Origin: Natrialba sp. SSL1 | GTDB taxonomy: Archaea > Halobacteriota > Halobacteria > Halobacteriales > Natrialbaceae | Direction of reading: 5' to 3' | DNA: 64,000 nucleotides | NCBI RefSeq assembly: GCF_001861355.1 | Contig: NZ_MASN01000018.1 | Coordinates: 248,001 to 312,000 of the forward strand | In this document: one piece after another, positions 1 through 64,000 of the stretch | Layout: the number at the start of each line of letters is the position of its first letter | Numbering within the stretch: the stretch's first letter is position 1 | The notes under the pieces: model-generated | What the model saw: only the letters and a program-made list of their open reading frames with translations | Databases searched by the model: none | What the model was told of the DNA's origin: nothing | Translations under genes and position numbers: made by a program

Positions 1-46
1 AATGCGCGAAATCAACACCCGATCGGCCGGCGGGTCGGCAACGTGA

Positions 47-784
47 TTACTCGGTTGGGTCCAGCGGCGAAACGGTGGACTCGAGTTCGTCGCGTTCTGG
101 CCGCTCGCTATCCGGCGGTACATCCCGCGTCTCGCCATGTTCACCGCCGAGTTCGGCCTGCACCTTCTCGACGAGCAGGTCGACCGCCATCCGGTTTGCT
201 CCCTCGGGGATGATTACGTCGGCGTCCTTCTTCGTGGGTTCGACGAAGCGCTCGTGCATCGGTTTCACCGTCTCGAGGTACTGGTCGATGACGCCCTCGA
301 GTTGCCGGCCGCGCTCGACCACGTCACGTTCGATGCGCCGGAGGATGCGCACGTCCGCGTCGGTCATGACGTAAACCCGCAGGTCGAGCATGTCGCGGAT
401 TGCCTCGTCGTGCAGCGCGAGAATCCCCTCGAGAACGATCACGTCGGTCGGCTCGACGCGGACGGACTCGTCCTTGCGGGTGTGGCGCTCGAAGTCGTAC
501 TGGGGCATCTCGACGGGCTGGCCCATGAGCAACGAATCGAGATGCTCTCGGAGGAGGTCCCACTCGAAGGCGTTCGGATGGTCGTAGTTGACGTCCGCGC
601 GCTCCGCGCGGTCGAGGTGTGAAAGGTCCTCATAGTAGTTGTCGATCGGAATGCGGGTGACGGCCTCGCCGACGGTATCGGCGACCGTTCGGGCGACGGT
701 GGTCTTGCCGGCACCTGTGCCGCCCGCGATGCCGATAGCGAACGAGGGGATGCTCATCGTCCGTTGCTGGTCCGTTACAGTCAT
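47..784 (-). CDS. udk: uridine kinase
   Basis: Cytoplasmic P-loop kinase of the uridine kinase/phosphoribulokinase family that phosphorylates uridine or cytidine in pyrimidine salvage. The Walker A motif GGTGAGKT is at residues 21-28, the substrate region PIDNYYED begins at 46, and YDHPNAFEWD and EGILALHD follow as expected. The 245 residues exceed the usual 210-230 because of an acidic, proline-containing tail. The chosen ATG overlaps the upstream Nudix stop codon (TAATG), which suggests translational coupling. A second Met at residue 10 (MSIPSF) matches the family N-terminus better and could be the real start. Probably the last gene of a thrC-Nudix-udk transcript. Confidence 0.93.
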   Translation of the reverse strand: MTVTDQQRTMSIPSFAIGIAGGTGAGKTTVARTVADTVGEAVTRIPIDNYYEDLSHLDRAERADVNYDHPNAFEWDLLREHLDSLLMGQPVEMPQYDFERHTRKDESVRVEPTDVIVLEGILALHDEAIRDMLDLRVYVMTDADVRILRRIERDVVERGRQLEGVIDQYLETVKPMHERFVEPTKKDADVIIPEGANRMAVDLLVEKVQAELGGEHGETRDVPPDSERPERDELESTVSPLDPTE

Positions 785-1380
785 TAATCCGGTGATTCGG
801 ATTCGACGTGTTGGGCCGACAGTTCGGTGGTTGTGACCACGTTCGTCGGCTGGTCAAAAACAGCCGCTGCAGCGCGAAAGCGCTCCTCGTGAACCGGGCG
901 GAACGTTTCCGCTGCCGCGTCGAACTCGCTGGGCGACCAGAACGCCGCGTCGGTCGCGTCGCTTCCCGCAGTTACGTCGCCGGTGGCCGCCGCGCGCTCG
1001 ACCACGTAGTACGTCGTCATCACGTGCTTGCCGTTTCGCGGCGGGAGCGAGACCGCATCGAGAATCTCGAGCGACAAAGGATCGACCTCGAGCCCGGTCT
1101 CCTCGGCGAGTTCCCGCGCCGCAGCGGCCTCGGGTGACTCGCCGATCTCCATGTGCCCGCCGGGAAGCGTCCACTCGCCGACGCCCGGTGGTACCCCGCG
1201 TTCGACGCAAAGCACTGCGGACTCGTCGGGGTCGACGACCGCGACGGTCGCACAGGGAACCGGATTGTGCCAGACGACGCGCTCGCAGACAGAACAGTAC
1301 TTTCGCTCGCGATCCTCGATTGTGGCTGTCTCGAGTGCATCGCCACACTGGGGACAAAACGCCGGCGGTCGACTGACCAT
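784..1380 (-). CDS. zinc-ribbon Nudix hydrolase (ADP-ribose/NADH pyrophosphatase-like)
   Basis: Hydrolase cleaving a nucleoside diphosphate linked to another moiety; the actual substrate cannot be read from sequence. Two CxxC pairs (C9/C12 and C29/C32) form an N-terminal zinc ribbon as in NudC/ADP-ribose pyrophosphatase-type proteins. A perfect Nudix box (G-x5-E-x7-REL-x-EE-x-GL) spans residues 75-97. It lies 25 bases after thrC on the same strand, and its stop overlaps the udk start by one base, so co-transcription with both is likely. 198 residues, a normal length for a zinc-ribbon Nudix protein. Confidence 0.92.
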   Translation of the reverse strand: MVSRPPAFCPQCGDALETATIEDRERKYCSVCERVVWHNPVPCATVAVVDPDESAVLCVERGVPPGVGEWTLPGGHMEIGESPEAAAARELAEETGLEVDPLSLEILDAVSLPPRNGKHVMTTYYVVERAAATGDVTAGSDATDAAFWSPSEFDAAAETFRPVHEERFRAAAAVFDQPTNVVTTTELSAQHVESESPD

Positions 1381-1405
1381 CTACGCGGTCATCGGGGATG
1401 GGGGT

Positions 1406-2521
1406 TCAAAGCGTTTTCAGTCCGCTGCCGGTGAGCGGGACGACCACGTCGTCGTCTTCGGCGAGCGTGCCGTCCTCGCGGTACTGCTGGAGGGCGGCGG
1501 GGGCGACGGCGCTCGTCGGTTCGATGTAGAAGCCGTTTCGGTGCAGGCGGTCCAGCGCGGCCTCGATCGGATCGTCGCCGAGCGCGATGGCGTCGCCGTC
1601 GGTCTCGGTGATGGCCTCGATAAGCTGGTTCTTTCGTGCCGGGAGTTCGATCTGGATGCCGTCGGCGATGTCGGTTTCGCCGGCAGCGTCGTCATCCGCG
1701 CCGCCAGTTGGGTCGCCGCCGACTGCCTCGACGATGGGGGCGTGGCCGGCCGCCTGCGCGCCGAGTAGTCGGGGCATCTCGTCGACGATGCCGGCCTCGT
1801 TCAACAGCGAGAAGCCGCGGTAGGCACCGAGCAGGAGTGTCCCATGGCCGACCGGGAGGACGACCGCGTCGGGGACGGTCCAGCCCCGCTGGGCTGCGAC
1901 TTCGAACGCGAACGTCATCGTCCCCGCGTAGAACGCGGGGTTCCAGGCGTGGCTCGCGTACCAGCCGTCGCCCGATTCGACCGCCTCGATACAGGCATCG
2001 GTTACGTCCTGTCTGCTTCCCTCGATCCGAACCGGGCGAGCGTCGGCGCGCTGGATCGTCATCAGCTTCGACTGCTTGACGTCCGCTGGCACGTAAATGT
2101 CCGCCTCGAGGCCGGCACGGGCCGCGTACGTTGCAATCGCCGCCCCCGCGTTGCCCGAGGAGTCCTCGATGATTCGGTCGACACCGAGTTCCACCGCGCG
2201 CGAGAGCGTCGTCGTCGCGCCGCGGTCCTTGAACGATCCCGTGGGGAAGACGTACTCGAGTTTGAACTGTGCGTTCCAGTCGTCGTCGTCGACCAGCGGG
2301 GTGAAGCCCTCGTGGAAGGTGACGTGGGGTTCGATGGGAAGGAACTCGAAAAAGGTCCAGAGCCCGTCGCTCGTGTCGAGTTGGGAGAGCGGAAGCGGGT
2401 CGCCTTCGGGGTGGGGACGCTCGTCGAATTCGAGCGCACGGCCACACTGGCAGCGCCACGGTTCGTCGGGGCCGGCGTCGTACGTGGTTTCGCACGCGGG
2501 GCAGATGAGATTGGATGGCAT
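1406..2521 (-). CDS. thrC: threonine synthase
   Basis: PLP-dependent enzyme converting O-phosphohomoserine to threonine, the last step of threonine synthesis. The PLP lysine is K98 in GSFKDRG; a serine/asparagine loop (SSGNAG) binds the cofactor phosphate and GSGLK is at the C-terminus. An N-terminal zinc ribbon (C7, C10, C24, C26) is common in archaeal threonine synthases. 371 residues is slightly short of the usual 390-420. There is a short acidic insert with GGADDDAAGE near residue 280. A paralogous threonine synthase-like role cannot be excluded. Confidence 0.88.
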   Translation of the reverse strand: MPSNLICPACETTYDAGPDEPWRCQCGRALEFDERPHPEGDPLPLSQLDTSDGLWTFFEFLPIEPHVTFHEGFTPLVDDDDWNAQFKLEYVFPTGSFKDRGATTTLSRAVELGVDRIIEDSSGNAGAAIATYAARAGLEADIYVPADVKQSKLMTIQRADARPVRIEGSRQDVTDACIEAVESGDGWYASHAWNPAFYAGTMTFAFEVAAQRGWTVPDAVVLPVGHGTLLLGAYRGFSLLNEAGIVDEMPRLLGAQAAGHAPIVEAVGGDPTGGADDDAAGETDIADGIQIELPARKNQLIEAITETDGDAIALGDDPIEAALDRLHRNGFYIEPTSAVAPAALQQYREDGTLAEDDDVVVPLTGSGLKTL

Positions 2522-2596
2522 GTGCGGTGGGTGAGGTGAGTGGGGTGGGTTGGATGGACAGTAGCGAGTGTGAGTTCCTGTTGCCGACGCGAGTAA

Positions 2597-3556
2597 TTAG
2601 TAGGAATCGATATCGGTTCCGACCGAGCAGACGTATTCACCGGTCGCAACCTGTGGCAGCCGACGGGTACGCCAGAGGATCCCCTCGTTGTCGGCGGTGA
2701 CGGTTGCCTTGGTCTCGCCGAAGGGGGTCGTCACCTCGAAGAGGGTATCGCCGCGGACGACGCGGTCGCCCAGGTCCTTTGCGAAGCTGACGAGACCGCC
2801 GTTCGGCGAGCCGTACTGGTCGAAGCCGTTGGCGCGAGTCTGGCGCTCGAGTTCGACGGTGCCCTCGAGGAAATCGTAGTGGGTGAGCACGTTGAAGACG
2901 CCCTCGACACCCTTTCGGATGCTGGTCTCGTCCCAGCCGACGCAGCCGCCGAGTTCGGGGTCGATGGTCGGAATGCCCTCGTCGGGGGCGGCACGAGCGA
3001 GTTGGCCGTCGGGACCTTTCTGGTCGAGGACGTAGCCACAGCCGAAGGCCTTCGCGAGTTCGAGACAGTCCTGATGGAGGCGGTGGCGCTTGCCACAGCG
3101 GACGCGGACCTCGTTTAGCATACGGCTGGTCGACCCCTGGTGGAGGTCGAGCACGAGATCGGCGCGTGAGGCCGCCTCGAAGGTGGTGGCGGCGATACGC
3201 TCGCTGGAGGTGCCGTTCCCGTTGCCGGGGTAGGCTCGGTTCATCTTCGTGTCGTCGATCGGATTCCGATGCTCTGCGACCTGAAACGCGTGGTAGTTGA
3301 CGATGCCGACAATCAGGATCGTTCCCGAAATTTCCGCGGGATCAAGCCGTGGGACGACCCGTTGTACCACGCCGACGCCGTTGAGTTCGTCGCCGTCGCT
3401 GACCGCCTGCATGTACAGCGTCTTCCCCGATTGCGCGCCGTTGATGACGGCGACCGGTAGACCGATCGGGCTCCCATCCCGGGTCTCGCCGACCTCGAGA
3501 CGGCCCGTATCGATCTCTCCGGGCCCTGCACTCGCCGTTCCGAGCGTCGTCGTCAT
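2597..3556 (-). CDS. succinylglutamate desuccinylase/aspartoacylase family protein
   Basis: Predicted zinc-dependent amidohydrolase of the AstE/AspA (M14-like) family, removing an acyl group from an amino acid. Related haloarchaeal and halomonad proteins include DoeB, the N-acetyl-diaminobutyrate deacetylase of ectoine breakdown. Metal-site segments: SDGDELNG (53-60, where many relatives have HGDELNG), NRAYPG (106-111) and DLHQGS (H139). A longer reading frame extends 62 codons upstream, but a TATA box 28-33 bases before this ATG makes this leaderless start far more likely. Then 319 residues, the family's usual size. The substrate is not decided by the sequence. Confidence 0.8.
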   Translation of the reverse strand: MTTTLGTASAGPGEIDTGRLEVGETRDGSPIGLPVAVINGAQSGKTLYMQAVSDGDELNGVGVVQRVVPRLDPAEISGTILIVGIVNYHAFQVAEHRNPIDDTKMNRAYPGNGNGTSSERIAATTFEAASRADLVLDLHQGSTSRMLNEVRVRCGKRHRLHQDCLELAKAFGCGYVLDQKGPDGQLARAAPDEGIPTIDPELGGCVGWDETSIRKGVEGVFNVLTHYDFLEGTVELERQTRANGFDQYGSPNGGLVSFAKDLGDRVVRGDTLFEVTTPFGETKATVTADNEGILWRTRRLPQVATGEYVCSVGTDIDSY

Positions 3557-3583
3557 ATGTCCCAGTCGACGGACCGGTCGCTC

Positions 3584-3589
3584 TTTATA
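3584..3589 (-). promoter_or_regulatory. TATA box for the desuccinylase-family gene
   Basis: TATAAA on the minus strand, 28-33 bases before the ATG. This spacing implies a leaderless transcript and fixes the start codon. Confidence 0.7.
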
Positions 3590-3758
3590 CTGTCCTTTGA
3601 TGTCGACTGTCCGCTGGACTCGACACTCGAGTCCGGCGGACGGACGGTCCTGTTCTGGCCGGTTTACAGGGGACGACCAATCGGCGATTGACGATCGGCA
3701 ATCGACGTCCAAGAGGCGACAATCGACATCAACAACTGACACCCGTCAACAGAGCACC

Positions 3759-4751
3759 CTACTCCACTCCCGCCCCCACACTCGTACGCGCCCAACGCGG
3801 CCGGTCACGGAGCCGGCGCAACAATCGGGTGACGACGTGCAACAGCGGTAACTCGAGTAGCGGGCCGATCACGAGTGCCATTGCGACGAGCGGTTCGTGG
3901 GGGAACGCGACGACTGCGATGGCGAGGGCAGTCGGCGAGTTGCGTGAGAGGATCGTACAGGAGAGACAGGCGGTTTCCTCGTAGCTGAAGCCGGCGACGG
4001 CGCTGACCGCAAGCCCGAGCAGGAAGGTGAGTGCGTAGAACGCGAGGACGGGGACGGCAAGCAGCGCGAGAACGCCAGGGTTAGCGACGAGAACCGTACT
4101 CTGGGAGGCGAACATCGCCGCGATTGCGAGTGCGAGAAAGACGATCTGGACCGGTCCAAGCGCGGGGAGCAGCGTCTCCTCGACGACCGACTCGTTGAAG
4201 TGACGGGAAAGCGCCACGCGACCGATTGCGGCCGCGCCAAGTGGGATGACGAGGACGAGCAGGATGCTCTCGGCCAGCGTCTCGAGCGGCAGTGTGACGA
4301 GTTCACCGGCGAAGACGGCGAGGTAGACGGGGAGCAAGAGCAACTGCAGCACGAGGTTGTAGGGCAGCAACGACGTTGCGAGGGCCACGTCGCCGTCCGC
4401 AAGATCGGTAAAGATGAGATACCAGTCGGTACAGGGCGTGACGAGGAGCATGAGCAGGCCGACCCAGAGCGCCGGCTGGTCCTGCAGGAAGACCAGACCG
4501 AGACCGACCGCGAGGAGCGGGTTCCAGACGAAGTTGATCGCGAGACTCGCGCCGGCGACGCGGCGATTGCCGACGGCTTCGCGGAGGTCCGCGAGCGGAA
4601 TCTGCAGGAACGCACCGAGGAGCATCACCAGCAGAAACGGCAGGATCAACCGGTCCGCGATGGCAGGAATGCCGGAGAACTGGCCCGCGACAAGCCCACC
4701 CGCGATAGCGAGGGCGATGGTCGGCGTCTGGTACCGCTCGAGCGCGTTCAC
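3759..4751 (-). CDS. arsenite efflux/bile acid:sodium symporter (ACR3/BASS) family transporter
   Basis: Polytopic membrane protein of 330 residues with about nine or ten hydrophobic segments. Segments typical of ACR3-like carriers are present: NFVWNPLLA, MLLVTPCTDWYLIF and CLSCTILSRNSPTALAIA. The cysteine in TPCTDW matches the ACR3 position linked to arsenite transport, so arsenite or another organic/inorganic anion is plausible. No arsR or arsenate reductase lies nearby, so arsenic resistance is inference. The C-terminal tail is basic (RLLRRLRDRPRWAR). Confidence 0.75.
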   Translation of the reverse strand: MNALERYQTPTIALAIAGGLVAGQFSGIPAIADRLILPFLLVMLLGAFLQIPLADLREAVGNRRVAGASLAINFVWNPLLAVGLGLVFLQDQPALWVGLLMLLVTPCTDWYLIFTDLADGDVALATSLLPYNLVLQLLLLPVYLAVFAGELVTLPLETLAESILLVLVIPLGAAAIGRVALSRHFNESVVEETLLPALGPVQIVFLALAIAAMFASQSTVLVANPGVLALLAVPVLAFYALTFLLGLAVSAVAGFSYEETACLSCTILSRNSPTALAIAVVAFPHEPLVAMALVIGPLLELPLLHVVTRLLRRLRDRPRWARTSVGAGVE

Positions 4752-4839
4752 GATCGATCCGTCGGCCGGCGCGCGGTTAAACTGCCTGCACTCGATCTGT
4801 TCGGGGTGCTGTGCCGAAATTCCGTGTGAATCCAGCCGC

Positions 4840-6375
4840 TCAGAACACCAGGTCCGCGTAGTACGGACTCACGAATCCTTCGATGATACCCGCGACCAGG
4901 AGCAGAAGTCCGACGCCCACGAGCACCCAGAACGCCCGCTCGAGTTCGTCCGCAAATGCGACTCGTGTCGTCCGTCCGCGGAACGCCCGCCAGCCCGTCA
5001 GTCCCAGCGTGACTCCGACCGCGGTTGCGATGAAGATCGCGGGAATCTCGAAGATTCCGTGGGGAACGACGAAGGCAACGAGTTCCATCAGTTCGGCTTC
5101 TGTGCGGGCGATAACTCCCATGTAGACGCCGTTGAACACCAGCGAGACGATCGCCGGAATAACGAGCGCGATGCCGCTGAACGCCGTCGTGATCGCGACC
5201 ATCCAGTTATTCCCGAAGAACTCGAGTGCGGCCGCCGGCGCGATGTGGCCCTCGAGTCGGGCCGCGATCGAGGTTTCGATGCCGGCGTCGACCAGCGGTG
5301 CGCCAGCGCGCCAGCCGATCCAGAAGCTGGCAACCGCGAGGACGACGACTGCCGCGTGGAGCAGCGGCGTGTCGCGGACGTAGGCCACCATCTCGCGCCA
5401 GCCGCGGCCGACGCCGCCGCGGAACTGCGTCCAGAGGGACTGGGCGGGCATCTCGGGCGGTTCGAGTCTTCCACGGTAGTTGACGTACAGCGACATCTTC
5501 AGCAGGTCGAGCGCCGGCAACAGGACGATCATCGTCACGAGCGAGGTGAACGCGACGACCTCGACGAGCAGCAGGATACCCGAAATGACCGCGACGACGA
5601 GGGACGCACCGATCCAGAGCACGTAGTAGAACACCGCGTCAACCGGCCGGGAGCGGATGAAGCCGGCGGTACTCGAAAGCGACCCCAGCACGCCCGTGTC
5701 GTCGGCGACGACGGCGACCGGTGCGAACGCGAACAGTGCACGGACCGCGGCCAAGAGTACGGCAACGATGAGGAGCGCGAAGAGCACGGCGGGAACGGCG
5801 ACGACCGACGTGCCGGTGAGCGCCGAAACTGTGCCGACGGTGGCGACGAGACCGACGCTGGCTGCACCGAGGATACCAATCCAGAGGACGAGTTCGAGCA
5901 ACACCAGGCCGAGCAAGCGCAGCCAGTACCGGCGGGCACCTGCGAGGGCGGCGATCATCCCGCGGTCGTTTCGGGTGCGGCCGTAGCAGGCACTCAGCTG
6001 TGCTGCCGTCGTGACCGCGTAGAGTACGAACGCGAGGACGACCGTGAGGATGACTGACCCGACAATCAAGAGGGCAGTCGTTGGCGTGAGCAGCAACTCG
6101 ATGAGCGGTTCGAACTGGCTGACCCACTGTTCGACGGCTTCCTCGCTGGCCTCGGGCCCAGGCATGGCTCCCGGGTCGGTTTCCTGGACGAACGAGATGA
6201 TGGACTCGAGTCGACCGCTGAGACTGAGATACAGGATCCCGATCAGTGCGGCGATCATAGGGACGACCCGGATGATCGCGGGGAGTGCGGCCCCGAGGAA
6301 GTACACGGGAAGCAGATCCCCCGGACGACGTCGGAGCGCTGCGACGACGGCGGTGACGGAGTCGGAGAGTGACAT
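4840..6375 (-). CDS. SpoIIM-domain (stage II sporulation protein M-like) membrane protein
   Basis: 511-residue integral membrane protein. The N-terminal half has several hydrophobic segments in a six-helix-like arrangement. The C-terminal ~180 residues match the SpoIIM/DUF95 pattern, including NNWMVAITTAFSG, NGVYMGV and the hallmark PHGIFEIPAIFIA. Archaea do not sporulate; the family's role there is unknown. It is often proposed to modulate envelope or transport processes. Separated by about 90 bases from the ACR3-like gene, so co-transcription is uncertain. Confidence 0.8.
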   Translation of the reverse strand: MSLSDSVTAVVAALRRRPGDLLPVYFLGAALPAIIRVVPMIAALIGILYLSLSGRLESIISFVQETDPGAMPGPEASEEAVEQWVSQFEPLIELLLTPTTALLIVGSVILTVVLAFVLYAVTTAAQLSACYGRTRNDRGMIAALAGARRYWLRLLGLVLLELVLWIGILGAASVGLVATVGTVSALTGTSVVAVPAVLFALLIVAVLLAAVRALFAFAPVAVVADDTGVLGSLSSTAGFIRSRPVDAVFYYVLWIGASLVVAVISGILLLVEVVAFTSLVTMIVLLPALDLLKMSLYVNYRGRLEPPEMPAQSLWTQFRGGVGRGWREMVAYVRDTPLLHAAVVVLAVASFWIGWRAGAPLVDAGIETSIAARLEGHIAPAAALEFFGNNWMVAITTAFSGIALVIPAIVSLVFNGVYMGVIARTEAELMELVAFVVPHGIFEIPAIFIATAVGVTLGLTGWRAFRGRTTRVAFADELERAFWVLVGVGLLLLVAGIIEGFVSPYYADLVF

Positions 6376-6444
6376 CGCTATGAGCCGCTTTCGGACCAGT
6401 ATCAGTTAAGTGAACCTGTCGGAACCGAACAGCGTGTCCGGCGA

Positions 6445-6723
6445 TCAGTTAAACGTGCGGTCCTCGAACCCGTCCTCGGACTCGGTGTCGTCGCGATTGC
6501 CGGAGAGCCGCGGGGTGAACCCGCCCGTGAGGATAACAGCGACAACGATGAGCGCGGCCGCGAGAACGACGTAGTCGGCGCTCGGCTCGTAGCCGGCGAG
6601 GCTGGCTCCGGTCGAGATGACGAACATTGTGACCGCGAAGACGACGGTTGCGAGCAGGCCGATAACGAGAATCCCGACGACGCTCGCGAGGAGGCCCTTC
6701 ATGATGGACTGGATGGATGCCAT
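6445..6723 (-). CDS. small membrane protein, function unknown
   Basis: 92 residues starting MASIQSIMKG, with two hydrophobic helices (about 10-35 and 50-68) and a polar acidic C-terminus. The frame is open for 21 more codons upstream, but that part is basic and atypical, so the internal ATG was chosen. Divergent from the rhodanese-MBL gene. I recognise no characterised family. Confidence 0.6.
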   Translation of the reverse strand: MASIQSIMKGLLASVVGILVIGLLATVVFAVTMFVISTGASLAGYEPSADYVVLAAALIVVAVILTGGFTPRLSGNRDDTESEDGFEDRTFN

Positions 6724-6856
6724 TGTGGGCCGTTTTGAAGCCACCGTACGTAGTGATTGTGACATCCACTGCGTTTCACTCAGCACAACTGCCGTCGAAG
6801 CAGCGGCGAGCGACTGCCACGGCGAGGTTTACAGGACTACTCCGCCTACGACCCCT

Positions 6857-8062
6857 ATGGTCACCACACTCTCCGCCGATCGCCTCGCGGAACTGCAGGA
6901 CGCGGGCGAATCGTTCGCGCTCGTCGACACCCGCCCCGAAGACAGCTACGAGGCCTGGCACGTCCCCGACGCGATCAACTTCCCGTTCGGCCCGGAGGAG
7001 GAACTCGACGAGAACGGCCACCTCGAGTCGTTCAGAGAAACAGTCGGCGACACCGACCAGGTGATTACCATCTGTGCGAAGGGAATCTCCTCCGGAAATC
7101 TCGCGATCCAACTCGAGTCCGCCACGGACGAGTACGAGGTGCAGACGGTCGACGGTGGGATGGAGGGCTGGAGCGGGGTCTACGATCACGTCGATCTGAG
7201 CGACGAGATTGAAGCGGACGGCCTCACAGTCGTGCAAGTCCAGCGCCGCGCGAAGGGCTGTCTCGGCTACCTCGTCGGCTGCGGTGAAACCGGCGATGCC
7301 ATCGTCGTCGACCCCACCGCCGACATCGACGAGTTCGAAATCGCGGCCGGCAACGCCGGGCTCTCCATCATCGGCGTCGTCGATACGCACGTCCATGCCG
7401 ACCACATCTCGGGTGGCCGGGACCTCGCCGACAGCCTCGACGTGCCCTACTACCTCGGCGCGCGTGCCGAAGAGCGCGGCGTCGAACTCGAGTTCACCGC
7501 ACTCGAGCGCAACGAGGTCCTCGAGGTCGGCTCCCTCGAGATCAAGGCGCTCGCCACGCCCGGCCACACCAGTGAGATGATCACCCTCCTCGTCGACGAC
7601 GCCGCACTCCTGACCGCCGATACCCTGCACGTCGACTCGACGGGACGGACCGAACTCGAGTTCAACGAAGACAGCGAGGCGCAGCACGCCTCGGAGGATT
7701 CGAACGGTGACTCCGTGAGAGAGGGTGAGGAAGGCGCTCGGATGCTCTACGAGACGCTCCACCGGACGATCCTGGCGGAACCCGAGCGCCTCGCGGTCCT
7801 GCCGGGTCATGTGACCGTCACCGAGGAGGGCGAGTTCGAGCACGGCTCACCCGGCGAACCGATTCTGACCACCGTCCGAACAGCACGGACCGGAATCGAC
7901 CTACTCGAGTTGGACGAGGAGGCGTTCGTCGAGCGGATGGCCGACGCCGGCGAGAAGCCAGCGAACTACGAGGAGATTATCGACCGCAACCGCGGAGAAC
8001 TGGACCTGCCGCCCGAGGAACGAGTCGAACTCGAGATGGGGCCGAACAACTGTTCAGCGTGA
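6857..8062 (+). CDS. rhodanese-metallo-beta-lactamase fusion protein (persulfide dioxygenase-like)
   Basis: 401-residue cytoplasmic protein. Residues 1-110 form a rhodanese-like domain with the catalytic-loop cysteine C73 (ICAKGISSG). Residues ~125-330 are an MBL-fold domain with the metal motif HVHADH at 178-183 and a GH pair in LPGHVTV. Persulfide dioxygenases (ETHE1/CstB type) combine these modules, so oxidation or transfer of sulfane sulfur is a reasonable role. The order here, rhodanese first, is the reverse of CstB. A TTTACA box 24-29 bases before the ATG supports the start over an 80-codon upstream extension. Confidence 0.85.
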   Translation: MVTTLSADRLAELQDAGESFALVDTRPEDSYEAWHVPDAINFPFGPEEELDENGHLESFRETVGDTDQVITICAKGISSGNLAIQLESATDEYEVQTVDGGMEGWSGVYDHVDLSDEIEADGLTVVQVQRRAKGCLGYLVGCGETGDAIVVDPTADIDEFEIAAGNAGLSIIGVVDTHVHADHISGGRDLADSLDVPYYLGARAEERGVELEFTALERNEVLEVGSLEIKALATPGHTSEMITLLVDDAALLTADTLHVDSTGRTELEFNEDSEAQHASEDSNGDSVREGEEGARMLYETLHRTILAEPERLAVLPGHVTVTEEGEFEHGSPGEPILTTVRTARTGIDLLELDEEAFVERMADAGEKPANYEEIIDRNRGELDLPPEERVELEMGPNNCSA

Positions 8063-8197
8063 GTGCGGTGTCAGGACTTTACGAAAACGAAAATCGAACG
8101 GAAGGCTGAGCAGAGTTTGGTTCGACGAGCCGCAGAAAGCGGACAGTCGGCACCCAGCTCCAAGCGGAAGGCATAGTAGAGCGGGTCTAGGACGACG

Positions 8198-8725
8198 TCA
8201 GGCACACTGACTGACGTGCTGGCGAACCTCGTCTGAGAAGGCCAGATCGTGGTCGTACTCCCGGAAGTCGCCGCTGAGAGTATCACCACTGTGGTCAATC
8301 TCCGCAAGAACGTAGTAACAGCCTCCCTCGTACACCGAAGAATACGCGGTTTCACCGTTACTGATTGCTGTCTCGGTATCTAGTGAGCGTTCGAGTCCGT
8401 GTTCTGGGGCAGTGAACTCGAACGTATACTCGGCAAAATTACCCAGCCACTCACCAACGAGATGGACAGAACCGGCTGCGGGATAGCCGTGGTCGGTCTC
8501 CTTCGCTGTCTGGAGCCGTTCCACGGTATGCACTTCGTTGTAGACCTCCGTTCCGTCTTCTTTTGCGACCACCTGCAGATCGACTGCGTCGTCACTACGA
8601 TTCCCCAGAACGATCGCTGCCGGTGCCGCGACCGGTTCGGCGTCACCTGTGAATGGGAGGGAGTCGAGACATCCTGCAACAGCCGGGACGACCGCGCAGG
8701 ACGTGAGGACCGCTCGTCGATTCAT
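8198..8725 (-). CDS. putative secreted lipoprotein
   Basis: 175 residues beginning MNRRAVLTS, a hydrophobic stretch, and a lipobox VAGC (C19), so it is probably exported and lipid-anchored. The remainder is beta-rich and acidic with a single CxxxxxxxC-like late cysteine pair (GGCYYV and SQCA). No family recognised. Two further in-frame Met codons lie up to 30 bases upstream, but this start gives the standard signal peptide. The 135 bases to the upstream convergent gene hold nothing visible. Confidence 0.75.
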   Translation of the reverse strand: MNRRAVLTSCAVVPAVAGCLDSLPFTGDAEPVAAPAAIVLGNRSDDAVDLQVVAKEDGTEVYNEVHTVERLQTAKETDHGYPAAGSVHLVGEWLGNFAEYTFEFTAPEHGLERSLDTETAISNGETAYSSVYEGGCYYVLAEIDHSGDTLSGDFREYDHDLAFSDEVRQHVSQCA

Positions 8726-8888
8726 AGACAGATTATAACCGCCCATGTAACACATAGCTCTTTTGCTATTTTAGTTGCAGTAACGTGTCCCCTATCGGTA
8801 TCGAATCATTCCGATTTGGTTTCAAATCACTCTGTAAGTGCCATCAGAGCGGGTCGGCGGGGACTCTGGGCAACGTAATCGTTCGACG

Positions 8889-9032
8889 CTACGACTCACC
8901 GGTACGCGAGTCGCCCGAGTCGAGGTGGCGCGTGATTGCAACGCTCGCCCCGATATAGGACGCGAGTCCCACGGCGACGAGAAGCACCAGCGCGGCCAAC
9001 GTCGTGTAGCTGAAGATGATCTCCGTTACCAT
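8889..9032 (-). CDS. 47-residue single-pass membrane protein
   Basis: Open frame MVTEIIFSYTTLAAL..., one hydrophobic helix (about 10-32) and a short polar tail ending DSRTGES. Codon choice is haloarchaeal (GTC, GCG, CTG). It is divergent from the next small membrane protein, with an AT-rich block between them at 9055-9068 that could serve both promoters. No known family; small size makes it easy to miss. Confidence 0.6.
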   Translation of the reverse strand: MVTEIIFSYTTLAALVLLVAVGLASYIGASVAITRHLDSGDSRTGES

Positions 9033-9091
9033 GGCGGAGACAGTGTGTCTACAAACTAAAATTTTTGTACCGGAGGGTCGTCTGAAACGAC

Positions 9092-9340
9092 ATGATCTCC
9101 CAGACGTGGTCCGACCGCATCCACCGGGTCCGGCTGTTCCTCGGCGAGCATCCCGCGTTGCGCTGGTTCGCGCTGCCGCTCATCTTCATGGGCGCGGTGG
9201 TCACCGCGCTCCTCTTGCTTGCGTCGGACGTTACGGCCGTCGAGGCCGGCCAGGTTACCGGCCTCTTTCTCCTCGGGTCTGTCGCTGTCATCGCATTCGG
9301 GCTCGGTACCGAACGTGCGCTTAGAGCCGTGTTCGCCTGA
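9092..9340 (+). CDS. small two-helix membrane protein
   Basis: 82 residues with an amphipathic basic N-terminus (DRIHRVRLFLGEH) and two hydrophobic segments (about 25-45 and 52-72). An A/T-rich box sits about 25-33 bases upstream of the ATG, compatible with a leaderless message. Function unknown. Confidence 0.6.
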   Translation: MISQTWSDRIHRVRLFLGEHPALRWFALPLIFMGAVVTALLLLASDVTAVEAGQVTGLFLLGSVAVIAFGLGTERALRAVFA

Positions 9341-9349
9341 ACGAACACC

Positions 9350-9748
9350 TTACCGGGAGTACGTCTCCAGACGCACCAGTCGCGCTTGCTCGCGATCGAC
9401 TGTGAAAAAGTCCGCAAACTCGAACAGTTCGCCGGACTCGTCGCACACTCGTCCGCGAGCCGCGACCGTGACCGTGAGTTCGTCGGTACTCGAGTTCGAC
9501 TCCGCCTCCGACTCCGACTCACCTTCGTGCTCGCGCGCGTCGTCATCTGCGAGGACCAACTCGAGTTCGTGTGTCGTCTCCGGGTTCGGTCGCTCCTCGC
9601 GCATGAACTCGATGAATGCCGCGCGGTCATCGAAGGTACGGTCGGGACGGCGCTGGGTGAACGCCGGGGCGAGCACCGTCTCGAGGGCGTCGTAGTCGTG
9701 GGCGTCGAGCGCGTCGTAGTAGCGTCGAACGAGACCGGTGGCGTCCAT
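9350..9748 (-). CDS. NTF2/SnoaL-like protein
   Basis: 132 residues. The start LVRRYYDALDAHDYDALETVLAP is typical of the SnoaL/ketosteroid isomerase-like cone fold, which covers hydrolases, isomerases and binding proteins of small polar-aromatic ligands. The middle carries an acidic serine/glutamate insert (EHEGESESEAESNSS) unusual for the fold and probably a surface loop. A second member of the family lies near 25.6 kb. The enzymatic role is not predictable. Confidence 0.75.
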   Translation of the reverse strand: MDATGLVRRYYDALDAHDYDALETVLAPAFTQRRPDRTFDDRAAFIEFMREERPNPETTHELELVLADDDAREHEGESESEAESNSSTDELTVTVAARGRVCDESGELFEFADFFTVDREQARLVRLETYSR

Positions 9749-9824
9749 GGCGGGCTATTCTGGCTGGAGTGTCAAAAGGGTGCGCGCCAGCGGTGCGGGG
9801 CAGTGGGGTGGATAGCATCGCCCG

Positions 9825-10004
9825 TCAGGATGCGTCTGCGTACCCCTGCAGAAACTGCTCGAGGAGCCAGAAACAGACCGCCACAGCGGTGACGAGCAGC
9901 CAGGCGAGTCCCTGCGCAGTGCTGTCCAGAATGCCGGTCCCAAAGAGGACGAATCCGAGACCGGCGAGGAGGACGACGGTGTATCCGAGCGACCAGCGGC
10001 CCAT
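9825..10004 (-). CDS. 59-residue two-helix membrane protein
   Basis: Starts MGRWSLGYTVVLL and contains two hydrophobic helices with a short acidic C-terminus. The open frame extends 40 codons further upstream, but with no haloarchaeal character, so the internal ATG is preferred. Function unknown. Confidence 0.55.
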   Translation of the reverse strand: MGRWSLGYTVVLLAGLGFVLFGTGILDSTAQGLAWLLVTAVAVCFWLLEQFLQGYADAS

Positions 10005-10153
10005 GGGTGGTGTAGCAGTCGATGCCTGAGACGATAGGTGCTCGGAACACCAGGTGTTTAGCATCGCAACGCGATCGAGTGTCGAACTATCAGACCACCT
10101 ACCAAAATGGCGTTCAGCGAACACTTACACACTCTCCCGTCGACACGTCTATC

Positions 10154-11992
10154 ATGGCAACTGCTGACGAAGACCGCGCAGACACCGAGTTCAGTCCGGC
10201 CGTCTCACTCGAGGCACTCGAGAAGACCGGTCGCGAACTGGTGAGTATCGACGGCACGCCGCTGGCGATCTTCGCCCACGAAGGCGAGGTCAAGGCCGTG
10301 AACAACCGCTGTCCGCACATGGGGTTCCCGCTCGTTGAGGGGACCGTCGACGACGGCATTCTCACCTGCCACTGGCATCACGCGCGCTTCGAACTCTCCT
10401 GTGGCGACACCTTCGATCCCTGGGCCGACGACGTCCAGACGTATCCCGTCGAGATTCGAGACGGCACCGTCTACGTGAACCCGAATCCAGAGCGAGACCT
10501 GCCACCAGCCGAGCACTGGGCGAACCGTCTCGAGACCGCACTCGAGGAGAACCTGCGGCTGGTCGCGGCGAAGTCCGCGATCGGCCTGCTGGATGCGGGC
10601 GTCGAACCCGAGGCACCGATCGGGACGACGCTCGCGTTCGGAACCCAGTATCGGGAGTCGGGCTGGGGGTCGGGACTCACGATTCTCGGCTGTATGACGA
10701 ACCTGCTGGACGATGTCGAGCCGGAGGACCGAAAGCGAGCGCTGTACACCGGCATCCGCCACGTCGCGGACGACTGTGCAGGCGAGCCACCGAGCTTCGA
10801 CCAGCCCGCCTTCGATACGACGGAAGTCACCTTCAGTCGGCTGAAATCCTGGTTCCGCGACTGCGTCGAGGTTCGGGACGCCGACGGCGCGGAGCGCTGT
10901 CTGCGAACCGCCGTCGCCGCGAACTACTCGGCGGCCGAGATCGCCGAACTCGTCGTCGCCGGCGCGACCGATCATCCTTATCTCTCGAACGGACACGTCC
11001 TCGATTTCGCGAACAAAGCCTTCGAGAGCCTCGAGGAAACCGACTGGGAGCACGCCGAGACGACGCTCGCGGCCCTCGTCGAACCGCTCGTCACCGCCGC
11101 CCGCAGCGACGAGCGTTCCTCGTGGCGACAGCCGATCGATCTCGTTGCACTCCTCGAAGACACCTACGGCGGGAGCGTCACAGAAACGAGTGGACTCGAG
11201 TCCCTTGCTGCCGAGGGTCGAGAGGCAGCCGAGCCGTGGACACCACCCGCAGACCTCCAGGAAACGCTTCTCGGTGACGATCCCGAGCTCATCGTCGACA
11301 CACTCGCCGAGGCGATTCGGCAGGGAGCGACGACCGAGGAACTGGCGAGCGAGGTCGCTTACGCCGCCGCGACGCGCGTCGCCCAGTTCGGGACCGCAAA
11401 CGAGTTTAGCGACTGGAACACCGTCCACCATACGTTCAGTTACGCGAACGCGGTCCACCAGTTCGCGCGCCGAACAGATGCCGTCGAGACCTACCGCGGC
11501 GTCTTCGACGGCGCGCTCTCGGTCTACCTCGACCGATTCCTGAATACGCCGCCCGCGCCGATTCCCACCCCCGGAGAGAGCGACACCGGCCGCGATCCGG
11601 ACGCCGTTAGCCAGGCGGTACTCGAGACGTTCGACGCAGAGGGCGAGGTGGACGAAGCGGGTCGGTTAGTCGCCGAATTCTTCGACTGTGGCGGCGACCC
11701 CGCCGACTTGCGGCGAACACTCGGCCACGGGTTGTTGCGCGAGGACGCCGGGTTCCACACGCTCCAGAACGTCGAGGCGGCGTTCCGGCAGGCCGAACTC
11801 GCCACCGACGCGGCGGCGGATCGGGGTCTCGACACCGATGCAGCCGAGCAGCGCCGGCGCGTGCCACTCATCGCGACGGCTCGCTATCTGGCGGCGCACT
11901 TCCCGACACGCCGGGAGGCCGAACAGACGTTCACCATCGCTGCGCGGCTCAATCGGGGCGAAGCGATTCACGAGGCTGCCGAGTCGAACTGA
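10154..11992 (+). CDS. Rieske [2Fe-2S] protein with long helical C-terminal domain
   Basis: 612 residues. The first ~110 form a Rieske ferredoxin-like domain with the complete cluster motif C53-x-H55 ... C72-x2-H75. The remaining ~500 residues are alpha-helical and acidic, with scattered conserved-looking histidines (HTFSYANAVHQF, HPYLSNGH). They do not resemble the catalytic domain of Rieske oxygenases, as no 2-His-carboxylate iron pattern is evident. Soluble, with no signal peptide. The ATG follows a TTACAC box by about 30 bases. An electron-transfer or oxidase role is inference. Confidence 0.8.
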   Translation: MATADEDRADTEFSPAVSLEALEKTGRELVSIDGTPLAIFAHEGEVKAVNNRCPHMGFPLVEGTVDDGILTCHWHHARFELSCGDTFDPWADDVQTYPVEIRDGTVYVNPNPERDLPPAEHWANRLETALEENLRLVAAKSAIGLLDAGVEPEAPIGTTLAFGTQYRESGWGSGLTILGCMTNLLDDVEPEDRKRALYTGIRHVADDCAGEPPSFDQPAFDTTEVTFSRLKSWFRDCVEVRDADGAERCLRTAVAANYSAAEIAELVVAGATDHPYLSNGHVLDFANKAFESLEETDWEHAETTLAALVEPLVTAARSDERSSWRQPIDLVALLEDTYGGSVTETSGLESLAAEGREAAEPWTPPADLQETLLGDDPELIVDTLAEAIRQGATTEELASEVAYAAATRVAQFGTANEFSDWNTVHHTFSYANAVHQFARRTDAVETYRGVFDGALSVYLDRFLNTPPAPIPTPGESDTGRDPDAVSQAVLETFDAEGEVDEAGRLVAEFFDCGGDPADLRRTLGHGLLREDAGFHTLQNVEAAFRQAELATDAAADRGLDTDAAEQRRRVPLIATARYLAAHFPTRREAEQTFTIAARLNRGEAIHEAAESN

Positions 11993-12082
11993 GGAACCAG
12001 CGCAGCAACAGAAAAAGCACAACGAAGTCGAACGCCGCACGCAGGGAACGAGCGCGAGAGACAGGACGCAGGACGCGGGTCC

Positions 12083-13471
12083 TCAGTCGCCCTGAATTGT
12101 GCCGCCACCCTCGGGACCGTACCGCTCGGCGTCGTCGTACCGGACACACTTCGCCGTCTGTTCCGGCGTCACCTGATGCGTCGTGATCTCGCCGCGTTCA
12201 CAGGGCGAGGCGAACTCGGACTCGATTCGGTCGCGAGCCTGTTCGCGGTCGCCCTCTGTCGCCGTCGTGAGTACGTCGGAAAGGACGCGCTCGGCCTCCG
12301 AATCGGCGAGTTCGGCCGGAATGTCGTAGGACTCACGGAGCGCAGCAGGTGTCGCCTCCTCGTCTTCGCTCGTGAGCGTGAGATCGTCACGGAGCAGGTC
12401 CTGGCGGAAGTTCGCGACCGCACGCCAGTGATCCTGGTCCATCTCGTAGCCTTCGGGTTGGACAAGTTTCGGACAGCGCGGGTGGAACCGACAGCCACTC
12501 GGCACGTCGACGGGGTCCGGTACCTCGCCGACGAGTTCGATCCGCTCGCGGTCCTCGGTCGGGTCGATCCGCGGGACCGAGGAGACCAGCGCCTGCGTGT
12601 AGGGGTGTTTCGGATCGTTGATGATCTGGTCTGCTGGACCGACTTCGACCAGTTCGCCCAGGTACATGATCCCGATCCGGTCGCACATGTGCTTGAGCAG
12701 GGAGAGGTCGTGACTGATGTAGACCGCCGTTAGCCCGAGCTCCGTCTGAAGTTCCTTGAACAGGTCGAGAATGCTCGCCCGAATCGAAACGTCGAGCATA
12801 CTCGCCGGCTCGTCGGCCAGCAGGAACGACGGCTCGAGTGCAAGCGCGCGAGCGATGCCGACGCGCTGGCGTTCGCCACCCGACAGCTCGCTCGGGTACT
12901 CGTCGGCGTAGGCCTCGGCCGGCCGGAGTCCGGCCTGTTCGATGGTCTCGTAGACGCGCGCGTCGCGCTCCTCGCTGGTGCCGACATCGTGCACGTCGAG
13001 GGGCTCTTTGACCCACTCGTAGACCGTGAATCGCGGATTAAGCGACTTGTACGGGTCCTGGTGAATGATCTGGGCCTCACGGCGGAACTCGTTGAGTTCA
13101 GCGCCGCCGACGTCGGTGATCTCCTTGCCGTCGAAGTGGATCTCACCGCCCGTCGGCTCGAGGAGTCTGATCGCGCTCTTGCCGAGCGTCGTCTTTCCAC
13201 AGCCGGACTCGCCGGCGAGACCGAACGCCTCGCCCTCGCGAACGCCGAGCGAGACGCCGTCGACGGCCTTGACCGCGTCGTTGCTTTCCCCGTGCAGGAT
13301 GCGCGAGACGAGCCCCGTGTTGACCGGGAAGTGCTTCTCGAGTCCCTCGATGCGGAGCTTGTACGTTTCATCGCGCTCGTCGCCCGCGCCTGCGCCGGTT
13401 GATTCGGCGTCGGTCGCAGTGGCGTCGGACTCGGAGTCGAATCCAACCGCGTTCGGGTTCGGATCAGTCAT
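12083..13471 (-). CDS. dppF: peptide/nickel-type ABC transporter ATP-binding protein (DppF-like)
   Basis: Second ATPase of the importer, 462 residues. Walker A GESGCGKT at 87-94, signature LSGGERQR, Walker [12 protein letters not shown] and the C-terminal oligopeptide-type segment with CRFHPRCPK are all present. A further ~130-residue acidic C-terminal extension including [11 protein letters not shown] is longer than bacterial DppF. Its start overlaps the end of dppD by eight bases. Last gene of the operon. Naming as dpp rather than opp or nik rests on family resemblance only. Confidence 0.88.
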
Positions 13472-14549
13472 CGAGTTCCACCTCCGCTTCCGCGGCCTGT
13501 TCGTCGACTGTCTCGGCCGGTTTTCGCTCGCCGAGGTCTTGCTCGCGCCAGGTCTCTTTCTTGCCGGCTTCCGCCTGCAGGTGCTCGATCTCGTCGGCGC
13601 GGTGGCACTCGACCTGATGGCCGTCGCCGTAGGACTCGGGCTGTGGCGTTACTTCCCAGCACTCCTCCTCGGCGAACGGACAGCGCGGTGCGAAGCGACA
13701 ACCTTCGCCGGGGTCGACCAGTTCCGGCGGCGTACCGGGGATTGAAATGAGCTCCTGGTCGTCGTCGCTGATGTCGGGGAATGCGTTTCGCAGCCCGAGC
13801 GTGTAGGGGTGGCGCGGATTCGTGATGATCGTCTCGGCGTCCGCAATCTCGACGATTCGGCCGCCGTAGACCACGGCGATGCGGTCACAGGTTTCGCTGA
13901 CGACCGACATGTCGTGGGTGATCATGATCATCGCGCTGTTCAGTTCCTCCTGCATCTCTTTGATCGTCTCCAGGATACGGTCCTGAATGACCACGTCGAG
14001 CGCCGTCGTCGGCTCGTCTGCGAGCACGAGCGACGGCGAGAGTGCGAGTGCGAGCGCGATCATCGCGCGCTGGGCCATCCCGCCGGAGAACTGGTGGGGA
14101 TAGTCGTCGATCCGGTCGGGATCGATCCCGAGGTCGTCGAACAGTTCGCGGCCGCGCTCGCGGGCTTCTGCCTTCGAGGTGTCGTCCTCGTGGTGTCTGA
14201 TCACTTCGACGATCTGGTCGCCGACGGTGTAGACGGGATCGAAGCCGTTCATCGCGTTCTGCGGAATCATCGAGATTTCCGACCAGCGGATCTGGCGTCT
14301 GAGCTCCTTGTCGGAGAGTTCGGTGATCTCGGTTCCGTCGAACTCGATCGAGCCGTCGACGATTTCGGCGTTGTCGGGTAGCAGCCGGATAATCGACTTC
14401 GCGAGTGTCGTCTTTCCGCTCCCACTCTCGCCGACCAGACCGACGGTCTCGCCGCGCTCGATCGACAGCGAGGCGTCGTCCGTCGCACGAACCCAGCCGT
14501 CGTCGGCACCGTAGTACGTCTTCAGTCCGTCAATATCGAGTAGCGTCAT
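13464..14549 (-). CDS. dppD: peptide/nickel-type ABC transporter ATP-binding protein (DppD-like)
   Basis: First ATPase, 361 residues, energising uptake with DppF. Walker A GESGSGKT at 40-47, signature FSGGMAQR, Walker [12 protein letters not shown], switch histidine in ITHDMS. The oligopeptide-specific tail [16 protein letters not shown] has the cysteines that in some relatives bind a 4Fe-4S cluster. Start and the dppC stop share one base (TAATG), indicating translational coupling. Confidence 0.9.
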
Positions 14550-15493
14550 TATTGGTGGTTGAGTTCAGGGTTGACCTCTTTCTCGAGCGTGCGGCCGATG
14601 AAGAACACCGACATCACGAACAGCATGATGCAGATGCCCGGTGGGAAGACCCACCACCACGCCTCGCGGATCGCGTTCGCGGTGTAGACGTTGTAGATCA
14701 TCTCACCCCACGAGAGCATGTTCGGGTCACCGAAGCCGAGGAACGAGAGGCTGGCCTCGGCGATCACTGCCCACGCGACTGCGAACGCCGCGTACAGGAA
14801 CGTCAGCGGCAACACGTTCGGCAGGATGTGGCGGTACATGATCCGCACGTGGCCGGCACCGATGGCCTGTGCACTCTCGACGTACGGCCGTTGCTTGTGG
14901 CTCAACACCTGCGCTCGGATCACCCGCGCCGTCGAACGCCACAGAATCAACACGATCGCCACGATGATGTTGACGATACTGCTGCCCAGGATCGCCACGA
15001 GGACGATCGCGAACGGCAGGAACGGCACACCGTAGACGATGTCGGTGATCCGCATCAGTACGTCGTCGACCCAGCCGCCGAAGTAGGCGCTGATGAGGCC
15101 GACGTTCGTACCGATGAAGACAGCCATGAACGCCGCGAGACTGCCGACGATCAACGTTACGCGCGTCCCTGCGATAAGCTGGGAAAGCACGTCACGACCC
15201 ATGTCGGTCGTTCCGAGCGGGTGCGCCGCCGAGGGGGACTCGAGTCGGTCGCCGACTGCGCGCTCACCCGGGTCGTACGGTGCGAGTCCGGGCGTCGAGA
15301 CCGTGAAGTCCAAGAACTCGATCGTGTACGGTCGAGCGAAGATCCCGATAAAGATGAACAGCGCGAGGATCGCCAGCCCGATCTGACCGAGGCGATCGCC
15401 TTCGAACACCTCGAATCGCTGTCGGAGAGACGCGAGTCGCTCGCCGCTGCTGGTCGTCGTGCTGTCGGTCGGTGACGGTTGTTCGGTACTCAT
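14549..15493 (-). CDS. dppC: peptide/nickel-type ABC transporter permease (DppC-like)
   Basis: 314-residue inner membrane permease with about six transmembrane helices. The N-terminus is a serine/threonine-rich cytoplasmic stretch. The EAA loop occurs as AQAIGAGHVRIMYRHILPNV, which contacts the ATPases. GTTDMGRDVLSQL is the typical DppC/OppC periplasmic entry segment. Four-base overlap with dppB (ATGA type) supports coupled translation. Confidence 0.9.
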   Translation of the reverse strand: MSTEQPSPTDSTTTSSGERLASLRQRFEVFEGDRLGQIGLAILALFIFIGIFARPYTIEFLDFTVSTPGLAPYDPGERAVGDRLESPSAAHPLGTTDMGRDVLSQLIAGTRVTLIVGSLAAFMAVFIGTNVGLISAYFGGWVDDVLMRITDIVYGVPFLPFAIVLVAILGSSIVNIIVAIVLILWRSTARVIRAQVLSHKQRPYVESAQAIGAGHVRIMYRHILPNVLPLTFLYAAFAVAWAVIAEASLSFLGFGDPNMLSWGEMIYNVYTANAIREAWWWVFPPGICIMLFVMSVFFIGRTLEKEVNPELNHQ

Positions 15494-16470
15494 TCGTACT
15501 CCACCCTCGGATCGAGGTAGACGTAGGCGAGGTCAGCGACGAAGTTCATGATGATCACGACCGATCCCATGAGGAAGAACGCCGCCATCGCCAGCGGATA
15601 ATCGTTGTTGTTTACCGCACTCACCATCTCGCGACCCATTCCGGGCCAGTTGAAGACGGTCTCGATGACGACCGAGCCACCCATCGCAGTCCCGGTCGCG
15701 ATCGCTGCAACCGTCACGATCGGCAGGATCGAGTTGCGAGCGGCGTGCTTGTACAGCACCGTCCGCTCCGGCAGCCCCTCTGCTTTCTTGATCTCGATGA
15801 AGTCGGCGTTCAGGACGTCAAGCATCGTCGAGCGCATGAGCAGCGTGGGCGTCGCCAGATAAGCGATCGCGCCGGTCAGCGCCGGCAGGAACAGGTGGCG
15901 CAGGAAGTCGAGCGAGCCGTATCGGGCGACGAAGCCGCCGCCGAGCTCACCACCCGTCGTGCGCATCCCACTCGAGGGGAACCAGCCGAGCCAGAAGACG
16001 AACACGGACAGCAAGACGATGCCGACCCAGAACTCCGGCGAGGAGCGGGCGACGAGCGTCACGACGATGCCGCCGCGTTCGAATCGCGAGTCACGCCACC
16101 AGCCCATGAGGGCACCGAAGGTGATGCCGATGATGTAGGCGAAGATGAGCGCCGTCGCCATCAGAACGATCGTGTTCATGAATCGAACGGCGATGATACT
16201 GGTCACCGGATCGTTGTAGATGAACGACTGGCCGAAGTCACCGGTTAGCAGTTGGCGAACGTATTCGATGTACTGTACGTGGAGGGGTTCGTTTAAGCCG
16301 AGCTCTGCAATCCGCTGTTCGCGCTGTTCGGGCGTCATGCCGTCCATGATGAACATCGACGTCGGATCGCCCGGCATCATCCGAAAGAGAACGAACAGGA
16401 GCGTAAAGAACGCCCAGAACGTGACGACGAGCTGGAGACATCGTCTCACGACGTAGGCTCTCAGTCCCAT
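15490..16470 (-). CDS. dppB: peptide/nickel-type ABC transporter permease (DppB-like)
   Basis: 326-residue permease with about six transmembrane helices. It begins MGLRAYVVRRCLQLVVTFW, as usual for DppB, with MMPGDPTSMF shortly after. The EAA-like loop is IEIKKAEGLPERTVLYKHA. An 88-base gap separates it from the binding-protein gene. That gap is AT-rich (around 16510-16540) and could hold an internal promoter or processing point, which would let the binding protein be made in excess. Confidence 0.9.
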   Translation of the reverse strand: MGLRAYVVRRCLQLVVTFWAFFTLLFVLFRMMPGDPTSMFIMDGMTPEQREQRIAELGLNEPLHVQYIEYVRQLLTGDFGQSFIYNDPVTSIIAVRFMNTIVLMATALIFAYIIGITFGALMGWWRDSRFERGGIVVTLVARSSPEFWVGIVLLSVFVFWLGWFPSSGMRTTGGELGGGFVARYGSLDFLRHLFLPALTGAIAYLATPTLLMRSTMLDVLNADFIEIKKAEGLPERTVLYKHAARNSILPIVTVAAIATGTAMGGSVVIETVFNWPGMGREMVSAVNNNDYPLAMAAFFLMGSVVIIMNFVADLAYVYLDPRVEYE

Positions 16471-16557
16471 CGGTCACCACACCCAGTGTCGCTAATGAAT
16501 ATCATGTATCGTGTCGTATAATCGTTAAATACCGTAGTGGAGGGTCGCGCCGGTCGG

Positions 16558-18222
16558 TTACTGGTCTTCGCCGTAGTGGAGTCGGCCGTCGTCGTCCCAG
16601 CCGTAGCCACCGTCTGCGAGCTCCTGACGTGCGGCGTCGAGATCCTCGTAGAACTCCTCGACGTCGGGGTTGTGCCAGAACTCGTTGTGCTCGGAGATAG
16701 TCGAGTGGGTCACCGTGCCCATACCGTCACGGATGAACTCGACGTACTCCTCCTTCGGGACGCCGTAGGACAGCGCCCGGCGGACGTGGCGGTCACCGAA
16801 CGGTTCGCGACGCGTGTTGTACTCGATCATCGCGTACCCGATGGCCTCGAACTCGGAGAGATCGAGGTCGTCGTCCTCTCTAACACGGTTGACAGCCGTC
16901 GGCTGTGGCACCGCACCGACCATATCGAGCTGGCCGGCCTCGAGGTCGTTGACGAGCTGTGCGGTGTCTGCACCGGGGACGCGGATGAGGTTGTCCGCGT
17001 TCGGTGCCTCGAAGTGGTCGTCGAACGCCGACAGCTGCAGTTCGGCCTGGCGCTCCCAGTCGACGAACTCGAACGGACCGCTGCCGATCCAGTCCTCGTC
17101 TTCGTAGTCGACGAGCTCTTCCGGAGCGACGTCGCCCCAGACGTGTTCGGGGAAGATGTACACCTGACCGAGAACGTTCGCGACGAACGGTGCGTACTCC
17201 TCTGCGAGGTGGAACGTGATCTCGTTTCCAGAAGTTTCGATCTCCTCGATGTCCTCGACGAGCGAACTGTAGGTCGGCGAGTCGGCGTACAGATTGTACG
17301 TAAACTCCACGTCGTCGACCGTCACTGGCTCACCGTCGTGGAAGGTGTGGCCGTCCCGAATCTCGACGGTGTAGGTCATCCCGTCGTCTTCGATGACGGG
17401 GTCGTCCGTCGCCAGCCACGGCGTCGGCATCCCGTCCTCGCCGATCCGGTACAGCTGATCGTAGAGGAGGCGGACGAACTGCCGGTCAGGCGTCGCCAAG
17501 TCCTGCATCGGGTTCAGCGAAATGATCTCGGAGGGGTAACCAAAGCGGACCGTGTCGTCGTCCGTCGGCGTCACCGACGTCAGGTTCCAGAACGAGTTCA
17601 GCCCTTCACCGAGCGTCGGGTTGATGTCCGTAATACGGGAACTCGCGTACGGCTCGTAGCCACCCTCGTTTGCGATGTACGTTCGCGGCTGCGCTTCCGC
17701 GATCATCTCCTGTGCCTCGTAGACGGTCTGCTGGCGCTCGTCTTCGTCGACCTGCGTCACCTGCAGCTCCGCCAGTTCGTCGTACTCGTCGCTCTCCCAA
17801 CCCGGCGTGTTTCGACCGCCCTCTCCCGTCGTCGAGGAGTGGTGCATGTCGAAGATGAACGTGTGCGGGTCGATCCGCTCCGGCGTGCCGCCCCAGCCAA
17901 GCAGCGACGCGTCGAAGTCCTGCTGGACAACCACCTGATCGACGTGTGCGTTGAACTCGAGTTCCTCGAGATCCACGTCGAAGCCGAGATCTTCCCAGTT
18001 GTCGGCAACGATATCTGCGAGTTCGTTACGGAACGGGTTCGCACCCGCCGTCGGTGCGACGAAATGAATCTCTGGCACTTCGTCGCCGAGATTCTCCGCA
18101 CCGTCGACATCCGATTCTCCGTTCTGACTCACACAGCCTGCGAGACTGGTCGTCAATCCTGCTGCACTCGCAGCCCCAACACCCTTCAGCACAGTACGTC
18201 GCGATTTGCTATCGTCTCCCAT
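16558..18222 (-). CDS. dppA: extracellular peptide/nickel-type substrate-binding lipoprotein
   Basis: 554-residue family-5 solute-binding protein, exported and anchored at the cell surface, delivering ligand to DppBC. The N-terminus has SRRTVLKG (Tat-type) and lipobox LAGC (C30). Downstream segments such as VRFGYPSEIISLNPMQD and FVRRALSYGVPKEEY match family-5 proteins. The frame extends 23 codons further, but a TATA box at about -30 fixes this ATG. First gene of the operon. Ligand (peptide, nickel or other) cannot be told from sequence. Confidence 0.9.
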   Translation of the reverse strand: MGDDSKSRRTVLKGVGAASAAGLTTSLAGCVSQNGESDVDGAENLGDEVPEIHFVAPTAGANPFRNELADIVADNWEDLGFDVDLEELEFNAHVDQVVVQQDFDASLLGWGGTPERIDPHTFIFDMHHSSTTGEGGRNTPGWESDEYDELAELQVTQVDEDERQQTVYEAQEMIAEAQPRTYIANEGGYEPYASSRITDINPTLGEGLNSFWNLTSVTPTDDDTVRFGYPSEIISLNPMQDLATPDRQFVRLLYDQLYRIGEDGMPTPWLATDDPVIEDDGMTYTVEIRDGHTFHDGEPVTVDDVEFTYNLYADSPTYSSLVEDIEEIETSGNEITFHLAEEYAPFVANVLGQVYIFPEHVWGDVAPEELVDYEDEDWIGSGPFEFVDWERQAELQLSAFDDHFEAPNADNLIRVPGADTAQLVNDLEAGQLDMVGAVPQPTAVNRVREDDDLDLSEFEAIGYAMIEYNTRREPFGDRHVRRALSYGVPKEEYVEFIRDGMGTVTHSTISEHNEFWHNPDVEEFYEDLDAARQELADGGYGWDDDGRLHYGEDQ

Positions 18223-18248
18223 TATACAGCAGTACCTCTGATCAGAGA

Positions 18249-18258
18249 TATATAAATA
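18249..18258 (-). promoter_or_regulatory. TATA box of the peptide ABC operon
   Basis: Long A/T box (TATTTATATA read on the minus strand) 27-36 bases before the dppA-like ATG. It suggests a strong leaderless promoter driving the whole operon. Confidence 0.7.
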
Positions 18259-18402
18259 TGTGTGATTCAAAAACAACAGAACGAGTAGCATACCATTTGC
18301 AAACGTTTCACTCTTTGTTGGATAGTCACATATTCACAAATAAGAGAACGCGGTAATTAGCAACTCTTACAGATTCTGGCACCCGCCATACGAGGAAGCT
18401 TC

Positions 18403-18409
18403 TTATATA
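18403..18409 (+). promoter_or_regulatory. TATA box of tsr3
   Basis: TTATATA 21-27 bases before the GTG start of tsr3, compatible with a leaderless message. Confidence 0.6.
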
Positions 18410-18429
18410 GTGGGCGGCAGGTGTGACCT

Positions 18430-18957
18430 GTGGAGTGTCACGTCTACTACGAGGGTGATGACGACCCCAAAAAGTGCACCGCGCGCCGACTCGAGAAGTT
18501 CGATGAGGCGACGCTCTATCGGACGATGCGACAGGTGCCCTACGGGGTCGTGCTCAACCCCCACGCCGAACAGGCGCTCTCACCGGCCGACGCCGACGAC
18601 GGATTGGGCACGCTCGTCGCCCTCGACTGTTCCTGGGAGTCAGCGGAGGAAGCGGCGTTCAAGATGAACGGTGTCCATCGGGCCCTTCCCTTCCTCGTTG
18701 CCGCGAATCCAGTCAACTACGGCCGGCCGTTTCAGCTCACGACCGTCGAAGCGCTCGCCGCTGCCTGCTGTATTTTCGACGACTGGGACCGCGCCGAGGA
18801 ACTCCTCTCTCACTTTCGGTGGGGCGAGACGTTCCTGACGCTCAACGAGGAGCCCTTGCGCCGGTACAGCGACTGTGCCGACTCGACCGAGGTCGTCGCG
18901 GTACAGGAGGAGTATCTGGCCGACGAGGCGGACGGCGACGGAACAACGTCCGAGTAG
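18430..18957 (+). CDS. tsr3: 16S rRNA aminocarboxypropyltransferase Tsr3 (DUF367)
   Basis: Transfers the aminocarboxypropyl group of S-adenosylmethionine to a hypermodified uridine in small-subunit rRNA, as shown for Tsr3 of yeast and archaea. 175 residues. Family landmarks include [38 protein letters not shown] and [10 protein letters not shown]. Start is GTG (MECHVYYEG), chosen from the upstream TATA box and the family N-terminus. It lies 55 bases before rpl40e, a haloarchaeal neighbourhood that makes sense for ribosome biogenesis. Confidence 0.9.
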
Positions 18958-18983
18958 CCCGCCAGCGCACAGGACCACAGCGG

Positions 18984-18989
18984 TTATAT
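18984..18989 (+). promoter_or_regulatory. TATA box of rpl40e
   Basis: TTATAT 24-29 bases before the L40e ATG, located in the tsr3-L40e gap. L40e therefore has its own leaderless promoter. Confidence 0.6.
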
Positions 18990-19012
18990 GCACCACGGGC
19001 CAACGGAGCGAC

Positions 19013-19162
19013 ATGCCAAGTTTCGACGCCGCCGAAGATCGGATGCTCAACAAGATGATCTGCATGCGCTGTAACGCACGCAACTCCGCCGAGGCCAAGC
19101 GCTGCCGCAAGTGCGGCTACAAGAACCTCCGTCCGAAGGCCAAAGAGCCACGCGCAGCATAA
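19013..19162 (+). CDS. rpl40e: 50S ribosomal protein L40e
   Basis: 49-residue zinc-finger ribosomal protein. Two CxxC pairs (CMRCNARNS and CRKCGYKN) bind zinc, and the C-terminus is strongly basic ([13 protein letters not shown]), unlike the acidic proteome but normal for a ribosomal protein. Full length for archaeal L40e. The chosen ATG has a TATA box at the leaderless distance. Confidence 0.95.
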
Positions 19163-19181
19163 GACGACATTCGTCCGGTTT

Positions 19182-19201
19182 GGCCACGCCAGTTCGTGGC
19201 C
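19182..19201 (+). terminator. stem-loop downstream of rpl40e
   Basis: Perfect 7-bp inverted repeat (GGCCACG / CGTGGCC) around a six-base loop, 20 bases after the L40e stop, followed about 45 bases later by a T-rich run. It may mark transcript end; archaeal termination relies more on T-runs than hairpins. Confidence 0.35.
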
Positions 19202-19447
19202 GGTGGGCGATCCGTTTCTACTTCGCTTTCGACGCCGCTTAGTCGTATTTTTCTGGACCGACTCGGGAACACGTTCCACACGACACGCCGTCCCTGAACT
19301 GACTGAGCCGACTCCAAATTGCCAGGGCGTACATCTCAATCTGGGGCTTGTTGACTACCGTACCTACGAATCAGCAGGCCCTACGGTGATTCACCGAGAC
19401 CTGCTACGAATCAAAGGGACTAATTAGATCAATTATCATTCACAGGC

Positions 19448-19513
19448 ATGGATAGATCAAATTCCATGAGTGTACAGCTCGATAACTGGTCCGGACGACG
19501 GAGGGCAAACTGA
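19448..19513 (+). CDS. 21-codon leader mini-ORF upstream of the MscS-related channel
   Basis: ATG...TGA frame encoding MDRSNSMSVQLDNWSGRRRA plus one residue. Its stop overlaps the channel's ATG (TGATG). A Shine-Dalgarno-like GGAGGG lies inside its last codons. An A/T-rich element at 19421-19437 sits at promoter distance from its ATG, so ribosomes may load here without a leader and re-initiate on the channel gene. No homology claimed; it could be a chance frame. Confidence 0.4.
   Translation: MDRSNSMSVQLDNWSGRRRAN
19500..19505 (+). promoter_or_regulatory. Shine-Dalgarno site of the MscS-related gene
   Basis: GGAGGG, with seven bases between it and the ATG. Notable because most genes in this window lack such a site. 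Confidence 0.6.
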
Positions 19514-20229
19514 TGCACCCGCTGCTCGTCGACGCGCTTCGACTCGAGTTCGAATCGAGTGCCTACAGTGTGATCGAACTGCTCCCTTCGTTGCTTGCGG
19601 CAGTCCTGTTCGTCGCAGTTGGTATCTACGCGGGTCGGAAGATTCAGCCGGTCGTGAACGACGCTTCACAGCAGGCCGGTCTCGACGACCACGTCAGGGA
19701 AACGCCGTTTGGAACACTGGTTCCAGACGACACAGCGGCAGTCTCGCGGGTAGTTGCCGTCCTCGGAAAGTACTACGTCGTCCTACTCGCCGTCTTCGCC
19801 GCCGGGTCGCAACTCGAGTTGCAGTTCGTCACAACCTGGAGCGAGTATCTCCTCATCACCGTTCCATCAGTCCTCATCGGGATCACCATCCTCGTCGTGG
19901 GTGTCTTCGTTGCCGACGCCGTCGGCGATATCGTCCACCAGTCAGTGCCGGTCCAGTCGTCCGGATACGCCTCTCTCATCGCTGGGGCGACGACGGCGCT
20001 CGTCTACTTTGTCGCTGCAGTCATCGGTCTCGACATGATGGGGCTCAACGTCGCTATCCTCTACACGTTCGGGCAGGCGTTCGCCTTCGGTGCCGGCCTC
20101 GCCGTCGCCCTCGCCATCGGTATCGCGTTCGGGCTGGGTGGAAAGGAGTACGTCGAAGCCAACGCCGACGACTGGTTCGACGGGTCCGAGAAATCCGCTG
20201 CCGACCCGGCCCCTGCAGCCGACGACTGA
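19513..20229 (+). CDS. mechanosensitive channel-related membrane protein (TM-helix repeat, CmpX-like)
   Basis: 238 residues with five hydrophobic segments. The pattern ALIIG-like 'LFVAVGIYAGRKIQP' and 'FAFGAGLAVALAIGIAFGLGG' matches the conserved TM-helix repeat found in MscS-related proteins (PF05552 type). The terminal glycine/alanine-rich helix resembles the MscS pore helix, but the cytoplasmic beta domain of full MscS is absent. The protein ends in a short acidic tail. Role in osmotic or membrane-stress response is inferred from the family. Confidence 0.75.
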   Translation: MHPLLVDALRLEFESSAYSVIELLPSLLAAVLFVAVGIYAGRKIQPVVNDASQQAGLDDHVRETPFGTLVPDDTAAVSRVVAVLGKYYVVLLAVFAAGSQLELQFVTTWSEYLLITVPSVLIGITILVVGVFVADAVGDIVHQSVPVQSSGYASLIAGATTALVYFVAAVIGLDMMGLNVAILYTFGQAFAFGAGLAVALAIGIAFGLGGKEYVEANADDWFDGSEKSAADPAPAADD

Positions 20230-20353
20230 ACTGGGTCCCAAACCCACAACTCGATCGGTTTTCACACGCTGACTCGCAGCAGGATCGAAGCACACGATCG
20301 ACGCTGGTACGGACGCAAAAACGAAACCGGGCGACACGACGAGCCTGGTGCGT

Positions 20354-20965
20354 TCAGCCGTCTGGATACTTCGGTTCGCGCTTCTCGGCCCGCTCGAGTG
20401 CCGTCTCGACGACGTCGCGAACGTCGCCGTGGAAGACGTCGCCGTGACCCGCGTACATGTGCTCGACAGTGTCCGGGAACTGCTCGAGCAGCCGCTCGAT
20501 ACTCTCGATGAGCTGTTCGCGAGACTGGCCAGCCATGTCTGTGCGTCCGAAACTGCCGTAGTCGAACGCGCCGTCGTCGTGGACGACCACGTCCCCTGAG
20601 AACAGCGTCGTTTCCGAGACGAACGAGACGTGATCGTCCGCGTGCCCCGGCGTGTAGACCACGTCGAACGTCTCGTCGCCGATCTGGACCGTGTCACCGT
20701 CGTCGATCGGGTGATCGCGCTGTGGGTGGTGGTCGTAGGCGTACACCGCCGGATCGAACGCCTCACAGACCGCGTCGAGTTGACTCACGTGATCGCCGTG
20801 TTGATGTGTCAGAACGACAGCGTCGACGTCGTCCGTATACTCGCGAATCGTGTCGACGACGCCGTCCCACGCGCCCGCATCGACCAGGGTCGTCTCCTCG
20901 CCGACCGCGAGGAATGCGTTACAGGTGAACGTCTCCGCGTCTTCGGTGACGTGGTGTACCTCCAT
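20354..20965 (-). CDS. MBL-fold metallo-hydrolase (glyoxalase II-like)
   Basis: 203-residue metallo-beta-lactamase-fold hydrolase. Metal motif HQHGDH, then DxH in GHADDH, an aspartate in LFSGD and a final histidine in AGHGD. Closest in look to small glyoxalase II-type thioester hydrolases, but substrate specificity is open. The start at MEVHHVTED was preferred to a Met nine residues earlier because it matches the usual N-terminus of this group. Confidence 0.82.
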   Translation of the reverse strand: MEVHHVTEDAETFTCNAFLAVGEETTLVDAGAWDGVVDTIREYTDDVDAVVLTHQHGDHVSQLDAVCEAFDPAVYAYDHHPQRDHPIDDGDTVQIGDETFDVVYTPGHADDHVSFVSETTLFSGDVVVHDDGAFDYGSFGRTDMAGQSREQLIESIERLLEQFPDTVEHMYAGHGDVFHGDVRDVVETALERAEKREPKYPDG

Positions 20966-21165
20966 ACGGGTGTACTCGAGTGCCGGGATCAAAATCGTGC
21001 CGTCTGATTTCGCCGCCCCGCCAGCCGGAAGTCCGATTGTGTGTTGTCCTAAAATCCGAGAAACGTGTCGTAGAAGGACTCACAGGGCCGTCTCACGCAG
21101 TACGTAAACGAATATAAACGGGTGACCACGGAATTTTTGAACGCCGGGGTCCAAGGAGATACTGT

Positions 21166-21354
21166 ATGGGATTCGGAAGCTACGACGAATCCGAGCAGCA
21201 GGAAGTGGACGCTGATTTTGATGAGGATGACGCCGTAAAATCAGGGGAGAACAGCCACAATGGAACGATCGAGTTCGAAAACGGGGCGTCGAGCGACGAA
21301 CTCCTCGACCGTCTCAAGGATATCAAGGACGAAGACGAAGCCGGCGACGGCTAA
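21166..21354 (+). CDS. DUF5786 family protein
   Basis: 62-residue, very acidic soluble protein starting MGFGSYDESEQQ, a conserved small protein family of haloarchaea with unknown function. It ends in a charged helix (LLDRLKDIKDEDEAG). Its stop is 33 bases before the broken DUF99 gene. Confidence 0.8.
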   Translation: MGFGSYDESEQQEVDADFDEDDAVKSGENSHNGTIEFENGASSDELLDRLKDIKDEDEAGDG

Positions 21355-21387
21355 CGCCGAACTCGATTTCGATCGCGGGCAGCGCCG

Positions 21388-22131
21388 ATGAAATCCGGGG
21401 TACGAGCGCTGGGCATCGCCGAATCGTACCGCGGTCGGCGTGAGCACGAGCGACGAGGACAGTATCGATGTGGTCGGTATGCGTGTACTCGAGACGCAGC
21501 CAGTGACGACGCTGCCCGAAGCGCAGACAGCAGTGGAAGCGATGACAGGAGCAGTGTCGACGACGGCGAGGACGCTGTCCACCGGAACAGGAGCACCCTG
21601 GCCGGCGCTGTCGTCCGCGCTGACCGCGTCGTCGATGGTCTTACCTATGGCCAGTGTACGGTCGGCGGAACCGACGCAACCGACGCCGTCGTGTCACTCC
21701 TGACGGATCTGGAGCGGCCGGACGTGCGGTACGTCCTACTCGGTGCCATCGCCCCGGCGTGGTACAATATTCTCGACCTCGCGCGGATCCACGAGGCAGC
21801 CGAACGGCCGGTTCTCGCAGTTACCTTCGAAGCGAGTCCCGGACTCGAGGACGACTTACGAGAGGCCTTCTCGGGCGAGGGACTCCAGCGTTGACTCGCG
21901 GTCTATCGGAGTCTGCCACCGCGAACCGAGTTGACGGTCAACGACGAAACGGTCTACGCCCGATGGCTTGGCTGTGACCGCGAGGAGGTCGAGTCAGTAA
22001 TTCGGGCGTTCACACCGGTTGGCGGGCGACCGGAGCCGATTCGCGTCGCGCGGCTCGCGGCTCGGGCCGGTGATACCTACGAGCGGGCTGTGGGAAACGA
22101 GTACGACGATTACGACGGCCAAGACGACTAA
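21388..22131 (+). pseudogene. DUF99 family protein, interrupted by an in-frame TGA
   Basis: The N-terminal part (MKSGVRALGIAESY, then LAGAVVRADRVVDG and VTFEASPGLEDDLREAF) and the C-terminal part (LTVNDETVYARWLGCD ... RPEPIRVARLAARAG) are both clear DUF99 segments in the same frame. They are separated only by a TGA at 21892-21894 and 12 read-through codons that also fit the family (LAVYRSLPPR). A CGA-to-TGA transition would explain it. A ~53-residue Arg/Ser/Asp-rich stretch after residue 14 is also atypical and may be a second defect or a variable insert. Sequencing error is the main alternative. Confidence 0.75.
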
Positions 22132-22133
22132 AC

Positions 22134-22781
22134 TTACGAAGACGCTGGCACCGTCTCCTCGAGGTCGAACGCCAACACGTCGCCCTCGCTCACGTCGTGT
22201 TCTTCCGTCCACTCGTAGACTACCTCGAGGACGTACTGTCCGCGTCCGGGATACTCGTGGTCGGCACCGTCCTCGTCCGGGCCGGGTTCTGGCGCGTGGT
22301 GAATCTCGGTGATCGTGCCCTCGTCGTCGGCGTAGATGATGTCGATGCCGTAGTTCATCTCCGGCATGTAGAAAACGTGGTCGTCCACCTCGTCGAAGAC
22401 GAACAGCATGCCGTACGTCGGCGGCAGCGTTTCAGTGCCGCTGAGCCCCTGCGAGGCCTTTTCCGGCGTATCGGCGATGAGCGCGGTGACGGCCGCGAGT
22501 TCCGTGCCGTCCGGCTCCTCCGCACGAACCTCGGTCAGCTCGTAGTCACCGTGGACCGTCACCCCGTCGTCGGTGGTCGTCGTGTTGTCGTCGCCACTCG
22601 AGTCGGCGGTGTCGTCAGCACCGTCACTGCCATCCTCATCACCATCATCATTGCCGGACTGCTCCGGCTCAGAACCGTCGGTCGACTCGGGTTCGCCATC
22701 GCCACCCGCGTCGAGACAGCCGGCGACTGCACTCACACCGGCGACCCCGAGCAGGTATCGTCGAGACCACTCGCGAGACAT
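22134..22781 (-). CDS. DUF192 family lipoprotein
   Basis: 215 residues. SRRYLLG plus hydrophobic stretch and lipobox VAGC (C22) indicate Tat export and lipid anchoring. A ~45-residue Asp/Ser/Thr-rich spacer follows, then a DUF192 domain (LIADTPEKASQGLSGT, GMLFVFDEVDDHVFYMP, IIYADDEGTITEIH). DUF192 proteins are small beta-barrels of unknown function, often secreted. The 86 extra upstream codons lack haloarchaeal character. Its 3' end is convergent with the DUF99 pseudogene, two bases apart. Confidence 0.85.
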   Translation of the reverse strand: MSREWSRRYLLGVAGVSAVAGCLDAGGDGEPESTDGSEPEQSGNDDGDEDGSDGADDTADSSGDDNTTTTDDGVTVHGDYELTEVRAEEPDGTELAAVTALIADTPEKASQGLSGTETLPPTYGMLFVFDEVDDHVFYMPEMNYGIDIIYADDEGTITEIHHAPEPGPDEDGADHEYPGRGQYVLEVVYEWTEEHDVSEGDVLAFDLEETVPASS

Positions 22782-23039
22782 ACGATGGGAGTCACCGGAG
22801 CGGAGTAAGTGAGTTCTGTTCGTTCTCCTGGGAGTTTCTGAATGAACGTGTGATGATTCGAGACGAAACCAAGTCGCGACGGCTCGGCAGTAGTGCGGGT
22901 TGGTATCACTGACCATACCAGGCGAACAGTTACGTGCTCGCCGTCGAATCACACGGTAGCCAGTGAGTGACGGATGACCCAGTAATTCGCCTCGTTTTCC
23001 GACCCCGCAACGCCCGCACACCGCTCCGTCACGACTCAC

Positions 23040-24872
23040 ATGACAGACTATCCGACACGCGACGAACTGGACGACCAGTACACCTGGGACCTGACTCGGC
23101 TCTACGAAACGCCGGCCGACTGGGCACGCGCCGCAGCCGAACTCGAGTCCCGGCTCGAAACGCTACACGACCACCAGCAGCCGACCGACTCACCCGCTGC
23201 GCTGGCAGCCGCACTCGAGTCCATCGAGTCCGTGCTGGTCGCCAAGAGTCGGCTGACCCTCTACGCGCAGTTGCACCGAAACGAGCATCCGACGGACGAG
23301 AAGCGACGCGACCGCCACAGTCGCGGACAGCGGCTCGCCGCCAGCGTCGACGAGGCCGTTCGCGGGCTACAGCGGCGGATTCAGCGCGATGCGGCGAGCG
23401 TGCGCGCCTTCCGCAAGGAGGGAGACGACGCACTCGACGGTTGGCACGCCTATCTCGACGACCTCCTCGCGCAGGCACCCCACACTCGCGACGCTGATAC
23501 CGAATCGGTCGTCAGCGCGTTCGCACCCGTCATCGAGACCCAGACGGATACGATCGCTGCGATCAAGACTGGCGATTTCGACCCGCCAACCGTCGAAGCA
23601 TCTGACGGCGATCCGATCGCCATCGACCACGGCACGTATCGGGAGGCACTCGAGAACCCCGACCGATCGGTCCGCCGCCGAGCGCACACGGCGTACATCG
23701 ACGCGCTGGCCGACCACGACCACGCGCTCGCGGCGGCGCTCACCGAGAAAGTGCGCGCTCACGCCGCCCTCGCAGCGGTTCGAAACTACGAGTCAGTCCG
23801 CGAACTCGCGCTCGCAGCACCCAGCTATCCCGACACCGGAATGCACACCTCGTTTACCGAAGCCGCTCACGACGCGGTCCTCGAGAACGTCCGCGATCAC
23901 CTCGAGGCGTATCACGGGCTACTCGAGAGCCGCCGCGACCTGCTCGGCGTCGAGACGCTGCGCCGGTGGGACGAGCGGGTGCCGGTGGGTCCCGACGACG
24001 CGGACGCTCCCGAAATCACGTTCGAGGAGCTGTGCGACCACCTCCTGGCCGCGGTCGAGCCGCTCGGTGCGGACTATCGGAACCGACTCGAGTCGATGCT
24101 CGACGAGCGCCGGATCGACGTGTATCCAACGGCGCGAAAGCGAACGGACATTCCGGCGTACTGTCCCTCGAGCCCGGACGCCGGCCCGTTCGTGCTCGCG
24201 AACTTCCGCGAAGACGTGCGGACGGCGTTCTACCTCGCGCACGAACTCGGCCACGCGATGCACATCGAGTGTATGCGGGCGTCTCAGCCGCCGCGGTACG
24301 TGAACAGCCCGCGGCCGATCAGCGAGGTGCCGAGTCTGGTCCACGAACTGCTGTTAGCTGACCATCTCCGCGAGGAGGGACGACCGGAACTCGTCCCGTT
24401 CGTCCGCGAGCGCCGAGCGCAGTTCCTCGCCGGCAACGTCTACGGCGCCGGCGAGAGCGCGACGTTCCTCCACGAAGTGTACCGAACCGCCGAGTCGGGG
24501 ACCGACCTGACGCCGGATCGGCTCTCGGAACTGTACGCGGACATCGCCGCCGAGTTTCGCGCGCCGGTTACGCCACCGGAGGGCGACACGGCTGCAGCGA
24601 CGCGCGGCGCACCCTGGCGACAGCAGGCATACACCCGCGATCCGTACCACAACTACCAGTACGTCACCGGCACCGTCGCGGCCGTCTCGGCCGTCAGGCG
24701 GCTTCAGTCGGGTGCCCTCTCGGCCGAGGCGTATCTCGAGTTCCTCCGGCACACGGGTCGGCGTGAGTCGAGCACCTCGTTCGACGCGCTCGGCGTCGAC
24801 GTGACGGCGGCCGAACCGTACGAGCGCGTGGCGAGTGCACTCGAGTCGGTTCGGGCTGCTCGGCTGGGCTGA
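23040..24872 (+). CDS. pepF: oligoendopeptidase F (peptidase family M3B)
   Basis: 610-residue cytoplasmic zinc metallopeptidase degrading oligopeptides. The zinc motif HELGH is at 401-405, preceded by the family segment DAGPFVLANFREDVRT. Further family segments are PRYVNSPRPISEVPSL and RDPYHNYQYVTG. Size is normal (about 600). It may finish the breakdown of peptides imported by the peptide ABC system, though it lies about 5 kb away and has its own promoter. Gene is on the strand opposite the DUF192 gene. Confidence 0.92.
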   Translation: MTDYPTRDELDDQYTWDLTRLYETPADWARAAAELESRLETLHDHQQPTDSPAALAAALESIESVLVAKSRLTLYAQLHRNEHPTDEKRRDRHSRGQRLAASVDEAVRGLQRRIQRDAASVRAFRKEGDDALDGWHAYLDDLLAQAPHTRDADTESVVSAFAPVIETQTDTIAAIKTGDFDPPTVEASDGDPIAIDHGTYREALENPDRSVRRRAHTAYIDALADHDHALAAALTEKVRAHAALAAVRNYESVRELALAAPSYPDTGMHTSFTEAAHDAVLENVRDHLEAYHGLLESRRDLLGVETLRRWDERVPVGPDDADAPEITFEELCDHLLAAVEPLGADYRNRLESMLDERRIDVYPTARKRTDIPAYCPSSPDAGPFVLANFREDVRTAFYLAHELGHAMHIECMRASQPPRYVNSPRPISEVPSLVHELLLADHLREEGRPELVPFVRERRAQFLAGNVYGAGESATFLHEVYRTAESGTDLTPDRLSELYADIAAEFRAPVTPPEGDTAAATRGAPWRQQAYTRDPYHNYQYVTGTVAAVSAVRRLQSGALSAEAYLEFLRHTGRRESSTSFDALGVDVTAAEPYERVASALESVRAARLG

Positions 24873-24955
24873 TCCGGGCCGTCCCCGTCGCGGAGAGCGA
24901 TCGACGCGCACCTGCGACCCGAAAGACGTAGTAGGCGGCCGTCTGAGCCACACCT

Positions 24956-25558
24956 ATGGGAGAGATGGAGGACCTCTGTGTCACCGAGTGTGAGCGCTGT
25001 CCCGCACTCGTCGACTCTCGTAGCCAGATCGTCAACGGCACCGGCCCCGAAGACGCCGACATCCTGTTCGTCGGCGAGGGCCCCGGCGCACAGGAGGACA
25101 GCCAGGGCGAGCCGTTCGTCGGCCGCAGCGGTTCCGTGCTCGACGGCCAACTGCGAATCGTCGGGCTGGATCGCGACACCGTTCGCATCACCAACTGCGT
25201 GCGCTGTCGCCCGCCGGAGAACCGCGATCCGACGGCGGACGAACTCGAGAACTGCCGCGGTTATCTCGAACAGGAGATCGAACTGCTCGACCCCGACGTG
25301 ATCGTCACGCTCGGGAAAGTACCAACGGAACACCTGCTCGACCGCGACGTTGCCGTGACGAAGGAAGCCGGCTCCGTCGAGGACGTTCGCATCAACGGCA
25401 CGCCCCGACGGCTCCTGATCTGCGTCCACCCCGCGGCGACGCTGTACGACCGAAGCCAGGAGGAGACGTTCGAGTCCGCACTCGAGCGCGCCGCCGAACT
25501 GGCGGGTGTCGACGGCAGTGACAACACGAGCGGGCAGACGCGACTCGACGGCTTCTAG
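24956..25558 (+). CDS. uracil-DNA glycosylase, family 4
   Basis: 200 residues. Removes uracil from DNA, initiating base excision repair. Four cysteines suited to a 4Fe-4S cluster: C12 and C15 (CERC), C84 and C100. Motif A GEGPGAQEDSQGEPFVG and motif B region HPAATLY are the family-4 hallmarks. A second Met at residue 4 is an alternative start. Confidence 0.92.
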   Translation: MGEMEDLCVTECERCPALVDSRSQIVNGTGPEDADILFVGEGPGAQEDSQGEPFVGRSGSVLDGQLRIVGLDRDTVRITNCVRCRPPENRDPTADELENCRGYLEQEIELLDPDVIVTLGKVPTEHLLDRDVAVTKEAGSVEDVRINGTPRRLLICVHPAATLYDRSQEETFESALERAAELAGVDGSDNTSGQTRLDGF

Positions 25559-25565
25559 AGAGAAC

Positions 25566-25967
25566 TCAGACTTCGTCTCGATCCGTAAACGTGTAGCGCC
25601 GCGCAATCCGGCCGTCCTCGAGTTCGTGGAAATCCGCGAAGCCGAATTCGACGGACTCGCCGTGCTGGACGCCCGAGAAACTGCCGCGGACTGCCGCCGT
25701 GTTCGTCTGGTCGTCGACGACGACATCGTGCACCTCGTGGCTGCCGTTCTCGAGTGGGCGGCCCTCGAGGTAGAACTCGCGCAGAGCTTCACGGCCGGTG
25801 ATCGCGCCCTGTCCGGGGCGTTCGTAGCGGACGTCCTCGGTGAACAGTTCGACGAGGTCGTCGTAGCGTTCGTCGTCGACGGTGTCGTAGTAGTCGCGGA
25901 CGATGGATTCGGGGTCGTGGGTGGGGTCGGTTCGGGCGTCGTCGGTATCGGTGTCTGTATCAGTCAT
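25566..25967 (-). CDS. SnoaL/NTF2-like protein
   Basis: 133 residues with an Asp/Thr-rich N-terminus (TDTDTDTDDARTD), then IVRDYYDTVDDERYDDLVELF and FGFADFHELEDGRIARRY, a classic SnoaL/ketosteroid isomerase-like fold. A second paralogue lies near 9.5 kb. Catalytic role unknown. It ends seven bases from the convergent uracil-DNA glycosylase gene. A TATATA-like box about 20-26 bases upstream supports this start. Confidence 0.78.
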   Translation of the reverse strand: MTDTDTDTDDARTDPTHDPESIVRDYYDTVDDERYDDLVELFTEDVRYERPGQGAITGREALREFYLEGRPLENGSHEVHDVVVDDQTNTAAVRGSFSGVQHGESVEFGFADFHELEDGRIARRYTFTDRDEV

Positions 25968-26395
25968 GCGTAGCCGTACACTTTCGGACCCTATATGCCT
26001 CCGTTCACAGGCGAGATCTGCAGTCAGAGGCAGTCAACACGGTGTGCACTCTGCGATGTGAGCCGCGGAGCTGCCGGTCAGAAGTTGGTTTTCGAGGTCC
26101 GTAAGGGACCTCAGAAAAGGTCCGTGGAGGTAACAGGCTATGATACAGCAACGGACCGTATCGGCCGTAGACCGGACACCCAAAAAGGCTCGGTCTAGTC
26201 AGGAATCTCACGATACTGGTAATGTAGATAGTAGTGAGTACTGCAGCAACAACACGACAGAGACCGGTAATACCCTGAGTGAGGCCGATCTCCCGGGGGT
26301 TCCCCTTGATCACTGCGAACACGACCACTGCTTCGGGGGACTCGAAGAGTAATTACCCCGAAAACATAAATGTGAACGAAGCGACAATCGACAAA
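25968..26395. other. gene-poor segment with hairpin
   Basis: No convincing gene. Open frames here are short and lack haloarchaeal codon use. Its second half looks more A/T-rich than the flanks and it contains a perfect 7-bp hairpin. It may be decayed or acquired sequence. Confidence 0.4.
26094..26112. repeat. 7-bp inverted repeat (GAGGTCC/GGACCTC)
   Basis: Perfect arms around a five-base loop, followed after a few bases by GGTCC again. Possible RNA hairpin or operator; no adjacent gene is clearly controlled. Confidence 0.5.
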
Positions 26396-26743
26396 ATGGA
26401 GACTCACGAATCAACGGACGACCACCCAGAATACTCCAATGAGGACGTGGCTAAGGTGCTGTCAGCCCTCATTTTCATCTACGGGGTATCCCTCATCTGG
26501 TCGGCATCGACCATCCTCGATATCTTACTGATCACACTAGCCTTCTTCTCATCGCTTGGTATCTTGGCTCTCTCGTCGTGGGGACTGCTCACCGCCCTGA
26601 CCTTCTTCACCGGACTTCTGGTCAAGCACACGGCATCTATCGCCGATCAGCCAACTGACGGAGACCTCCCCATCATCGCCCTTTCCCTGGTCATGATTCT
26701 CATCCTGATCGGGCTTCGCAAGGATTTCCTCTCCGATCAGTAG
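26396..26743 (+). CDS. membrane protein of unknown function
   Basis: 115 residues starting METHESTDDHPEYSN, with three to four hydrophobic segments and a short charged C-terminus. Sequence is poorer in GC than its neighbours, consistent with transfer or relaxed selection. A CATAAAT box about 20 bases upstream could be its promoter. No family recognised. Confidence 0.5.
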   Translation: METHESTDDHPEYSNEDVAKVLSALIFIYGVSLIWSASTILDILLITLAFFSSLGILALSSWGLLTALTFFTGLLVKHTASIADQPTDGDLPIIALSLVMILILIGLRKDFLSDQ

Positions 26744-26889
26744 GAGAGATTCATCGCTTCGACGATCCACCACCAGTCGCCGCCCTTTGACCGTTGACCT
26801 CACCGAAACCGATCAGAACCGACGGACCGAACGCCGCGTGCGATTGCGCGAATGGCAATACACTTCAACGCGCCGCCCCCAGATCCGGT

Positions 26890-27552
26890 ATGAGCACCCT
26901 TGCTGCTGACGCGGAGCAATCTCTCGCCTCCGTCGTCGTCGTCGACTACGGGCTGGGGAACCTCCGAAGCGTGACGCGCGGACTGGAACGAGCGGGTGCC
27001 GACGTCGAGATCACCGACGATCCGGACGCCTTCGCCGACGCCGACGGTGTCGTCCTCCCCGGCGTCGGCGCGTTCCGCGAAGGCGTCGAGAACGCCGATC
27101 CGATCCGCGAGGACCTCCTCGCCGTCGCCGAGCGCGGCCAGCCGCTGTTCGGCATCTGTCTCGGGATGCAGATGCTGCTGACCGCGAGTGAGGAAGGGAC
27201 GACCGACGGCGAATCGGCCGTCGAAGGACTCGACCTCATCCCCGGCACGAACGTTCGGTTCGACGACGGGCAAAAGGTCCCGCACATGGGCTGGAACGAA
27301 CTGACCGTCGAGCGCGATCACCCGTTAGTCGAGGGAGTCGACGGAGAGTACGCCTACTTCGTCCACTCCTACTACGCCGTCCCCGACGACGAGGCGAGCA
27401 CAGTCGCGAGCACCGACTACGAGCGCGAATTCCCTTCGATCGTCGCCAACGAGGAAGGCAACGTCTTCGGCACCCAGTTCCACCCCGAAAAGAGCGGTGA
27501 GACGGGACTGCAGATTCTGCGGAACTTCGTCGAACTCTGTGCAGACCGCTGA
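26890..27552 (+). CDS. hisH: imidazole glycerol phosphate synthase, glutaminase subunit
   Basis: Class I glutamine amidotransferase subunit that supplies ammonia to HisF in histidine synthesis. Catalytic cysteine C90 in GICLGMQ, histidine and glutamate in HPEKSG. The N-terminal VDYGLGNLRSV and the VPHMGWNEL segment are diagnostic for HisH. 220 residues. hisF is not in the window. Start chosen at ATG because the 32 upstream codons are uncharacteristic. Confidence 0.93.
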   Translation: MSTLAADAEQSLASVVVVDYGLGNLRSVTRGLERAGADVEITDDPDAFADADGVVLPGVGAFREGVENADPIREDLLAVAERGQPLFGICLGMQMLLTASEEGTTDGESAVEGLDLIPGTNVRFDDGQKVPHMGWNELTVERDHPLVEGVDGEYAYFVHSYYAVPDDEASTVASTDYEREFPSIVANEEGNVFGTQFHPEKSGETGLQILRNFVELCADR

Positions 27553-27606
27553 GCAGTAGAGCAATAGGCGTCTGAACGCAGTCGTCTAAAGAGTACAGCG
27601 AGAGTT

Positions 27607-27628
27607 CCACGGGTCACCTGACCCGTGG
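27607..27628. repeat. perfect 10-bp inverted repeat
   Basis: CCACGGGTCA-CC-TGACCCGTGG, about 55 bases after hisH. Could be a transcription-end hairpin or a leftover end of an IS200/IS605-type element, whose ends carry such hairpins; no transposase gene is adjacent. Confidence 0.6.
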
Positions 27629-27725
27629 TACTTTACGCACTCATTGCTCCGTTCTCGTCACTACCGAGACCACTCCTACGACCACCATTTAGACGCTCCA
27701 CGCCGTACCATCCAACGAACACGAC

Positions 27726-28277
27726 ATGAGCCGCCTCCAGCGCCAGATCAGCCTCGTTCTCGGCGTCGTCTTCTGCACCGTCTTCGGGCTCACCGTCATC
27801 GGCGAACTACTCGCACTCGAGTCCGGCGTCTGGACGGGTACCGGGACGGAGATGGAGACCGAGGACGGGACGCCACCCGAGACGACGGAACTTTCGCCGG
27901 TTTCGGTCGGTGGGACCGTGCTCGTGTTGCTTGGCTCGGCGGCGTTCGTGCTCGCAGGCGTTCGCGAGTCCGTCACGGTAGGAGGACGCGAAGTGAGCTG
28001 GTGGCAGCTGATGAATCTCGGGTTCTGTGTGATGGCCGTTGGCTGGATTGGACCGCTGGTGTCGACGATTCAGACGGCGCTCATGCCGGCGCTGATTCCG
28101 CTCGCTGTCGCCGTCGCCACACTCGGATTCGGACTCGTCCGACTCGGGCGCGAACAGCCGTCTGCGATCGACGACAGCGATCCGTTCCCGCTCGAAGTCG
28201 CGATGACGGTGCTCGTCGGCGGCATTCTGGTGATTTTCTCGATTATGTACGTGCAGTTGTTTTTCAGTTTGTACTAA
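27726..28277 (+). CDS. four-helix membrane protein, function unknown
   Basis: 183 residues with hydrophobic segments near 8-30, 62-80, 95-130 (two) and 155-180, separated by an acidic loop (TEMETEDGTPPETTE). No catalytic motif seen. Its 3' end converges on the SWIM protein gene. Confidence 0.6.
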   Translation: MSRLQRQISLVLGVVFCTVFGLTVIGELLALESGVWTGTGTEMETEDGTPPETTELSPVSVGGTVLVLLGSAAFVLAGVRESVTVGGREVSWWQLMNLGFCVMAVGWIGPLVSTIQTALMPALIPLAVAVATLGFGLVRLGREQPSAIDDSDPFPLEVAMTVLVGGILVIFSIMYVQLFFSLY

Positions 28278-28310
28278 CGATCGAGCGACCACTCTCCGTG
28301 TCACAACCCA

Positions 28311-28667
28311 CTACAGAAACTCGCGAACCTCGGAATACCACATATCGTGGTAATCGACGTGTCCCACGCGTCGTGCGATGGCAACCGCGAGGACGTGCCA
28401 GCAGAGGTCCGTCGGATCGTCCGCGTCGAGATTGTACTCGCTGTCCTTGCAGGTACAGCCCCCGTCCTCGATGATGTACTCGTCGTCGTAGCCGACGACG
28501 ATCGTAAAGTCTCGATAGGATTTGACGCGATTCTCCCCAACGGCCTCGATGGCCTGGACGCCGCGGTCACCGTGGAGGCGCGAGATCTGTTGAACCACGT
28601 CGGGGGTCAACTCACCCGCCTCCTCGAGTTGGGCCTGCCAGCGCTCGACGGGAGTCACGTCCGGCAC
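28311..28667 (-). CDS. SWIM zinc-finger protein
   Basis: About 118 residues. The C-terminal half carries a SWIM finger: CTCKDSEY ... LCWHVLAVAIARR (CxC...CxH), which binds nucleic acid or protein partners. The start is uncertain. An open frame continues 40 codons upstream with two ATGs and overlaps the trm1 start. A TTTTACAG box at 28690-28698 places a leaderless start at GTG 28667 (VPDVTPVERW), which agrees with the usual N-terminus. Function in haloarchaea unknown. Confidence 0.7.
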   Translation of the reverse strand: MPDVTPVERWQAQLEEAGELTPDVVQQISRLHGDRGVQAIEAVGENRVKSYRDFTIVVGYDDEYIIEDGGCTCKDSEYNLDADDPTDLCWHVLAVAIARRVGHVDYHDMWYSEVREFL

Positions 28668-28776
28668 AGTCGTGACTGTGTCCCCGACTGTAAAATCGGT
28701 TTGGTTGTAGTCGGCGCGGGCGGGCGCTCTATACCACGGCGCTTTTCGTCCGCTACCGACGAGAGATGAGATAGAC

Positions 28777-29898
28777 ATGCGCATCACCGAGGGTGGGGTC
28801 GAACTCGAGGTCCCGGGTGAGCAGACGGACGGGGTCGAGGAATCTGTCTTCTACAACCCGCGCCAGGAACTGAACCGGGATCTGACGATCGCGACGCTGC
28901 GAGCCTACCGCGAGCGCGAGGAGCGCGCCGAGTCCTACCTCGATGCGATGACCGCGAGCGGTATCCGCGGCGTTCGGGCCGCCGCCGACGGCTGGGAGGT
29001 CACCTGCAGCGACGTCAACGAGGACGCGATCGACCTCGCCCGGTCGAACCTCGCGCGCAACGACTGTGAGGGAACCGTCGAACACCGCAACGTCAACGCG
29101 CTCATGCACGAGCAGGTGTTCGACGTGATCGACCTCGACCCCTATGGGACGCCGATGCCCTTCGCCGACGCGGCGTTCGCGAACTGTCGCGACCTGGTCT
29201 GTGTCACCGCAACCGACACGGCCCCGCTCTGTGGCGCACACTTCAACAGCGGCGTCCGCTCTTATTCTGCGGTGCCGCGAAACACCGACTACCACGCCGA
29301 GATGGGTGTTCGCATCCTCCTCTCCGCGCTCGCCCGCAGCGCCGCCCGCTTCGACGTCGGCGTCGAACCGATCCTCACCCACGCGACCAGTCACTACGTC
29401 CGGACCTACCTCGAACTCGAGCACAAGGCGACCTCGGCCGACGCGGCCGTCGACGAACTGGGCCACATCCACCACTGTGAGGACTGTCTCTACCGCGAGC
29501 ACGAGGGTGGCCTCCTTGCAGACCCGGTCGAGACGTGTCCACACTGCGACGGAAACCGAATGCTCACAGCGGGGCCGGTGTGGCTCGGGTCGATTCGCGA
29601 CCCCGAGTTCGTCGCCGCGGTTCGCGAGGAGGTCTCCGCACCCGACGAGTTCGGAACGGCCGAGAAGGCACGCGAACTCTGTCTCGAACTCGAGTCCGAA
29701 CTCGACGAGCCGACTCACTACGACCAGCACAAACTCTGTCGCAACTGGGGACTGCCCGCGAACGCGATGGACGACTTTCTCGCTGATCTGCGCGAGGTGG
29801 GCTACGAGGCCTCGCGGGCACACTACGGTGGCACGACGTTCAAGACGGACGCGAGCATCGGCGAGATCCGCACGGCAACGGAAGGGAATCTCGGCTGA
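28777..29898 (+). CDS. trm1: tRNA (guanine26-N2)-dimethyltransferase
   Basis: SAM-dependent enzyme making N2,N2-dimethylguanosine at position 26 of tRNA. 373 residues. Motifs include [26 protein letters not shown] (SAM site), the catalytic-type DLDPYGTP and a late Cys-rich zinc region (CEDCLYRE ... CPHCDGN). Length normal. Head-to-head with the SWIM gene, about 110 bases apart. Confidence 0.95.
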
Positions 29899-29943
29899 GA
29901 GACGGGCCGCCCGTATTTGGTCGTCCCCCGCGTCTAGACACTC

Positions 29944-31374
29944 GTGCTCGAACGCAGGGACGACCACATCGAAACCGGCAAGCGGATCGTTCGCCTCGCG
30001 CGCACCGAACAGCTGACGCTGCTGTCCGCCGGCGTCGCCTTCTACGGCTTCATCTCGCTCGTCCCCCTCATGTTGTTAGCGCTCGGGATCGCCGCCTCGA
30101 TCGGCGGCGAAGCGCTCGCGGCCCGGCTCACCGCCGGGGCCGGCGACGTCCTCACACCGGCGGCACAGGAGGTACTCGCCGAGACCATCGTCGACGACAC
30201 CGGTCGACAGAGCGCGACCGTCGTCGGCGCGCTGGGGCTCCTCTGGGGATCGAGCCGCGTCCTTCGCGGGCTCGACCGCGCGTTCTCCGAGGTGTACGGC
30301 ACCGCCGGCTCGAAATCCCTGCTCGACACCTTCTGGGACGCGACGATCGTCTTCCTCGCAATTTCGGCCGGTCTCGCGCTCGTCGGGGGACTCGAGTTGG
30401 TGATTCAGTTCGTGCCGATCGTGCGAGCGATCGGGCCGCTGTTCATCCTGCTCGCGCTGTTCGTGACGTTCCTGCCGCTCTACGTGGTCTTTCCGGGAAA
30501 GGACGTCGGGTTCCGAGAAGCGACACCAGGTGCGCTCATCGCCGCCGTCGGCTGGCTTGCGCTCAGTCACGCCTTCTCGCTGTACGCGAACGTCGCGACC
30601 GGGTACGCGCTCTACGGGGCGCTCGGCGCGGTCTTTCTCGTGTTGATCTGGCTCTACGCCGGCGCGATCATCCTCGTCTTCGGCGCGGTCTGCAACGCCG
30701 TTCTCGCCGACCGTGAAGTGGATCGGCAGCTACAAAGTCCCGGCGCTCGACAGGTTCAGACAGAAGCGATGACCGACGACGCCACGGGGGCCGACGAGGG
30801 GACGCCGACGGAGCGCTCGGAGTCGTCTGGACCGTCCGACCCAGCCGAATCAGCCGACTCGCCCGCCCCGTCAGAATCGACGGCCGCGGACGAACCGGCT
30901 GCGTCGGAGACGGGAGACGGCTCAGGTGAGCCGACCGAGACGGATCGCGCGAGGAGCACCGGTACCGGTCAGCGCCGAGCCAGCGCCCGCACTCGAGACC
31001 GGTCCGACGATCCCGAGGTGCTCCGCGAGGAGATCGAGCGTCTGCGCGACCGCGTCGAGACCTTCGAGGAGAACGTCGAACGCCGGACGGTCGAAAAGGA
31101 GTCACTCGAGGGCGAACTCAAACGCTACGTTCGTCGGCGCGTCCGCCACAGCCACGCCCACGGCTGGGGACCGTACCTCGTGTTGCTCTACGGCACCGCG
31201 ATGGCGATTGCGGCGTTTTACTTCCTCAGCGGCGGCTGGGCGATTCTGGCGATGTTCGTCGTCTGGACGTCGACGCTCGGTGTCTACCTGCTGATGGTGC
31301 TGTTCGGTGCCGGCATGTCGGTGCTCGGGATTCCGGGGCGACTCCGTGATCGGATCGGCGACTGGCGGTCCTGA
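29944..31374 (+). CDS. YihY/BrkB-family membrane protein with C-terminal coiled-coil and membrane domain
   Basis: 476 residues. The first ~265 match YihY/virulence factor BrkB proteins (AFYGFISLVPLMLLAL, GLLWGSSRVLRGLDRAFSEVYG, ALYGALGAVFLVLIWLY) with six predicted helices. A ~90-residue Ser/Pro/Thr/Glu-rich linker follows, then a charged coiled coil (EVLREEIERLRDRVETFEEN), then two more transmembrane helices. The extension is not part of bacterial YihY (about 290 aa). Start is GTG. Possibly co-transcribed with trm1. Confidence 0.8.
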   Translation: MLERRDDHIETGKRIVRLARTEQLTLLSAGVAFYGFISLVPLMLLALGIAASIGGEALAARLTAGAGDVLTPAAQEVLAETIVDDTGRQSATVVGALGLLWGSSRVLRGLDRAFSEVYGTAGSKSLLDTFWDATIVFLAISAGLALVGGLELVIQFVPIVRAIGPLFILLALFVTFLPLYVVFPGKDVGFREATPGALIAAVGWLALSHAFSLYANVATGYALYGALGAVFLVLIWLYAGAIILVFGAVCNAVLADREVDRQLQSPGARQVQTEAMTDDATGADEGTPTERSESSGPSDPAESADSPAPSESTAADEPAASETGDGSGEPTETDRARSTGTGQRRASARTRDRSDDPEVLREEIERLRDRVETFEENVERRTVEKESLEGELKRYVRRRVRHSHAHGWGPYLVLLYGTAMAIAAFYFLSGGWAILAMFVVWTSTLGVYLLMVLFGAGMSVLGIPGRLRDRIGDWRS

Positions 31375-31445
31375 GTCCGTAGTCAGTGTCGTCCCATGCT
31401 GTTTCGGTCCTGTTTTGCTGTCAGTTCAGCGTGCAGTTCCAAGCT

Positions 31446-31535
31446 GACAGTTCAGTTCTCAGTTGGTAGTTCAGTTCGTAGTCCACAATTCAGTTCTCAG
31501 TCCACAACGCAGTTCTCAGCCGACAGTTCAGTTCC
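31446..31535. repeat. imperfect ~19-bp tandem repeat, five copies
   Basis: Units resembling ACAGTTCAGTTCTCAGTCC with drift, running head to tail in the YihY-PAP2 gap. Unit length varies 18-20, so it is not coding. Spacing is continuous, with no spacers as in CRISPR. Confidence 0.75.
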
Positions 31536-31614
31536 CACACCACTCTGGTAGTACACGGACAGCACATCACAGCACGCACAGCGAACATGGTGTATTCGAT
31601 CTAACTAATCGGTG

Positions 31615-31622
31615 CTTATAAC
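31615..31622 (+). promoter_or_regulatory. TATA box of the PAP2 gene
   Basis: CTTATAAC 26-33 bases before the ATG; leaderless arrangement. Confidence 0.6.
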
Positions 31623-31647
31623 AACGCATTGGGTGTAGCGAGAGTCG

Positions 31648-32559
31648 ATGTGGTTCGACCCCACCACCGTCGAAGCCGTCAGTGAGCTGTTCCCCGAGTG
31701 GGCCGCCCTCCTCTTTGCGCTCCTCTCACACCTCGGGAGCGTCTGGTTCGTCGCTCCGGCCGTCGTACTCGCCTACTGGTTCGGCGACCGCGAGCGGTTC
31801 GCCTCCTGGCTCGCCATCGTGATGGGCGGCTACGCCGTCATGGTCGGACTCAAGGGACTGTTCGCGACACCGCGGCCGGACGTCCCCCCGCCACTCGCAC
31901 CTGCGGATCTTCCGATCGGCCTCGAGCAGTTCTACGCTCCCGCCGTCGAGGTCGCCACCACCAGTTTCCCCAGTGGCCACGCCATCGCCGGCACCGTCAT
32001 CTGGACCATGCTCGCACTCGAGTCCCCCGTCGGGACGCGCCGCCAGCGCGCCCTCGTCGCGGCGGTGATGATCACGCTCGTTTCGCTCTCGCGGGTCGTA
32101 CTCGGTGTTCATTTCCCGATCGACGTTATCGTCGGCGTCGCGGTCGCGCTCGGGTATCTCGCAGTCGCACTCGCCGTACAGTACTGGGTCGGTGCCCGCA
32201 ACCCACACCGGGCGGCGAGCGCGCTGTTCGTCCTCACCGCAACAATCGCGCTGCTCGCGCTCGTGACCGGGAATCGACTCGACGGCGCGGCGTTACTCGG
32301 CGGGGCAGTGGGTGCACTCACCGTTTGGCAGTACGCCCCGCCGCCGCGGACGCCGTGGTCGGTCACCGCAGGCGTGCTCCTTCGCGCCACGATCGGGGTC
32401 GCGGCGCTGGCGCTCGTCGCGCTCGTGTTGGTGGTACTCGAGTCCCTGCTGGTCTGGTTCGCGGTCGGCGTCACGGGTGGCGTGACGGTTGTCGGGTTGC
32501 CGCGACTCGTAACGGACGAGTCGTCGCCGCGATCACGGGTCGGAGCTGTTGAGCAGTAG
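31648..32559 (+). CDS. PAP2-family phosphatase, membrane-bound
   Basis: 303 residues with about eight hydrophobic helices. The three phosphatase motifs are present: K69...R76P77, PSGH at 109-112 and SR150...H156...D160. Such enzymes dephosphorylate phosphatidate or undecaprenyl/polyprenyl-diphosphate type lipids at the membrane. In archaea the likely substrate is a polyprenyl (dolichyl) phosphate, by inference. The extra C-terminal helices (beyond ~210) are variable in this family. Confidence 0.88.
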   Translation: MWFDPTTVEAVSELFPEWAALLFALLSHLGSVWFVAPAVVLAYWFGDRERFASWLAIVMGGYAVMVGLKGLFATPRPDVPPPLAPADLPIGLEQFYAPAVEVATTSFPSGHAIAGTVIWTMLALESPVGTRRQRALVAAVMITLVSLSRVVLGVHFPIDVIVGVAVALGYLAVALAVQYWVGARNPHRAASALFVLTATIALLALVTGNRLDGAALLGGAVGALTVWQYAPPPRTPWSVTAGVLLRATIGVAALALVALVLVVLESLLVWFAVGVTGGVTVVGLPRLVTDESSPRSRVGAVEQ

Positions 32560-32675
32560 TCTACGGCTTGTCCGCACTTGGGTCACACTCAGGCAAATCG
32601 GATCACACCCACGCGCATACTCGGGCAAATCAGGCCACACGCAGGGCTGAAAACAGTAGACGTGCGTTCGCGGCT

Positions 32676-34031
32676 TCAGAACGTCTCGAGGTAGCGGTCG
32701 AGTTCCCACTGGGAGACGTCGATCAGGTACTCCTCGAACTCCTGGCGCTTTGCCTTGACGAACTTTGAACCGACGTGCTCGCCGAGAGCATCGTAGACAA
32801 CGTCGTCCTCCTCCAAGGCGTCGATGGCGTCACCGAGATTCGACGGGAGCGTCTCGATACCGTACTCTTCACGCTTCTGCTCGTCGAACTCGTAGATGTT
32901 CTCACGAACGGGATCGGGGCAGTCGAGATCGTTTTCGATGCCGTTCAGTCCGGCGTGGATCATGACCGCAATGGCGAGGTACGGGTTACAGGACGGGTCG
33001 GGCGAGCGCAGTTCGACGCGCGAGGCAGCGGGAACGCGGGCGGCCGGCTTGCGGATGAGCGACGAGCGATTGCGATCGGACCAGGCGATGTAGACCGGTG
33101 CTTCGTAGCCCGGCACAAGGCGCTTATAGCTGTTGACCGTCGGGTTCGCGACCGCGGTGATGGCAGGTGCGTGCTCGAGAATCCCGGCGGTGAACGCACG
33201 AGCCTCGTCCGAGAGGTCGAACTCGTCGTCACCGTCGTGGAACGCGTTCTCACCGTCGTCGGTAAAGAGTGAGATGTGGGTGTGCATGCCCGAGCCGTTG
33301 ACCTTCGGGATCGGCTTCGGCATGAACGTCGCGTGGTAGTCGTGCTGGGCGGCGATCGCGCGGACGACGGTGCGGAACGTCGCGACGTTGTCCGCGGTCG
33401 CAAGCGCGTCGTCGTAGGTAAAGTTGATCTCGTGTTGTCCTTCGGCGACCTCGTGGTGGCTGGCCTCGACTTCGAAGCCCATGTCCTCGAGGCCGTAGAT
33501 GATGTCGCGGCGAACGTCGCTCGCGAGGTCCTTCGGTGCGAGGTCGAAGTAGCCGCCGGCGTCGTTCGTTTTCGTCGTTGCGCGCCCGTCCTCGTCCTCT
33601 TCGAAGAGGAAGAACTCCGGTTCGGGTGCGGCGTTGACCGTGTAGCCCATCTCCTCGGCGCGATCGAGTGCACGCTTGAGAACGTAGCGCGGGTCGCCCT
33701 CGAACGGTTCGCCCGTCGAGGTGTTCACGACGTCACAGATGAGGCGAGCGGATGCACCATCCTCGCGGTCGCGCCACGGAAGGATCGCAAACGTATCCGG
33801 GTCGGGCGTGAGTCGCATATCCGACTCCTGGATTCGAACGAAGCCTTCGATAGACGAGCCGTCGAAGTAGATCCCCTCTGCGAAGGCTTTTTCGGCCTGT
33901 CGTGCCGGTATCGAGACGTTCTTGACGGTTCCGAGAATATCAGTAAACTGGAGACGAAGGAAATCGATATCGTGTTCCTCGATCTCGTCGAGGACATCTT
34001 GTTCGGCAGCCGTGATGTTTCCGCTTGTCAT
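32676..34031 (-). CDS. glnA: glutamine synthetase, type I
   Basis: Cytoplasmic enzyme making glutamine from glutamate, ammonia and ATP, the entry point of nitrogen. 451 residues. Motifs: [54 protein letters not shown]. Start at [11 protein letters not shown], the usual haloarchaeal N-terminus; an ATG seven codons earlier is too close to the promoter-like box. The bacterial adenylylation tyrosine segment is not evident. Diverges from an Lrp/AsnC regulator, a conserved haloarchaeal arrangement in which Lrp controls glnA. Confidence 0.96.
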
Positions 34032-34154
34032 CTTTCTTGTCGTGGTAGCCAAGTAACTCCCCGACTAAAACCCTACTGTTCTGAGCAATTCTTCGCTCAC
34101 CGGAGTGGAATTGAATATTCGTAAATTTCTAAAGGCCTGGATGAGTGGGTGAAC
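34032..34154. promoter_or_regulatory. glnA-lrp divergent promoter region
   Basis: Box GGTTTTAG (minus strand, around 34066-34075) for glnA and an A/T-rich box TAAATTTC (plus strand, around 34118-34126) for lrp share 123 bases. Regulation by the adjacent Lrp is expected from work on Halobacterium; I see no definite operator. Confidence 0.55.
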
Positions 34155-34622
34155 ATGATGACGTACGAAAATCTCGACGCAAAACTAGTGAATGCCCTCC
34201 TCGGGGACGGGCGTGCGAGCCTCCGCAGCCTCGCCGAGGAACTCGATGTCTCGGTTACGACGGTCTCGAACCACCTCTCGGACCTCGAAGACGAAGGCGT
34301 CATCGAGGGCTACACACCCAGAGTGGACTACGACGCCGTCGGCTACGACGTGACTGCCGTTATCCAGCTGCAGGTCGAAGGGAACGCCCTCCCCGACATC
34401 ACGGACACGCTGCGTGACCACCGCCAGATGATCAGCGTCTACGAGGTCACCGGCGACTACGACGTGATCGCCATCGGCAAATTCAAAGACACCGACGGCA
34501 TGAACGACCAGATCAAAGAGCTCCTGACCGACCCCGACATCAAGGCCTCGAACACGAGCGTCGTGCTCAACGCCGTCTCCGAGAACGAGCAGTTCGAACT
34601 CGACGTCGGCGACGACGCCTGA
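34155..34622 (+). CDS. lrp: Lrp/AsnC-family transcriptional regulator
   Basis: 155 residues. N-terminal winged helix-turn-helix (about 5-50, [19 protein letters not shown]), then the RAM/ACT-type ligand domain (about 65-145; [15 protein letters not shown]). Binds amino acids such as glutamine and senses nitrogen state. Three possible starts lie within nine bases (GTG 34149, ATG 34155 and 34158). The last two agree with the family and the promoter distance. Confidence 0.92.
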
Positions 34623-34670
34623 TCGGGGCGCGAAACAGCCCGACAACGCAGATCGGTCCACGAGTACAAC

Positions 34671-34748
34671 CGCACTCGCAGTCGCAGCCGCAACCGCAAC
34701 CGCAACGACAGAGACAGAGACAACGGCAGCGACAACTACAACCACAAT
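34671..34748. repeat. 13-unit hexanucleotide repeat tract
   Basis: Degenerate hexamers of form NNCANN (CGCAGT, CGCAGC, CGCAAC three times, GACAGA twice, and so on) with no break, in the non-coding gap after lrp. On the opposite strand it would read as Val/Ala-rich, but that frame is poor. Confidence 0.8.
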
Positions 34749-34890
34749 CAGTCGGCTTGCACCAACTCGAGACCACATCGTCTCCGCTCACTTTCGATTC
34801 CACTCGAGTACGTTCGATCCCATCCGACGCTACTGGACACCCCTCGAGAGAACGACCCGGCGCGACTGCGTGACGCCCAACGCAGCCAAC

Positions 34891-36816
34891 CTACTCGAGT
34901 TCCTCTGCCACTGGCATCGATTCGAGATGACCAGCTTGTGCCTTCCAGAGGGCTGCATAGCGACCGTCAGCCTCGAGGAGGTCGTCGTGGGTGCCGCGCT
35001 CGACGACCTGCCCGTCGGACATGACCAGAATCGTATCGGCGTCCTTCACGGTCGAGAGCCGATGCGCGATGGCGAGCGTCGTCCGGTCTTCGGTGAGGCG
35101 ATCGATCGACTCCTGGATTAGCCGCTCGGTTTTCGTGTCGACGGCGCTCGTCGCTTCGTCCAGAATGAGGACCGGCGGGTCGGCGAGGACAGCCCGTGCG
35201 AGCGCGATTCGCTGGCGCTGGCCGCCAGACAGTTTGACGCCGCGCTCGCCGACCCGCGTCTCGTAGCCGGACTCGAGTTCGGTGACGAACTCGTGAGCCT
35301 GGGCAGCGTTTGCGGCCTCGCGGACGGCCTCGTCGCTGGCCTCGAAGTGGCCGTAGCGGATGTTGTCGGCGATGGTGCCGTCGAAGAGGAACGTGTCCTG
35401 GCCGACGTAGCCGACCGCGGATCGCAGGTCCGCGAGCGCGAGGTCGCGCACGTCGTGGCCGTCGAGCCGAATCGAGCCCTCCTGCACGTCGTAGAGTCGA
35501 AGGAGGAGTTTGAGCAGCGTCGACTTGCCGGCACCCGTCGCGCCGACGAGTGCGACCGTGTCGCCGGAGTCGGCCTCGAAGGAAACGTCCTCGACGACGG
35601 TTTCGGGGTCGGTATCGTCGCCGAGTCGGGCGTTGGTCTCGCCGTAGCTGAACGAGACGTGATCGTAGGTGACGCGGCCGTCGACGGCTTCGGGTTCGAT
35701 GTCGACCGGGTCCTCGGGGTCGTCGACGTAGACGGGGATATCCATCAGCCCGAAGACGCGCTCGCTCGAGGCCTTGGCGTTCTCGTACTGGTCGACGATG
35801 TTCGAAACCTCCGCGAGCGGGTCGACGATGCGCTGGGTGAGCATCAGGAAGACGACGAAGTCGCCGACGGAGAGCGTGCCGGTCAGCGGTCCCGGTGCGG
35901 TGCCGGTCGCGAGCCAGAGGCCGCCGACGAGGAAGGTCGCGGCGAAGGCGAGTCCCGCGAGCAGTTCCATCCCCGGCCGGTAGACGTAGGTGAGTTTGAG
36001 CACGTCCATTGTCCGGTCGAAGAGGTTCTTCGAGGAGTCGCTGACGCGGCCGACCTCGTAGGGTTCACTCGAGGAGGTTTTGGTAAGCCCCATCCCCGCG
36101 ATGGCGTTCTCGAGGCGGGTGTTGAGCCGACCGACGGCGGAGCGCTGGCGGACGTACCGGGGTTCGACGACGCGCATGAACCAGAGGGTAAAGAGCACCA
36201 TCGCGGGTACCGCGAACAGGGTGACGAACGCGAGTTGCCAGTTCAGGTAGAACAGGACCCCGGCGATGCCGGCGACCATCACGATGAGGCGCGCCGAGTT
36301 CATCAGCGCGTTGTCGAGGAACAGTTCGAGGTTCTGGGTATCGTTGTTGAGGACGGCCATGACTTCGCCGGTCTGCTTGTCGTCGAAGAAGGCCATGTCC
36401 AGCCGTTGCATCTTCTCGAAGCAGTCGACCCGGACGGTGTGCATCACACTGTGAGCGAACAGGTTGGCGGTGACGCCGTATATCCAGGTGAAGACGGCGA
36501 CGACGACGAACGAGACGGCGATGGCAACAATCGTGAACCAGAACTGAGCCATGGGCTCCGCCGGCAGCCAGGCGTCGGGGACGAGCGGCAGTTCGAACGC
36601 GCCGTCCGCGTCGGTGAAAATCGCGTCGATGGCGACGCCGAGCAGGAGCGGCGGAACGAGACTCGCCATCCGCGCGACGAAATTGGCAACCATCCCCGCG
36701 GAAAACCAGCCTAATCGACCCGGTGCGTACGACAGAAACAGCCTCGAAATCGGCCGGTCGACGTCCTCTCGGTAGACGTCGAACGGCGTCTCGTCGGTCT
36801 CGGTAGTCACTGACAC
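34891..36816 (-). CDS. ABC exporter, fused permease and ATPase
   Basis: 641-residue half-transporter of the MsbA/MDR-like type. About six helices in the first ~330 residues, with FFDDKQTGEVMAVLNNDT as the intracellular coupling region. The nucleotide-binding domain has Walker A GATGAGKST, signature LSGGQRQR, Walker B LILDEATSAVD and switch H in IAHRLST. It must dimerise. Substrate unknown (lipid, drug, peptide). Conserved haloarchaeal N-terminus DRPISRLFLSYA. Confidence 0.92.
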   Translation of the reverse strand: MSVTTETDETPFDVYREDVDRPISRLFLSYAPGRLGWFSAGMVANFVARMASLVPPLLLGVAIDAIFTDADGAFELPLVPDAWLPAEPMAQFWFTIVAIAVSFVVVAVFTWIYGVTANLFAHSVMHTVRVDCFEKMQRLDMAFFDDKQTGEVMAVLNNDTQNLELFLDNALMNSARLIVMVAGIAGVLFYLNWQLAFVTLFAVPAMVLFTLWFMRVVEPRYVRQRSAVGRLNTRLENAIAGMGLTKTSSSEPYEVGRVSDSSKNLFDRTMDVLKLTYVYRPGMELLAGLAFAATFLVGGLWLATGTAPGPLTGTLSVGDFVVFLMLTQRIVDPLAEVSNIVDQYENAKASSERVFGLMDIPVYVDDPEDPVDIEPEAVDGRVTYDHVSFSYGETNARLGDDTDPETVVEDVSFEADSGDTVALVGATGAGKSTLLKLLLRLYDVQEGSIRLDGHDVRDLALADLRSAVGYVGQDTFLFDGTIADNIRYGHFEASDEAVREAANAAQAHEFVTELESGYETRVGERGVKLSGGQRQRIALARAVLADPPVLILDEATSAVDTKTERLIQESIDRLTEDRTTLAIAHRLSTVKDADTILVMSDGQVVERGTHDDLLEADGRYAALWKAQAGHLESMPVAEELE

Positions 36817-37073
36817 CCGCTATTGTTTCGAATCGTAAATCCACATCGATCGATCACGCCCAGCCACGCGAGTCCCGTACTGCGAAATACGACCCGATCG
36901 AGGGCCACAGCAGCCCCGACTCGAGATGACTGCGCTCGGTCGAACAGTTCGCACCGCCGAGAGCGTACGTGGCGCCACAAATACCGGACCAGGCCTCATT
37001 CAAACAATTAAATTCACAATCTCCCATAGGTGGATACTACTATTGAGCCAGCCAGCGTGTGTCAATTTATATC

Positions 37074-38069
37074 ATGGGCAACGGTACAAACACCGGCGGG
37101 GAGCATCGATACGGCGTCGTCACCGACGCCCAGCAACGACAGTTCCGAGAACGACTGGGACTGCCCACGACAGGCGTTCCGACCGAACCGAGCCTGCAAA
37201 CGCTCCGATCGGCCGTCTCACCCGGAGAGACCGACGAACTGGCTGAGATGGGACAAGCGGTACGGGCAGACCTCTCCGACTCGCTGGACGAGGAAACACT
37301 CGAAACGGCGCTGTCGGCGATGGCCGAGCGCTTCGACCGATTTCCCGAACTGCAGCGAGACCCGATTCCCGAGTACGGAGACACACCGTATCAGGACCTC
37401 GCCGAACCGGCGTGGCGAATCGAAGACCACCTGACCGACACCTCGTTCTTCGCGAGCGCGGAGTCCAACCTGCCGTCGTTCACGCCGGCACACATCGAGA
37501 CGACGACGGAACAGCTCCTGCAACTCGAGTCCCTTCCCGAGACGCTGTCCCTGCTCGGACTGGCGCGAGACGAACAGCTCGCGCTCGTGACGAACATCGT
37601 CACTTCGAGCGAGCAGCTCTCGTGGTGGGAGCCGACGATCAACTACCCCGACGCGACCGACGAAGGGTTCGAGGACGGCGTCGACCACGAGTACGTCCCG
37701 CCGCTGCACAAACGGGCGATGGGCGGCGTCTGTCTCTGGATCGACGGCCTCGACTGGTACATCTGGCAGAACAAGGTGATGCTCACCGACGAGATGATCG
37801 AACGCGGCCTCTGGGACGTGAAAGCGATGCTCGCCGGCGCGTACCTGCTCGGCGACGCCGCCCGGCGCGTCGCAGCGGGAACGATCAGCGACGACGATCT
37901 GACGACGCTCATCACCGCCAGCACCGCGACGATGATCCTCGGCCAGGAGTCACTCGAGACGGATCTCGTTCGCGTCACTGACGAGAACCGCAAGCCGCGC
38001 CGGTCGACGCGTTCGGGTGACGAACCGCGGAACGGAACGCGGCGCGGAAACAGAAACGGAGGTGCGTGA
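37074..38069 (+). CDS. unknown protein in quinoprotein cluster
   Basis: 331-residue acidic soluble protein starting MGNGTNTGGEHRYGVVTD. Alpha-helical character with several conserved-looking tryptophan motifs (ASAESNLPSFTPAHIE, QLSWWEPTINYPD, DGLDWYIWQNKVML) and a basic/glycine C-terminus (RRGNRNGG). No signal peptide and no family recognised. Its stop lies two bases before the ATG of the PQQ-like enzyme, so the two are certainly co-transcribed and probably partners. A GTG at 37059 is an alternative start. Confidence 0.75.
   Translation: MGNGTNTGGEHRYGVVTDAQQRQFRERLGLPTTGVPTEPSLQTLRSAVSPGETDELAEMGQAVRADLSDSLDEETLETALSAMAERFDRFPELQRDPIPEYGDTPYQDLAEPAWRIEDHLTDTSFFASAESNLPSFTPAHIETTTEQLLQLESLPETLSLLGLARDEQLALVTNIVTSSEQLSWWEPTINYPDATDEGFEDGVDHEYVPPLHKRAMGGVCLWIDGLDWYIWQNKVMLTDEMIERGLWDVKAMLAGAYLLGDAARRVAAGTISDDDLTTLITASTATMILGQESLETDLVRVTDENRKPRRSTRSGDEPRNGTRRGNRNGGA
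38058..38064 (+). promoter_or_regulatory. Shine-Dalgarno site of the propeller gene
   Basis: GGAGGTG inside the end of the preceding gene, seven bases before ATG 38072. It selects this ATG over the GTG at 38066. Confidence 0.65.
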
Positions 38070-38071
38070 GC

Positions 38072-39784
38072 ATGCACCCGATGCACGACAGACCGGCCGC
38101 ACATCTGGAGGACGTCGAACTCATCCGCGAGGGACCGTACGACGAGAAACCCGGCGAGTCGGAGATCGAACAGGGAGATATCGACCAGATTCCCGAGGTC
38201 GAAATCACGCAGGAAGACCTCTACGAGACCGGCGAACGAACGGACAACTGGCTCATCTTCGGCGGCTCCTACGAGGGCCAGCGGTACTTCCCCGGCGACG
38301 GGATCACCCCCGACAACGTCGACGAGCTGGAACTCGAGTACCAACTCGAGAACCCTGCGGAGGGTGACGACCACCAGGGGACGCCGCTGGTGGTCCACGG
38401 CGATCCGCCGATCATGTACTACACGGTCGGACCGGACTCGCTCTACGCGCTGAACGCGCGAACCGGCGAGATTCTCTGGAGTCACGTTTACGAGCCGGCG
38501 ACTGGTGCTGCAGAATCCGGTGCCTCTGCCGAGCGGGGGCCGGCAGTGCTCGGCGATACGGTCTACAAGAGTACGCTCGATTACGGCGTGCTCGCGATCG
38601 ACCGCTACACCGGCGAGGAGCGGTGGTACTACAACGGCGCGTGCGTCTACCGCGACGAGCCCGCAGATGAACTGGTTCACTGGGAACTGGACTACGAGAC
38701 GTTCGGTCCGACATCGTCGTTCCCGCCACTCATCTACGAGGGAACACTGATGAAGGGGACCTACGGCGCGGAGTGGGGCGTCACCGGCTTCTTCGACGCG
38801 ATCAACCTTGACGGCGAACCACAGTGGCGGGTGAATACGACGCCGGAGGACCTCTGGGTCGGCGAGTCCTGGGTTCACGCCGGCGGCACGACGTGGGCGT
38901 CGGGTGCGATCGACCCCGAGACCGAGACCGTGATCGCTCCCTGCGCGAATCCGGGTCCCTGGTACGGGACCGTCCGGCCGGGCTGGAACCCCTACACCGC
39001 GGGGAAGGTCGCGCTGGATATCGAGACGGGCGAGTACCAGTGGAACTACCAGGACGCCCCACACGAGTGGTGGGACTACGACTCGCCGAGTCCGGCGCTC
39101 GTCTACGACGCCGACGTCGACGGCGACGAGCGTCGCCTCGCTTCCTGGCCCTCGAAGACTGGCTGGGTCTACACCGTTGATGTGGAGACAGGCGAACTCG
39201 TCGAGCGAAGCGAGGGCTACGTCCAGCACATGAACACGTGGTCGCTGCCGCCACAGGACGACATCGAGAACGCGCCGTGGATCATCCCCGAACTCGGTGG
39301 CGGCACGAATCCACAGCCGAGTTCGTACCACCGCGACAGCCGGACGATGGTCGTGACGGCGGCGAACACGCCGATGCAGTTCTCCTGGTTCGAGATCGAG
39401 TACGACGGACCGGAGTTCCCTTTCGAAGGAATGGAAACCGAGCGGGCGACCGAAGACGACGATATCGAGGAGTGGAACGGTCACCAGGGCGTTATCGCGG
39501 GGCTCGATCCGGTGACGGGCGATCTAAAGTGGCAGGAGTGGCGCGACGAGAGTCAACGAGGCGTCTCCGTCAGCACCGCTCCGGGCGTGACGTTCCTCGG
39601 CACGGCCGAAGGCGAGTTCATCGCCTACGAGACCGAGACTGGCGAGCACCTCTGGGAGGACGACATCGGTGGCAACGTCCGCGGCGGCCCAATCTGCTGG
39701 GAGGATCCGGACGAAGAGACCCACTACGTCGCGGTCTCCGTCGACGAAGAAGAGGTGCTCAACGTCTACTCACTGGAGGCGTAG
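38072..39784 (+). CDS. PQQ-type eight-bladed propeller dehydrogenase-like protein
   Basis: 570 residues resembling type I quinoprotein alcohol/methanol dehydrogenases. Family segments are WLIFGGSYEGQRYFPG (60-75), NPGPWYG with N293 at the calcium-ligand Asn position, RPGWNPYT, ALDIETGEYQWNYQ (repeated propeller motif AxDxxTGxxxW) and APHEWWDYD. In that last motif E332 occupies the place of the usual catalytic Asp (TPxDxWDY), by hand alignment. No signal peptide or haem domain. It would oxidise an alcohol or aldehyde if it binds PQQ; this is not proven. Confidence 0.8.
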   Translation: MHPMHDRPAAHLEDVELIREGPYDEKPGESEIEQGDIDQIPEVEITQEDLYETGERTDNWLIFGGSYEGQRYFPGDGITPDNVDELELEYQLENPAEGDDHQGTPLVVHGDPPIMYYTVGPDSLYALNARTGEILWSHVYEPATGAAESGASAERGPAVLGDTVYKSTLDYGVLAIDRYTGEERWYYNGACVYRDEPADELVHWELDYETFGPTSSFPPLIYEGTLMKGTYGAEWGVTGFFDAINLDGEPQWRVNTTPEDLWVGESWVHAGGTTWASGAIDPETETVIAPCANPGPWYGTVRPGWNPYTAGKVALDIETGEYQWNYQDAPHEWWDYDSPSPALVYDADVDGDERRLASWPSKTGWVYTVDVETGELVERSEGYVQHMNTWSLPPQDDIENAPWIIPELGGGTNPQPSSYHRDSRTMVVTAANTPMQFSWFEIEYDGPEFPFEGMETERATEDDDIEEWNGHQGVIAGLDPVTGDLKWQEWRDESQRGVSVSTAPGVTFLGTAEGEFIAYETETGEHLWEDDIGGNVRGGPICWEDPDEETHYVAVSVDEEEVLNVYSLEA

Positions 39785-39787
39785 ATC

Positions 39788-40399
39788 ATGCACGAGACCA
39801 ACAGCGACACCGAAACCAGCGACAAGGTACTCCGGCGCACAGTGATCAAGCTAACCGCAGCCGGCGGCGCGACCGCCGCGATGGGCGCAGGTACGGCGGC
39901 ACAGGAGGACGACGAAGACGAGGATGTCGACGATGACGAGATTCCAGTCGCAGAGGACGCACAGGGCGAGGAGATCGAAGAGGAGGCCGTCGACGAGACC
40001 CAGGCAGAGATCGTCTTCCCCGAACAAACGACGGACGGCACGAGCCTCGAAATCGAATCGGCGACGCTGCCTCGCGGGGGCTTCATCTCGATTCAGGATC
40101 CGACGCTCGCCGTACGGAACTTCGAAGAACAGGTCGAGGGCGACGAGCGGTGGTTCGACCTGACCGTTCTCGGACACTCACCGCGCCTCGACGCCGGTTC
40201 CTACGACGAGTTCACGATCGAACTCGAGGAGGCACTCGAGGAGTCGCGCTCGTACCTCGTCATGTTGCACCGAGATACGACCGGCAGCGGGACGTTCGAC
40301 TGGGTCGCCAGCCAGGGTGCGGTCGACGAGGCCTACCTGTCGGGCGGTGAGCGCGTCCGGAACCGCGTCGTCGGAGACGCATATCTCGAGATCGAGTAG
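39788..40399 (+). CDS. Tat-signal protein with DUF7282-like domain
   Basis: 203 residues. LRRTVIKLTAAGGATAAMG is a Tat-type signal, then an acidic stretch (about 38-75) and a beta-rich domain (about 76-203, IVFPEQTTDGTSLEIES ... TLPRGGFISI) resembling the haloarchaeal DUF7282/surface-protein module. A GGAGGCG site precedes the ATG. Three bases after the propeller gene, so same operon. Could be the exported partner of the two preceding signal-less proteins. Confidence 0.7.
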   Translation: MHETNSDTETSDKVLRRTVIKLTAAGGATAAMGAGTAAQEDDEDEDVDDDEIPVAEDAQGEEIEEEAVDETQAEIVFPEQTTDGTSLEIESATLPRGGFISIQDPTLAVRNFEEQVEGDERWFDLTVLGHSPRLDAGSYDEFTIELEEALEESRSYLVMLHRDTTGSGTFDWVASQGAVDEAYLSGGERVRNRVVGDAYLEIE

Positions 40400-40510
40400 C
40401 CGGGATCGATCTCTTTTTCTCCGTTCTTTGTGGCCACGATCAGGGTGCGGCGGCGGCCGGTGTCTGTGGCCTCTCACGACCCGGGTTTCTGTCGCCTCCG
40501 TGGCCCGGTC

Positions 40511-41617
40511 TCAGGCGAAGTTCGCGACCCAGTACGCGGCGTAGAGTGCCACGAGGAGCACACCGTCGGCGCGCGTTACGCGGCTTCGGGCTAGCATCAC
40601 CGTCACGAGTAGCAAGCACGCAGCGAAGAACGGCCAGTGGATCGTCATCACCGCCCCGCCGGTGTCGATCGGGTGGAGGAGCGCGATCAGACCGATGTTC
40701 GCGGTCGTGTAGAAGACCGTGCTTCCGACGATGTTTCCGACGGCCAGCTGCGGTTGCCCCCGCCGAACCGGTTCGACGGTCAGGGCCAGCTCTTCGATCG
40801 ACGCGATGAAGCTCAACACCGTCGCGCCGAACGCGAGACCGGAGATGCCGAACGCGACGAAGATCCGTTCCGCGCTGAACACCGTGAGCAGCGAGCCGGC
40901 CGTCAGCCCGACGATCGCGAGGAGCGCAACGCCGAGAGTGAACCGCCCGCTGCGGTGTCCGAGTTCGGGGACGAACTCGTCGAGATCGAGGTCAAGGTCG
41001 ATATCCAGAACGCACCCGCGTGAGACGCTCTCGCGTTCGATTTTACCCGACCGATCGTCATTATCCTCGTCCACGCCGGCGCCGTTCGCCTGTACCGACG
41101 GCCCGAGATCCGTCTCCACGCTCTCCTGGACCTCCTCCGAGAGCATGTACACCGTCTCCGATCGGCTCTCGAGAACGTAGATGAGTGCGAGCAGCGGGAC
41201 GAACACCGCGACGAGGAGTACTCCCTGGCGTTGATCGATCGTCCCGCCGAGCGAGAGCACGAACGCCGGGATCGGGACGAGCAACAGCATGAACAGGTAC
41301 ACGCACGGAACGTCAATCTCGAATGGAACGAAGAGTCCCGCGAGTCCAACGGCGATCGCGAGCACGAACAGCGACTCGCCGAAGACGGTTCCGAGCGCGA
41401 GATCGGGGAGCGCAACCGACGCGGCGGTGACGCCCAACACGGCGTTCTCGAGGTCGATGCCGGCCAGAATCACGGCGAGGAAGAAGCCGGAGATCCCGAG
41501 CGAGACGGCGCTCTGGGCGACCGCCTCGATGAACACCTCGACGAACCAGATAACCAGGAGCACGCCCAGCAAGAACAGTCCGCCGAAGAGGAGGAGTCCG
41601 ACTCCCGCTGCGACCAT
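40511..41617 (-). CDS. sodium/calcium exchanger-family (CaCA) antiporter
   Basis: 368 residues in two halves of about five helices, separated by a long acidic cytoplasmic loop (about 165-225). Alpha-repeat-like motifs occur in each half: LAGIDLENAVLGVTAAS and SFIASIEELALTVEPV, with GNIVGSTVF in the second. Predicted to exchange Ca2+ or another cation against Na+ or H+. The first alpha repeat has Asp-Leu-Glu where many carriers have Ser-Pro-Glu, so ion specificity is uncertain. An upstream GTG start (41641) is less likely. Confidence 0.75.
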   Translation of the reverse strand: MVAAGVGLLLFGGLFLLGVLLVIWFVEVFIEAVAQSAVSLGISGFFLAVILAGIDLENAVLGVTAASVALPDLALGTVFGESLFVLAIAVGLAGLFVPFEIDVPCVYLFMLLLVPIPAFVLSLGGTIDQRQGVLLVAVFVPLLALIYVLESRSETVYMLSEEVQESVETDLGPSVQANGAGVDEDNDDRSGKIERESVSRGCVLDIDLDLDLDEFVPELGHRSGRFTLGVALLAIVGLTAGSLLTVFSAERIFVAFGISGLAFGATVLSFIASIEELALTVEPVRRGQPQLAVGNIVGSTVFYTTANIGLIALLHPIDTGGAVMTIHWPFFAACLLLVTVMLARSRVTRADGVLLVALYAAYWVANFA

Positions 41618-41745
41618 GGGAGTTCCACACCGTTGAACCACTTAACACTCCAACCGGTTCGAGCGCCACGTCGAGGCGGACGGGCGACCCTGACGAGCGA
41701 CGCGTGTATACTTTTCCAACGGACGACTATACCCGACTCTCGGGC

Positions 41746-41752
41746 TTTATAC
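41746..41752 (+). promoter_or_regulatory. TATA box of the iron-transport-type genes
   Basis: TTTATAC 27-33 bases before the binding-protein ATG; leaderless. Confidence 0.65.
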
Positions 41753-41778
41753 AGCCGCTTACCGTGATATTGTCCGTC

Positions 41779-42939
41779 ATGCACGGATCGAGTGGGACTC
41801 GAGTACCCGACCGGAGCGAACGAGACCACGAGAGCGGGCGGGACGGGTGGAGCGGTAATCGTCGACGATACCTTGCCGCAGTCGGACTCGTTTCGGTGGG
41901 CGTGGTGAGCGGCTGTCTCGGGCTCGGAGACGACGAATCGGACGTGCTCGGTGATCCCGAGTATCGAGAGGATCGACCGGATCCGGGTGGTGTCTCGATG
42001 GAAGACATGCCGGACCTGAACGGAGACCTGACTATCTACTCGGGACGCAGCCAGCCGCGGATCGGCGAACTGATCGAGTACGTCGAGGCACAGTACGACG
42101 ACCTGACCATCGAGGTCAGATACGACGACACGGCGGATCTGATCAGTACGATCGAGACGGAGGCCGAGACGCCGGCGGACGTCTTCTACGGCAGCGAGAC
42201 GCAGTCGATGACCCACCTCAAGGACGAGGGCTACACCGTCGAACTGCCGGACGAGGTCGTCGACCTGGTCGACACGGGTTCGGTCGATCCGGACGGTCAC
42301 TGGACGGGTTTCACCCGCCGATTCCGCGCGGTGGCGTACAACAGGGACGCGTACGATGCGGACGAGCTACCGGACGACATCTTCGCCTATGCGGAGGACG
42401 AGCGGTTTCAGGGCGATATCATGTGGCCGCCGGATCAGGGCTCGTTCCAGGCGTTCATCACCTCGATGCGGCTCCTCCACGGCGAGGACGAGACCCGCTC
42501 GTGGATCCAGTCGATGGTCGACGATCAGGGTGTCGAGGCCTCGCCGGGCGGCGACAGCGCACTGGCCCAGGCCGTCGGCGACGGCGAGGTCAGTGTCGGG
42601 CTGACGAACCACTACGTCGTCCGCGACCACGGCGGCGACTCCGTCGGCCTGGCGTTTACCAGCGACGACGCGGGGGCGATGTACAACGTCACCGGCGGCA
42701 CGGTGATGGCCGACAGTGACGACACCGAAACCGCCGCGAACTTCGTCCAGCACATGCTCTCGGCGGAGGCCCAGGAGTACTTCGCGACGACAACCTGGGA
42801 GTACCCCGTCATCGACGGCGTCGAACCGCTCGCGGAACTCCCCGGAACGGACGAGTTCGAGCCACCCGAGTTCGATCTGAACGAGCTCGACGACCCCGAT
42901 CCGACGCTCGAACTTCTGCGAGAGGAAGACGTTCTCTGA
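41779..42939 (+). CDS. iron(III)-type ABC transporter substrate-binding lipoprotein
   Basis: 386 residues. NRRRYLAAVGLVSVGVVSGC provides a Tat signal and lipobox (C46). The mature protein resembles FbpA-like family-1 binding proteins: LTIYSGRSQPRIGELIEY, ETPADVFYGSETQSM, VAYNRDAYDADELPDDIF. FbpA binds Fe3+ through tyrosines, and YNVTGGTVMA has a candidate. Ligand may instead be thiamine or another metal. 37 bases before the fused transporter gene, same strand. Confidence 0.88.
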   Translation: MHGSSGTRVPDRSERDHESGRDGWSGNRRRYLAAVGLVSVGVVSGCLGLGDDESDVLGDPEYREDRPDPGGVSMEDMPDLNGDLTIYSGRSQPRIGELIEYVEAQYDDLTIEVRYDDTADLISTIETEAETPADVFYGSETQSMTHLKDEGYTVELPDEVVDLVDTGSVDPDGHWTGFTRRFRAVAYNRDAYDADELPDDIFAYAEDERFQGDIMWPPDQGSFQAFITSMRLLHGEDETRSWIQSMVDDQGVEASPGGDSALAQAVGDGEVSVGLTNHYVVRDHGGDSVGLAFTSDDAGAMYNVTGGTVMADSDDTETAANFVQHMLSAEAQEYFATTTWEYPVIDGVEPLAELPGTDEFEPPEFDLNELDDPDPTLELLREEDVL

Positions 42940-42976
42940 GGACGCGGGAAACAACATCGACGTTCCGAGTGACGAC

Positions 42977-45900
42977 ATGGGACCAGATCCATTCCGAACG
43001 AACGACGGCGTGACAGCGCCGGCGAGCGCCGAGCGAGCGCACGCAGTAGCCTCCGAGGACAGAGCCAGAGCCGCTGCAGGCGACGAATCCGGGGACGACG
43101 GGCGCTCGCGACCGTGGGGACTCACCCTGCTGGCCGCCGCCGTCGCCGCCGTAATCGTCGTCCCCGTCGCCTGGATCGGCGTGATGGCGCTCACCGTCGA
43201 TGTAGAGCGGGCGCTGTCGATCATCTTCCGGCCGATGACGCTCGAGGTTCTCGCGAACACGCTCGTCCTGATCGCGCTCGTCACCACCTTCTCGGTGCTC
43301 ATCGGGGTGCCGCTCGCGATACTGACGGTGCTGACGGATCTCCCCTTCAGGCGGTTCTGGCTGGCCGCACTCGCGCTCCCGCTCGTGATTCCGAGCTACA
43401 CCAGCGCGTACGCCTTCATCTCCATCTGGGGGCCGCACGGGCTGGCCCAGTCGCTCGTCGAACCGCTCGGCGTCTCCTCGCTACCCGAACTCTACGGCAT
43501 GCCCGGCACCGTCGCTATCCTCACGCTGTACAACTACCCGTTCGTCTTCATCACCACCGTCGCGGCGCTGCGCGCGTTCGACAAGACGTACATCGACGCC
43601 GCGCGCACCCTCGAGGACAACCTTCTCGGGGTCTTTCGGGAGGTCGTCCTCCCGATGACGAAACCCGCCATCGCCGCCGGCGCGCTGCTCGCCGCCCTCG
43701 AGACGGCCGGCGACTTCGGCGTCCCCGCCATGTTGCGACTCAACGTCTTCACGCGACAGATCTACGTCGAACACAACGCCCTCTCCCACGACTACGCCGC
43801 GATGCTCTCCCTCCACCTCGTCGCGATCACGCTCGTCATCCTCGTCCTCGAGTACGCCGTGCGCGAACACCGGACGATCCACGGCGGGAGCCGCGGCGGC
43901 TCGCGCTCGTACACGTTCCACCTCGGCGCCTGGAAGTGGCCGGCGCTGGCCGTCTGCGCCGCCATCGTCGGCCTCGCCGTCATCCTCCCGGTGTCGGTGC
44001 TCCTGTGGTGGCTCGTCCGCGGCCCCGAGACCTACGTCGGCGCGTTCGGCTTCCGACTCGAGTACGCCCTGAACTCGGTGTCGGTCTCGCTACTGGCCGC
44101 GCTCGCGGCGGTCGTGCTCGCGCTGCCGGTCGCGTACCTCTCCGCCAGATATCGCTCGCTCGCGTCGACGGTACTCGAGCGCGCGACGTACGTCGGGTTC
44201 GCCGTGCCCGGCGTCGTCATCGGGCTGAGCCTGGTCTACTTCGGGTCAGCCTACGCACCGACGCTGTACCAGACGATTCCGTTGCTAGTCTTCGCATACG
44301 TCGTGCTCTACCTGCCGCTCGCGGTCGGGGCGGCCAGAACGGCGTTCCTGTATGTCAACCCGCGGTTCGTCGAGGCCGCCCGGTCGCTCGGCTGTCCGCC
44401 GCGCACGGCCTTCCGCCGGGTGACGCTCCCGCTGGTCGTGCCCGGACTCGTCGCCGGCGGCGCGCTGGTCTTCCTCCACGGGATGAAGGAGCTTCCTGCG
44501 ACGCTCCTCCTCCGACCCGCCGGCTTCGACTCGCTCGCGACGTTCATCTGGATGGCCGAGCGCAACGCCTACTACGGCTACGCGGCGGTTCCCGCGCTCG
44601 TCCTCGTCTGCGTTTCGGCGCTGGCAATCGTCGGGGTGCTGCCGGGCAACGGAACCTCACTCTGGCGGCGAGTGCGTCGCCGTATCGGGACCAAACGCAT
44701 GAACCCACCAACTCAGACCGAAGACGCGACCGACCGCGACGACACAGACCCGTTCAGCCGATCCGCTTCCCCGCCAACCCAGACACGGAGCGCGACCGAC
44801 GGCGGGAGCCCCGTTCAAGACGACACACCCGCCCATCCGCAATCGGACAGCGGAGAATCCAATAGATCACGATCGGACAGCGAGGAGTCAAACCGTTCGC
44901 GGTCGGACAACGAGGAATCGCCCGTGCTCGAACTCGAGTCCGTCACGAAATCCTACGGCGTGCGACCAGCCGTGTCGGACCTCTCGCTGTCGGTTCGGGA
45001 AGGCGAACTACTCACGTTACTCGGCCCCTCCGGCTGCGGGAAGACGACAACGCTACGCCTGATCGCCGGGCTAGTGCGGCCCGACAGCGGCACCATTCGG
45101 ATCCGCGATGACTCTGTGGCAGACGCCGCCGACGAGACGTTCGTCCCGTCCGAGAGCCGCGATGTCGGCATCGTCTTCCAGGATTTCGCGCTCTTTCCCC
45201 ACAAGACGGTCGCAGAGAACGTCGCCTTCGGCCTCAATGATCTCGATGGGGCCGGCGGGGGAGGGAAGCCTGTCGACGAAACCGTCGACGACCTACTCGA
45301 GTTAGTCGGGCTCGGCGACTACCGCGATCGGTTTCCGGACGAACTCTCCGGCGGGCAGAAACAGCGCATCGCGCTGGCGCGGTCACTGGCTCCGGAGCCG
45401 GACGTGTTGTTGCTCGACGAACCGCTGTCGAACCTCGACGCCGGCCTTCGCGTTCGGATGCGCGAAACCGTTTCGGAGATACTCGACCGGGTCGACGTGA
45501 CGGCGGTCTGGGTGACTCACGACCAGACGGAGGCGCTCTCGGTCGGCGATCGGACCGCCGTGATGATCGACGGGGAGATCGCACAGGCCGATTCCCCGCG
45601 ATCGCTGTTTATGCGCCCTAAGTCGCGGGCGGTCGCCGACTTTTTGGGACAGGCGAGCTACCTCCCCGGACGCCAGAACGGCACCGGGGTCGTCGAAACG
45701 CCGATCGGAACGCTCGACGGAGATCGTGTCGCAGTGCAGTCCAACGCTGAACGGGGTGGATCTACGGACCAAGAGCAGGCACAGGAGCGCAACGACGGTG
45801 GCAACAGTAGTGACAACGACGCCGGTGCAGACGCCGACGCCACCAGCAACAACGAGGACAACAACAGCACCACCCACAACCTCGACCTCCTCTTCCGCCC

Positions 45901-46174
45901 CGACGACATCTCCATTACCAACAGCGCACCCGACACCGCCGATGGCCGAATCGTCCACCGCCAGTTCACCGGTTCGACAGTCCGATACCGAGTAGTACTC
46001 GAGTCCACAGCCGGGCTGGAAAACAGAGAGTCAGTCGGCCAGCGTGGCGAGAATATCGCCGATGGCGCGCCGGTACTCGAGTGTCGCTGCTCACACGAGA
46101 CGTGGTACGAGGTCGGGACGCCGGTGTCGGTGTCGATTACGGCGAGTCATTCGGTGCCGGCGTTTCCGCTGTAG
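42977..46174 (+). CDS. fused permease-ATPase of iron(III)-type ABC importer
   Basis: One open frame of 1065 residues. Residues ~45-570 form a two-halved FbpB-type permease with about 12 helices and two EAA-like loops (DAARTLEDNLLGVFREVV; EAARSLGCPPRTAFRRV). Residues ~575-648 are a hydrophilic linker with a 10-residue repeat. From ~649 follows an FbpC-type ATPase with Walker A GPSGCGKTT, signature LSGGQKQR and VWVTHDQTEAL. A TOBE-like tail carries an Asn/Asp/Thr-rich insert. These parts are normally separate genes; no stop is visible between them. Confidence 0.88.
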   Translation: MGPDPFRTNDGVTAPASAERAHAVASEDRARAAAGDESGDDGRSRPWGLTLLAAAVAAVIVVPVAWIGVMALTVDVERALSIIFRPMTLEVLANTLVLIALVTTFSVLIGVPLAILTVLTDLPFRRFWLAALALPLVIPSYTSAYAFISIWGPHGLAQSLVEPLGVSSLPELYGMPGTVAILTLYNYPFVFITTVAALRAFDKTYIDAARTLEDNLLGVFREVVLPMTKPAIAAGALLAALETAGDFGVPAMLRLNVFTRQIYVEHNALSHDYAAMLSLHLVAITLVILVLEYAVREHRTIHGGSRGGSRSYTFHLGAWKWPALAVCAAIVGLAVILPVSVLLWWLVRGPETYVGAFGFRLEYALNSVSVSLLAALAAVVLALPVAYLSARYRSLASTVLERATYVGFAVPGVVIGLSLVYFGSAYAPTLYQTIPLLVFAYVVLYLPLAVGAARTAFLYVNPRFVEAARSLGCPPRTAFRRVTLPLVVPGLVAGGALVFLHGMKELPATLLLRPAGFDSLATFIWMAERNAYYGYAAVPALVLVCVSALAIVGVLPGNGTSLWRRVRRRIGTKRMNPPTQTEDATDRDDTDPFSRSASPPTQTRSATDGGSPVQDDTPAHPQSDSGESNRSRSDSEESNRSRSDNEESPVLELESVTKSYGVRPAVSDLSLSVREGELLTLLGPSGCGKTTTLRLIAGLVRPDSGTIRIRDDSVADAADETFVPSESRDVGIVFQDFALFPHKTVAENVAFGLNDLDGAGGGGKPVDETVDDLLELVGLGDYRDRFPDELSGGQKQRIALARSLAPEPDVLLLDEPLSNLDAGLRVRMRETVSEILDRVDVTAVWVTHDQTEALSVGDRTAVMIDGEIAQADSPRSLFMRPKSRAVADFLGQASYLPGRQNGTGVVETPIGTLDGDRVAVQSNAERGGSTDQEQAQERNDGGNSSDNDAGADADATSNNEDNNSTTHNLDLLFRPDDISITNSAPDTADGRIVHRQFTGSTVRYRVVLESTAGLENRESVGQRGENIADGAPVLECRCSHETWYEVGTPVSVSITASHSVPAFPL
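44843..44923 (+). repeat. 30-bp in-frame repeat encoding linker decapeptide
   Basis: Two full and one partial copy encode SDSGESNRSR, SDSEESNRSR and SDNEES. Located between permease and ATPase halves of the fusion. Confidence 0.8.
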
Positions 46175-46242
46175 GAGGTTCGGACGTGGACGTAGACGTT
46201 GACGTGGTGAGACGGCTGTCGGGAACTGAGTCGAAAGTGGGC

Positions 46243-46536
46243 TCAGTCGGTCTCCGAAACCTCCGGCTCGGTCTGGTCTGCCTGCAGGACGAACGTCCGC
46301 TCTGGTGGGGGTGCGAGACGCAACTCCACGGCTGCCGTCAACCGGTAGTACTTGCGGTTCCCACGCATGTACCAGTCGACCAGGCCGGCTTCCTCGAGCG
46401 TCGAGAGGTGATGCACCGCCGTCTTGCCGTCCATTCCGACGTCCTCCGTCAGTTCCGAGACGTACTTCGGCTCGCGGGACAGTTCGCGCAGAATCTCGAG
46501 CCTGGTCCCGTTCCCCAACGCCTCGATGAGTGACAT
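46243..46536 (-). CDS. ArsR-like winged-helix transcriptional regulator
   Basis: 97 residues, MSLIEALGNGTRLEILREL, a single winged helix-turn-helix (about 12-70; GMDGKTAVHHLSTLEEAGLV) and a beta-hairpin wing (GNRKYYRL). A tail with PPPERTFVLQA is common in haloarchaeal members. Ligand pocket unclear. Located next to the iron-type transporter and convergent with it, so regulation of it is possible but not shown. The open frame extends 61 codons upstream; this ATG fits the family. Confidence 0.75.
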   Translation of the reverse strand: MSLIEALGNGTRLEILRELSREPKYVSELTEDVGMDGKTAVHHLSTLEEAGLVDWYMRGNRKYYRLTAAVELRLAPPPERTFVLQADQTEPEVSETD

Positions 46537-46632
46537 ATGACAGTCGTCCACGGCCGCACACAGAAACGTTGTGTAGGTACGAACACCTGACATACCGGAT
46601 TTCGTGGCTGTCGGCTCAGAATCAGGTCCAGG

Positions 46633-46638
46633 TTTATG
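46633..46638 (+). promoter_or_regulatory. TATA box of the amphi-Trp gene
   Basis: TTTATG, 26-31 bases before the ATG; leaderless. Confidence 0.6.
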
Positions 46639-46663
46639 GCCGTCCTCGTCGTAGTTCGAGGGC

Positions 46664-46972
46664 ATGAGTGACCGGGTCAACGTACCGGACGACCGCGACC
46701 GCACACAGCGAACGATCACGGACGGTTTCTTCGAACGCGAGGTCTACCTCTCCCGGCAGGAAACCGCCACCTTCCTCCGAGACCTCGCAGATCAGATCGA
46801 AGCCGACACGAACGTCACCGTCGCCGGCTCAGAGTGGGAAATTCCCTTCGAGTACCGCGAACCGATCGAAGTGGAAATCGAGTTCACGAAACAGCGCGAG
46901 CGCGAACTCGAGATCGAACTCGAGTTCAGCGAGGCGAGCGACGGTGGCGGATCGGGTCTGTCGGTGCGGTGA
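46664..46972 (+). CDS. amphi-Trp domain protein
   Basis: 102 residues with the amphi-Trp pattern: EREVYLSRQETATFLRDLADQIE followed by alternating WEIPFEYREPIEVEIEFT and strongly charged beta strands (RERELEIELEFSE). Common in haloarchaea; function unknown. It is divergent from the ArsR-like regulator. Confidence 0.82.
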   Translation: MSDRVNVPDDRDRTQRTITDGFFEREVYLSRQETATFLRDLADQIEADTNVTVAGSEWEIPFEYREPIEVEIEFTKQRERELEIELEFSEASDGGGSGLSVR

Positions 46973-46990
46973 GCCAAGCGTGCAGCAGCG

Positions 46991-48412
46991 TCAGGCGCAT
47001 CGGCTCTCGAGTACACCGCCCTGAACGAGCGCCGCGCGGAGCCGCTGCCAGTCGTCGGGTGTGTGCCACCCCCAGCCGTGTTTCCGGACGCCGTCGCTTC
47101 GGGCGAACTGATCAGTGGCGAGTCGGAGCGTTCGTTCGATTTGCTCACGAGACTGTGCCTCATCGACACCCTCGGCTCTCATCGCCCGGTCAGCAATCGC
47201 CGTCGCAACCGACGAGGGCGAGCGCTGTACCCACCCCCAACTGGCCGTTACTGCCGCGAGAAACGCCCGAATCCGAGCCTGTGTCTCGGGATCAGTGACC
47301 CCCTCGCGGCTGGCGACCAGCGCCGGGCCGTACACCGGATACTGCTCTGCGATCGAGATTACATCCACGGTCGCGCCGTCACGCTCGAGTCGCGTCGCAT
47401 CTGCCGCCATGCCTGTGACCGCGTCGACCTCGCCGGACTCGAGTGCAGTGCGTTCCTCACCAGCCAGTTCAACGACGTCGACCGCGTCACGGATGCCGGC
47501 CTGGGAGAGCAGGAGCTGGCCGAGAAGACCAGTTTCTGAGGCTGGCGGCATGCCGAGTCGACGGTCACGAAGCTGGTCGAGGCGCTCGAACGGCTCGCCG
47601 AAGGCGGACTGTGTCGTGTAGAGGACGACGGGTGAGCGCGGGAGGAGGACTGCAACTGGCACGACATCACGGCCAGCAGCGCGCTCGCACAACACCGTTG
47701 CTGCGCCCGCGACGGCGAGGTCCGTTTTCTCGTCTTCGACGACCGTTCGGACGGCTGCACTCGAGCCGGGGCAGGCGTGGTACTCGAACTCCAACTCGAG
47801 TTGGAGTTCGAGTTCGAGTTCAAGTCCAAGTCCGAGTTCGGACTCAGTCTCGGACCCGGTCTCGGGTTCGGTTGGACGATCGGGTGTGCCTGGCTCGTCG
47901 CCGATAGTAGCCGCAACCGGACCGAACAACGCCCCGTGGAAGCCGTTCGGATGCCAGTTGAGTGCGACGCGCACCCGTTGTGGGGTTTCGTTCCGGTGTT
48001 CCTGGTCTGAACCGGTCGGCGCCCCGTTCCCGTTGTCGTCATCGTCGAACCGCGCTGCCTGCCGGAGCAGCCGGTCGGCGTGGTCATCGGCGACCTGCCG
48101 GGCAGTAGTCGCAAGTGAATCCACCGCGTGCCACGCGTTCGGCGGCCGTCCCGGCGACGAGGTCTGGATAGTCGTGCGTTCAACGAAGTCGCGCTCCTCG
48201 AGTCGGTCGAGACTCGTCCGCGCAGCGTTCTTGCTCAGACTCGTTCCGATGTGGATCGCGGTCAGCGTCGCCGTACGGTCGAGGTCGGCCTCCCGAACCC
48301 GGCACAGCAGGTACGCGAGAACGCGGCCGGCGTCCTCACCGAGGCCCGCCGCGAGCCGCGTGATGAGCGGCTCATCTGCGTCCGTGAGCACCGGGAACGT
48401 TCGTCTGTCCAT
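46991..48412 (-). CDS. HTH domain fused to NMT1/THI5-like solute-binding domain
   Basis: 473 residues. Residues ~10-95 form a winged helix (DRTATLTAIHIGTSLSKNAARTSLDRLEERDFV). From ~147 to the end comes a periplasmic-binding-protein-like fold of NMT1/THI5 type (VRVALNWHPNGFHGALF, RLGMPPASETGLLGQLLL, SGEVDAVTGMAAD). There is no signal peptide, so the binding domain is cytoplasmic and probably senses a ligand such as a pyrimidine, aliphatic sulfonate or nitrogen compound. A Glu/Leu/Thr low-complexity insert sits in the first lobe. The chosen ATG is 28 codons inside a longer frame. Confidence 0.75.
   Translation of the reverse strand: MDRRTFPVLTDADEPLITRLAAGLGEDAGRVLAYLLCRVREADLDRTATLTAIHIGTSLSKNAARTSLDRLEERDFVERTTIQTSSPGRPPNAWHAVDSLATTARQVADDHADRLLRQAARFDDDDNGNGAPTGSDQEHRNETPQRVRVALNWHPNGFHGALFGPVAATIGDEPGTPDRPTEPETGSETESELGLGLELELELQLELEFEYHACPGSSAAVRTVVEDEKTDLAVAGAATVLCERAAGRDVVPVAVLLPRSPVVLYTTQSAFGEPFERLDQLRDRRLGMPPASETGLLGQLLLSQAGIRDAVDVVELAGEERTALESGEVDAVTGMAADATRLERDGATVDVISIAEQYPVYGPALVASREGVTDPETQARIRAFLAAVTASWGWVQRSPSSVATAIADRAMRAEGVDEAQSREQIERTLRLATDQFARSDGVRKHGWGWHTPDDWQRLRAALVQGGVLESRCA
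47781..47872 (-). repeat. in-frame hexanucleotide repeat (Glu-Leu/Glu-Phe, Glu-Ser/Glu-Thr coding)
   Basis: Runs of GAGTTG, GAGCTC, GAGTTC-like hexamers on the minus strand encode alternating Glu with Leu, Phe, Thr or Ser. It lies within the binding domain of the HTH fusion protein. Confidence 0.8.
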
Positions 48413-48505
48413 GGTGTGGTGAGAGGAGTGTCGAACTACCACGGCGGGGCGCATAAAGTCGGAGCCGCCGATTCCGTCAGCTCGCCGTGAGCCCAAGATG
48501 AGTCC

Positions 48506-48646
48506 TCAACGGATATACAGAACGAGTATCCCCAGTGCGAGCAGGAGCAGCCCCCACCAGAGCGAGTCGCCGGGGAGCACTTTCAGAACGAGCGTGACGA
48601 CACCTGAGGAGAACAGCGACCAGCCGATTGTCGTTTGATATGCCAT
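48506..48646 (-). CDS. 46-residue membrane protein
   Basis: MAYQTTIGWSLFSSGVVTLV, two hydrophobic helices divided by a short PGDS turn and a C-terminal LYIR. A longer upstream frame is Arg/Pro-rich and not credible. Function unknown. Confidence 0.55.
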   Translation of the reverse strand: MAYQTTIGWSLFSSGVVTLVLKVLPGDSLWWGLLLLALGILVLYIR

Positions 48647-48857
48647 ACGAAGCGGACGGGATCGAGACGCATAATTCACCAGCCTGCTGGGAGGCCAGCA
48701 ACGACTCTCGGTATCGATACCGATCACGAGAGCACTGCTGGCGACACAGGCGACGCGTGGTGTGCGAAAAATGAACGGCGGTACTCGAGTCCACTCTGTA
48801 CTCGAGTCCAATGGTGAGTGGTCAATTCGAGTGGGGCTGTACGGGTTGTACGTGTGC

Positions 48858-48889
48858 GGTGTACGGGTGTACAGGTGTACAGGTGTACG
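48858..48889. repeat. four tandem GGTGTACR units
   Basis: Perfect 8-bp tandem array in the non-coding gap downstream of the thermosome gene, with related TGTAC words on both sides. Confidence 0.85.
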
Positions 48890-48945
48890 AGAGTGTGTAC
48901 AGCGTACGGGAGCGCGGTTGGATGGGGGGTGTAACCTGAGCCGAG

Positions 48946-50610
48946 TTACATCATGCCGCCCATGCCGCCGCCCATACCGCCCATGCCGCCGGCACCTGGG
49001 GCACCGCCTTCGTCGTCGCCCTTGTCGGTGGAGAGGTCACCGGCGGAGATGATGTCGTCAATCTTGAGCACGAGGTTCGCGGCCTCGGCAGCGGAGGTCA
49101 CGGCCTGCTCCTTGGCGTGGGCTGGCTCGACGACACCGGCGTCGTAGGTGTCCTCGATGTCGCCCGTGAAGACGTTCAGGCCGGCCTCGACATCGCCGTC
49201 GTCGTGTGCGGCACGGAGGTCGACGAGCGTGTCGATGGAGTCGAGTCCAGCGTTCTCGGCGAGCACGCGTGGGACGAGCTCGAGCGAGTCAGCGAAGGCC
49301 TCGACGGCGAGCTGTTCGCGACCGGAGACGGAGTCGGCGTAGTCACGAAGGCGCGAGGCGAGTTCGACCTCGATGGCACCGCCGCCGGCGAGGGCACGAC
49401 CGTCGGAGACGGTCTGCGCAACGACGTCGAGTGCGTCGTTGACGCCGCGCTCGAGTTCGTCGACGACGTGGTCGGTGGAGCCACGGAGCAGGAGGGTGAC
49501 GCCGTGGGCGTCCTCGCCCTCGACGTAGAACAGTTCGTCCTCCTCGTCGCGAAGAACGTCGCCGTGGCCGAGGTCCGCGGCGGACGCGCTGCCGAGGTCG
49601 GAGACGATGGCCGCGTTGACGACCTCCGAGAGGAACTCGAGGTCGGACTTCTTCGCGCGGCGGACGGCGAGGATGCCTTCCTTGGCGAGGTAGTGCTGTG
49701 CGAGGTCGTCGATGCCCTTCTGGCAGAAGACGACGTCAGCGTCGAGGTCAGCGATCTGCTGGACCTTCTCCTGAAGCTGCTCTTCCTCGCGGTCGAGGAA
49801 CTGCTGGAGCTGGTCTGGGTCCGTGACGGAGACCTCGGTGTCGATGTCGGTCTCTTCGACTTCGATCGGCTCGTTCAGCAGCAGAATGTCGGCGTTCTCG
49901 GCCGAGGTCGGCATGTTGTCGTGGACTGGGTCCTTGTCAATGATGCCACCCTCGAGGAGGTCGGATTCGGAAACGCCGCGGCCGGTCTGGGTCTCGATGT
50001 TGAGGAACTCGAGGTCGACGACGTTGTTGCCCTCGGCGTCCTCGACGGTAACCTGGCGGACGGCCTCGACGATGAGGTTTGCGAGGTGTTCCTTGTTGAC
50101 CTCGGTGCCCTTGCCGGTCATCGAGGTTTCGGCGACCGAGCGCAGGAGATCCTCGTCCTCGGTGTCGACGTCGACGGCGATGTCGTTGATCTCTTCGCGA
50201 GCCTGCTCGCTCGCCATGTGGAAGCCCTTGATGATTGCCGTCGGGTGGATGTCCTGCTCGAGGAGGTCCTCGGCGTTCTTGAGGAGCTCACCGGCGATCG
50301 AGACGGCCGTCGTGGTGCCGTCGCCAGCCTCGTCCTCCTGGGTCTCGGCGACCTCGATGATCATTTCGGCCGTCGGGTTGTCGATGTCCATCTCCTGAAG
50401 GATGGTGACGCCGTCGTTGGTGATCGTTACCGATCCCATCGAGTCGACGAGCATCTTGTCCATCCCTTTCGGGCCGAGTGTGGACTTGACGGACTCAGCG
50501 ACCGCGCGAGCGGCGCTGATGTTGTAGTCCTGCGCGTCCTTGTCCTTGACGCGCTGGGAGTCCTCGCTCATCACGATCATCGGCTGTCCCTGCTGCATTC
50601 GCTGGCTCAT
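48946..50610 (-). CDS. ths: thermosome subunit (group II chaperonin)
   Basis: 554-residue subunit of the double-ring cytosolic chaperonin that folds proteins using ATP. It starts [16 protein letters not shown]-site motifs [10 protein letters not shown] and GDGTTT (96-101) and the apical region with [11 protein letters not shown] are intact. C-terminus is a methionine/glycine repeat ([14 protein letters not shown]), typical of thermosomes. A TTTATG box lies 30-35 bases before the ATG. Haloarchaea have several paralogues; which this is cannot be told. Confidence 0.96.
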
Positions 50611-50639
50611 AGTCAGCCGAATCATTGATTGTGATTCTA

Positions 50640-50645
50640 CATAAA
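50640..50645 (-). promoter_or_regulatory. TATA box of the thermosome gene
   Basis: TTTATG on the minus strand, 30-35 bases before the ATG, giving a very short leader. Confidence 0.6.
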
Positions 50646-50809
50646 TGCACCGATTCGGAGAGAGTAGGGCGAGGTGTGGGCACTCATCAGAAACGCGGTA
50701 AAACCACCGTAGTGCGCGCCGACCCACTCAGAACGGTCGTGCTCCGTCGCATTCACGAGACGCCCTCACAGGACGCGACATCCCACCATCTTTAAGTATA
50801 TATTCCCGA

Positions 50810-51613
50810 TTACGGCGACATCGGTTCGACCAGCGAAGCAGAGTCGATACTTGGGTCGTTGACCGCGGTCGAAACCGGATACGCTCGCATCTCCGCGGCA
50901 GGATGCGGTGCGAGCAGGTCCGCTGGATCCTCTCCCGAGAGCCACCGCTGCTCGTCAGTGGGGTCGAGAATGACCGCCATCCGGTGATGGAGGTCCGCCA
51001 CGAGGTCGTTCGGTTCCGTCGTGATGATCGTGAACGTTTCGAGTGGCCCCGGTTCAGCACCATCAGTATCACTTTCAGCGGCCCCACCGCCGAACGCGTC
51101 GAGGCCGGTCTGGGTCGTCTCGTCCTGTGGCCGCTCGCGGCGGACCCAGAGCCCCGCCAGCGCGAACGGCCGGTCGTCCTCGAAGGCGACTCGATAGGGC
51201 TGCTTCCCGTCGTCCGTCTCGACCCACTCGTAGAAGCCGTCGGCGGGGACGAGACAGCGCCCGGCCGCGGGCGTCTTGCGGTCGTTTGCGTTCTGCTCCA
51301 TCGCTGCACTCTCTGCATCCGCACCCGTCGCCTGCCGATACGCGTCCCGAAAACTCGGCTTCTCGTCGACCGTCTCCGCACGCGCGTTGATGATTCCCGA
51401 CCTCGTCCCGCTCGCATCGTCCGCCCACGTCGGCACCAATCCCCACTCGAGTTCCCGGATCGTCGTCGGCGTCTCATCAGTGATCACCGGGAGGTCCTGC
51501 CCGGGGGCCATGTTGTATCGCGGGGAGAACTGCTCGCCATCCGATGCAAACCGCACACCGAACCGGTCTTCGAGTTCGTCCTGCGCGAGCATGAGTGTGT
51601 AGCGACCGCACAT
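50810..51613 (-). CDS. SRAP-family protein (YedK/HMCES-like DNA-protein crosslinker)
   Basis: 267 residues. Starts MCGRYTLM, where C2 forms a thiazolidine crosslink with abasic sites in single-stranded DNA once Met is removed, as established for YedK and HMCES. Other active-site segments: N/R in NARAETV, GFYEW and histidine in HHRMAVIL. Longer than E. coli YedK (222 aa) owing to two acidic inserts (near 95-115 and 165-185). Protects stalled replication sites. Confidence 0.92.
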   Translation of the reverse strand: MCGRYTLMLAQDELEDRFGVRFASDGEQFSPRYNMAPGQDLPVITDETPTTIRELEWGLVPTWADDASGTRSGIINARAETVDEKPSFRDAYRQATGADAESAAMEQNANDRKTPAAGRCLVPADGFYEWVETDDGKQPYRVAFEDDRPFALAGLWVRRERPQDETTQTGLDAFGGGAAESDTDGAEPGPLETFTIITTEPNDLVADLHHRMAVILDPTDEQRWLSGEDPADLLAPHPAAEMRAYPVSTAVNDPSIDSASLVEPMSP

Positions 51614-51867
51614 ACTGTCACCCTCGCTCGGCGCGGGTAAAGCGTTGTCCGCTCGATGATCGGCAGGTCCGAGACTGGCAAGTAGTGAGCGGAGGTTGAG
51701 AGCGATAACAGCGGTCGTTGGGCGGGTGAATGTTGTGGCGCGTGAAACGACGGTCGAGCGCGTAGTAGGCGACTACTCGTCGGTACGCGCTGCGTACTGG
51801 CTCGGCAACCGGCCGTAGGCCCATCGTTACGATAGCGGTTCTCTTCGGAATGTGGGCTGGGCCACCA

Positions 51868-51993
51868 ATGACGACAACCGGGTCAGACCGCTACGAAATG
51901 ATCGTGTGTCAGGACGGGAAGCTCGAGATTCGAGACCGCGAGAAGGCAAACTGCTGGATCGCGACGGATTCACCGATCGAACTCGAGCGGTGA
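51868..51993 (+). CDS. 41-residue conserved-type haloarchaeal protein
   Basis: MTTTGSDRYEMIVCQDGKLE then IRDREKANCWIATDSPIELE, resembling small haloarchaeal proteins (DUF7331-like) in which an acidic strand and an Asp-Arg-Glu/Trp core recur. Too short to be found by a 60-codon cutoff. Function unknown. Confidence 0.55.
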   Translation: MTTTGSDRYEMIVCQDGKLEIRDREKANCWIATDSPIELER

Positions 51994-52358
51994 GCACGTC
52001 TAGCTGAGTCGCACGCTGCTGTCCCAGTGACGACAGTGAGGATCCTCTCAGTGATGTACACGTTCCGTTCGGAGCACCCAAAACAGGTCGAATTCTCGTA
52101 CCGACCACCGAGAAGCCAGTAGCCGTCGTGTGATCTGGTAGACATCAACTTACAGTGGCCACTACGGTTGCCTCCGGTTGCGCTGTGAACATGTTCCGTA
52201 GTGTGCTCGTTCTCCGGGTATGCTGTATCATAGCGAGCCAATGTCTGTAGTTTTACATAAAAGTAACGCAGTATCGAGAGAGGTTACCCAGATATAGACG
52301 GTAATTTCCAATAGAAATTCTATTCATTACTTTACTCTGATATCTGGGTGTGTGGCGC
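51994..52358. other. intergenic region with nested inverted repeats
   Basis: No gene seen. Its right half is A/T-rich and carries the promoter-like box TTTACATAAA at 52251-52260, a 10-bp inverted repeat and a 7-bp one inside it. Confidence 0.5.
52286..52349. repeat. 64-bp element with 10-bp terminal inverted repeats
   Basis: ACCCAGATAT (52286-52295) and ATATCTGGGT (52340-52349) are exact inverted copies. Inside, AATAGAA-A-TTCTATT (52310-52324) is a second palindrome. It could be a regulator binding site, an RNA structure, or a tiny mobile remnant. Confidence 0.65.
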
Positions 52359-53147
52359 ATGGCACCAGCATCTACCGACGAACTGAGTGAGACCGCACAA
52401 ACTACTGAATCAGCGACACAGAACGACTCCATACTCACACGGCGGACGTTCGGAAAGGGAGCCGCGATCCTTGCAGGAGTGAGCGGTGCCGGACTGGGGT
52501 TCGTGTGGTTCGGCAGTAGCCCGGCACTCGCAGTCGACGATCCCGAGGAATGGATCGCCAACTCGGCCGAAATCACGACGCACGATGGTAGTGTCGATGC
52601 GGTGACGTTCGGCGACCCCGACGAAATAGCCGACGGGGATGAACTCGAGGACGACGACAATCGACTCATTGTGGAATGGTCCGGATTCAACGCGGACACG
52701 CGTGATGCGACCTTCAACGTGTCTCTCGCAGGGACCGATGGCGGCGACGGCGGTACCTGGGCCGGCGGAGACGAAACGACGGAGCAAGAAGAGCTAGCGA
52801 CCGGATCAGAAACGCTTGAAGGAACGAACGGGTCCGCTGCGTTCACTTGGCTCGATGTCTTCGGAGAGTCACAGCCAGTTGACGTCGCAGAGCACACCGA
52901 AATCGAATTGAGCGATTTCGAAGAAGACGACGATGGTGCAACGAGGGTCCGTGAGCTAGAAGTGGAGATTGAAGTCGTCGTCCCCGACGAAGACGAACTG
53001 ACTGCCACACAGACGGCGACCGCTACGATCACAGTTACGAATCAGGAAGCAACCATCGAGGTCGGAGGCCAGGGAACGTTCGAAATTGAGTCCGACGAAG
53101 CGGTCGAAGATGAGGAAGAAGCGGAAGTCACGGATGAGGAAAAGTAA
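52359..53147 (+). CDS. Tat-exported acidic protein, function unknown
   Basis: 262 residues. LTRRTFGKGAAILAGVSGAG is a Tat-type signal; there is no lipobox, so it may be released or anchored otherwise. The rest is beta-rich and extremely acidic, ending in Glu/Asp/Val repeats. Composition is less GC-rich than its neighbours. No family recognised. Start at the ATG, nine bases after a GTG that would also be in frame. Confidence 0.65.
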   Translation: MAPASTDELSETAQTTESATQNDSILTRRTFGKGAAILAGVSGAGLGFVWFGSSPALAVDDPEEWIANSAEITTHDGSVDAVTFGDPDEIADGDELEDDDNRLIVEWSGFNADTRDATFNVSLAGTDGGDGGTWAGGDETTEQEELATGSETLEGTNGSAAFTWLDVFGESQPVDVAEHTEIELSDFEEDDDGATRVRELEVEIEVVVPDEDELTATQTATATITVTNQEATIEVGGQGTFEIESDEAVEDEEEAEVTDEEK

Positions 53148-53179
53148 ACCGCGCTACTCGGGAGAATGAATCCAAGAAA

Positions 53180-53260
53180 CGCCAGGACTGGGATTTGAAC
53201 CCAGAATCCCAAAGGGAACACGCTTTCCAGGCGTGCGCCTTACCGTTCGGCCATCCTGGC
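53180..53260 (-). tRNA. tRNA-Ser(GGA)
   Basis: Seven-base-pair acceptor stem GCCAGGA/TCCTGGC, anticodon loop CTGGAAA (anticodon GGA), extra variable arm with CCC-TTT-GGG, and T-arm CTGGG TTCAAAT CCCAG. Discriminator base G, as in serine tRNAs. CCA is not encoded. No intron. The long variable arm and GGA anticodon identify serine. Confidence 0.97.
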
Positions 53261-53396
53261 TCACCTTATCGTAACCACGTCCCTCGTTTAACTCTTACTT
53301 TTAGTCGCCGTCAGCGCCAGTGTCAGTGACCGTGTCAACCGCTGCCAGTACCGGTGCTACGAACAACGTCCGCAGCAGCGTCGTCTACCCACGGCG

Positions 53397-53624
53397 TCAG
53401 TCCTGCGTCCGCTCCGCCGCTCGCTTCGCCGACCAGGCCGCCACCCGGTACTCGAGTACGTACGCGCTCACAGCGGTCCCCACACCGACGAGGACTGCGA
53501 CGGCGAACCCCTGGATGATCGACACCAGCGGCTCGACGACCAGCGCGTAGCCCTGGACGAGGACCAGAAACGCCATGAAGCCGACCGCGCCCCATAACAG
53601 GGCGGATTTCGTTCGTGGATTCAT
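53397..53624 (-). CDS. two-helix membrane protein
   Basis: 75 residues, MNPRTKSALLWGAVGFMAFL, two hydrophobic segments (about 8-28 and 37-60) and a basic C-terminus (AKRAAERTQD). Conserved-looking haloarchaeal membrane protein of unknown role. A longer frame adds nine basic residues. Confidence 0.6.
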   Translation of the reverse strand: MNPRTKSALLWGAVGFMAFLVLVQGYALVVEPLVSIIQGFAVAVLVGVGTAVSAYVLEYRVAAWSAKRAAERTQD

Positions 53625-53669
53625 TCGTCGTTCACTCCGTCGTCCATTCAAGAGAGTGCAAAACGGTGG

Positions 53670-54050
53670 TTACTCGAGTGACGCGATCGCTTCGATCTCG
53701 ATGCCGACGCCCTTCGGGAGTGCGGCAACTTCGATGGCGCTGCGGGCTGGTGGCTCGTCGTCGAAGTAGCTGGCGTAGGTGTCGTTCATCGCGTCGAAGT
53801 CCTCGATGTCGTCGAGGAAGACGGTGACCTTGAGGATGTCTGCAGGGGTCGCGTCGGCTTCGTTGAGGACGGCGACGAGGTTGTCGAGGGCCTGTTCGGC
53901 CTGCACGTCGATCGGTTCGTCGTCGAGGAGATCGCCGTCGGGCGTCAGGGGAATCTGGCCGGCGGTAAACAGCAGGTCGTCGTTGGTTGCCGCCTGGCTG
54001 TACGCGCCGACTGCGGATGGCGCCTCGTCGGTGTCGATGATTCGCTTCAT
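53670..54050 (-). CDS. ridA: RidA-family reactive imine/enamine deaminase
   Basis: 126 residues. Deaminates reactive enamine/imine intermediates released by PLP enzymes such as threonine dehydratase. The active-site arginine region PPARSAIEVAALPKG and the GQIPLTPDG segment are present. It lies 90 bases from ilvA on the same strand, downstream of it, so metabolic coupling is very likely. Confidence 0.92.
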   Translation of the reverse strand: MKRIIDTDEAPSAVGAYSQAATNDDLLFTAGQIPLTPDGDLLDDEPIDVQAEQALDNLVAVLNEADATPADILKVTVFLDDIEDFDAMNDTYASYFDDEPPARSAIEVAALPKGVGIEIEAIASLE

Positions 54051-54140
54051 ACCCGCTACTGCTTCCCGATTGGTCTTAAATGCAGGCGAAACGCGGTCGT
54101 CTCGCCGATCCTCGCCAATCGACTACGTGTTGTGGACCGA

Positions 54141-55352
54141 TCAGGCCAGAATATCGACCACGTACCCCTCCTCACGGAGCGCCTCGAGGAACGAATCGAC
54201 GTGGTCGGGACCGCGCATCTCGAGTTCGATCTCGACTTCCGTATCGCTCATCTCGACCTCGCGCGAGGTGCGGTCGTGGTGGATCGCGTAGATGTTGACC
54301 TGATACTCGGTGAAGATCTCGAGTAGTTTCTCGAGTGCCCCGGGACGATCCTTGAGCACGGTTCTGATCTTCAGATAGCGGCCGGTCTCGACGAGCCCGC
54401 GGACGATGATATTGGTGAGCGTGTTGAGATCGACGTTCCCTCCAGAGAGGATTGGCACGATGGTCTCGCCCTCCTCGTAGTCGAAGTGCTCGAACAGGAG
54501 CGCGGCGAGCGGTACCGCACCAGCACCTTCGACCAGCGTTTTCGAGCGCTCGAGCAGGTAGACGATCGCGACCGCGATTTCGGAGTCCGAGACCGTGACG
54601 ACCTCGTCGACGTACTCCTGAATGTGGGCGAACGGCTTCTCGCCGACGCTTCGCGTCGCGATTCCGTCAGCGATGGTGTCGACGCCGTCGAGCGAAATTC
54701 GCTCGCCCTTCTCGAGTGAGGTCGCCGCGCTCGAGGCTCCCTCTGCCTGGACGCCGATGACGCGCGTCTCGGGTCGCTGCTCCTTGATCGCCGCGGCAAC
54801 GCCGCTGATGAGGCCGCCGCCGCCGATCGGGACGACGACGGTGTCGACATCGGGGCAGTCCTCGAGGATTTCGAGGCCGATCGTCCCCTGACCGGCCATC
54901 ACGTACTCGTCGTCGAAGGCGTGGACGTACGTACGGTCTTCCGTCTCCTCGAGTTCGTGGGCGCGCTGGGCGGCCTCGTTGTAGTCCGTCCCGTCGAGGA
55001 CGACCTTCGCGCCGTAGTTACGGGTCGCTTTGACCTTCGAGATGGGCGCGTGCTCGGGCATGACGATCGTCGAGTCGACGCCAGAGCGCGTGGCGGCGAG
55101 GGCGACGCCCTGGGCGTGATTCCCCGCGCTCGCGGTGACGACTCCCGCATCTTTTTCCGCTTGAGAGAGCGTCGCGACGCGGTTCGTCGCACCGCGGATC
55201 TTGAACGACCCCGTCCGCTGGAAGGTCTCGAGTTTGAGGTGGACATCGGCGTCGGTCATCGACGAATAGGTGTGTGAATATTCGAGCGGGGTGTGTCTGG
55301 ATGTTGCACGTACCCGGTCCTGAGCTTCGAGAACGTCAGCAAGTTCGATCAT
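54141..55352 (-). CDS. ilvA: threonine ammonia-lyase (threonine dehydratase) with ACT domain
   Basis: 403 residues. PLP lysine K51 in TGSFKIRG, cofactor-phosphate loop SAGNHAQG, and GGGGLISG. A C-terminal ACT domain (about 325-403) suggests feedback control, typically by isoleucine or valine. First committed step of isoleucine synthesis, giving 2-oxobutanoate. A longer reading frame of 49 codons upstream is Pro/Arg-rich and lies beyond the promoter box, so it was rejected. With ridA downstream. Confidence 0.93.
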   Translation of the reverse strand: MIELADVLEAQDRVRATSRHTPLEYSHTYSSMTDADVHLKLETFQRTGSFKIRGATNRVATLSQAEKDAGVVTASAGNHAQGVALAATRSGVDSTIVMPEHAPISKVKATRNYGAKVVLDGTDYNEAAQRAHELEETEDRTYVHAFDDEYVMAGQGTIGLEILEDCPDVDTVVVPIGGGGLISGVAAAIKEQRPETRVIGVQAEGASSAATSLEKGERISLDGVDTIADGIATRSVGEKPFAHIQEYVDEVVTVSDSEIAVAIVYLLERSKTLVEGAGAVPLAALLFEHFDYEEGETIVPILSGGNVDLNTLTNIIVRGLVETGRYLKIRTVLKDRPGALEKLLEIFTEYQVNIYAIHHDRTSREVEMSDTEVEIELEMRGPDHVDSFLEALREEGYVVDILA

Positions 55353-55371
55353 ATGCGTGCCTATTCGGCAG

Positions 55372-55380
55372 ATATTGTAA
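55372..55380 (-). promoter_or_regulatory. TATA-like box of ilvA
   Basis: TTACAATAT on the minus strand, 20-28 bases before the ATG. Confidence 0.55.
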
Positions 55381-55584
55381 GACTGTCGGGGACGATCGAG
55401 CGGGCGGCGCCCCACCCCCACTACCCCGACAGGAACAGGAACGTGCTGCCAGCGGCAACACGACAGGGATACAGGGAATGCACGGCGTGTGACGTGCAAC
55501 TATAGACGGGCACGCAGACACCATAAAACCCACCCCTCCAGAGTGAAAGTGAAATCGCAAGCAGGCGTCGGGTTCAGACTGCCG

Positions 55585-56235
55585 TCAGACGCCCGGCGCA
55601 CGGGTGTCATTCGCCACTCGAACGCCGACATCGTGTGCGTCGATGTACTCGCGAACACTCCCCTCGAACGTCGCCGCTCGGGGCCACTCGAGTGCCGACT
55701 CGATGCCGAGTCGATCGGGGTTGCCGACGTAGGTCCAGACCGGGGGCTGGCTGTTCTCGTCTACCGGACGGCTGTCCGTGGCCGCGTTTGCGTTTCTTCC
55801 CGTACCTGCGGCTGTTCCCGTAGCCGTATTCGAATTCGCGTCCGCGCCCGCGTCCACACCCGTATCCGCATCTACATTCGTGAGCCACGGCACGCGGACG
55901 CGAACGTAGAGTCCGTGCTCGACGCCTTCGTACCGATCGAGCCGTTCGAGTCCCGAGTCGGTGACGGCGAGCAGTGTTCCGGTCGTTTCGCCGCCTGTCG
56001 CTTCACTGTCCGTTGTTTCACCGCTCGTCGTCTCGTTCCCCATTGTCCCGTCCTCCATCGCCGACCCAGCCGGCGCGAGCGTCGGGTACTGGCCGTCGAC
56101 CTGACGGCAGCCCCCGAGGACGGCGTCGCCGACGATTTCGGTATCTGGCCACTCGGCCCCGAGGACGGCACTGGCCTGTTCGCGGTCAGTCAGCGTTCCG
56201 TAGACGAAGACGAAGGAGAGGTCGTGAGCGCACAC
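55585..56235 (-). CDS. gamma-glutamylcyclotransferase-like (AIG2) protein
   Basis: 216 residues with the family N-terminal glycine loop FVYGTLTD, RLDRYEGVEHGLYVRVRV and a catalytic-type glutamate in DRYEG. Two low-complexity inserts break the fold: a Glu/Thr/Gly run (about 67-87, ETTSGETTDSEATGGE) and an Asp/Ala/Thr/Asn run (about 122-152). Both are encoded by degenerate short repeats. Enzymatic role (cyclotransferase or amine-linkage hydrolysis) cannot be told. Confidence 0.75.
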   Translation of the reverse strand: MCAHDLSFVFVYGTLTDREQASAVLGAEWPDTEIVGDAVLGGCRQVDGQYPTLAPAGSAMEDGTMGNETTSGETTDSEATGGETTGTLLAVTDSGLERLDRYEGVEHGLYVRVRVPWLTNVDADTGVDAGADANSNTATGTAAGTGRNANAATDSRPVDENSQPPVWTYVGNPDRLGIESALEWPRAATFEGSVREYIDAHDVGVRVANDTRAPGV

Positions 56236-56384
56236 AGGTCAGTCAAACTATCTCGAGGCGGCTACTTTTCGGTTGCGACGCGCTCGAGATGGCTTCGCGA
56301 CGAGCGATCACGGTAGTGGCACCCACAATCAAAACAAGCCAAACACGATCAGCGCAAGAAACCAAACCGCTCTACGGCGTGTCG

Positions 56385-57533
56385 TTAGCGCTCCGAAATC
56401 GGTACGAACTCCTGGTCCTCCGGACCCGTATACCGGGCGCGCGGTCGGATCAGGCGATTATCGTCCTGGTACTCGAGTACGTGTGCGATCCAGCCGCCAG
56501 CGCGGCTCATAGCGAAGATCGGGGTGTACATGTCGATCGGGATGCCGAGCTGGTAGTAGACCGAGCCGGAGTAGAAGTCGACGTTCGGGGCGATGCCCTT
56601 CTCGACCAGGCCCTTCTCCTCGGAGAGATACTGTTCGATCGTTGTGGTGTAGTTGTACCACTTGTCGTCGCCGTTTTCGGCGAGTTCCTTGCTCCGTTCT
56701 TCGAGGATCTTCGCGCGGGGGTCTTTGACGTTGTAGACGCGGTGGCCGAAGCCGGGGATGCGTCGGCCTTCGTCGGTGGCCTGTTCGACCCACTCGCGGT
56801 GGTCGAGGTCGCTTTCGTCGATCTCGATCAGGACTTCCATGACGTCCTGATTGGCGCCACCGTGGAGCGGGCCGGAGAGTGCGCTAATGCCGCCAGTGAC
56901 GGCGCTGTAGATATCTGCCATCGTGGAGCCGATAACCATCGAGGTGAACGTGGAGGCGTTCAGGCCGTGGTCGGCGTGGAGGATGAGCGCCTGATCGAAG
57001 GTTTCAGCGGCGATGTCGTCGGGTTCCTCGCCGGTGAGCATGTAGAGGAAGTTCGCGGCGAGTCCCAGATCAGGATCGGGATCGACGGGCTCCTCGCCGA
57101 GTCGGTAGCGCTCGAAGGCGGCGAGTGCGGTCGGAATCTTGGCCGTGATTCGTCGACCCTTACGAAGCGTCACGTCGAGATTTTCGGGGTCAGCGTCGGT
57201 CTCGGGTTCGGTTGCCGAGAACATCGAGACGGCGGTCCGAAGGGCAGCCATCGGCTGCTCGTCGGCGTCGGCGAGACGCTCCATCGTCGCGAGCACGTCG
57301 TCGCTGACGGTGCGTTCCTCGGTGAGTGCCTCGGTAAACGACGCGAGTTCGTCTTCGGAAGGAAGGTGGCCGTTCCAGAGGAGATAGAGGACTTCCTCGT
57401 AGCTCGCGCCACGGGCAAGGTCCTCGATCGCGTAGCCACGGTAGATCAACCGTCCCGCGTCACCATCGATCGAGCTGAGGTCTGACTCTGCGACCAGGAC
57501 GCCCTCAAGCCCTTTTTTAAGGTCGTCTGCCAT
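56385..57533 (-). CDS. gltA: citrate synthase
   Basis: 382 residues, first TCA-cycle enzyme joining oxaloacetate and acetyl-CoA. Catalytic residues in PLHGGAN (His), GFGHRVY (His) and DFYSGSVYY (Asp). Type typical of archaea and Gram-positives (about 380 aa). Start MADDLKKGLEG; a 20-codon upstream extension lies beyond the promoter box. 2-methylcitrate synthase activity is an alternative. Confidence 0.95.
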   Translation of the reverse strand: MADDLKKGLEGVLVAESDLSSIDGDAGRLIYRGYAIEDLARGASYEEVLYLLWNGHLPSEDELASFTEALTEERTVSDDVLATMERLADADEQPMAALRTAVSMFSATEPETDADPENLDVTLRKGRRITAKIPTALAAFERYRLGEEPVDPDPDLGLAANFLYMLTGEEPDDIAAETFDQALILHADHGLNASTFTSMVIGSTMADIYSAVTGGISALSGPLHGGANQDVMEVLIEIDESDLDHREWVEQATDEGRRIPGFGHRVYNVKDPRAKILEERSKELAENGDDKWYNYTTTIEQYLSEEKGLVEKGIAPNVDFYSGSVYYQLGIPIDMYTPIFAMSRAGGWIAHVLEYQDDNRLIRPRARYTGPEDQEFVPISER

Positions 57534-57558
57534 ACCGTGGAATTTCAGTCGCCGATGG

Positions 57559-57567
57559 AAAAGTATT
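57559..57567 (-). promoter_or_regulatory. TATA-like box of the citrate synthase gene
   Basis: AATACTTTT on the minus strand, 26-34 bases before the ATG. Confidence 0.55.
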
Positions 57568-57654
57568 GTCGTTTTCTCGCCGTGATCTGTCAACAGACGG
57601 GAGTCGGTCCCTGGCCGCAGATTTCTGGCAATGAAGCGTGCTCACAAAGCACAC

Positions 57655-58032
57655 TCAGGTATCCATCTGTTCGACGAGTTCGACAACGTAGCCGTTCGGA
57701 TCCTCGACGAACGCAACCCGGCAACCGATATCGTCCATCGTCGTCGGCTCCATCTCAACGGGCGGGTCAACCTGTGCAACCAGTCGGTCGAAGACCTCGT
57801 CGGTGCTCTCAACGCCGACGGCGACGTGAGCCATCGTGCCGGGATCGATCTCGGGACCGCCAGCCGGATCGTACTTGAACTGGAACTCCGCGTTCTCGCC
57901 GCCGATGTAGACGTTTTCGACGCCGTCGTCCGTCTCGAACGACCAGTTCTCCGTCAGGCCGAGCGCGTCGACGTAGAAGGATCGCGTTTGCTCGAGATCC
58001 GATACCCAGAGTGCCGTGTGGATAACGTCCAT
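57655..58032 (-). CDS. VOC-family (glyoxalase I-like) protein
   Basis: 125 residues in the two beta-alpha-beta-beta-beta halves of VOC proteins (DVIHTALWVSDLEQTRSFYVD; MAHVAVGVESTDEVFDRL). Metal-binding residues are plausible: H5, E49-type, H69-type and E at FVEDPNGYVVELVEQ. May be lactoylglutathione-type lyase, dioxygenase or resistance protein; not decidable. Confidence 0.85.
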   Translation of the reverse strand: MDVIHTALWVSDLEQTRSFYVDALGLTENWSFETDDGVENVYIGGENAEFQFKYDPAGGPEIDPGTMAHVAVGVESTDEVFDRLVAQVDPPVEMEPTTMDDIGCRVAFVEDPNGYVVELVEQMDT

Positions 58033-58098
58033 ATGACCAGTCAGACGGACTGTTGTAAGTTAGTTCCGGCGCGAGGGCAGACACACGCGGCCGTATCG

Positions 58099-58149
58099 GT
58101 CGAGGAGCACAGCACGGTTGAAGAGTACAGCACGGTTGAGGAGCACGTC
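58099..58149. repeat. 18-bp tandem repeat, 2.8 copies
   Basis: GTCGAGGAGCACAGCACG-like units head to tail in the gap upstream of the VOC gene. It is open in one frame (VEEHST, VEEYST), but no gene context supports translation. Confidence 0.7.
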
Positions 58150-58289
58150 ATCCCCGGTCGCCGTCTGGGAACCTCATCGAGGCAAGCCACACATTCGAAC
58201 GCGTTCGCTCGTTCACATGAGTATCGGCAATTCTCGCGGCGATGGAATTAGCCTGCGGCTTACCAGAACAGCCACCCGAGACTCAGACG

Positions 58290-58409
58290 ATGGAAATCAG
58301 TGAATTCCTCGACGGAGAGGCATTAACTGGAACGCACGCAGCAATCATCTTCGGCGCATGGCTCGGTCTTGTCATGGTCAGCGCGTTCGTCCTCACGTTC
58401 GTCGTGTGA
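58290..58409 (+). CDS. 39-residue single-helix membrane protein
   Basis: MEISEFLDGEALTGTHAAII followed by a hydrophobic helix rich in Phe, Gly, Leu, Val. Charge is acidic at the N-terminus, then one long helix. Function unknown; a real but tiny gene or a chance frame. Confidence 0.45.
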   Translation: MEISEFLDGEALTGTHAAIIFGAWLGLVMVSAFVLTFVV

Positions 58410-58522
58410 CGCTGGCGCTGACGCTAACTCTACCGACCAGAGCAGTAATTCATCGTACAATTTGATGCTAAAACAGCCCTAGCGGCCCAGAGCCACGAAA
58501 ACAGCGATGCTGCCGGCGAACG

Positions 58523-58888
58523 CTACAGCTGCTGGCCGAGTTTCTCGCGACTGATATGCACACCAGTCGGCGTGATAATCATCTGATCTTCGCCCTTGCG
58601 GACGATGTCGCCGTCGACCTCCTGGGCGACCTGCCGGAGTTCGTCGACGATATGCTCGACAGTGCTATCTTCGGTTCGGAGCCGAGTGATATCCGCAATG
58701 ACGATGTCGCCGTCGTAGACGGCGTCTTTGATATCGATCGCGTCCGCCTGACTGCCGACTTCCGCGATGTGTACCTGCATCGCCGCCGCGTCGGCCGAAC
58801 TCGCCGAAACGTCGTCGAGATTCAGTTCGACGTAGTCCTCGGCAGTCCGCGACTGGTTGCCACCGAGAATCTTACTCATCAGTCCCAT
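58523..58888 (-). CDS. sepF: cell division protein SepF
   Basis: 121-residue membrane anchor of FtsZ. The N-terminus MGLMSKILGG is amphipathic for membrane binding, and the SepF core follows (about 45-121; DAIDIKDAVYDGDIVIADI ... MIITPTGVHISREKL). Archaeal SepF has been shown to recruit FtsZ in haloarchaea. A AGTATAGT-like box 24-31 bases upstream suggests a leaderless start. Confidence 0.93.
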   Translation of the reverse strand: MGLMSKILGGNQSRTAEDYVELNLDDVSASSADAAAMQVHIAEVGSQADAIDIKDAVYDGDIVIADITRLRTEDSTVEHIVDELRQVAQEVDGDIVRKGEDQMIITPTGVHISREKLGQQL

Positions 58889-58911
58889 TGCCGTTACCCA
58901 CCGGGGCCGCC

Positions 58912-58919
58912 AGTATAGT
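58912..58919 (-). promoter_or_regulatory. TATA-like box of sepF
   Basis: ACTATACT on the minus strand, 24-31 bases before the ATG. Confidence 0.6.
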
Positions 58920-58985
58920 TCTTACGTCAGACGGACACTCCATTGATCGAGACTGTTGGACAACTGTCTCGTCTGCTGGTGTCAC

Positions 58986-59069
58986 TATAGTAGCCACTGC
59001 AAGTCACTGCACACCTGCTCGCCAGACGACTCGGCGATCAGTGTGTAACTAGTTGCAGTTGTTACTATA
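58986..59069. repeat. paired 17-bp inverted repeat between sepF and DUF1028 gene
   Basis: TATAGTA-N3-ACTGCAA (58986-59002) and TTGCAGT-N3-TACTATA (59053-59069) match in 14 of 17 positions, 50 bases apart. AACTAGTT palindrome at 59047-59054. It is placed between the divergent promoters, so it may be an operator pair. Confidence 0.65.
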
Positions 59070-59140
59070 TCCCGAGCGGTGACACTGGAATCTCTGCCTA
59101 CACTCCCACACCAGTCGCCCACGCATTGGCCGCTACCTCC

Positions 59141-59147
59141 ATATTTT
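59141..59147 (+). promoter_or_regulatory. TATA box of the DUF1028 gene
   Basis: ATATTTT 28-34 bases before the ATG. It excludes a 32-codon upstream extension. Confidence 0.6.
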
Positions 59148-59174
59148 TTGACTCTCACTCCGTCACCTCAGCCG

Positions 59175-59936
59175 ATGACCTTCAGCATCTGCGTCCACGA
59201 ATCCTACACCACCCCCGACGGCGAGGAACACGAGCGCTTCGGTGTCGCCGTCACGACCCGCCTCCCCGGTGTTGGCACCCTCTGTCCGTTCGTCAGCGAA
59301 CACGGTGCCGTCGCCACCCAGAGCCTCGTCAACATCGACCTCGGGCGAACCGGCATCGAATACATCGACGACGGTCTCGCTGTTGACGACGCACTCGAGT
59401 CCCTCCTCAATGCAGACGACGGTGCACCCCAGCGCCAACTCCACGGCGTCGACGCCGAGGAGACGTTCGCCTTCTCGGGTGCGGAGTGTGGCGACTGGTT
59501 CGGCCACCAGGAGGGCGAGCACTTCACAGTTGCCGGGAATCTCCTCACCGGCGAAGCAGTGATCGAAGAGACGGCCGCAATGTATGCGGATGCAGCGGTA
59601 CACGAGACGACGGACGAGACGGACGGAAGTCCGCGCGAGGGCGACGGCCCCGCTCCGCTCGCGGAGCGACTGATCGACGCGCTGGCGGCGGGTCACGAGC
59701 AGGGCGGCGACAAGCGCGAGGGGCTGACGGTCCAGAGCGCGGCTGTGGTCGTCGAATCGACGGAGTCCCACGACGTGACGAAGCCGTACAACGATCTGCG
59801 CGTGGACGCGACCGAGACGCCAGTCGCGGACCTTCAGGAGACCTACGAGCTCGCGGTGGACGGCTACGAGGCCACACTCGAGCGATACGCGGAGGCGTAC
59901 GAACAGGATTCGATGGAGGAAGCGGCAGAGAGCTGA
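59175..59936 (+). CDS. DUF1028 family protein
   Basis: 253 residues starting MTFSICVHESY. The typical DUF1028 segments are present: FGVAVTTRLPGVGTLCPFV, GAVATQSLVN, EHFTVAGNLLTG. The family resembles Ntn-type (N-terminal nucleophile) folds, but no function is established. Acidic C-terminal helix (AEAYEQDSMEEAAE). Insert TDETDGSPREGDG near 180 is variable. Confidence 0.85.
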   Translation: MTFSICVHESYTTPDGEEHERFGVAVTTRLPGVGTLCPFVSEHGAVATQSLVNIDLGRTGIEYIDDGLAVDDALESLLNADDGAPQRQLHGVDAEETFAFSGAECGDWFGHQEGEHFTVAGNLLTGEAVIEETAAMYADAAVHETTDETDGSPREGDGPAPLAERLIDALAAGHEQGGDKREGLTVQSAAVVVESTESHDVTKPYNDLRVDATETPVADLQETYELAVDGYEATLERYAEAYEQDSMEEAAES

Positions 59937-60074
59937 GTGAGAGGCGGACAGAGAGTTCAGTAGTTGAACGTGATTGGAGGATAGATGACGGTACTGATGA
60001 CTCACAATAAGTGGATGATCCAGTACCTTATCCCGCCCCATACCATATGATATCACAACAAGCGGTGGTCATTC

Positions 60075-60611
60075 ATGGGCAACGGAGACAAAAACGGTCG
60101 AGAAAACAGTAAATCGTCGGAATCTGATAGTCCGAGAGAGGAGAACTCGCTTGGAGCCGCTCTCGAAGCCTCTCTGCAAGCTGGGTTGCGATCGGTAGCC
60201 AATGGATTGAGGAACGCAGTGGAAGGAGACACAAGTACAGGTACAGTGCCCTCCAGAACACCGTCTCAACCACATCCGTCTGCTAGAAGGCAAGCAAATC
60301 AGAATCGGGGTGCAGACACCGTAAGACGGACGCGTGAATCGAAATCCGAAGAGTGCTTACTCGATACTCGCTTCACCGACGATAAGTTCACCGTCACTGC
60401 TGATCTGTTTGGTGCTAGTTTAGACGACATCACGGTCGGTGTCAACCCGAGAACAAACGAGCTTGTCATCGAGAAGACTGGAACTGTCGTTGGACGAGTT
60501 GACCTTCCGTGGGCCTCGCCCGAAATACAGAACGCGTGGTTCAAGAACGGCATCCTTGAAGTCCACATGAAATCGGACGATGCCGATTCGCTCAGCAACT
60601 CACCGCCCTAG
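60075..60611 (+). CDS. Hsp20/GvpH-like protein
   Basis: 178 residues. The N-terminal half is polar and variable with LGAALEASLQAGLRSVANGL. The C-terminal ~80 residues (KFTVTADLFGASLDDITVG ... VGRVDLPWASPEIQNAWFKN) match the alpha-crystallin-like domain of haloarchaeal Hsp20/GvpH proteins. GvpH is part of gas-vesicle clusters, but no other gvp gene is near, so a chaperone or solitary paralogue is more likely. Less GC-rich than neighbours. Confidence 0.7.
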   Translation: MGNGDKNGRENSKSSESDSPREENSLGAALEASLQAGLRSVANGLRNAVEGDTSTGTVPSRTPSQPHPSARRQANQNRGADTVRRTRESKSEECLLDTRFTDDKFTVTADLFGASLDDITVGVNPRTNELVIEKTGTVVGRVDLPWASPEIQNAWFKNGILEVHMKSDDADSLSNSPP

Positions 60612-60823
60612 ATGATCGATTCGTTCAACCACTGTATTGAGCTGGATACTAGTCTGTGAGTTGCTGGTTGACCGGTTTTCCCTCCATCTCGACTGAGCGG
60701 TCGACACGCTTCGTTGATTGACTCCTATCGAGTGTCACATTCGTGCGCTGTATGCAGCACGATTCCTAAACAGATCACCGTTTGAGGACCTCAGCAAGCC
60801 CGACTGAGAGAGTGCGAGCTACG

Positions 60824-61303
60824 TTACGCCGTAAATTCGTACAACTCGTCGCCAACGTGGTGTAGCGAGTCAACCACCTTCCCCTCGTTGCCAGCCATCT
60901 CCGAGCCCTCGACGCGAGCACGGCCGATCGCCAGCACCTTGCCGTGGGACTCCTCCGCGATAACGACCAGGTCGTCCGGCGAGATGTCTTCCGTCGCCTC
61001 CGTGATCCCCGGCCGCATCACGTCAGCCCCGTCGCTGACGAACGAAATCGCGCCGGCATCGACCGTCACCAACCGCCGTTCGGGCTCGTAGGCGTTCGCA
61101 CCGCGAACCGTCAAAAACGGCACCTCGTCGAAAAACGCAACCTGTGGCTCGCCGTCAATTAGAATGACTTCGCGGTCCGCGTCTTCGAACTCGACGCGCT
61201 CGTACGTGTCGCCGTCAGGTGAGACGCCCAACTTCTCAGAGAGATCGGACTCGAGTGCCGAGACATCGTCGCTGCGAAGGTGGTGGCGAGATTTGACTTG
61301 CAT
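60824..61303 (-). CDS. PUA-domain RNA-binding protein (MCT-1/Tma20-like)
   Basis: 159 residues: an N-terminal ~75-residue domain (MQVKSRHHLRSDDVSALESD) and a C-terminal PUA domain (about 80-155, RRLVTVDAGAISFVSDGADVMRPGI, GRARVEGSEM). The arrangement resembles the MCT-1/Tma20 translation-associated family in archaea and eukaryotes. Start M at the TATA-proximal ATG; a Met eight residues earlier is excluded by the box spacing. Confidence 0.85.
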   Translation of the reverse strand: MQVKSRHHLRSDDVSALESDLSEKLGVSPDGDTYERVEFEDADREVILIDGEPQVAFFDEVPFLTVRGANAYEPERRLVTVDAGAISFVSDGADVMRPGITEATEDISPDDLVVIAEESHGKVLAIGRARVEGSEMAGNEGKVVDSLHHVGDELYEFTA

Positions 61304-61325
61304 ACCCGTGCTACCGTGCGAGCCC

Positions 61326-61333
61326 ATTTAATA
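61326..61333 (-). promoter_or_regulatory. TATA box of the PUA gene
   Basis: TATTAAAT on the minus strand, 23-30 bases before the ATG; leaderless. Confidence 0.65.
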
Positions 61334-61468
61334 GAATAGATTTCTCGTGGCCCCATTTCGCGGTCTGCGTCTCGTGGACCACAGAAGGCAACGAGAGACG
61401 GCGTCTGGACACAGATCCCTGGCGAGTTGGCGACGCATAATCATGGTCTCGTTCGGTGAACACCAGCT

Positions 61469-62077
61469 ATGATCGACTCGCTCGGCGGCGAGGGGACGGA
61501 CCGAATGGAGGGGTTGAGCGACGGGTTATTCGCAATCGTGCTCACCTTACTCGTGTTGCAGTTCGAGGTGCCGGACGTCTCCGCAGGTGAATTGCCAGGA
61601 GCGATCGCAGATCAGGAGACGTTGTTGTTCAGTTACCTGTTGAGCTATCTGGTGGTCGGCGTCTACTGGATCGTCCACCACAATCTCTTTCGAAATATCG
61701 TCGACCACGATCGGATACTGCTGTGGCTGAACCTCCTGTTCTTGCTCTCGATATCGTTTCTGCCGTATCCGACGGAGATCATGGGCCTGTACGGAACGCA
61801 GTTTGCCTGGGTGCTGTATGCGACCAACATCATTCTGGTCGGGACGTTTCTGACGTTCGTCTGGAGCTACGCCGCACGGTCGGGCTTCGTTGCGGACGAG
61901 ATCGACGACTGGACAGCGCGGTTGGTGACGGTTCGCGGGCTGATCGCCCCCGCCGTCTTCGTGCTCTCGGTCGGTGTCGCGCTCGTCGACCTTTCGCTCG
62001 CGTTCTTCGTTCCGATACTGATTGCCCCGTTGCAGTGGCTCTGGGTGCGGTACTATCGAGTCAACCGGTCCGATTGA
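61469..62077 (+). CDS. TMEM175-family potassium channel-like protein
   Basis: 202 residues, six hydrophobic helices. The first helix carries R12MEGLSDGLFAI, close to the RxxxFSDAVFAI signature of TMEM175 (DUF1211) channels. SYLVVGVYWIVHHNLF is also typical. Bacterial and archaeal relatives are K+-permeable tetramers. The sixth helix is followed by a short basic tail. Start chosen at ATG. Confidence 0.85.
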   Translation: MIDSLGGEGTDRMEGLSDGLFAIVLTLLVLQFEVPDVSAGELPGAIADQETLLFSYLLSYLVVGVYWIVHHNLFRNIVDHDRILLWLNLLFLLSISFLPYPTEIMGLYGTQFAWVLYATNIILVGTFLTFVWSYAARSGFVADEIDDWTARLVTVRGLIAPAVFVLSVGVALVDLSLAFFVPILIAPLQWLWVRYYRVNRSD

Positions 62078-62190
62078 GCGACCAGTTCGTGCGTCGACTA
62101 GTTCGTCCGCCAACCGATTCTCTGCGTAGACACTCCCGCTAAAACGAACGTGTGACAATTGCTAAGTAACCACATGGCCTTGGAGTAGCT

Positions 62191-62490
62191 ATGTGGCCAT
62201 GGTCCTCCCGATCCCCGTCGGCGACGGTCACGTGTCTCGCCTGTGGCGATGGCATCTCACGGTCTGCTGCTCGAGAGTACGACAAGTACGGCAACCAGTG
62301 GGACCGCCGCGATAAGGAGTTCGAACATCTCTGTCCGACCTGTCACAACGAACTCTGCCATCAGCCACGCGACGAACTCGAGGACATCCTCGTCGAACTC
62401 CACGCCGGCGAGGAAGAGACCGAGACATTTCTGGCGAGCTATCTCGCGACAGTGGAGGACCGGTACGGGCGCGTCGAGGAAGAATCCTGA
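62191..62490 (+). CDS. small zinc-finger protein (CPxCG-type, haloarchaeal)
   Basis: 99 residues with CxxC at 15-18 and CPTCHNELCHQ about 34 residues later. N-terminus MWPWSSR and charged helix DILVELHAGEEETETF are conserved in haloarchaeal relatives. May bind nucleic acid or act as an adaptor. Convergent with the DUF5787 gene, whose end is 23 bases away. Confidence 0.78.
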   Translation: MWPWSSRSPSATVTCLACGDGISRSAAREYDKYGNQWDRRDKEFEHLCPTCHNELCHQPRDELEDILVELHAGEEETETFLASYLATVEDRYGRVEEES

Positions 62491-62513
62491 CTGCTGCGTT
62501 GCGGTCCCCGAAC

Positions 62514-63584
62514 TCACCGGAACTGATCCAGTCCAGACTGCTGGCGGCGATGTCCGCTGGGTGACGCTCGCCAGGCGGTCCGTCGGTCCCGTTCCCCGTC
62601 GAGGTCGACCTCGGGGGCGGCCGCCGACTCGTAGCCCGGGCAGTCGGGGCCGCAGTCTGCGTTCGCATCGACGAAGTCGCCCGCCCACGCGCAGTAGGGC
62701 AGCGTCGCAGCCGCCTCGTCGGTCGGAACACAGGACGCACAGCCCGGAAAGTCGTACGTTCGCCAGCCCTTGCCGTAGGCTCGTTCGGCGAGTCGGCGGC
62801 GTGCTCGGGCTTTTTCGGCGGCGGAAACGGGTTCGATTTCGGTCCGGCCGGGTTCGAATGCGAGCGGTTCGATGCCAGGGCCGGCGGTCGGCAACGGCGT
62901 CGGTTCGCGGACGACCTCGATTTCGACGCCGACTCCAGCCTCGGTCTCAACCTTGCCCGAACTCTCACGTTCCGGTGCTGACGGATCGCCTCCGCTACGG
63001 TCACGGTCCCGATGCACCCGCCAGACGCCGACCGGATCAGGAAGTCGATGCAGGTGCGCCCGCGACACGTAGCTCTCCGTCGCCAGGATGACTTCGTCGA
63101 CCAGCGCCAGGCTCACGTCAGTCCGAAGTTGCATCTCGAGGTCGCCGGGCCGACCGAGGTCGGGTTTGTTTTCGATGGCGACGATGCGGTCGTACCAGTC
63201 AGGGTACCGCGCAACCTGCCGCACGTACTCGCGGCCGTTGCGCCGCTCGGACTCGAAAAAGCCGATCTCGCAGGCCCGTTCCATCGCTCGCCGGGCGTGG
63301 TTCGGATGGCAGTCGAAGGCGTCCTTCCAGTAGCGCGATCGCCCTGGACCGACAGCAGATTCGATAGCGGCGTCCGGAATCTCCGCGTCCGTAATCGCTG
63401 TTCGCGCGTCGAACTCGAGTCCCGGTTCGACACAGACGATATCGAGGATTCGACCGCCGGGATCGGCGACGCTTCCGCCGATCTGGCGAGCAACGAGCGG
63501 GTTGGAGTCCGCTATCGGCGGAGTGGAGGATCGCTCGAGGTGCGCACAGAGCGCGAGTTCGAACGCGAATTCGGACACAGTCAA
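62514..63584 (-). CDS. DUF5787 protein, predicted PD-(D/E)XK nuclease with Cys cluster
   Basis: 356 residues. D48 (ILDIVCV), then E138-N-K140 in AIENKPD, with a spacing consistent with PD-(D/E)XK-type nucleases. Residues 282-315 hold five cysteines (C282, C285, C298, C311, C315), possibly a metal or Fe-S site as in Cas4/AddB-type nucleases. A Glu/Val-rich variable segment lies between (about 195-255). Function is predicted, not known. A DNA-repair or restriction-like role is inference. Confidence 0.7.
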   Translation of the reverse strand: MTVSEFAFELALCAHLERSSTPPIADSNPLVARQIGGSVADPGGRILDIVCVEPGLEFDARTAITDAEIPDAAIESAVGPGRSRYWKDAFDCHPNHARRAMERACEIGFFESERRNGREYVRQVARYPDWYDRIVAIENKPDLGRPGDLEMQLRTDVSLALVDEVILATESYVSRAHLHRLPDPVGVWRVHRDRDRSGGDPSAPERESSGKVETEAGVGVEIEVVREPTPLPTAGPGIEPLAFEPGRTEIEPVSAAEKARARRRLAERAYGKGWRTYDFPGCASCVPTDEAAATLPYCAWAGDFVDANADCGPDCPGYESAAAPEVDLDGERDRRTAWRASPSGHRRQQSGLDQFR

Positions 63585-63658
63585 GCAAGGCGCGCGACCG
63601 AGAAAAGCGATCGGATTCGCAGGTGTTGCAGTCGGTCAGAAAGCCGGTGGTGGTACAC

Positions 63659-63916
63659 TCAAGCGACCCTCGTGACGACTCGCCGTCTGACCCGTCTCAC
63701 GACGAGTACGCTCGCAACGAACGAGAGGAGCCCACCGAGGAACACGGCGGCACCGATCACAACGGGGTAGCTCCCGACAGCGGTGATGATCGACAGCGTG
63801 ACCAGCGTTGCTCCAACGAGCAGGAACGACAGCCCGAACGCGACGACAGCGGCCGTGAGGAGACTGTCGTTCGGAAACGGATCGATCGGACGTGGAGCGA
63901 TTGGTGCGTGAGTCAT
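63659..63916 (-). CDS. two-helix membrane protein
   Basis: 85 residues, MTHAPIAPRPIDPFPNDSLL, two hydrophobic helices (about 22-45 and 52-72), and a very basic C-terminus (VRRVRRRVVTRVA). Haloarchaeal hypothetical protein. Start at the second Met; an upstream Met is seven codons earlier. Confidence 0.6.
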   Translation of the reverse strand: MTHAPIAPRPIDPFPNDSLLTAAVVAFGLSFLLVGATLVTLSIITAVGSYPVVIGAAVFLGGLLSFVASVLVVRRVRRRVVTRVA

Positions 63917-63957
63917 TGTTCGTTCGAGCAGAGGCACCGCTCGACAGTAAGTGTAAT

Positions 63958-63990
63958 CTGAAAATCATTTCAGTATGGCCGCTTACTGAA
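63958..63990. repeat. overlapping inverted repeats upstream of the last gene
   Basis: CTGAAA-ATCA-TTTCAG (63958-63973) overlaps TTCAGTA-N8-TACTGAA (63969-63990). They sit about 40 bases before the ATG of the two-helix protein gene. Operator-like. Confidence 0.5.
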
Positions 63991-64000
63991 TTTCGTTTCA

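Follow-up and report, generated by a model that had tools for sequence, protein, structure and literature searches.

We propose that a signal-less PQQ-type propeller protein of haloarchaea leaves the cell through the Tat pathway as a passenger of the helical protein encoded directly upstream, here called UNK, that a third protein has probably taken over from UNK as carrier in the clade of the copy described here, and that a blue-copper domain accepts the electrons; we consider this account somewhat more probable than improbable. The copy lies in the window, which is the whole 64,000-nucleotide stretch of contig NZ_MASN01000018.1 of Natrialba sp. SSL1 that was analysed, where three contiguous open reading frames with gaps of 2 and 3 bases were verified at the positions first read from the sequence:

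37074..38069, + strand: UNK, 331 aa, predicted all-alpha; an ORF with no family match
38072..39784, + strand: PQQ-type propeller, 570 aa, without signal peptide (PF01011)
39074..39082, + strand: codons of D335-Y336-D337, the DYD signature of lanthanide-dependent quinoprotein dehydrogenases (by alignment; PMC11845868 and PMC7300363)
39788..40399, + strand: DUF7282 protein with Tat signal, 203 aa (DUF7282 match; N-terminus LRRTVIKLTAAGGATAAMGAGTAAQ)

Together the trio would encode an extracytoplasmic PQQ-type alcohol or aldehyde dehydrogenase with a lanthanide-type metal site. The Shine-Dalgarno sites ascribed to the cluster in the preliminary description stand for genes 2 and 3, where GGAGG is sensibly spaced relative to ATG 38072 and ATG 39788, respectively, but none was seen for gene 1. 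Gene 2 could alternatively start from a GTG at 38066. The source genome carries three UNK/propeller pairs, on contigs C18, C27 and C40.

UNK was found in 51 of 292 Halobacteria genomes, representing 18 of 77 genera, and the propeller (E<=1e-30) in 50 of the 292, likewise in 18 genera. The two genes are directly observed to travel together: for 77 of 80 UNK matches the propeller lies immediately downstream on the same strand, and the stop-to-start gap is between -10 and 26 nt in 83 of 84 loci. Two of the three unpaired UNK matches come from a genome with only 4 propeller candidates scored, and the regions concerned (L123 and L124) contain propellers, while the third is a 55-residue fragment; the sole propeller segment lacking an UNK is the second half of a frameshift-split gene. 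UNK and the propeller are an obligate one-to-one pair, so far known only from Halobacteria, with no UNK found beyond the order to which the window's genome belongs, or outside Halobacteria, among 393 genomes sampled from the phylum, and no published account of the pair found in the open-licence literature. The trio, in contrast, is not conserved together as had been envisaged: the pair is strictly conserved, whereas a DUF7282 third gene occurs only in the window's clade (6 of 84 loci).

The lack of a signal peptide, first noted for the window's propeller, extends to all 84 paired homologues, whose first 60 residues contain neither a twin-arginine signal nor a hydrophobic stretch (the highest 15-residue mean hydropathy among these N-termini is 0.77). 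The Tat motif RRx[FL]L[KA]xxG (e.g. RREFLKALG...) belongs instead to UNK, 38 of whose 84 homologues have it, with a hydrophobic stretch free of charged residues behind it; under a strict rule of 13 uncharged residues 28 of these 38 pass and the remaining 10 are one residue short. A Tat signal on an operon partner of a signal-less catalytic subunit, by which Tat hitchhiking is recognised, is found on the third gene only in the window and on UNK in the 38 relatives. Haloarchaea are known to send an unusually large fraction (39-55%) of their secreted proteins through Tat (PMC2945643). Because the motif is present on 38 of 84 UNK proteins and on none of the 84 propellers, UNK looks like the ancestral Tat carrier in a hitchhiker complex. 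The ancestral state would have been a Tat signal on UNK, with UNK and the propeller forming a hitchhiker pair comparable to the gamma-alpha pair of FAD-glucose dehydrogenase, and the propeller would fold in the cytoplasm before crossing the Tat pore complexed with UNK. We infer both the complex and its passage from the arrangement of genes and signals, and at the level of the family co-export on UNK appears probable. The suggestion of Tat hitchhiking made from the window alone is thereby supported for the family, but with UNK and not the third protein as ancestral carrier. The third protein was rejected as a general carrier; it is missing from most loci, and in many of those UNK bears the signal.

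The Tat motif of UNK changes only twice on the propeller tree, which is unrooted and of a quick kind. The first change marks off the six loci of the window's clade, each of which is followed by a Tat gene on the same strand, and the second marks off a clade of 40, in which a downstream co-directional Tat-cupredoxin gene is present in 16 and none is visible in 24. Since UNK bears Tat in all outlying groups, loss of the motif is, on these N-termini, a simpler reading than gain. The L041 UNK is intermediate-like, having kept RR and the uncharged run with altered flanks, and the group nearest the clade of 40 has a Tat-bearing UNK plus a downstream Tat protein. With only two independent losses, a statistical test for a link between loss of the UNK signal and the downstream Tat gene has no power (sign test p = 1), and export of every member is not assured because in 24 pairs UNK lacks the Tat motif and no Tat gene follows. 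The distribution provides a natural co-export series (signal on UNK, on UNK and the third protein, on the third protein only, or nowhere), and the rules of co-export are open to test even within one genome holding three pairs.

In the window, UNK residues 20-34 read QQRQFRERLGLPTTG, compared with RREFLKALGVIAGG at the same alignment columns in relatives. The phenylalanine and LG are retained and the twin arginine and hydrophobic run are missing, and the protein looks like a degenerate copy that has lost its Tat tag. Between 29 and 46 kb the window is collinear with L045, a locus from another genus in the same family, in the order glnA (84% identity), Lrp regulator (90%), ABC exporter (76%), UNK, propeller and ABC importer genes. 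In L045 the UNK has an intact Tat signal (RREFLKALGVIAGAGVAG) and the gene after the pair is of the convergent Tat-cupredoxin-GSDH type, whereas the same place in the window holds the degenerate UNK and then the DUF7282 Tat gene. The collinear loci, one with an intact and one with a degenerate UNK, therefore indicate that the signal left one gene while another Tat gene adjoins. The window's copy is a derived variant, and L040 or L045 are cleaner places for studying the system. In the window, a Na/Ca exchanger gene comes after the DUF7282 gene.

Following loss of the UNK signal in the window's clade, the downstream Tat protein would most likely have taken over as carrier and/or as a partner outside the cell. 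Its twin-arginine N-terminus, already recognised in the preliminary description, precedes a DUF7282 domain (PF23951; residues 73-192, E 1.5e-22) that scores 80.3 bits against a gathering score of 27. It differs from other DUF7282 proteins in being tied to a quinoprotein pair, and several of its orthologues are fused to a blue-copper domain. That it carries the window's pair, as originally suggested, is plausible for this copy, the clade always having the gene, but rests on two independent losses, and we regard the chances for and against as evenly balanced. It is also conceivable, though unlikely, that signal loss made the complex of this clade cytoplasmic and that the Tat protein is merely secreted from a shared transcript. 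Signal-less pairs evidently persist at the 24 loci without a visible Tat carrier, and DUF7282 proteins are also encoded singly elsewhere in the source genome, so that the third gene could just be co-transcribed. However, all six loci of the clade keep an immediate co-directional Tat gene and the tree neighbours with a Tat-bearing UNK do not, the paralogue that the third protein matches best within the genome is its counterpart in the C27 trio, and most third proteins have a blue-copper domain suited to accepting electrons outside. Relatives of the DUF7282 protein were not found on viral contigs.

The third genes of the window's clade encode DUF7282 alone (window and L055), DUF7282 followed by a plastocyanin-type domain (L039, L041 and L042) or the two in reverse order (L048), the copper domain in L041 being recognised by its ligand motif. 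The ligand motif HN...C.PH..M is found on Tat proteins from third or neighbouring genes at many loci, and many loci with a Tat-bearing UNK have a convergent Tat-cupredoxin-GSDH gene with a second, sugar-dehydrogenase-type domain. Two propellers (L125 and L127) themselves carry a plastocyanin-type domain fused at the N-terminus and likewise lack a signal peptide. In addition, six signal-less propellers, all adjoining a Tat-bearing UNK, have PGF-CTERM-like tails (2 of 6 above the Pfam cut-off), and tails of this kind are found on exported proteins that archaeosortase processes (PMC8875312). The tails and the fusions argue for export and for a copper electron acceptor and, together with the Tat-cupredoxin neighbours, suggest an exported dehydrogenase passing electrons to blue copper. 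Electrons would pass to a Tat-exported cupredoxin domain, either fused or encoded by a neighbouring gene. In the copy studied here the third protein has no plastocyanin-type copper domain (PF00127), so the acceptor would have to be encoded elsewhere; the source genome contains 8 cupredoxin loci.

The first protein, described as unknown from the outset, indeed matches nothing in Pfam or NCBIfam at E<=1, and searches against PDB sequences, including a profile search, returned chance matches only. Its AlphaFold2 model (19 sequences) is all-helical with a pLDDT of 84 and a pTM of 0.84, residues 1-12 and 310-331 being of low confidence. Foldseek gave no match at E<=0.001, and the best VIA Z-score was 6.2, to a designed repeat, the others being middling scores to helical designs and bundles. 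Kinship with a known fold or Pfam family was set aside, sequence, profile and fold searches all being without a convincing match. Among 23 divergent members the mean column identity is 49% and 18 residues are invariant. UNK thus appears to do more than carry a signal, since it is conserved beyond the signal and has a confident fold in the copy where the signal is lost. Both properties would also suit a maturation factor or structural subunit, concerned with cofactor or metal insertion and exported alone, the propeller leaving by another route. We consider this improbable, given that no independent route is visible for propellers that lack any N-terminal hydrophobic stretch and that the adjacency of the two genes is strictly one-to-one.

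The proposed export of the propeller on UNK has a structural precedent in FAD-glucose dehydrogenase, where gamma is a small helical hitchhiker subunit that was also without a close structural match when solved (PMC6719666). Both systems combine a small all-helical Tat-bearing subunit with a signal-less catalytic subunit, but the latter is a GMC flavoprotein in one and a PQQ-type propeller in the other, and UNK has no sequence match to the gamma subunit or to gluconate dehydrogenase subunit 3 (Pfam at E<=1, PDB profile search). The gamma subunit was not among the matches of the UNK fold search, which is not proof of its absence. UNK may, tentatively, represent a new haloarchaea-specific family of Tat carriers for signal-less, lanthanide-type quinoproteins that pass electrons to blue-copper acceptors, the signal having moved within the operon from UNK to a third exported protein, which in the window's clade is a DUF7282 protein. 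This would give a likely role to a protein family so far without annotation, and would broaden the scope of Tat hitchhiking to include archaea and quinoproteins, through a carrier that does not resemble the one already known.

The propeller matches PF01011 (E 1.8e-43), comes closest among PDB entries to methanol/ethanol dehydrogenases of the quinoprotein type (E 6e-42), and is very probably a quinoprotein dehydrogenase. The rare-earth ligands of PedH are Glu199, Asn281, Asp323 and Asp325, the extra Asp marking lanthanide-dependent members (PMC11845868). In a phmmer alignment to PedH (6zcv), the window's N293, E332, D335 and D337 stand opposite N281, D320, D323 and D325, and E234 stands opposite E199 (hand count). 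All four lanthanide ligands are kept. The earlier view that E332 replaces the catalytic Asp is ruled out by this alignment, in which E332 pairs with Asp320, not a metal ligand, and D335 is the catalytic Asp. The Glu at 332 is an unusual but conservative residue for a position occupied by Asp in 80 of 84 homologues. Across the family, D335 and D337 are present in 84 of 84, N293 in 83 and E234 in 75, the homologues without E234 all falling in the most divergent group; the PQQ-stacking Trp275 and Lys362 are present in all 84, and the positions equivalent to Arg109 and Lys show little or no variation. With the catalytic Asp and all lanthanide ligands intact, the argument for a different cofactor falls, and on these residues the protein likely binds PQQ or a lanthanide.

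The vicinal Cys-Cys is missing in the window's propeller (Ser149-Gly150 there) and in its clade, where the equivalent of MDH Trp476 is also replaced. The Cys-Cys is present in all members of groups B-other and C, in 6 of 7 of AB and in 3 of 31 of A, and is kept in the large second clade. An 'empty' quinoprotein, or one that works with a different cofactor, on the model of the non-PQQ group of acidobacteria, is very unlikely: the match to TIGR04528 (acido-empty-quinoprotein), the two replacements and the searches for PQQ synthesis genes, which found none, favour it, but 219 bits is far below the curated cut-off of 650 and lower than the 286 bits for TIGR03075 (PQQ_enz_alc_DH; curated cut-off 480), little or no variation is seen in the catalytic Asp, in the Trp that stacks on PQQ, in the metal ligands or at the equivalents of Arg109 and Lys, and PQQ production is lacking in many bacteria that have PQQ enzymes (PMC12124388).

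The preliminary description saw no PQQ biosynthesis genes in the window, and for pqqC this holds genome-wide: it is missing from all 292 Halobacteria genomes, with one sub-threshold match. No pqqE was above the cut-off in 31 relatives, only sub-cut-off radical SAM proteins being found. Given the absence of pqqC from all 292 genomes, PQQ would be scavenged or made otherwise. Scavenging by haloarchaea is a fair assumption because PQQ is known to be taken up by non-producing Gram-negative bacteria (PMC12124388). The family directs attention to haloarchaeal enzymes of lanthanide type and to an unexplained source of PQQ and, if our reading is true, to rare-earth-type alcohol oxidation in extreme halophiles with PQQ from outside or via an unknown route.

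Like PedH/ExaF and XoxF, the propeller belongs to the PQQ-type family with the four Ln ligands aligned. Unlike them, it is archaeal, linked to UNK and cupredoxins, without a signal peptide and, in the window's clade, without the Cys-Cys; it also scores below the TIGR03075 cut-off and comes from a genome without pqqC. The PQQ dehydrogenases of marine heterotrophic Thaumarchaeota differ in that signal peptides occur in 15 of 21 families and a PQQ synthase gene is present, and the accessible part of that report mentions no UNK-like partner (PMC7300363). With the haloarchaeal propellers they share, according to the same part, their archaeal origin, the DYD signature without a Cys-Cys in some members, and proposed blue-copper acceptors.

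Twenty-four pairs of UNK (the 331-residue protein) and its downstream quinoprotein propeller form one clade in which neither a Tat motif nor a downstream Tat gene was found, and in which the Cys-Cys pair is complete and all metal ligands are kept.

Loci L058–L069, L073, L099, L100, L102–L104, L107 and L130–L133: Tat-less UNK–propeller clade

Aldehyde ferredoxin oxidoreductase-like and Cdc48-like genes, so labelled from reading the sequences without a family scan, lie close to the Tat-less pairs in L058, L061, L064, L065 and L067.

The N-terminus of the propeller, itself signal-less, is fused to a plastocyanin-type domain at two loci, and a blue-copper domain is joined to a glucose/sorbosone dehydrogenase (GSDH) domain in a convergent Tat-signal gene adjoining the pair.

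L125, 2748–5045: plastocyanin-type domain and signal-less propeller, one gene
L127, 3029–5131: the same arrangement
L040, L043–L047, L049–L054, L056 and L057: Tat-signal blue-copper/GSDH fusion gene, convergent

In L050 and L081 (Natrialba hulunbeirensis) a frameshift, with an unresolved base nearby, divides the propeller gene; either the gene is disrupted or the assembly is wrong at this point. Two short UNK remnants both lack a propeller match.

G000:C20:8637–8777: short UNK remnant
G193:C1:1281453–1281617: short UNK remnant

The immediate downstream neighbour of the trio in the window is a Na/Ca exchanger-family gene, which may be relevant to a putative Ca- or Ln-dependent enzyme; the sequence cluster of its product recurs close to the UNK–propeller pair at about 10 loci.

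Window 40511–41641, minus strand: Na/Ca exchanger-family protein (PF01699, E = 1.2e-30)
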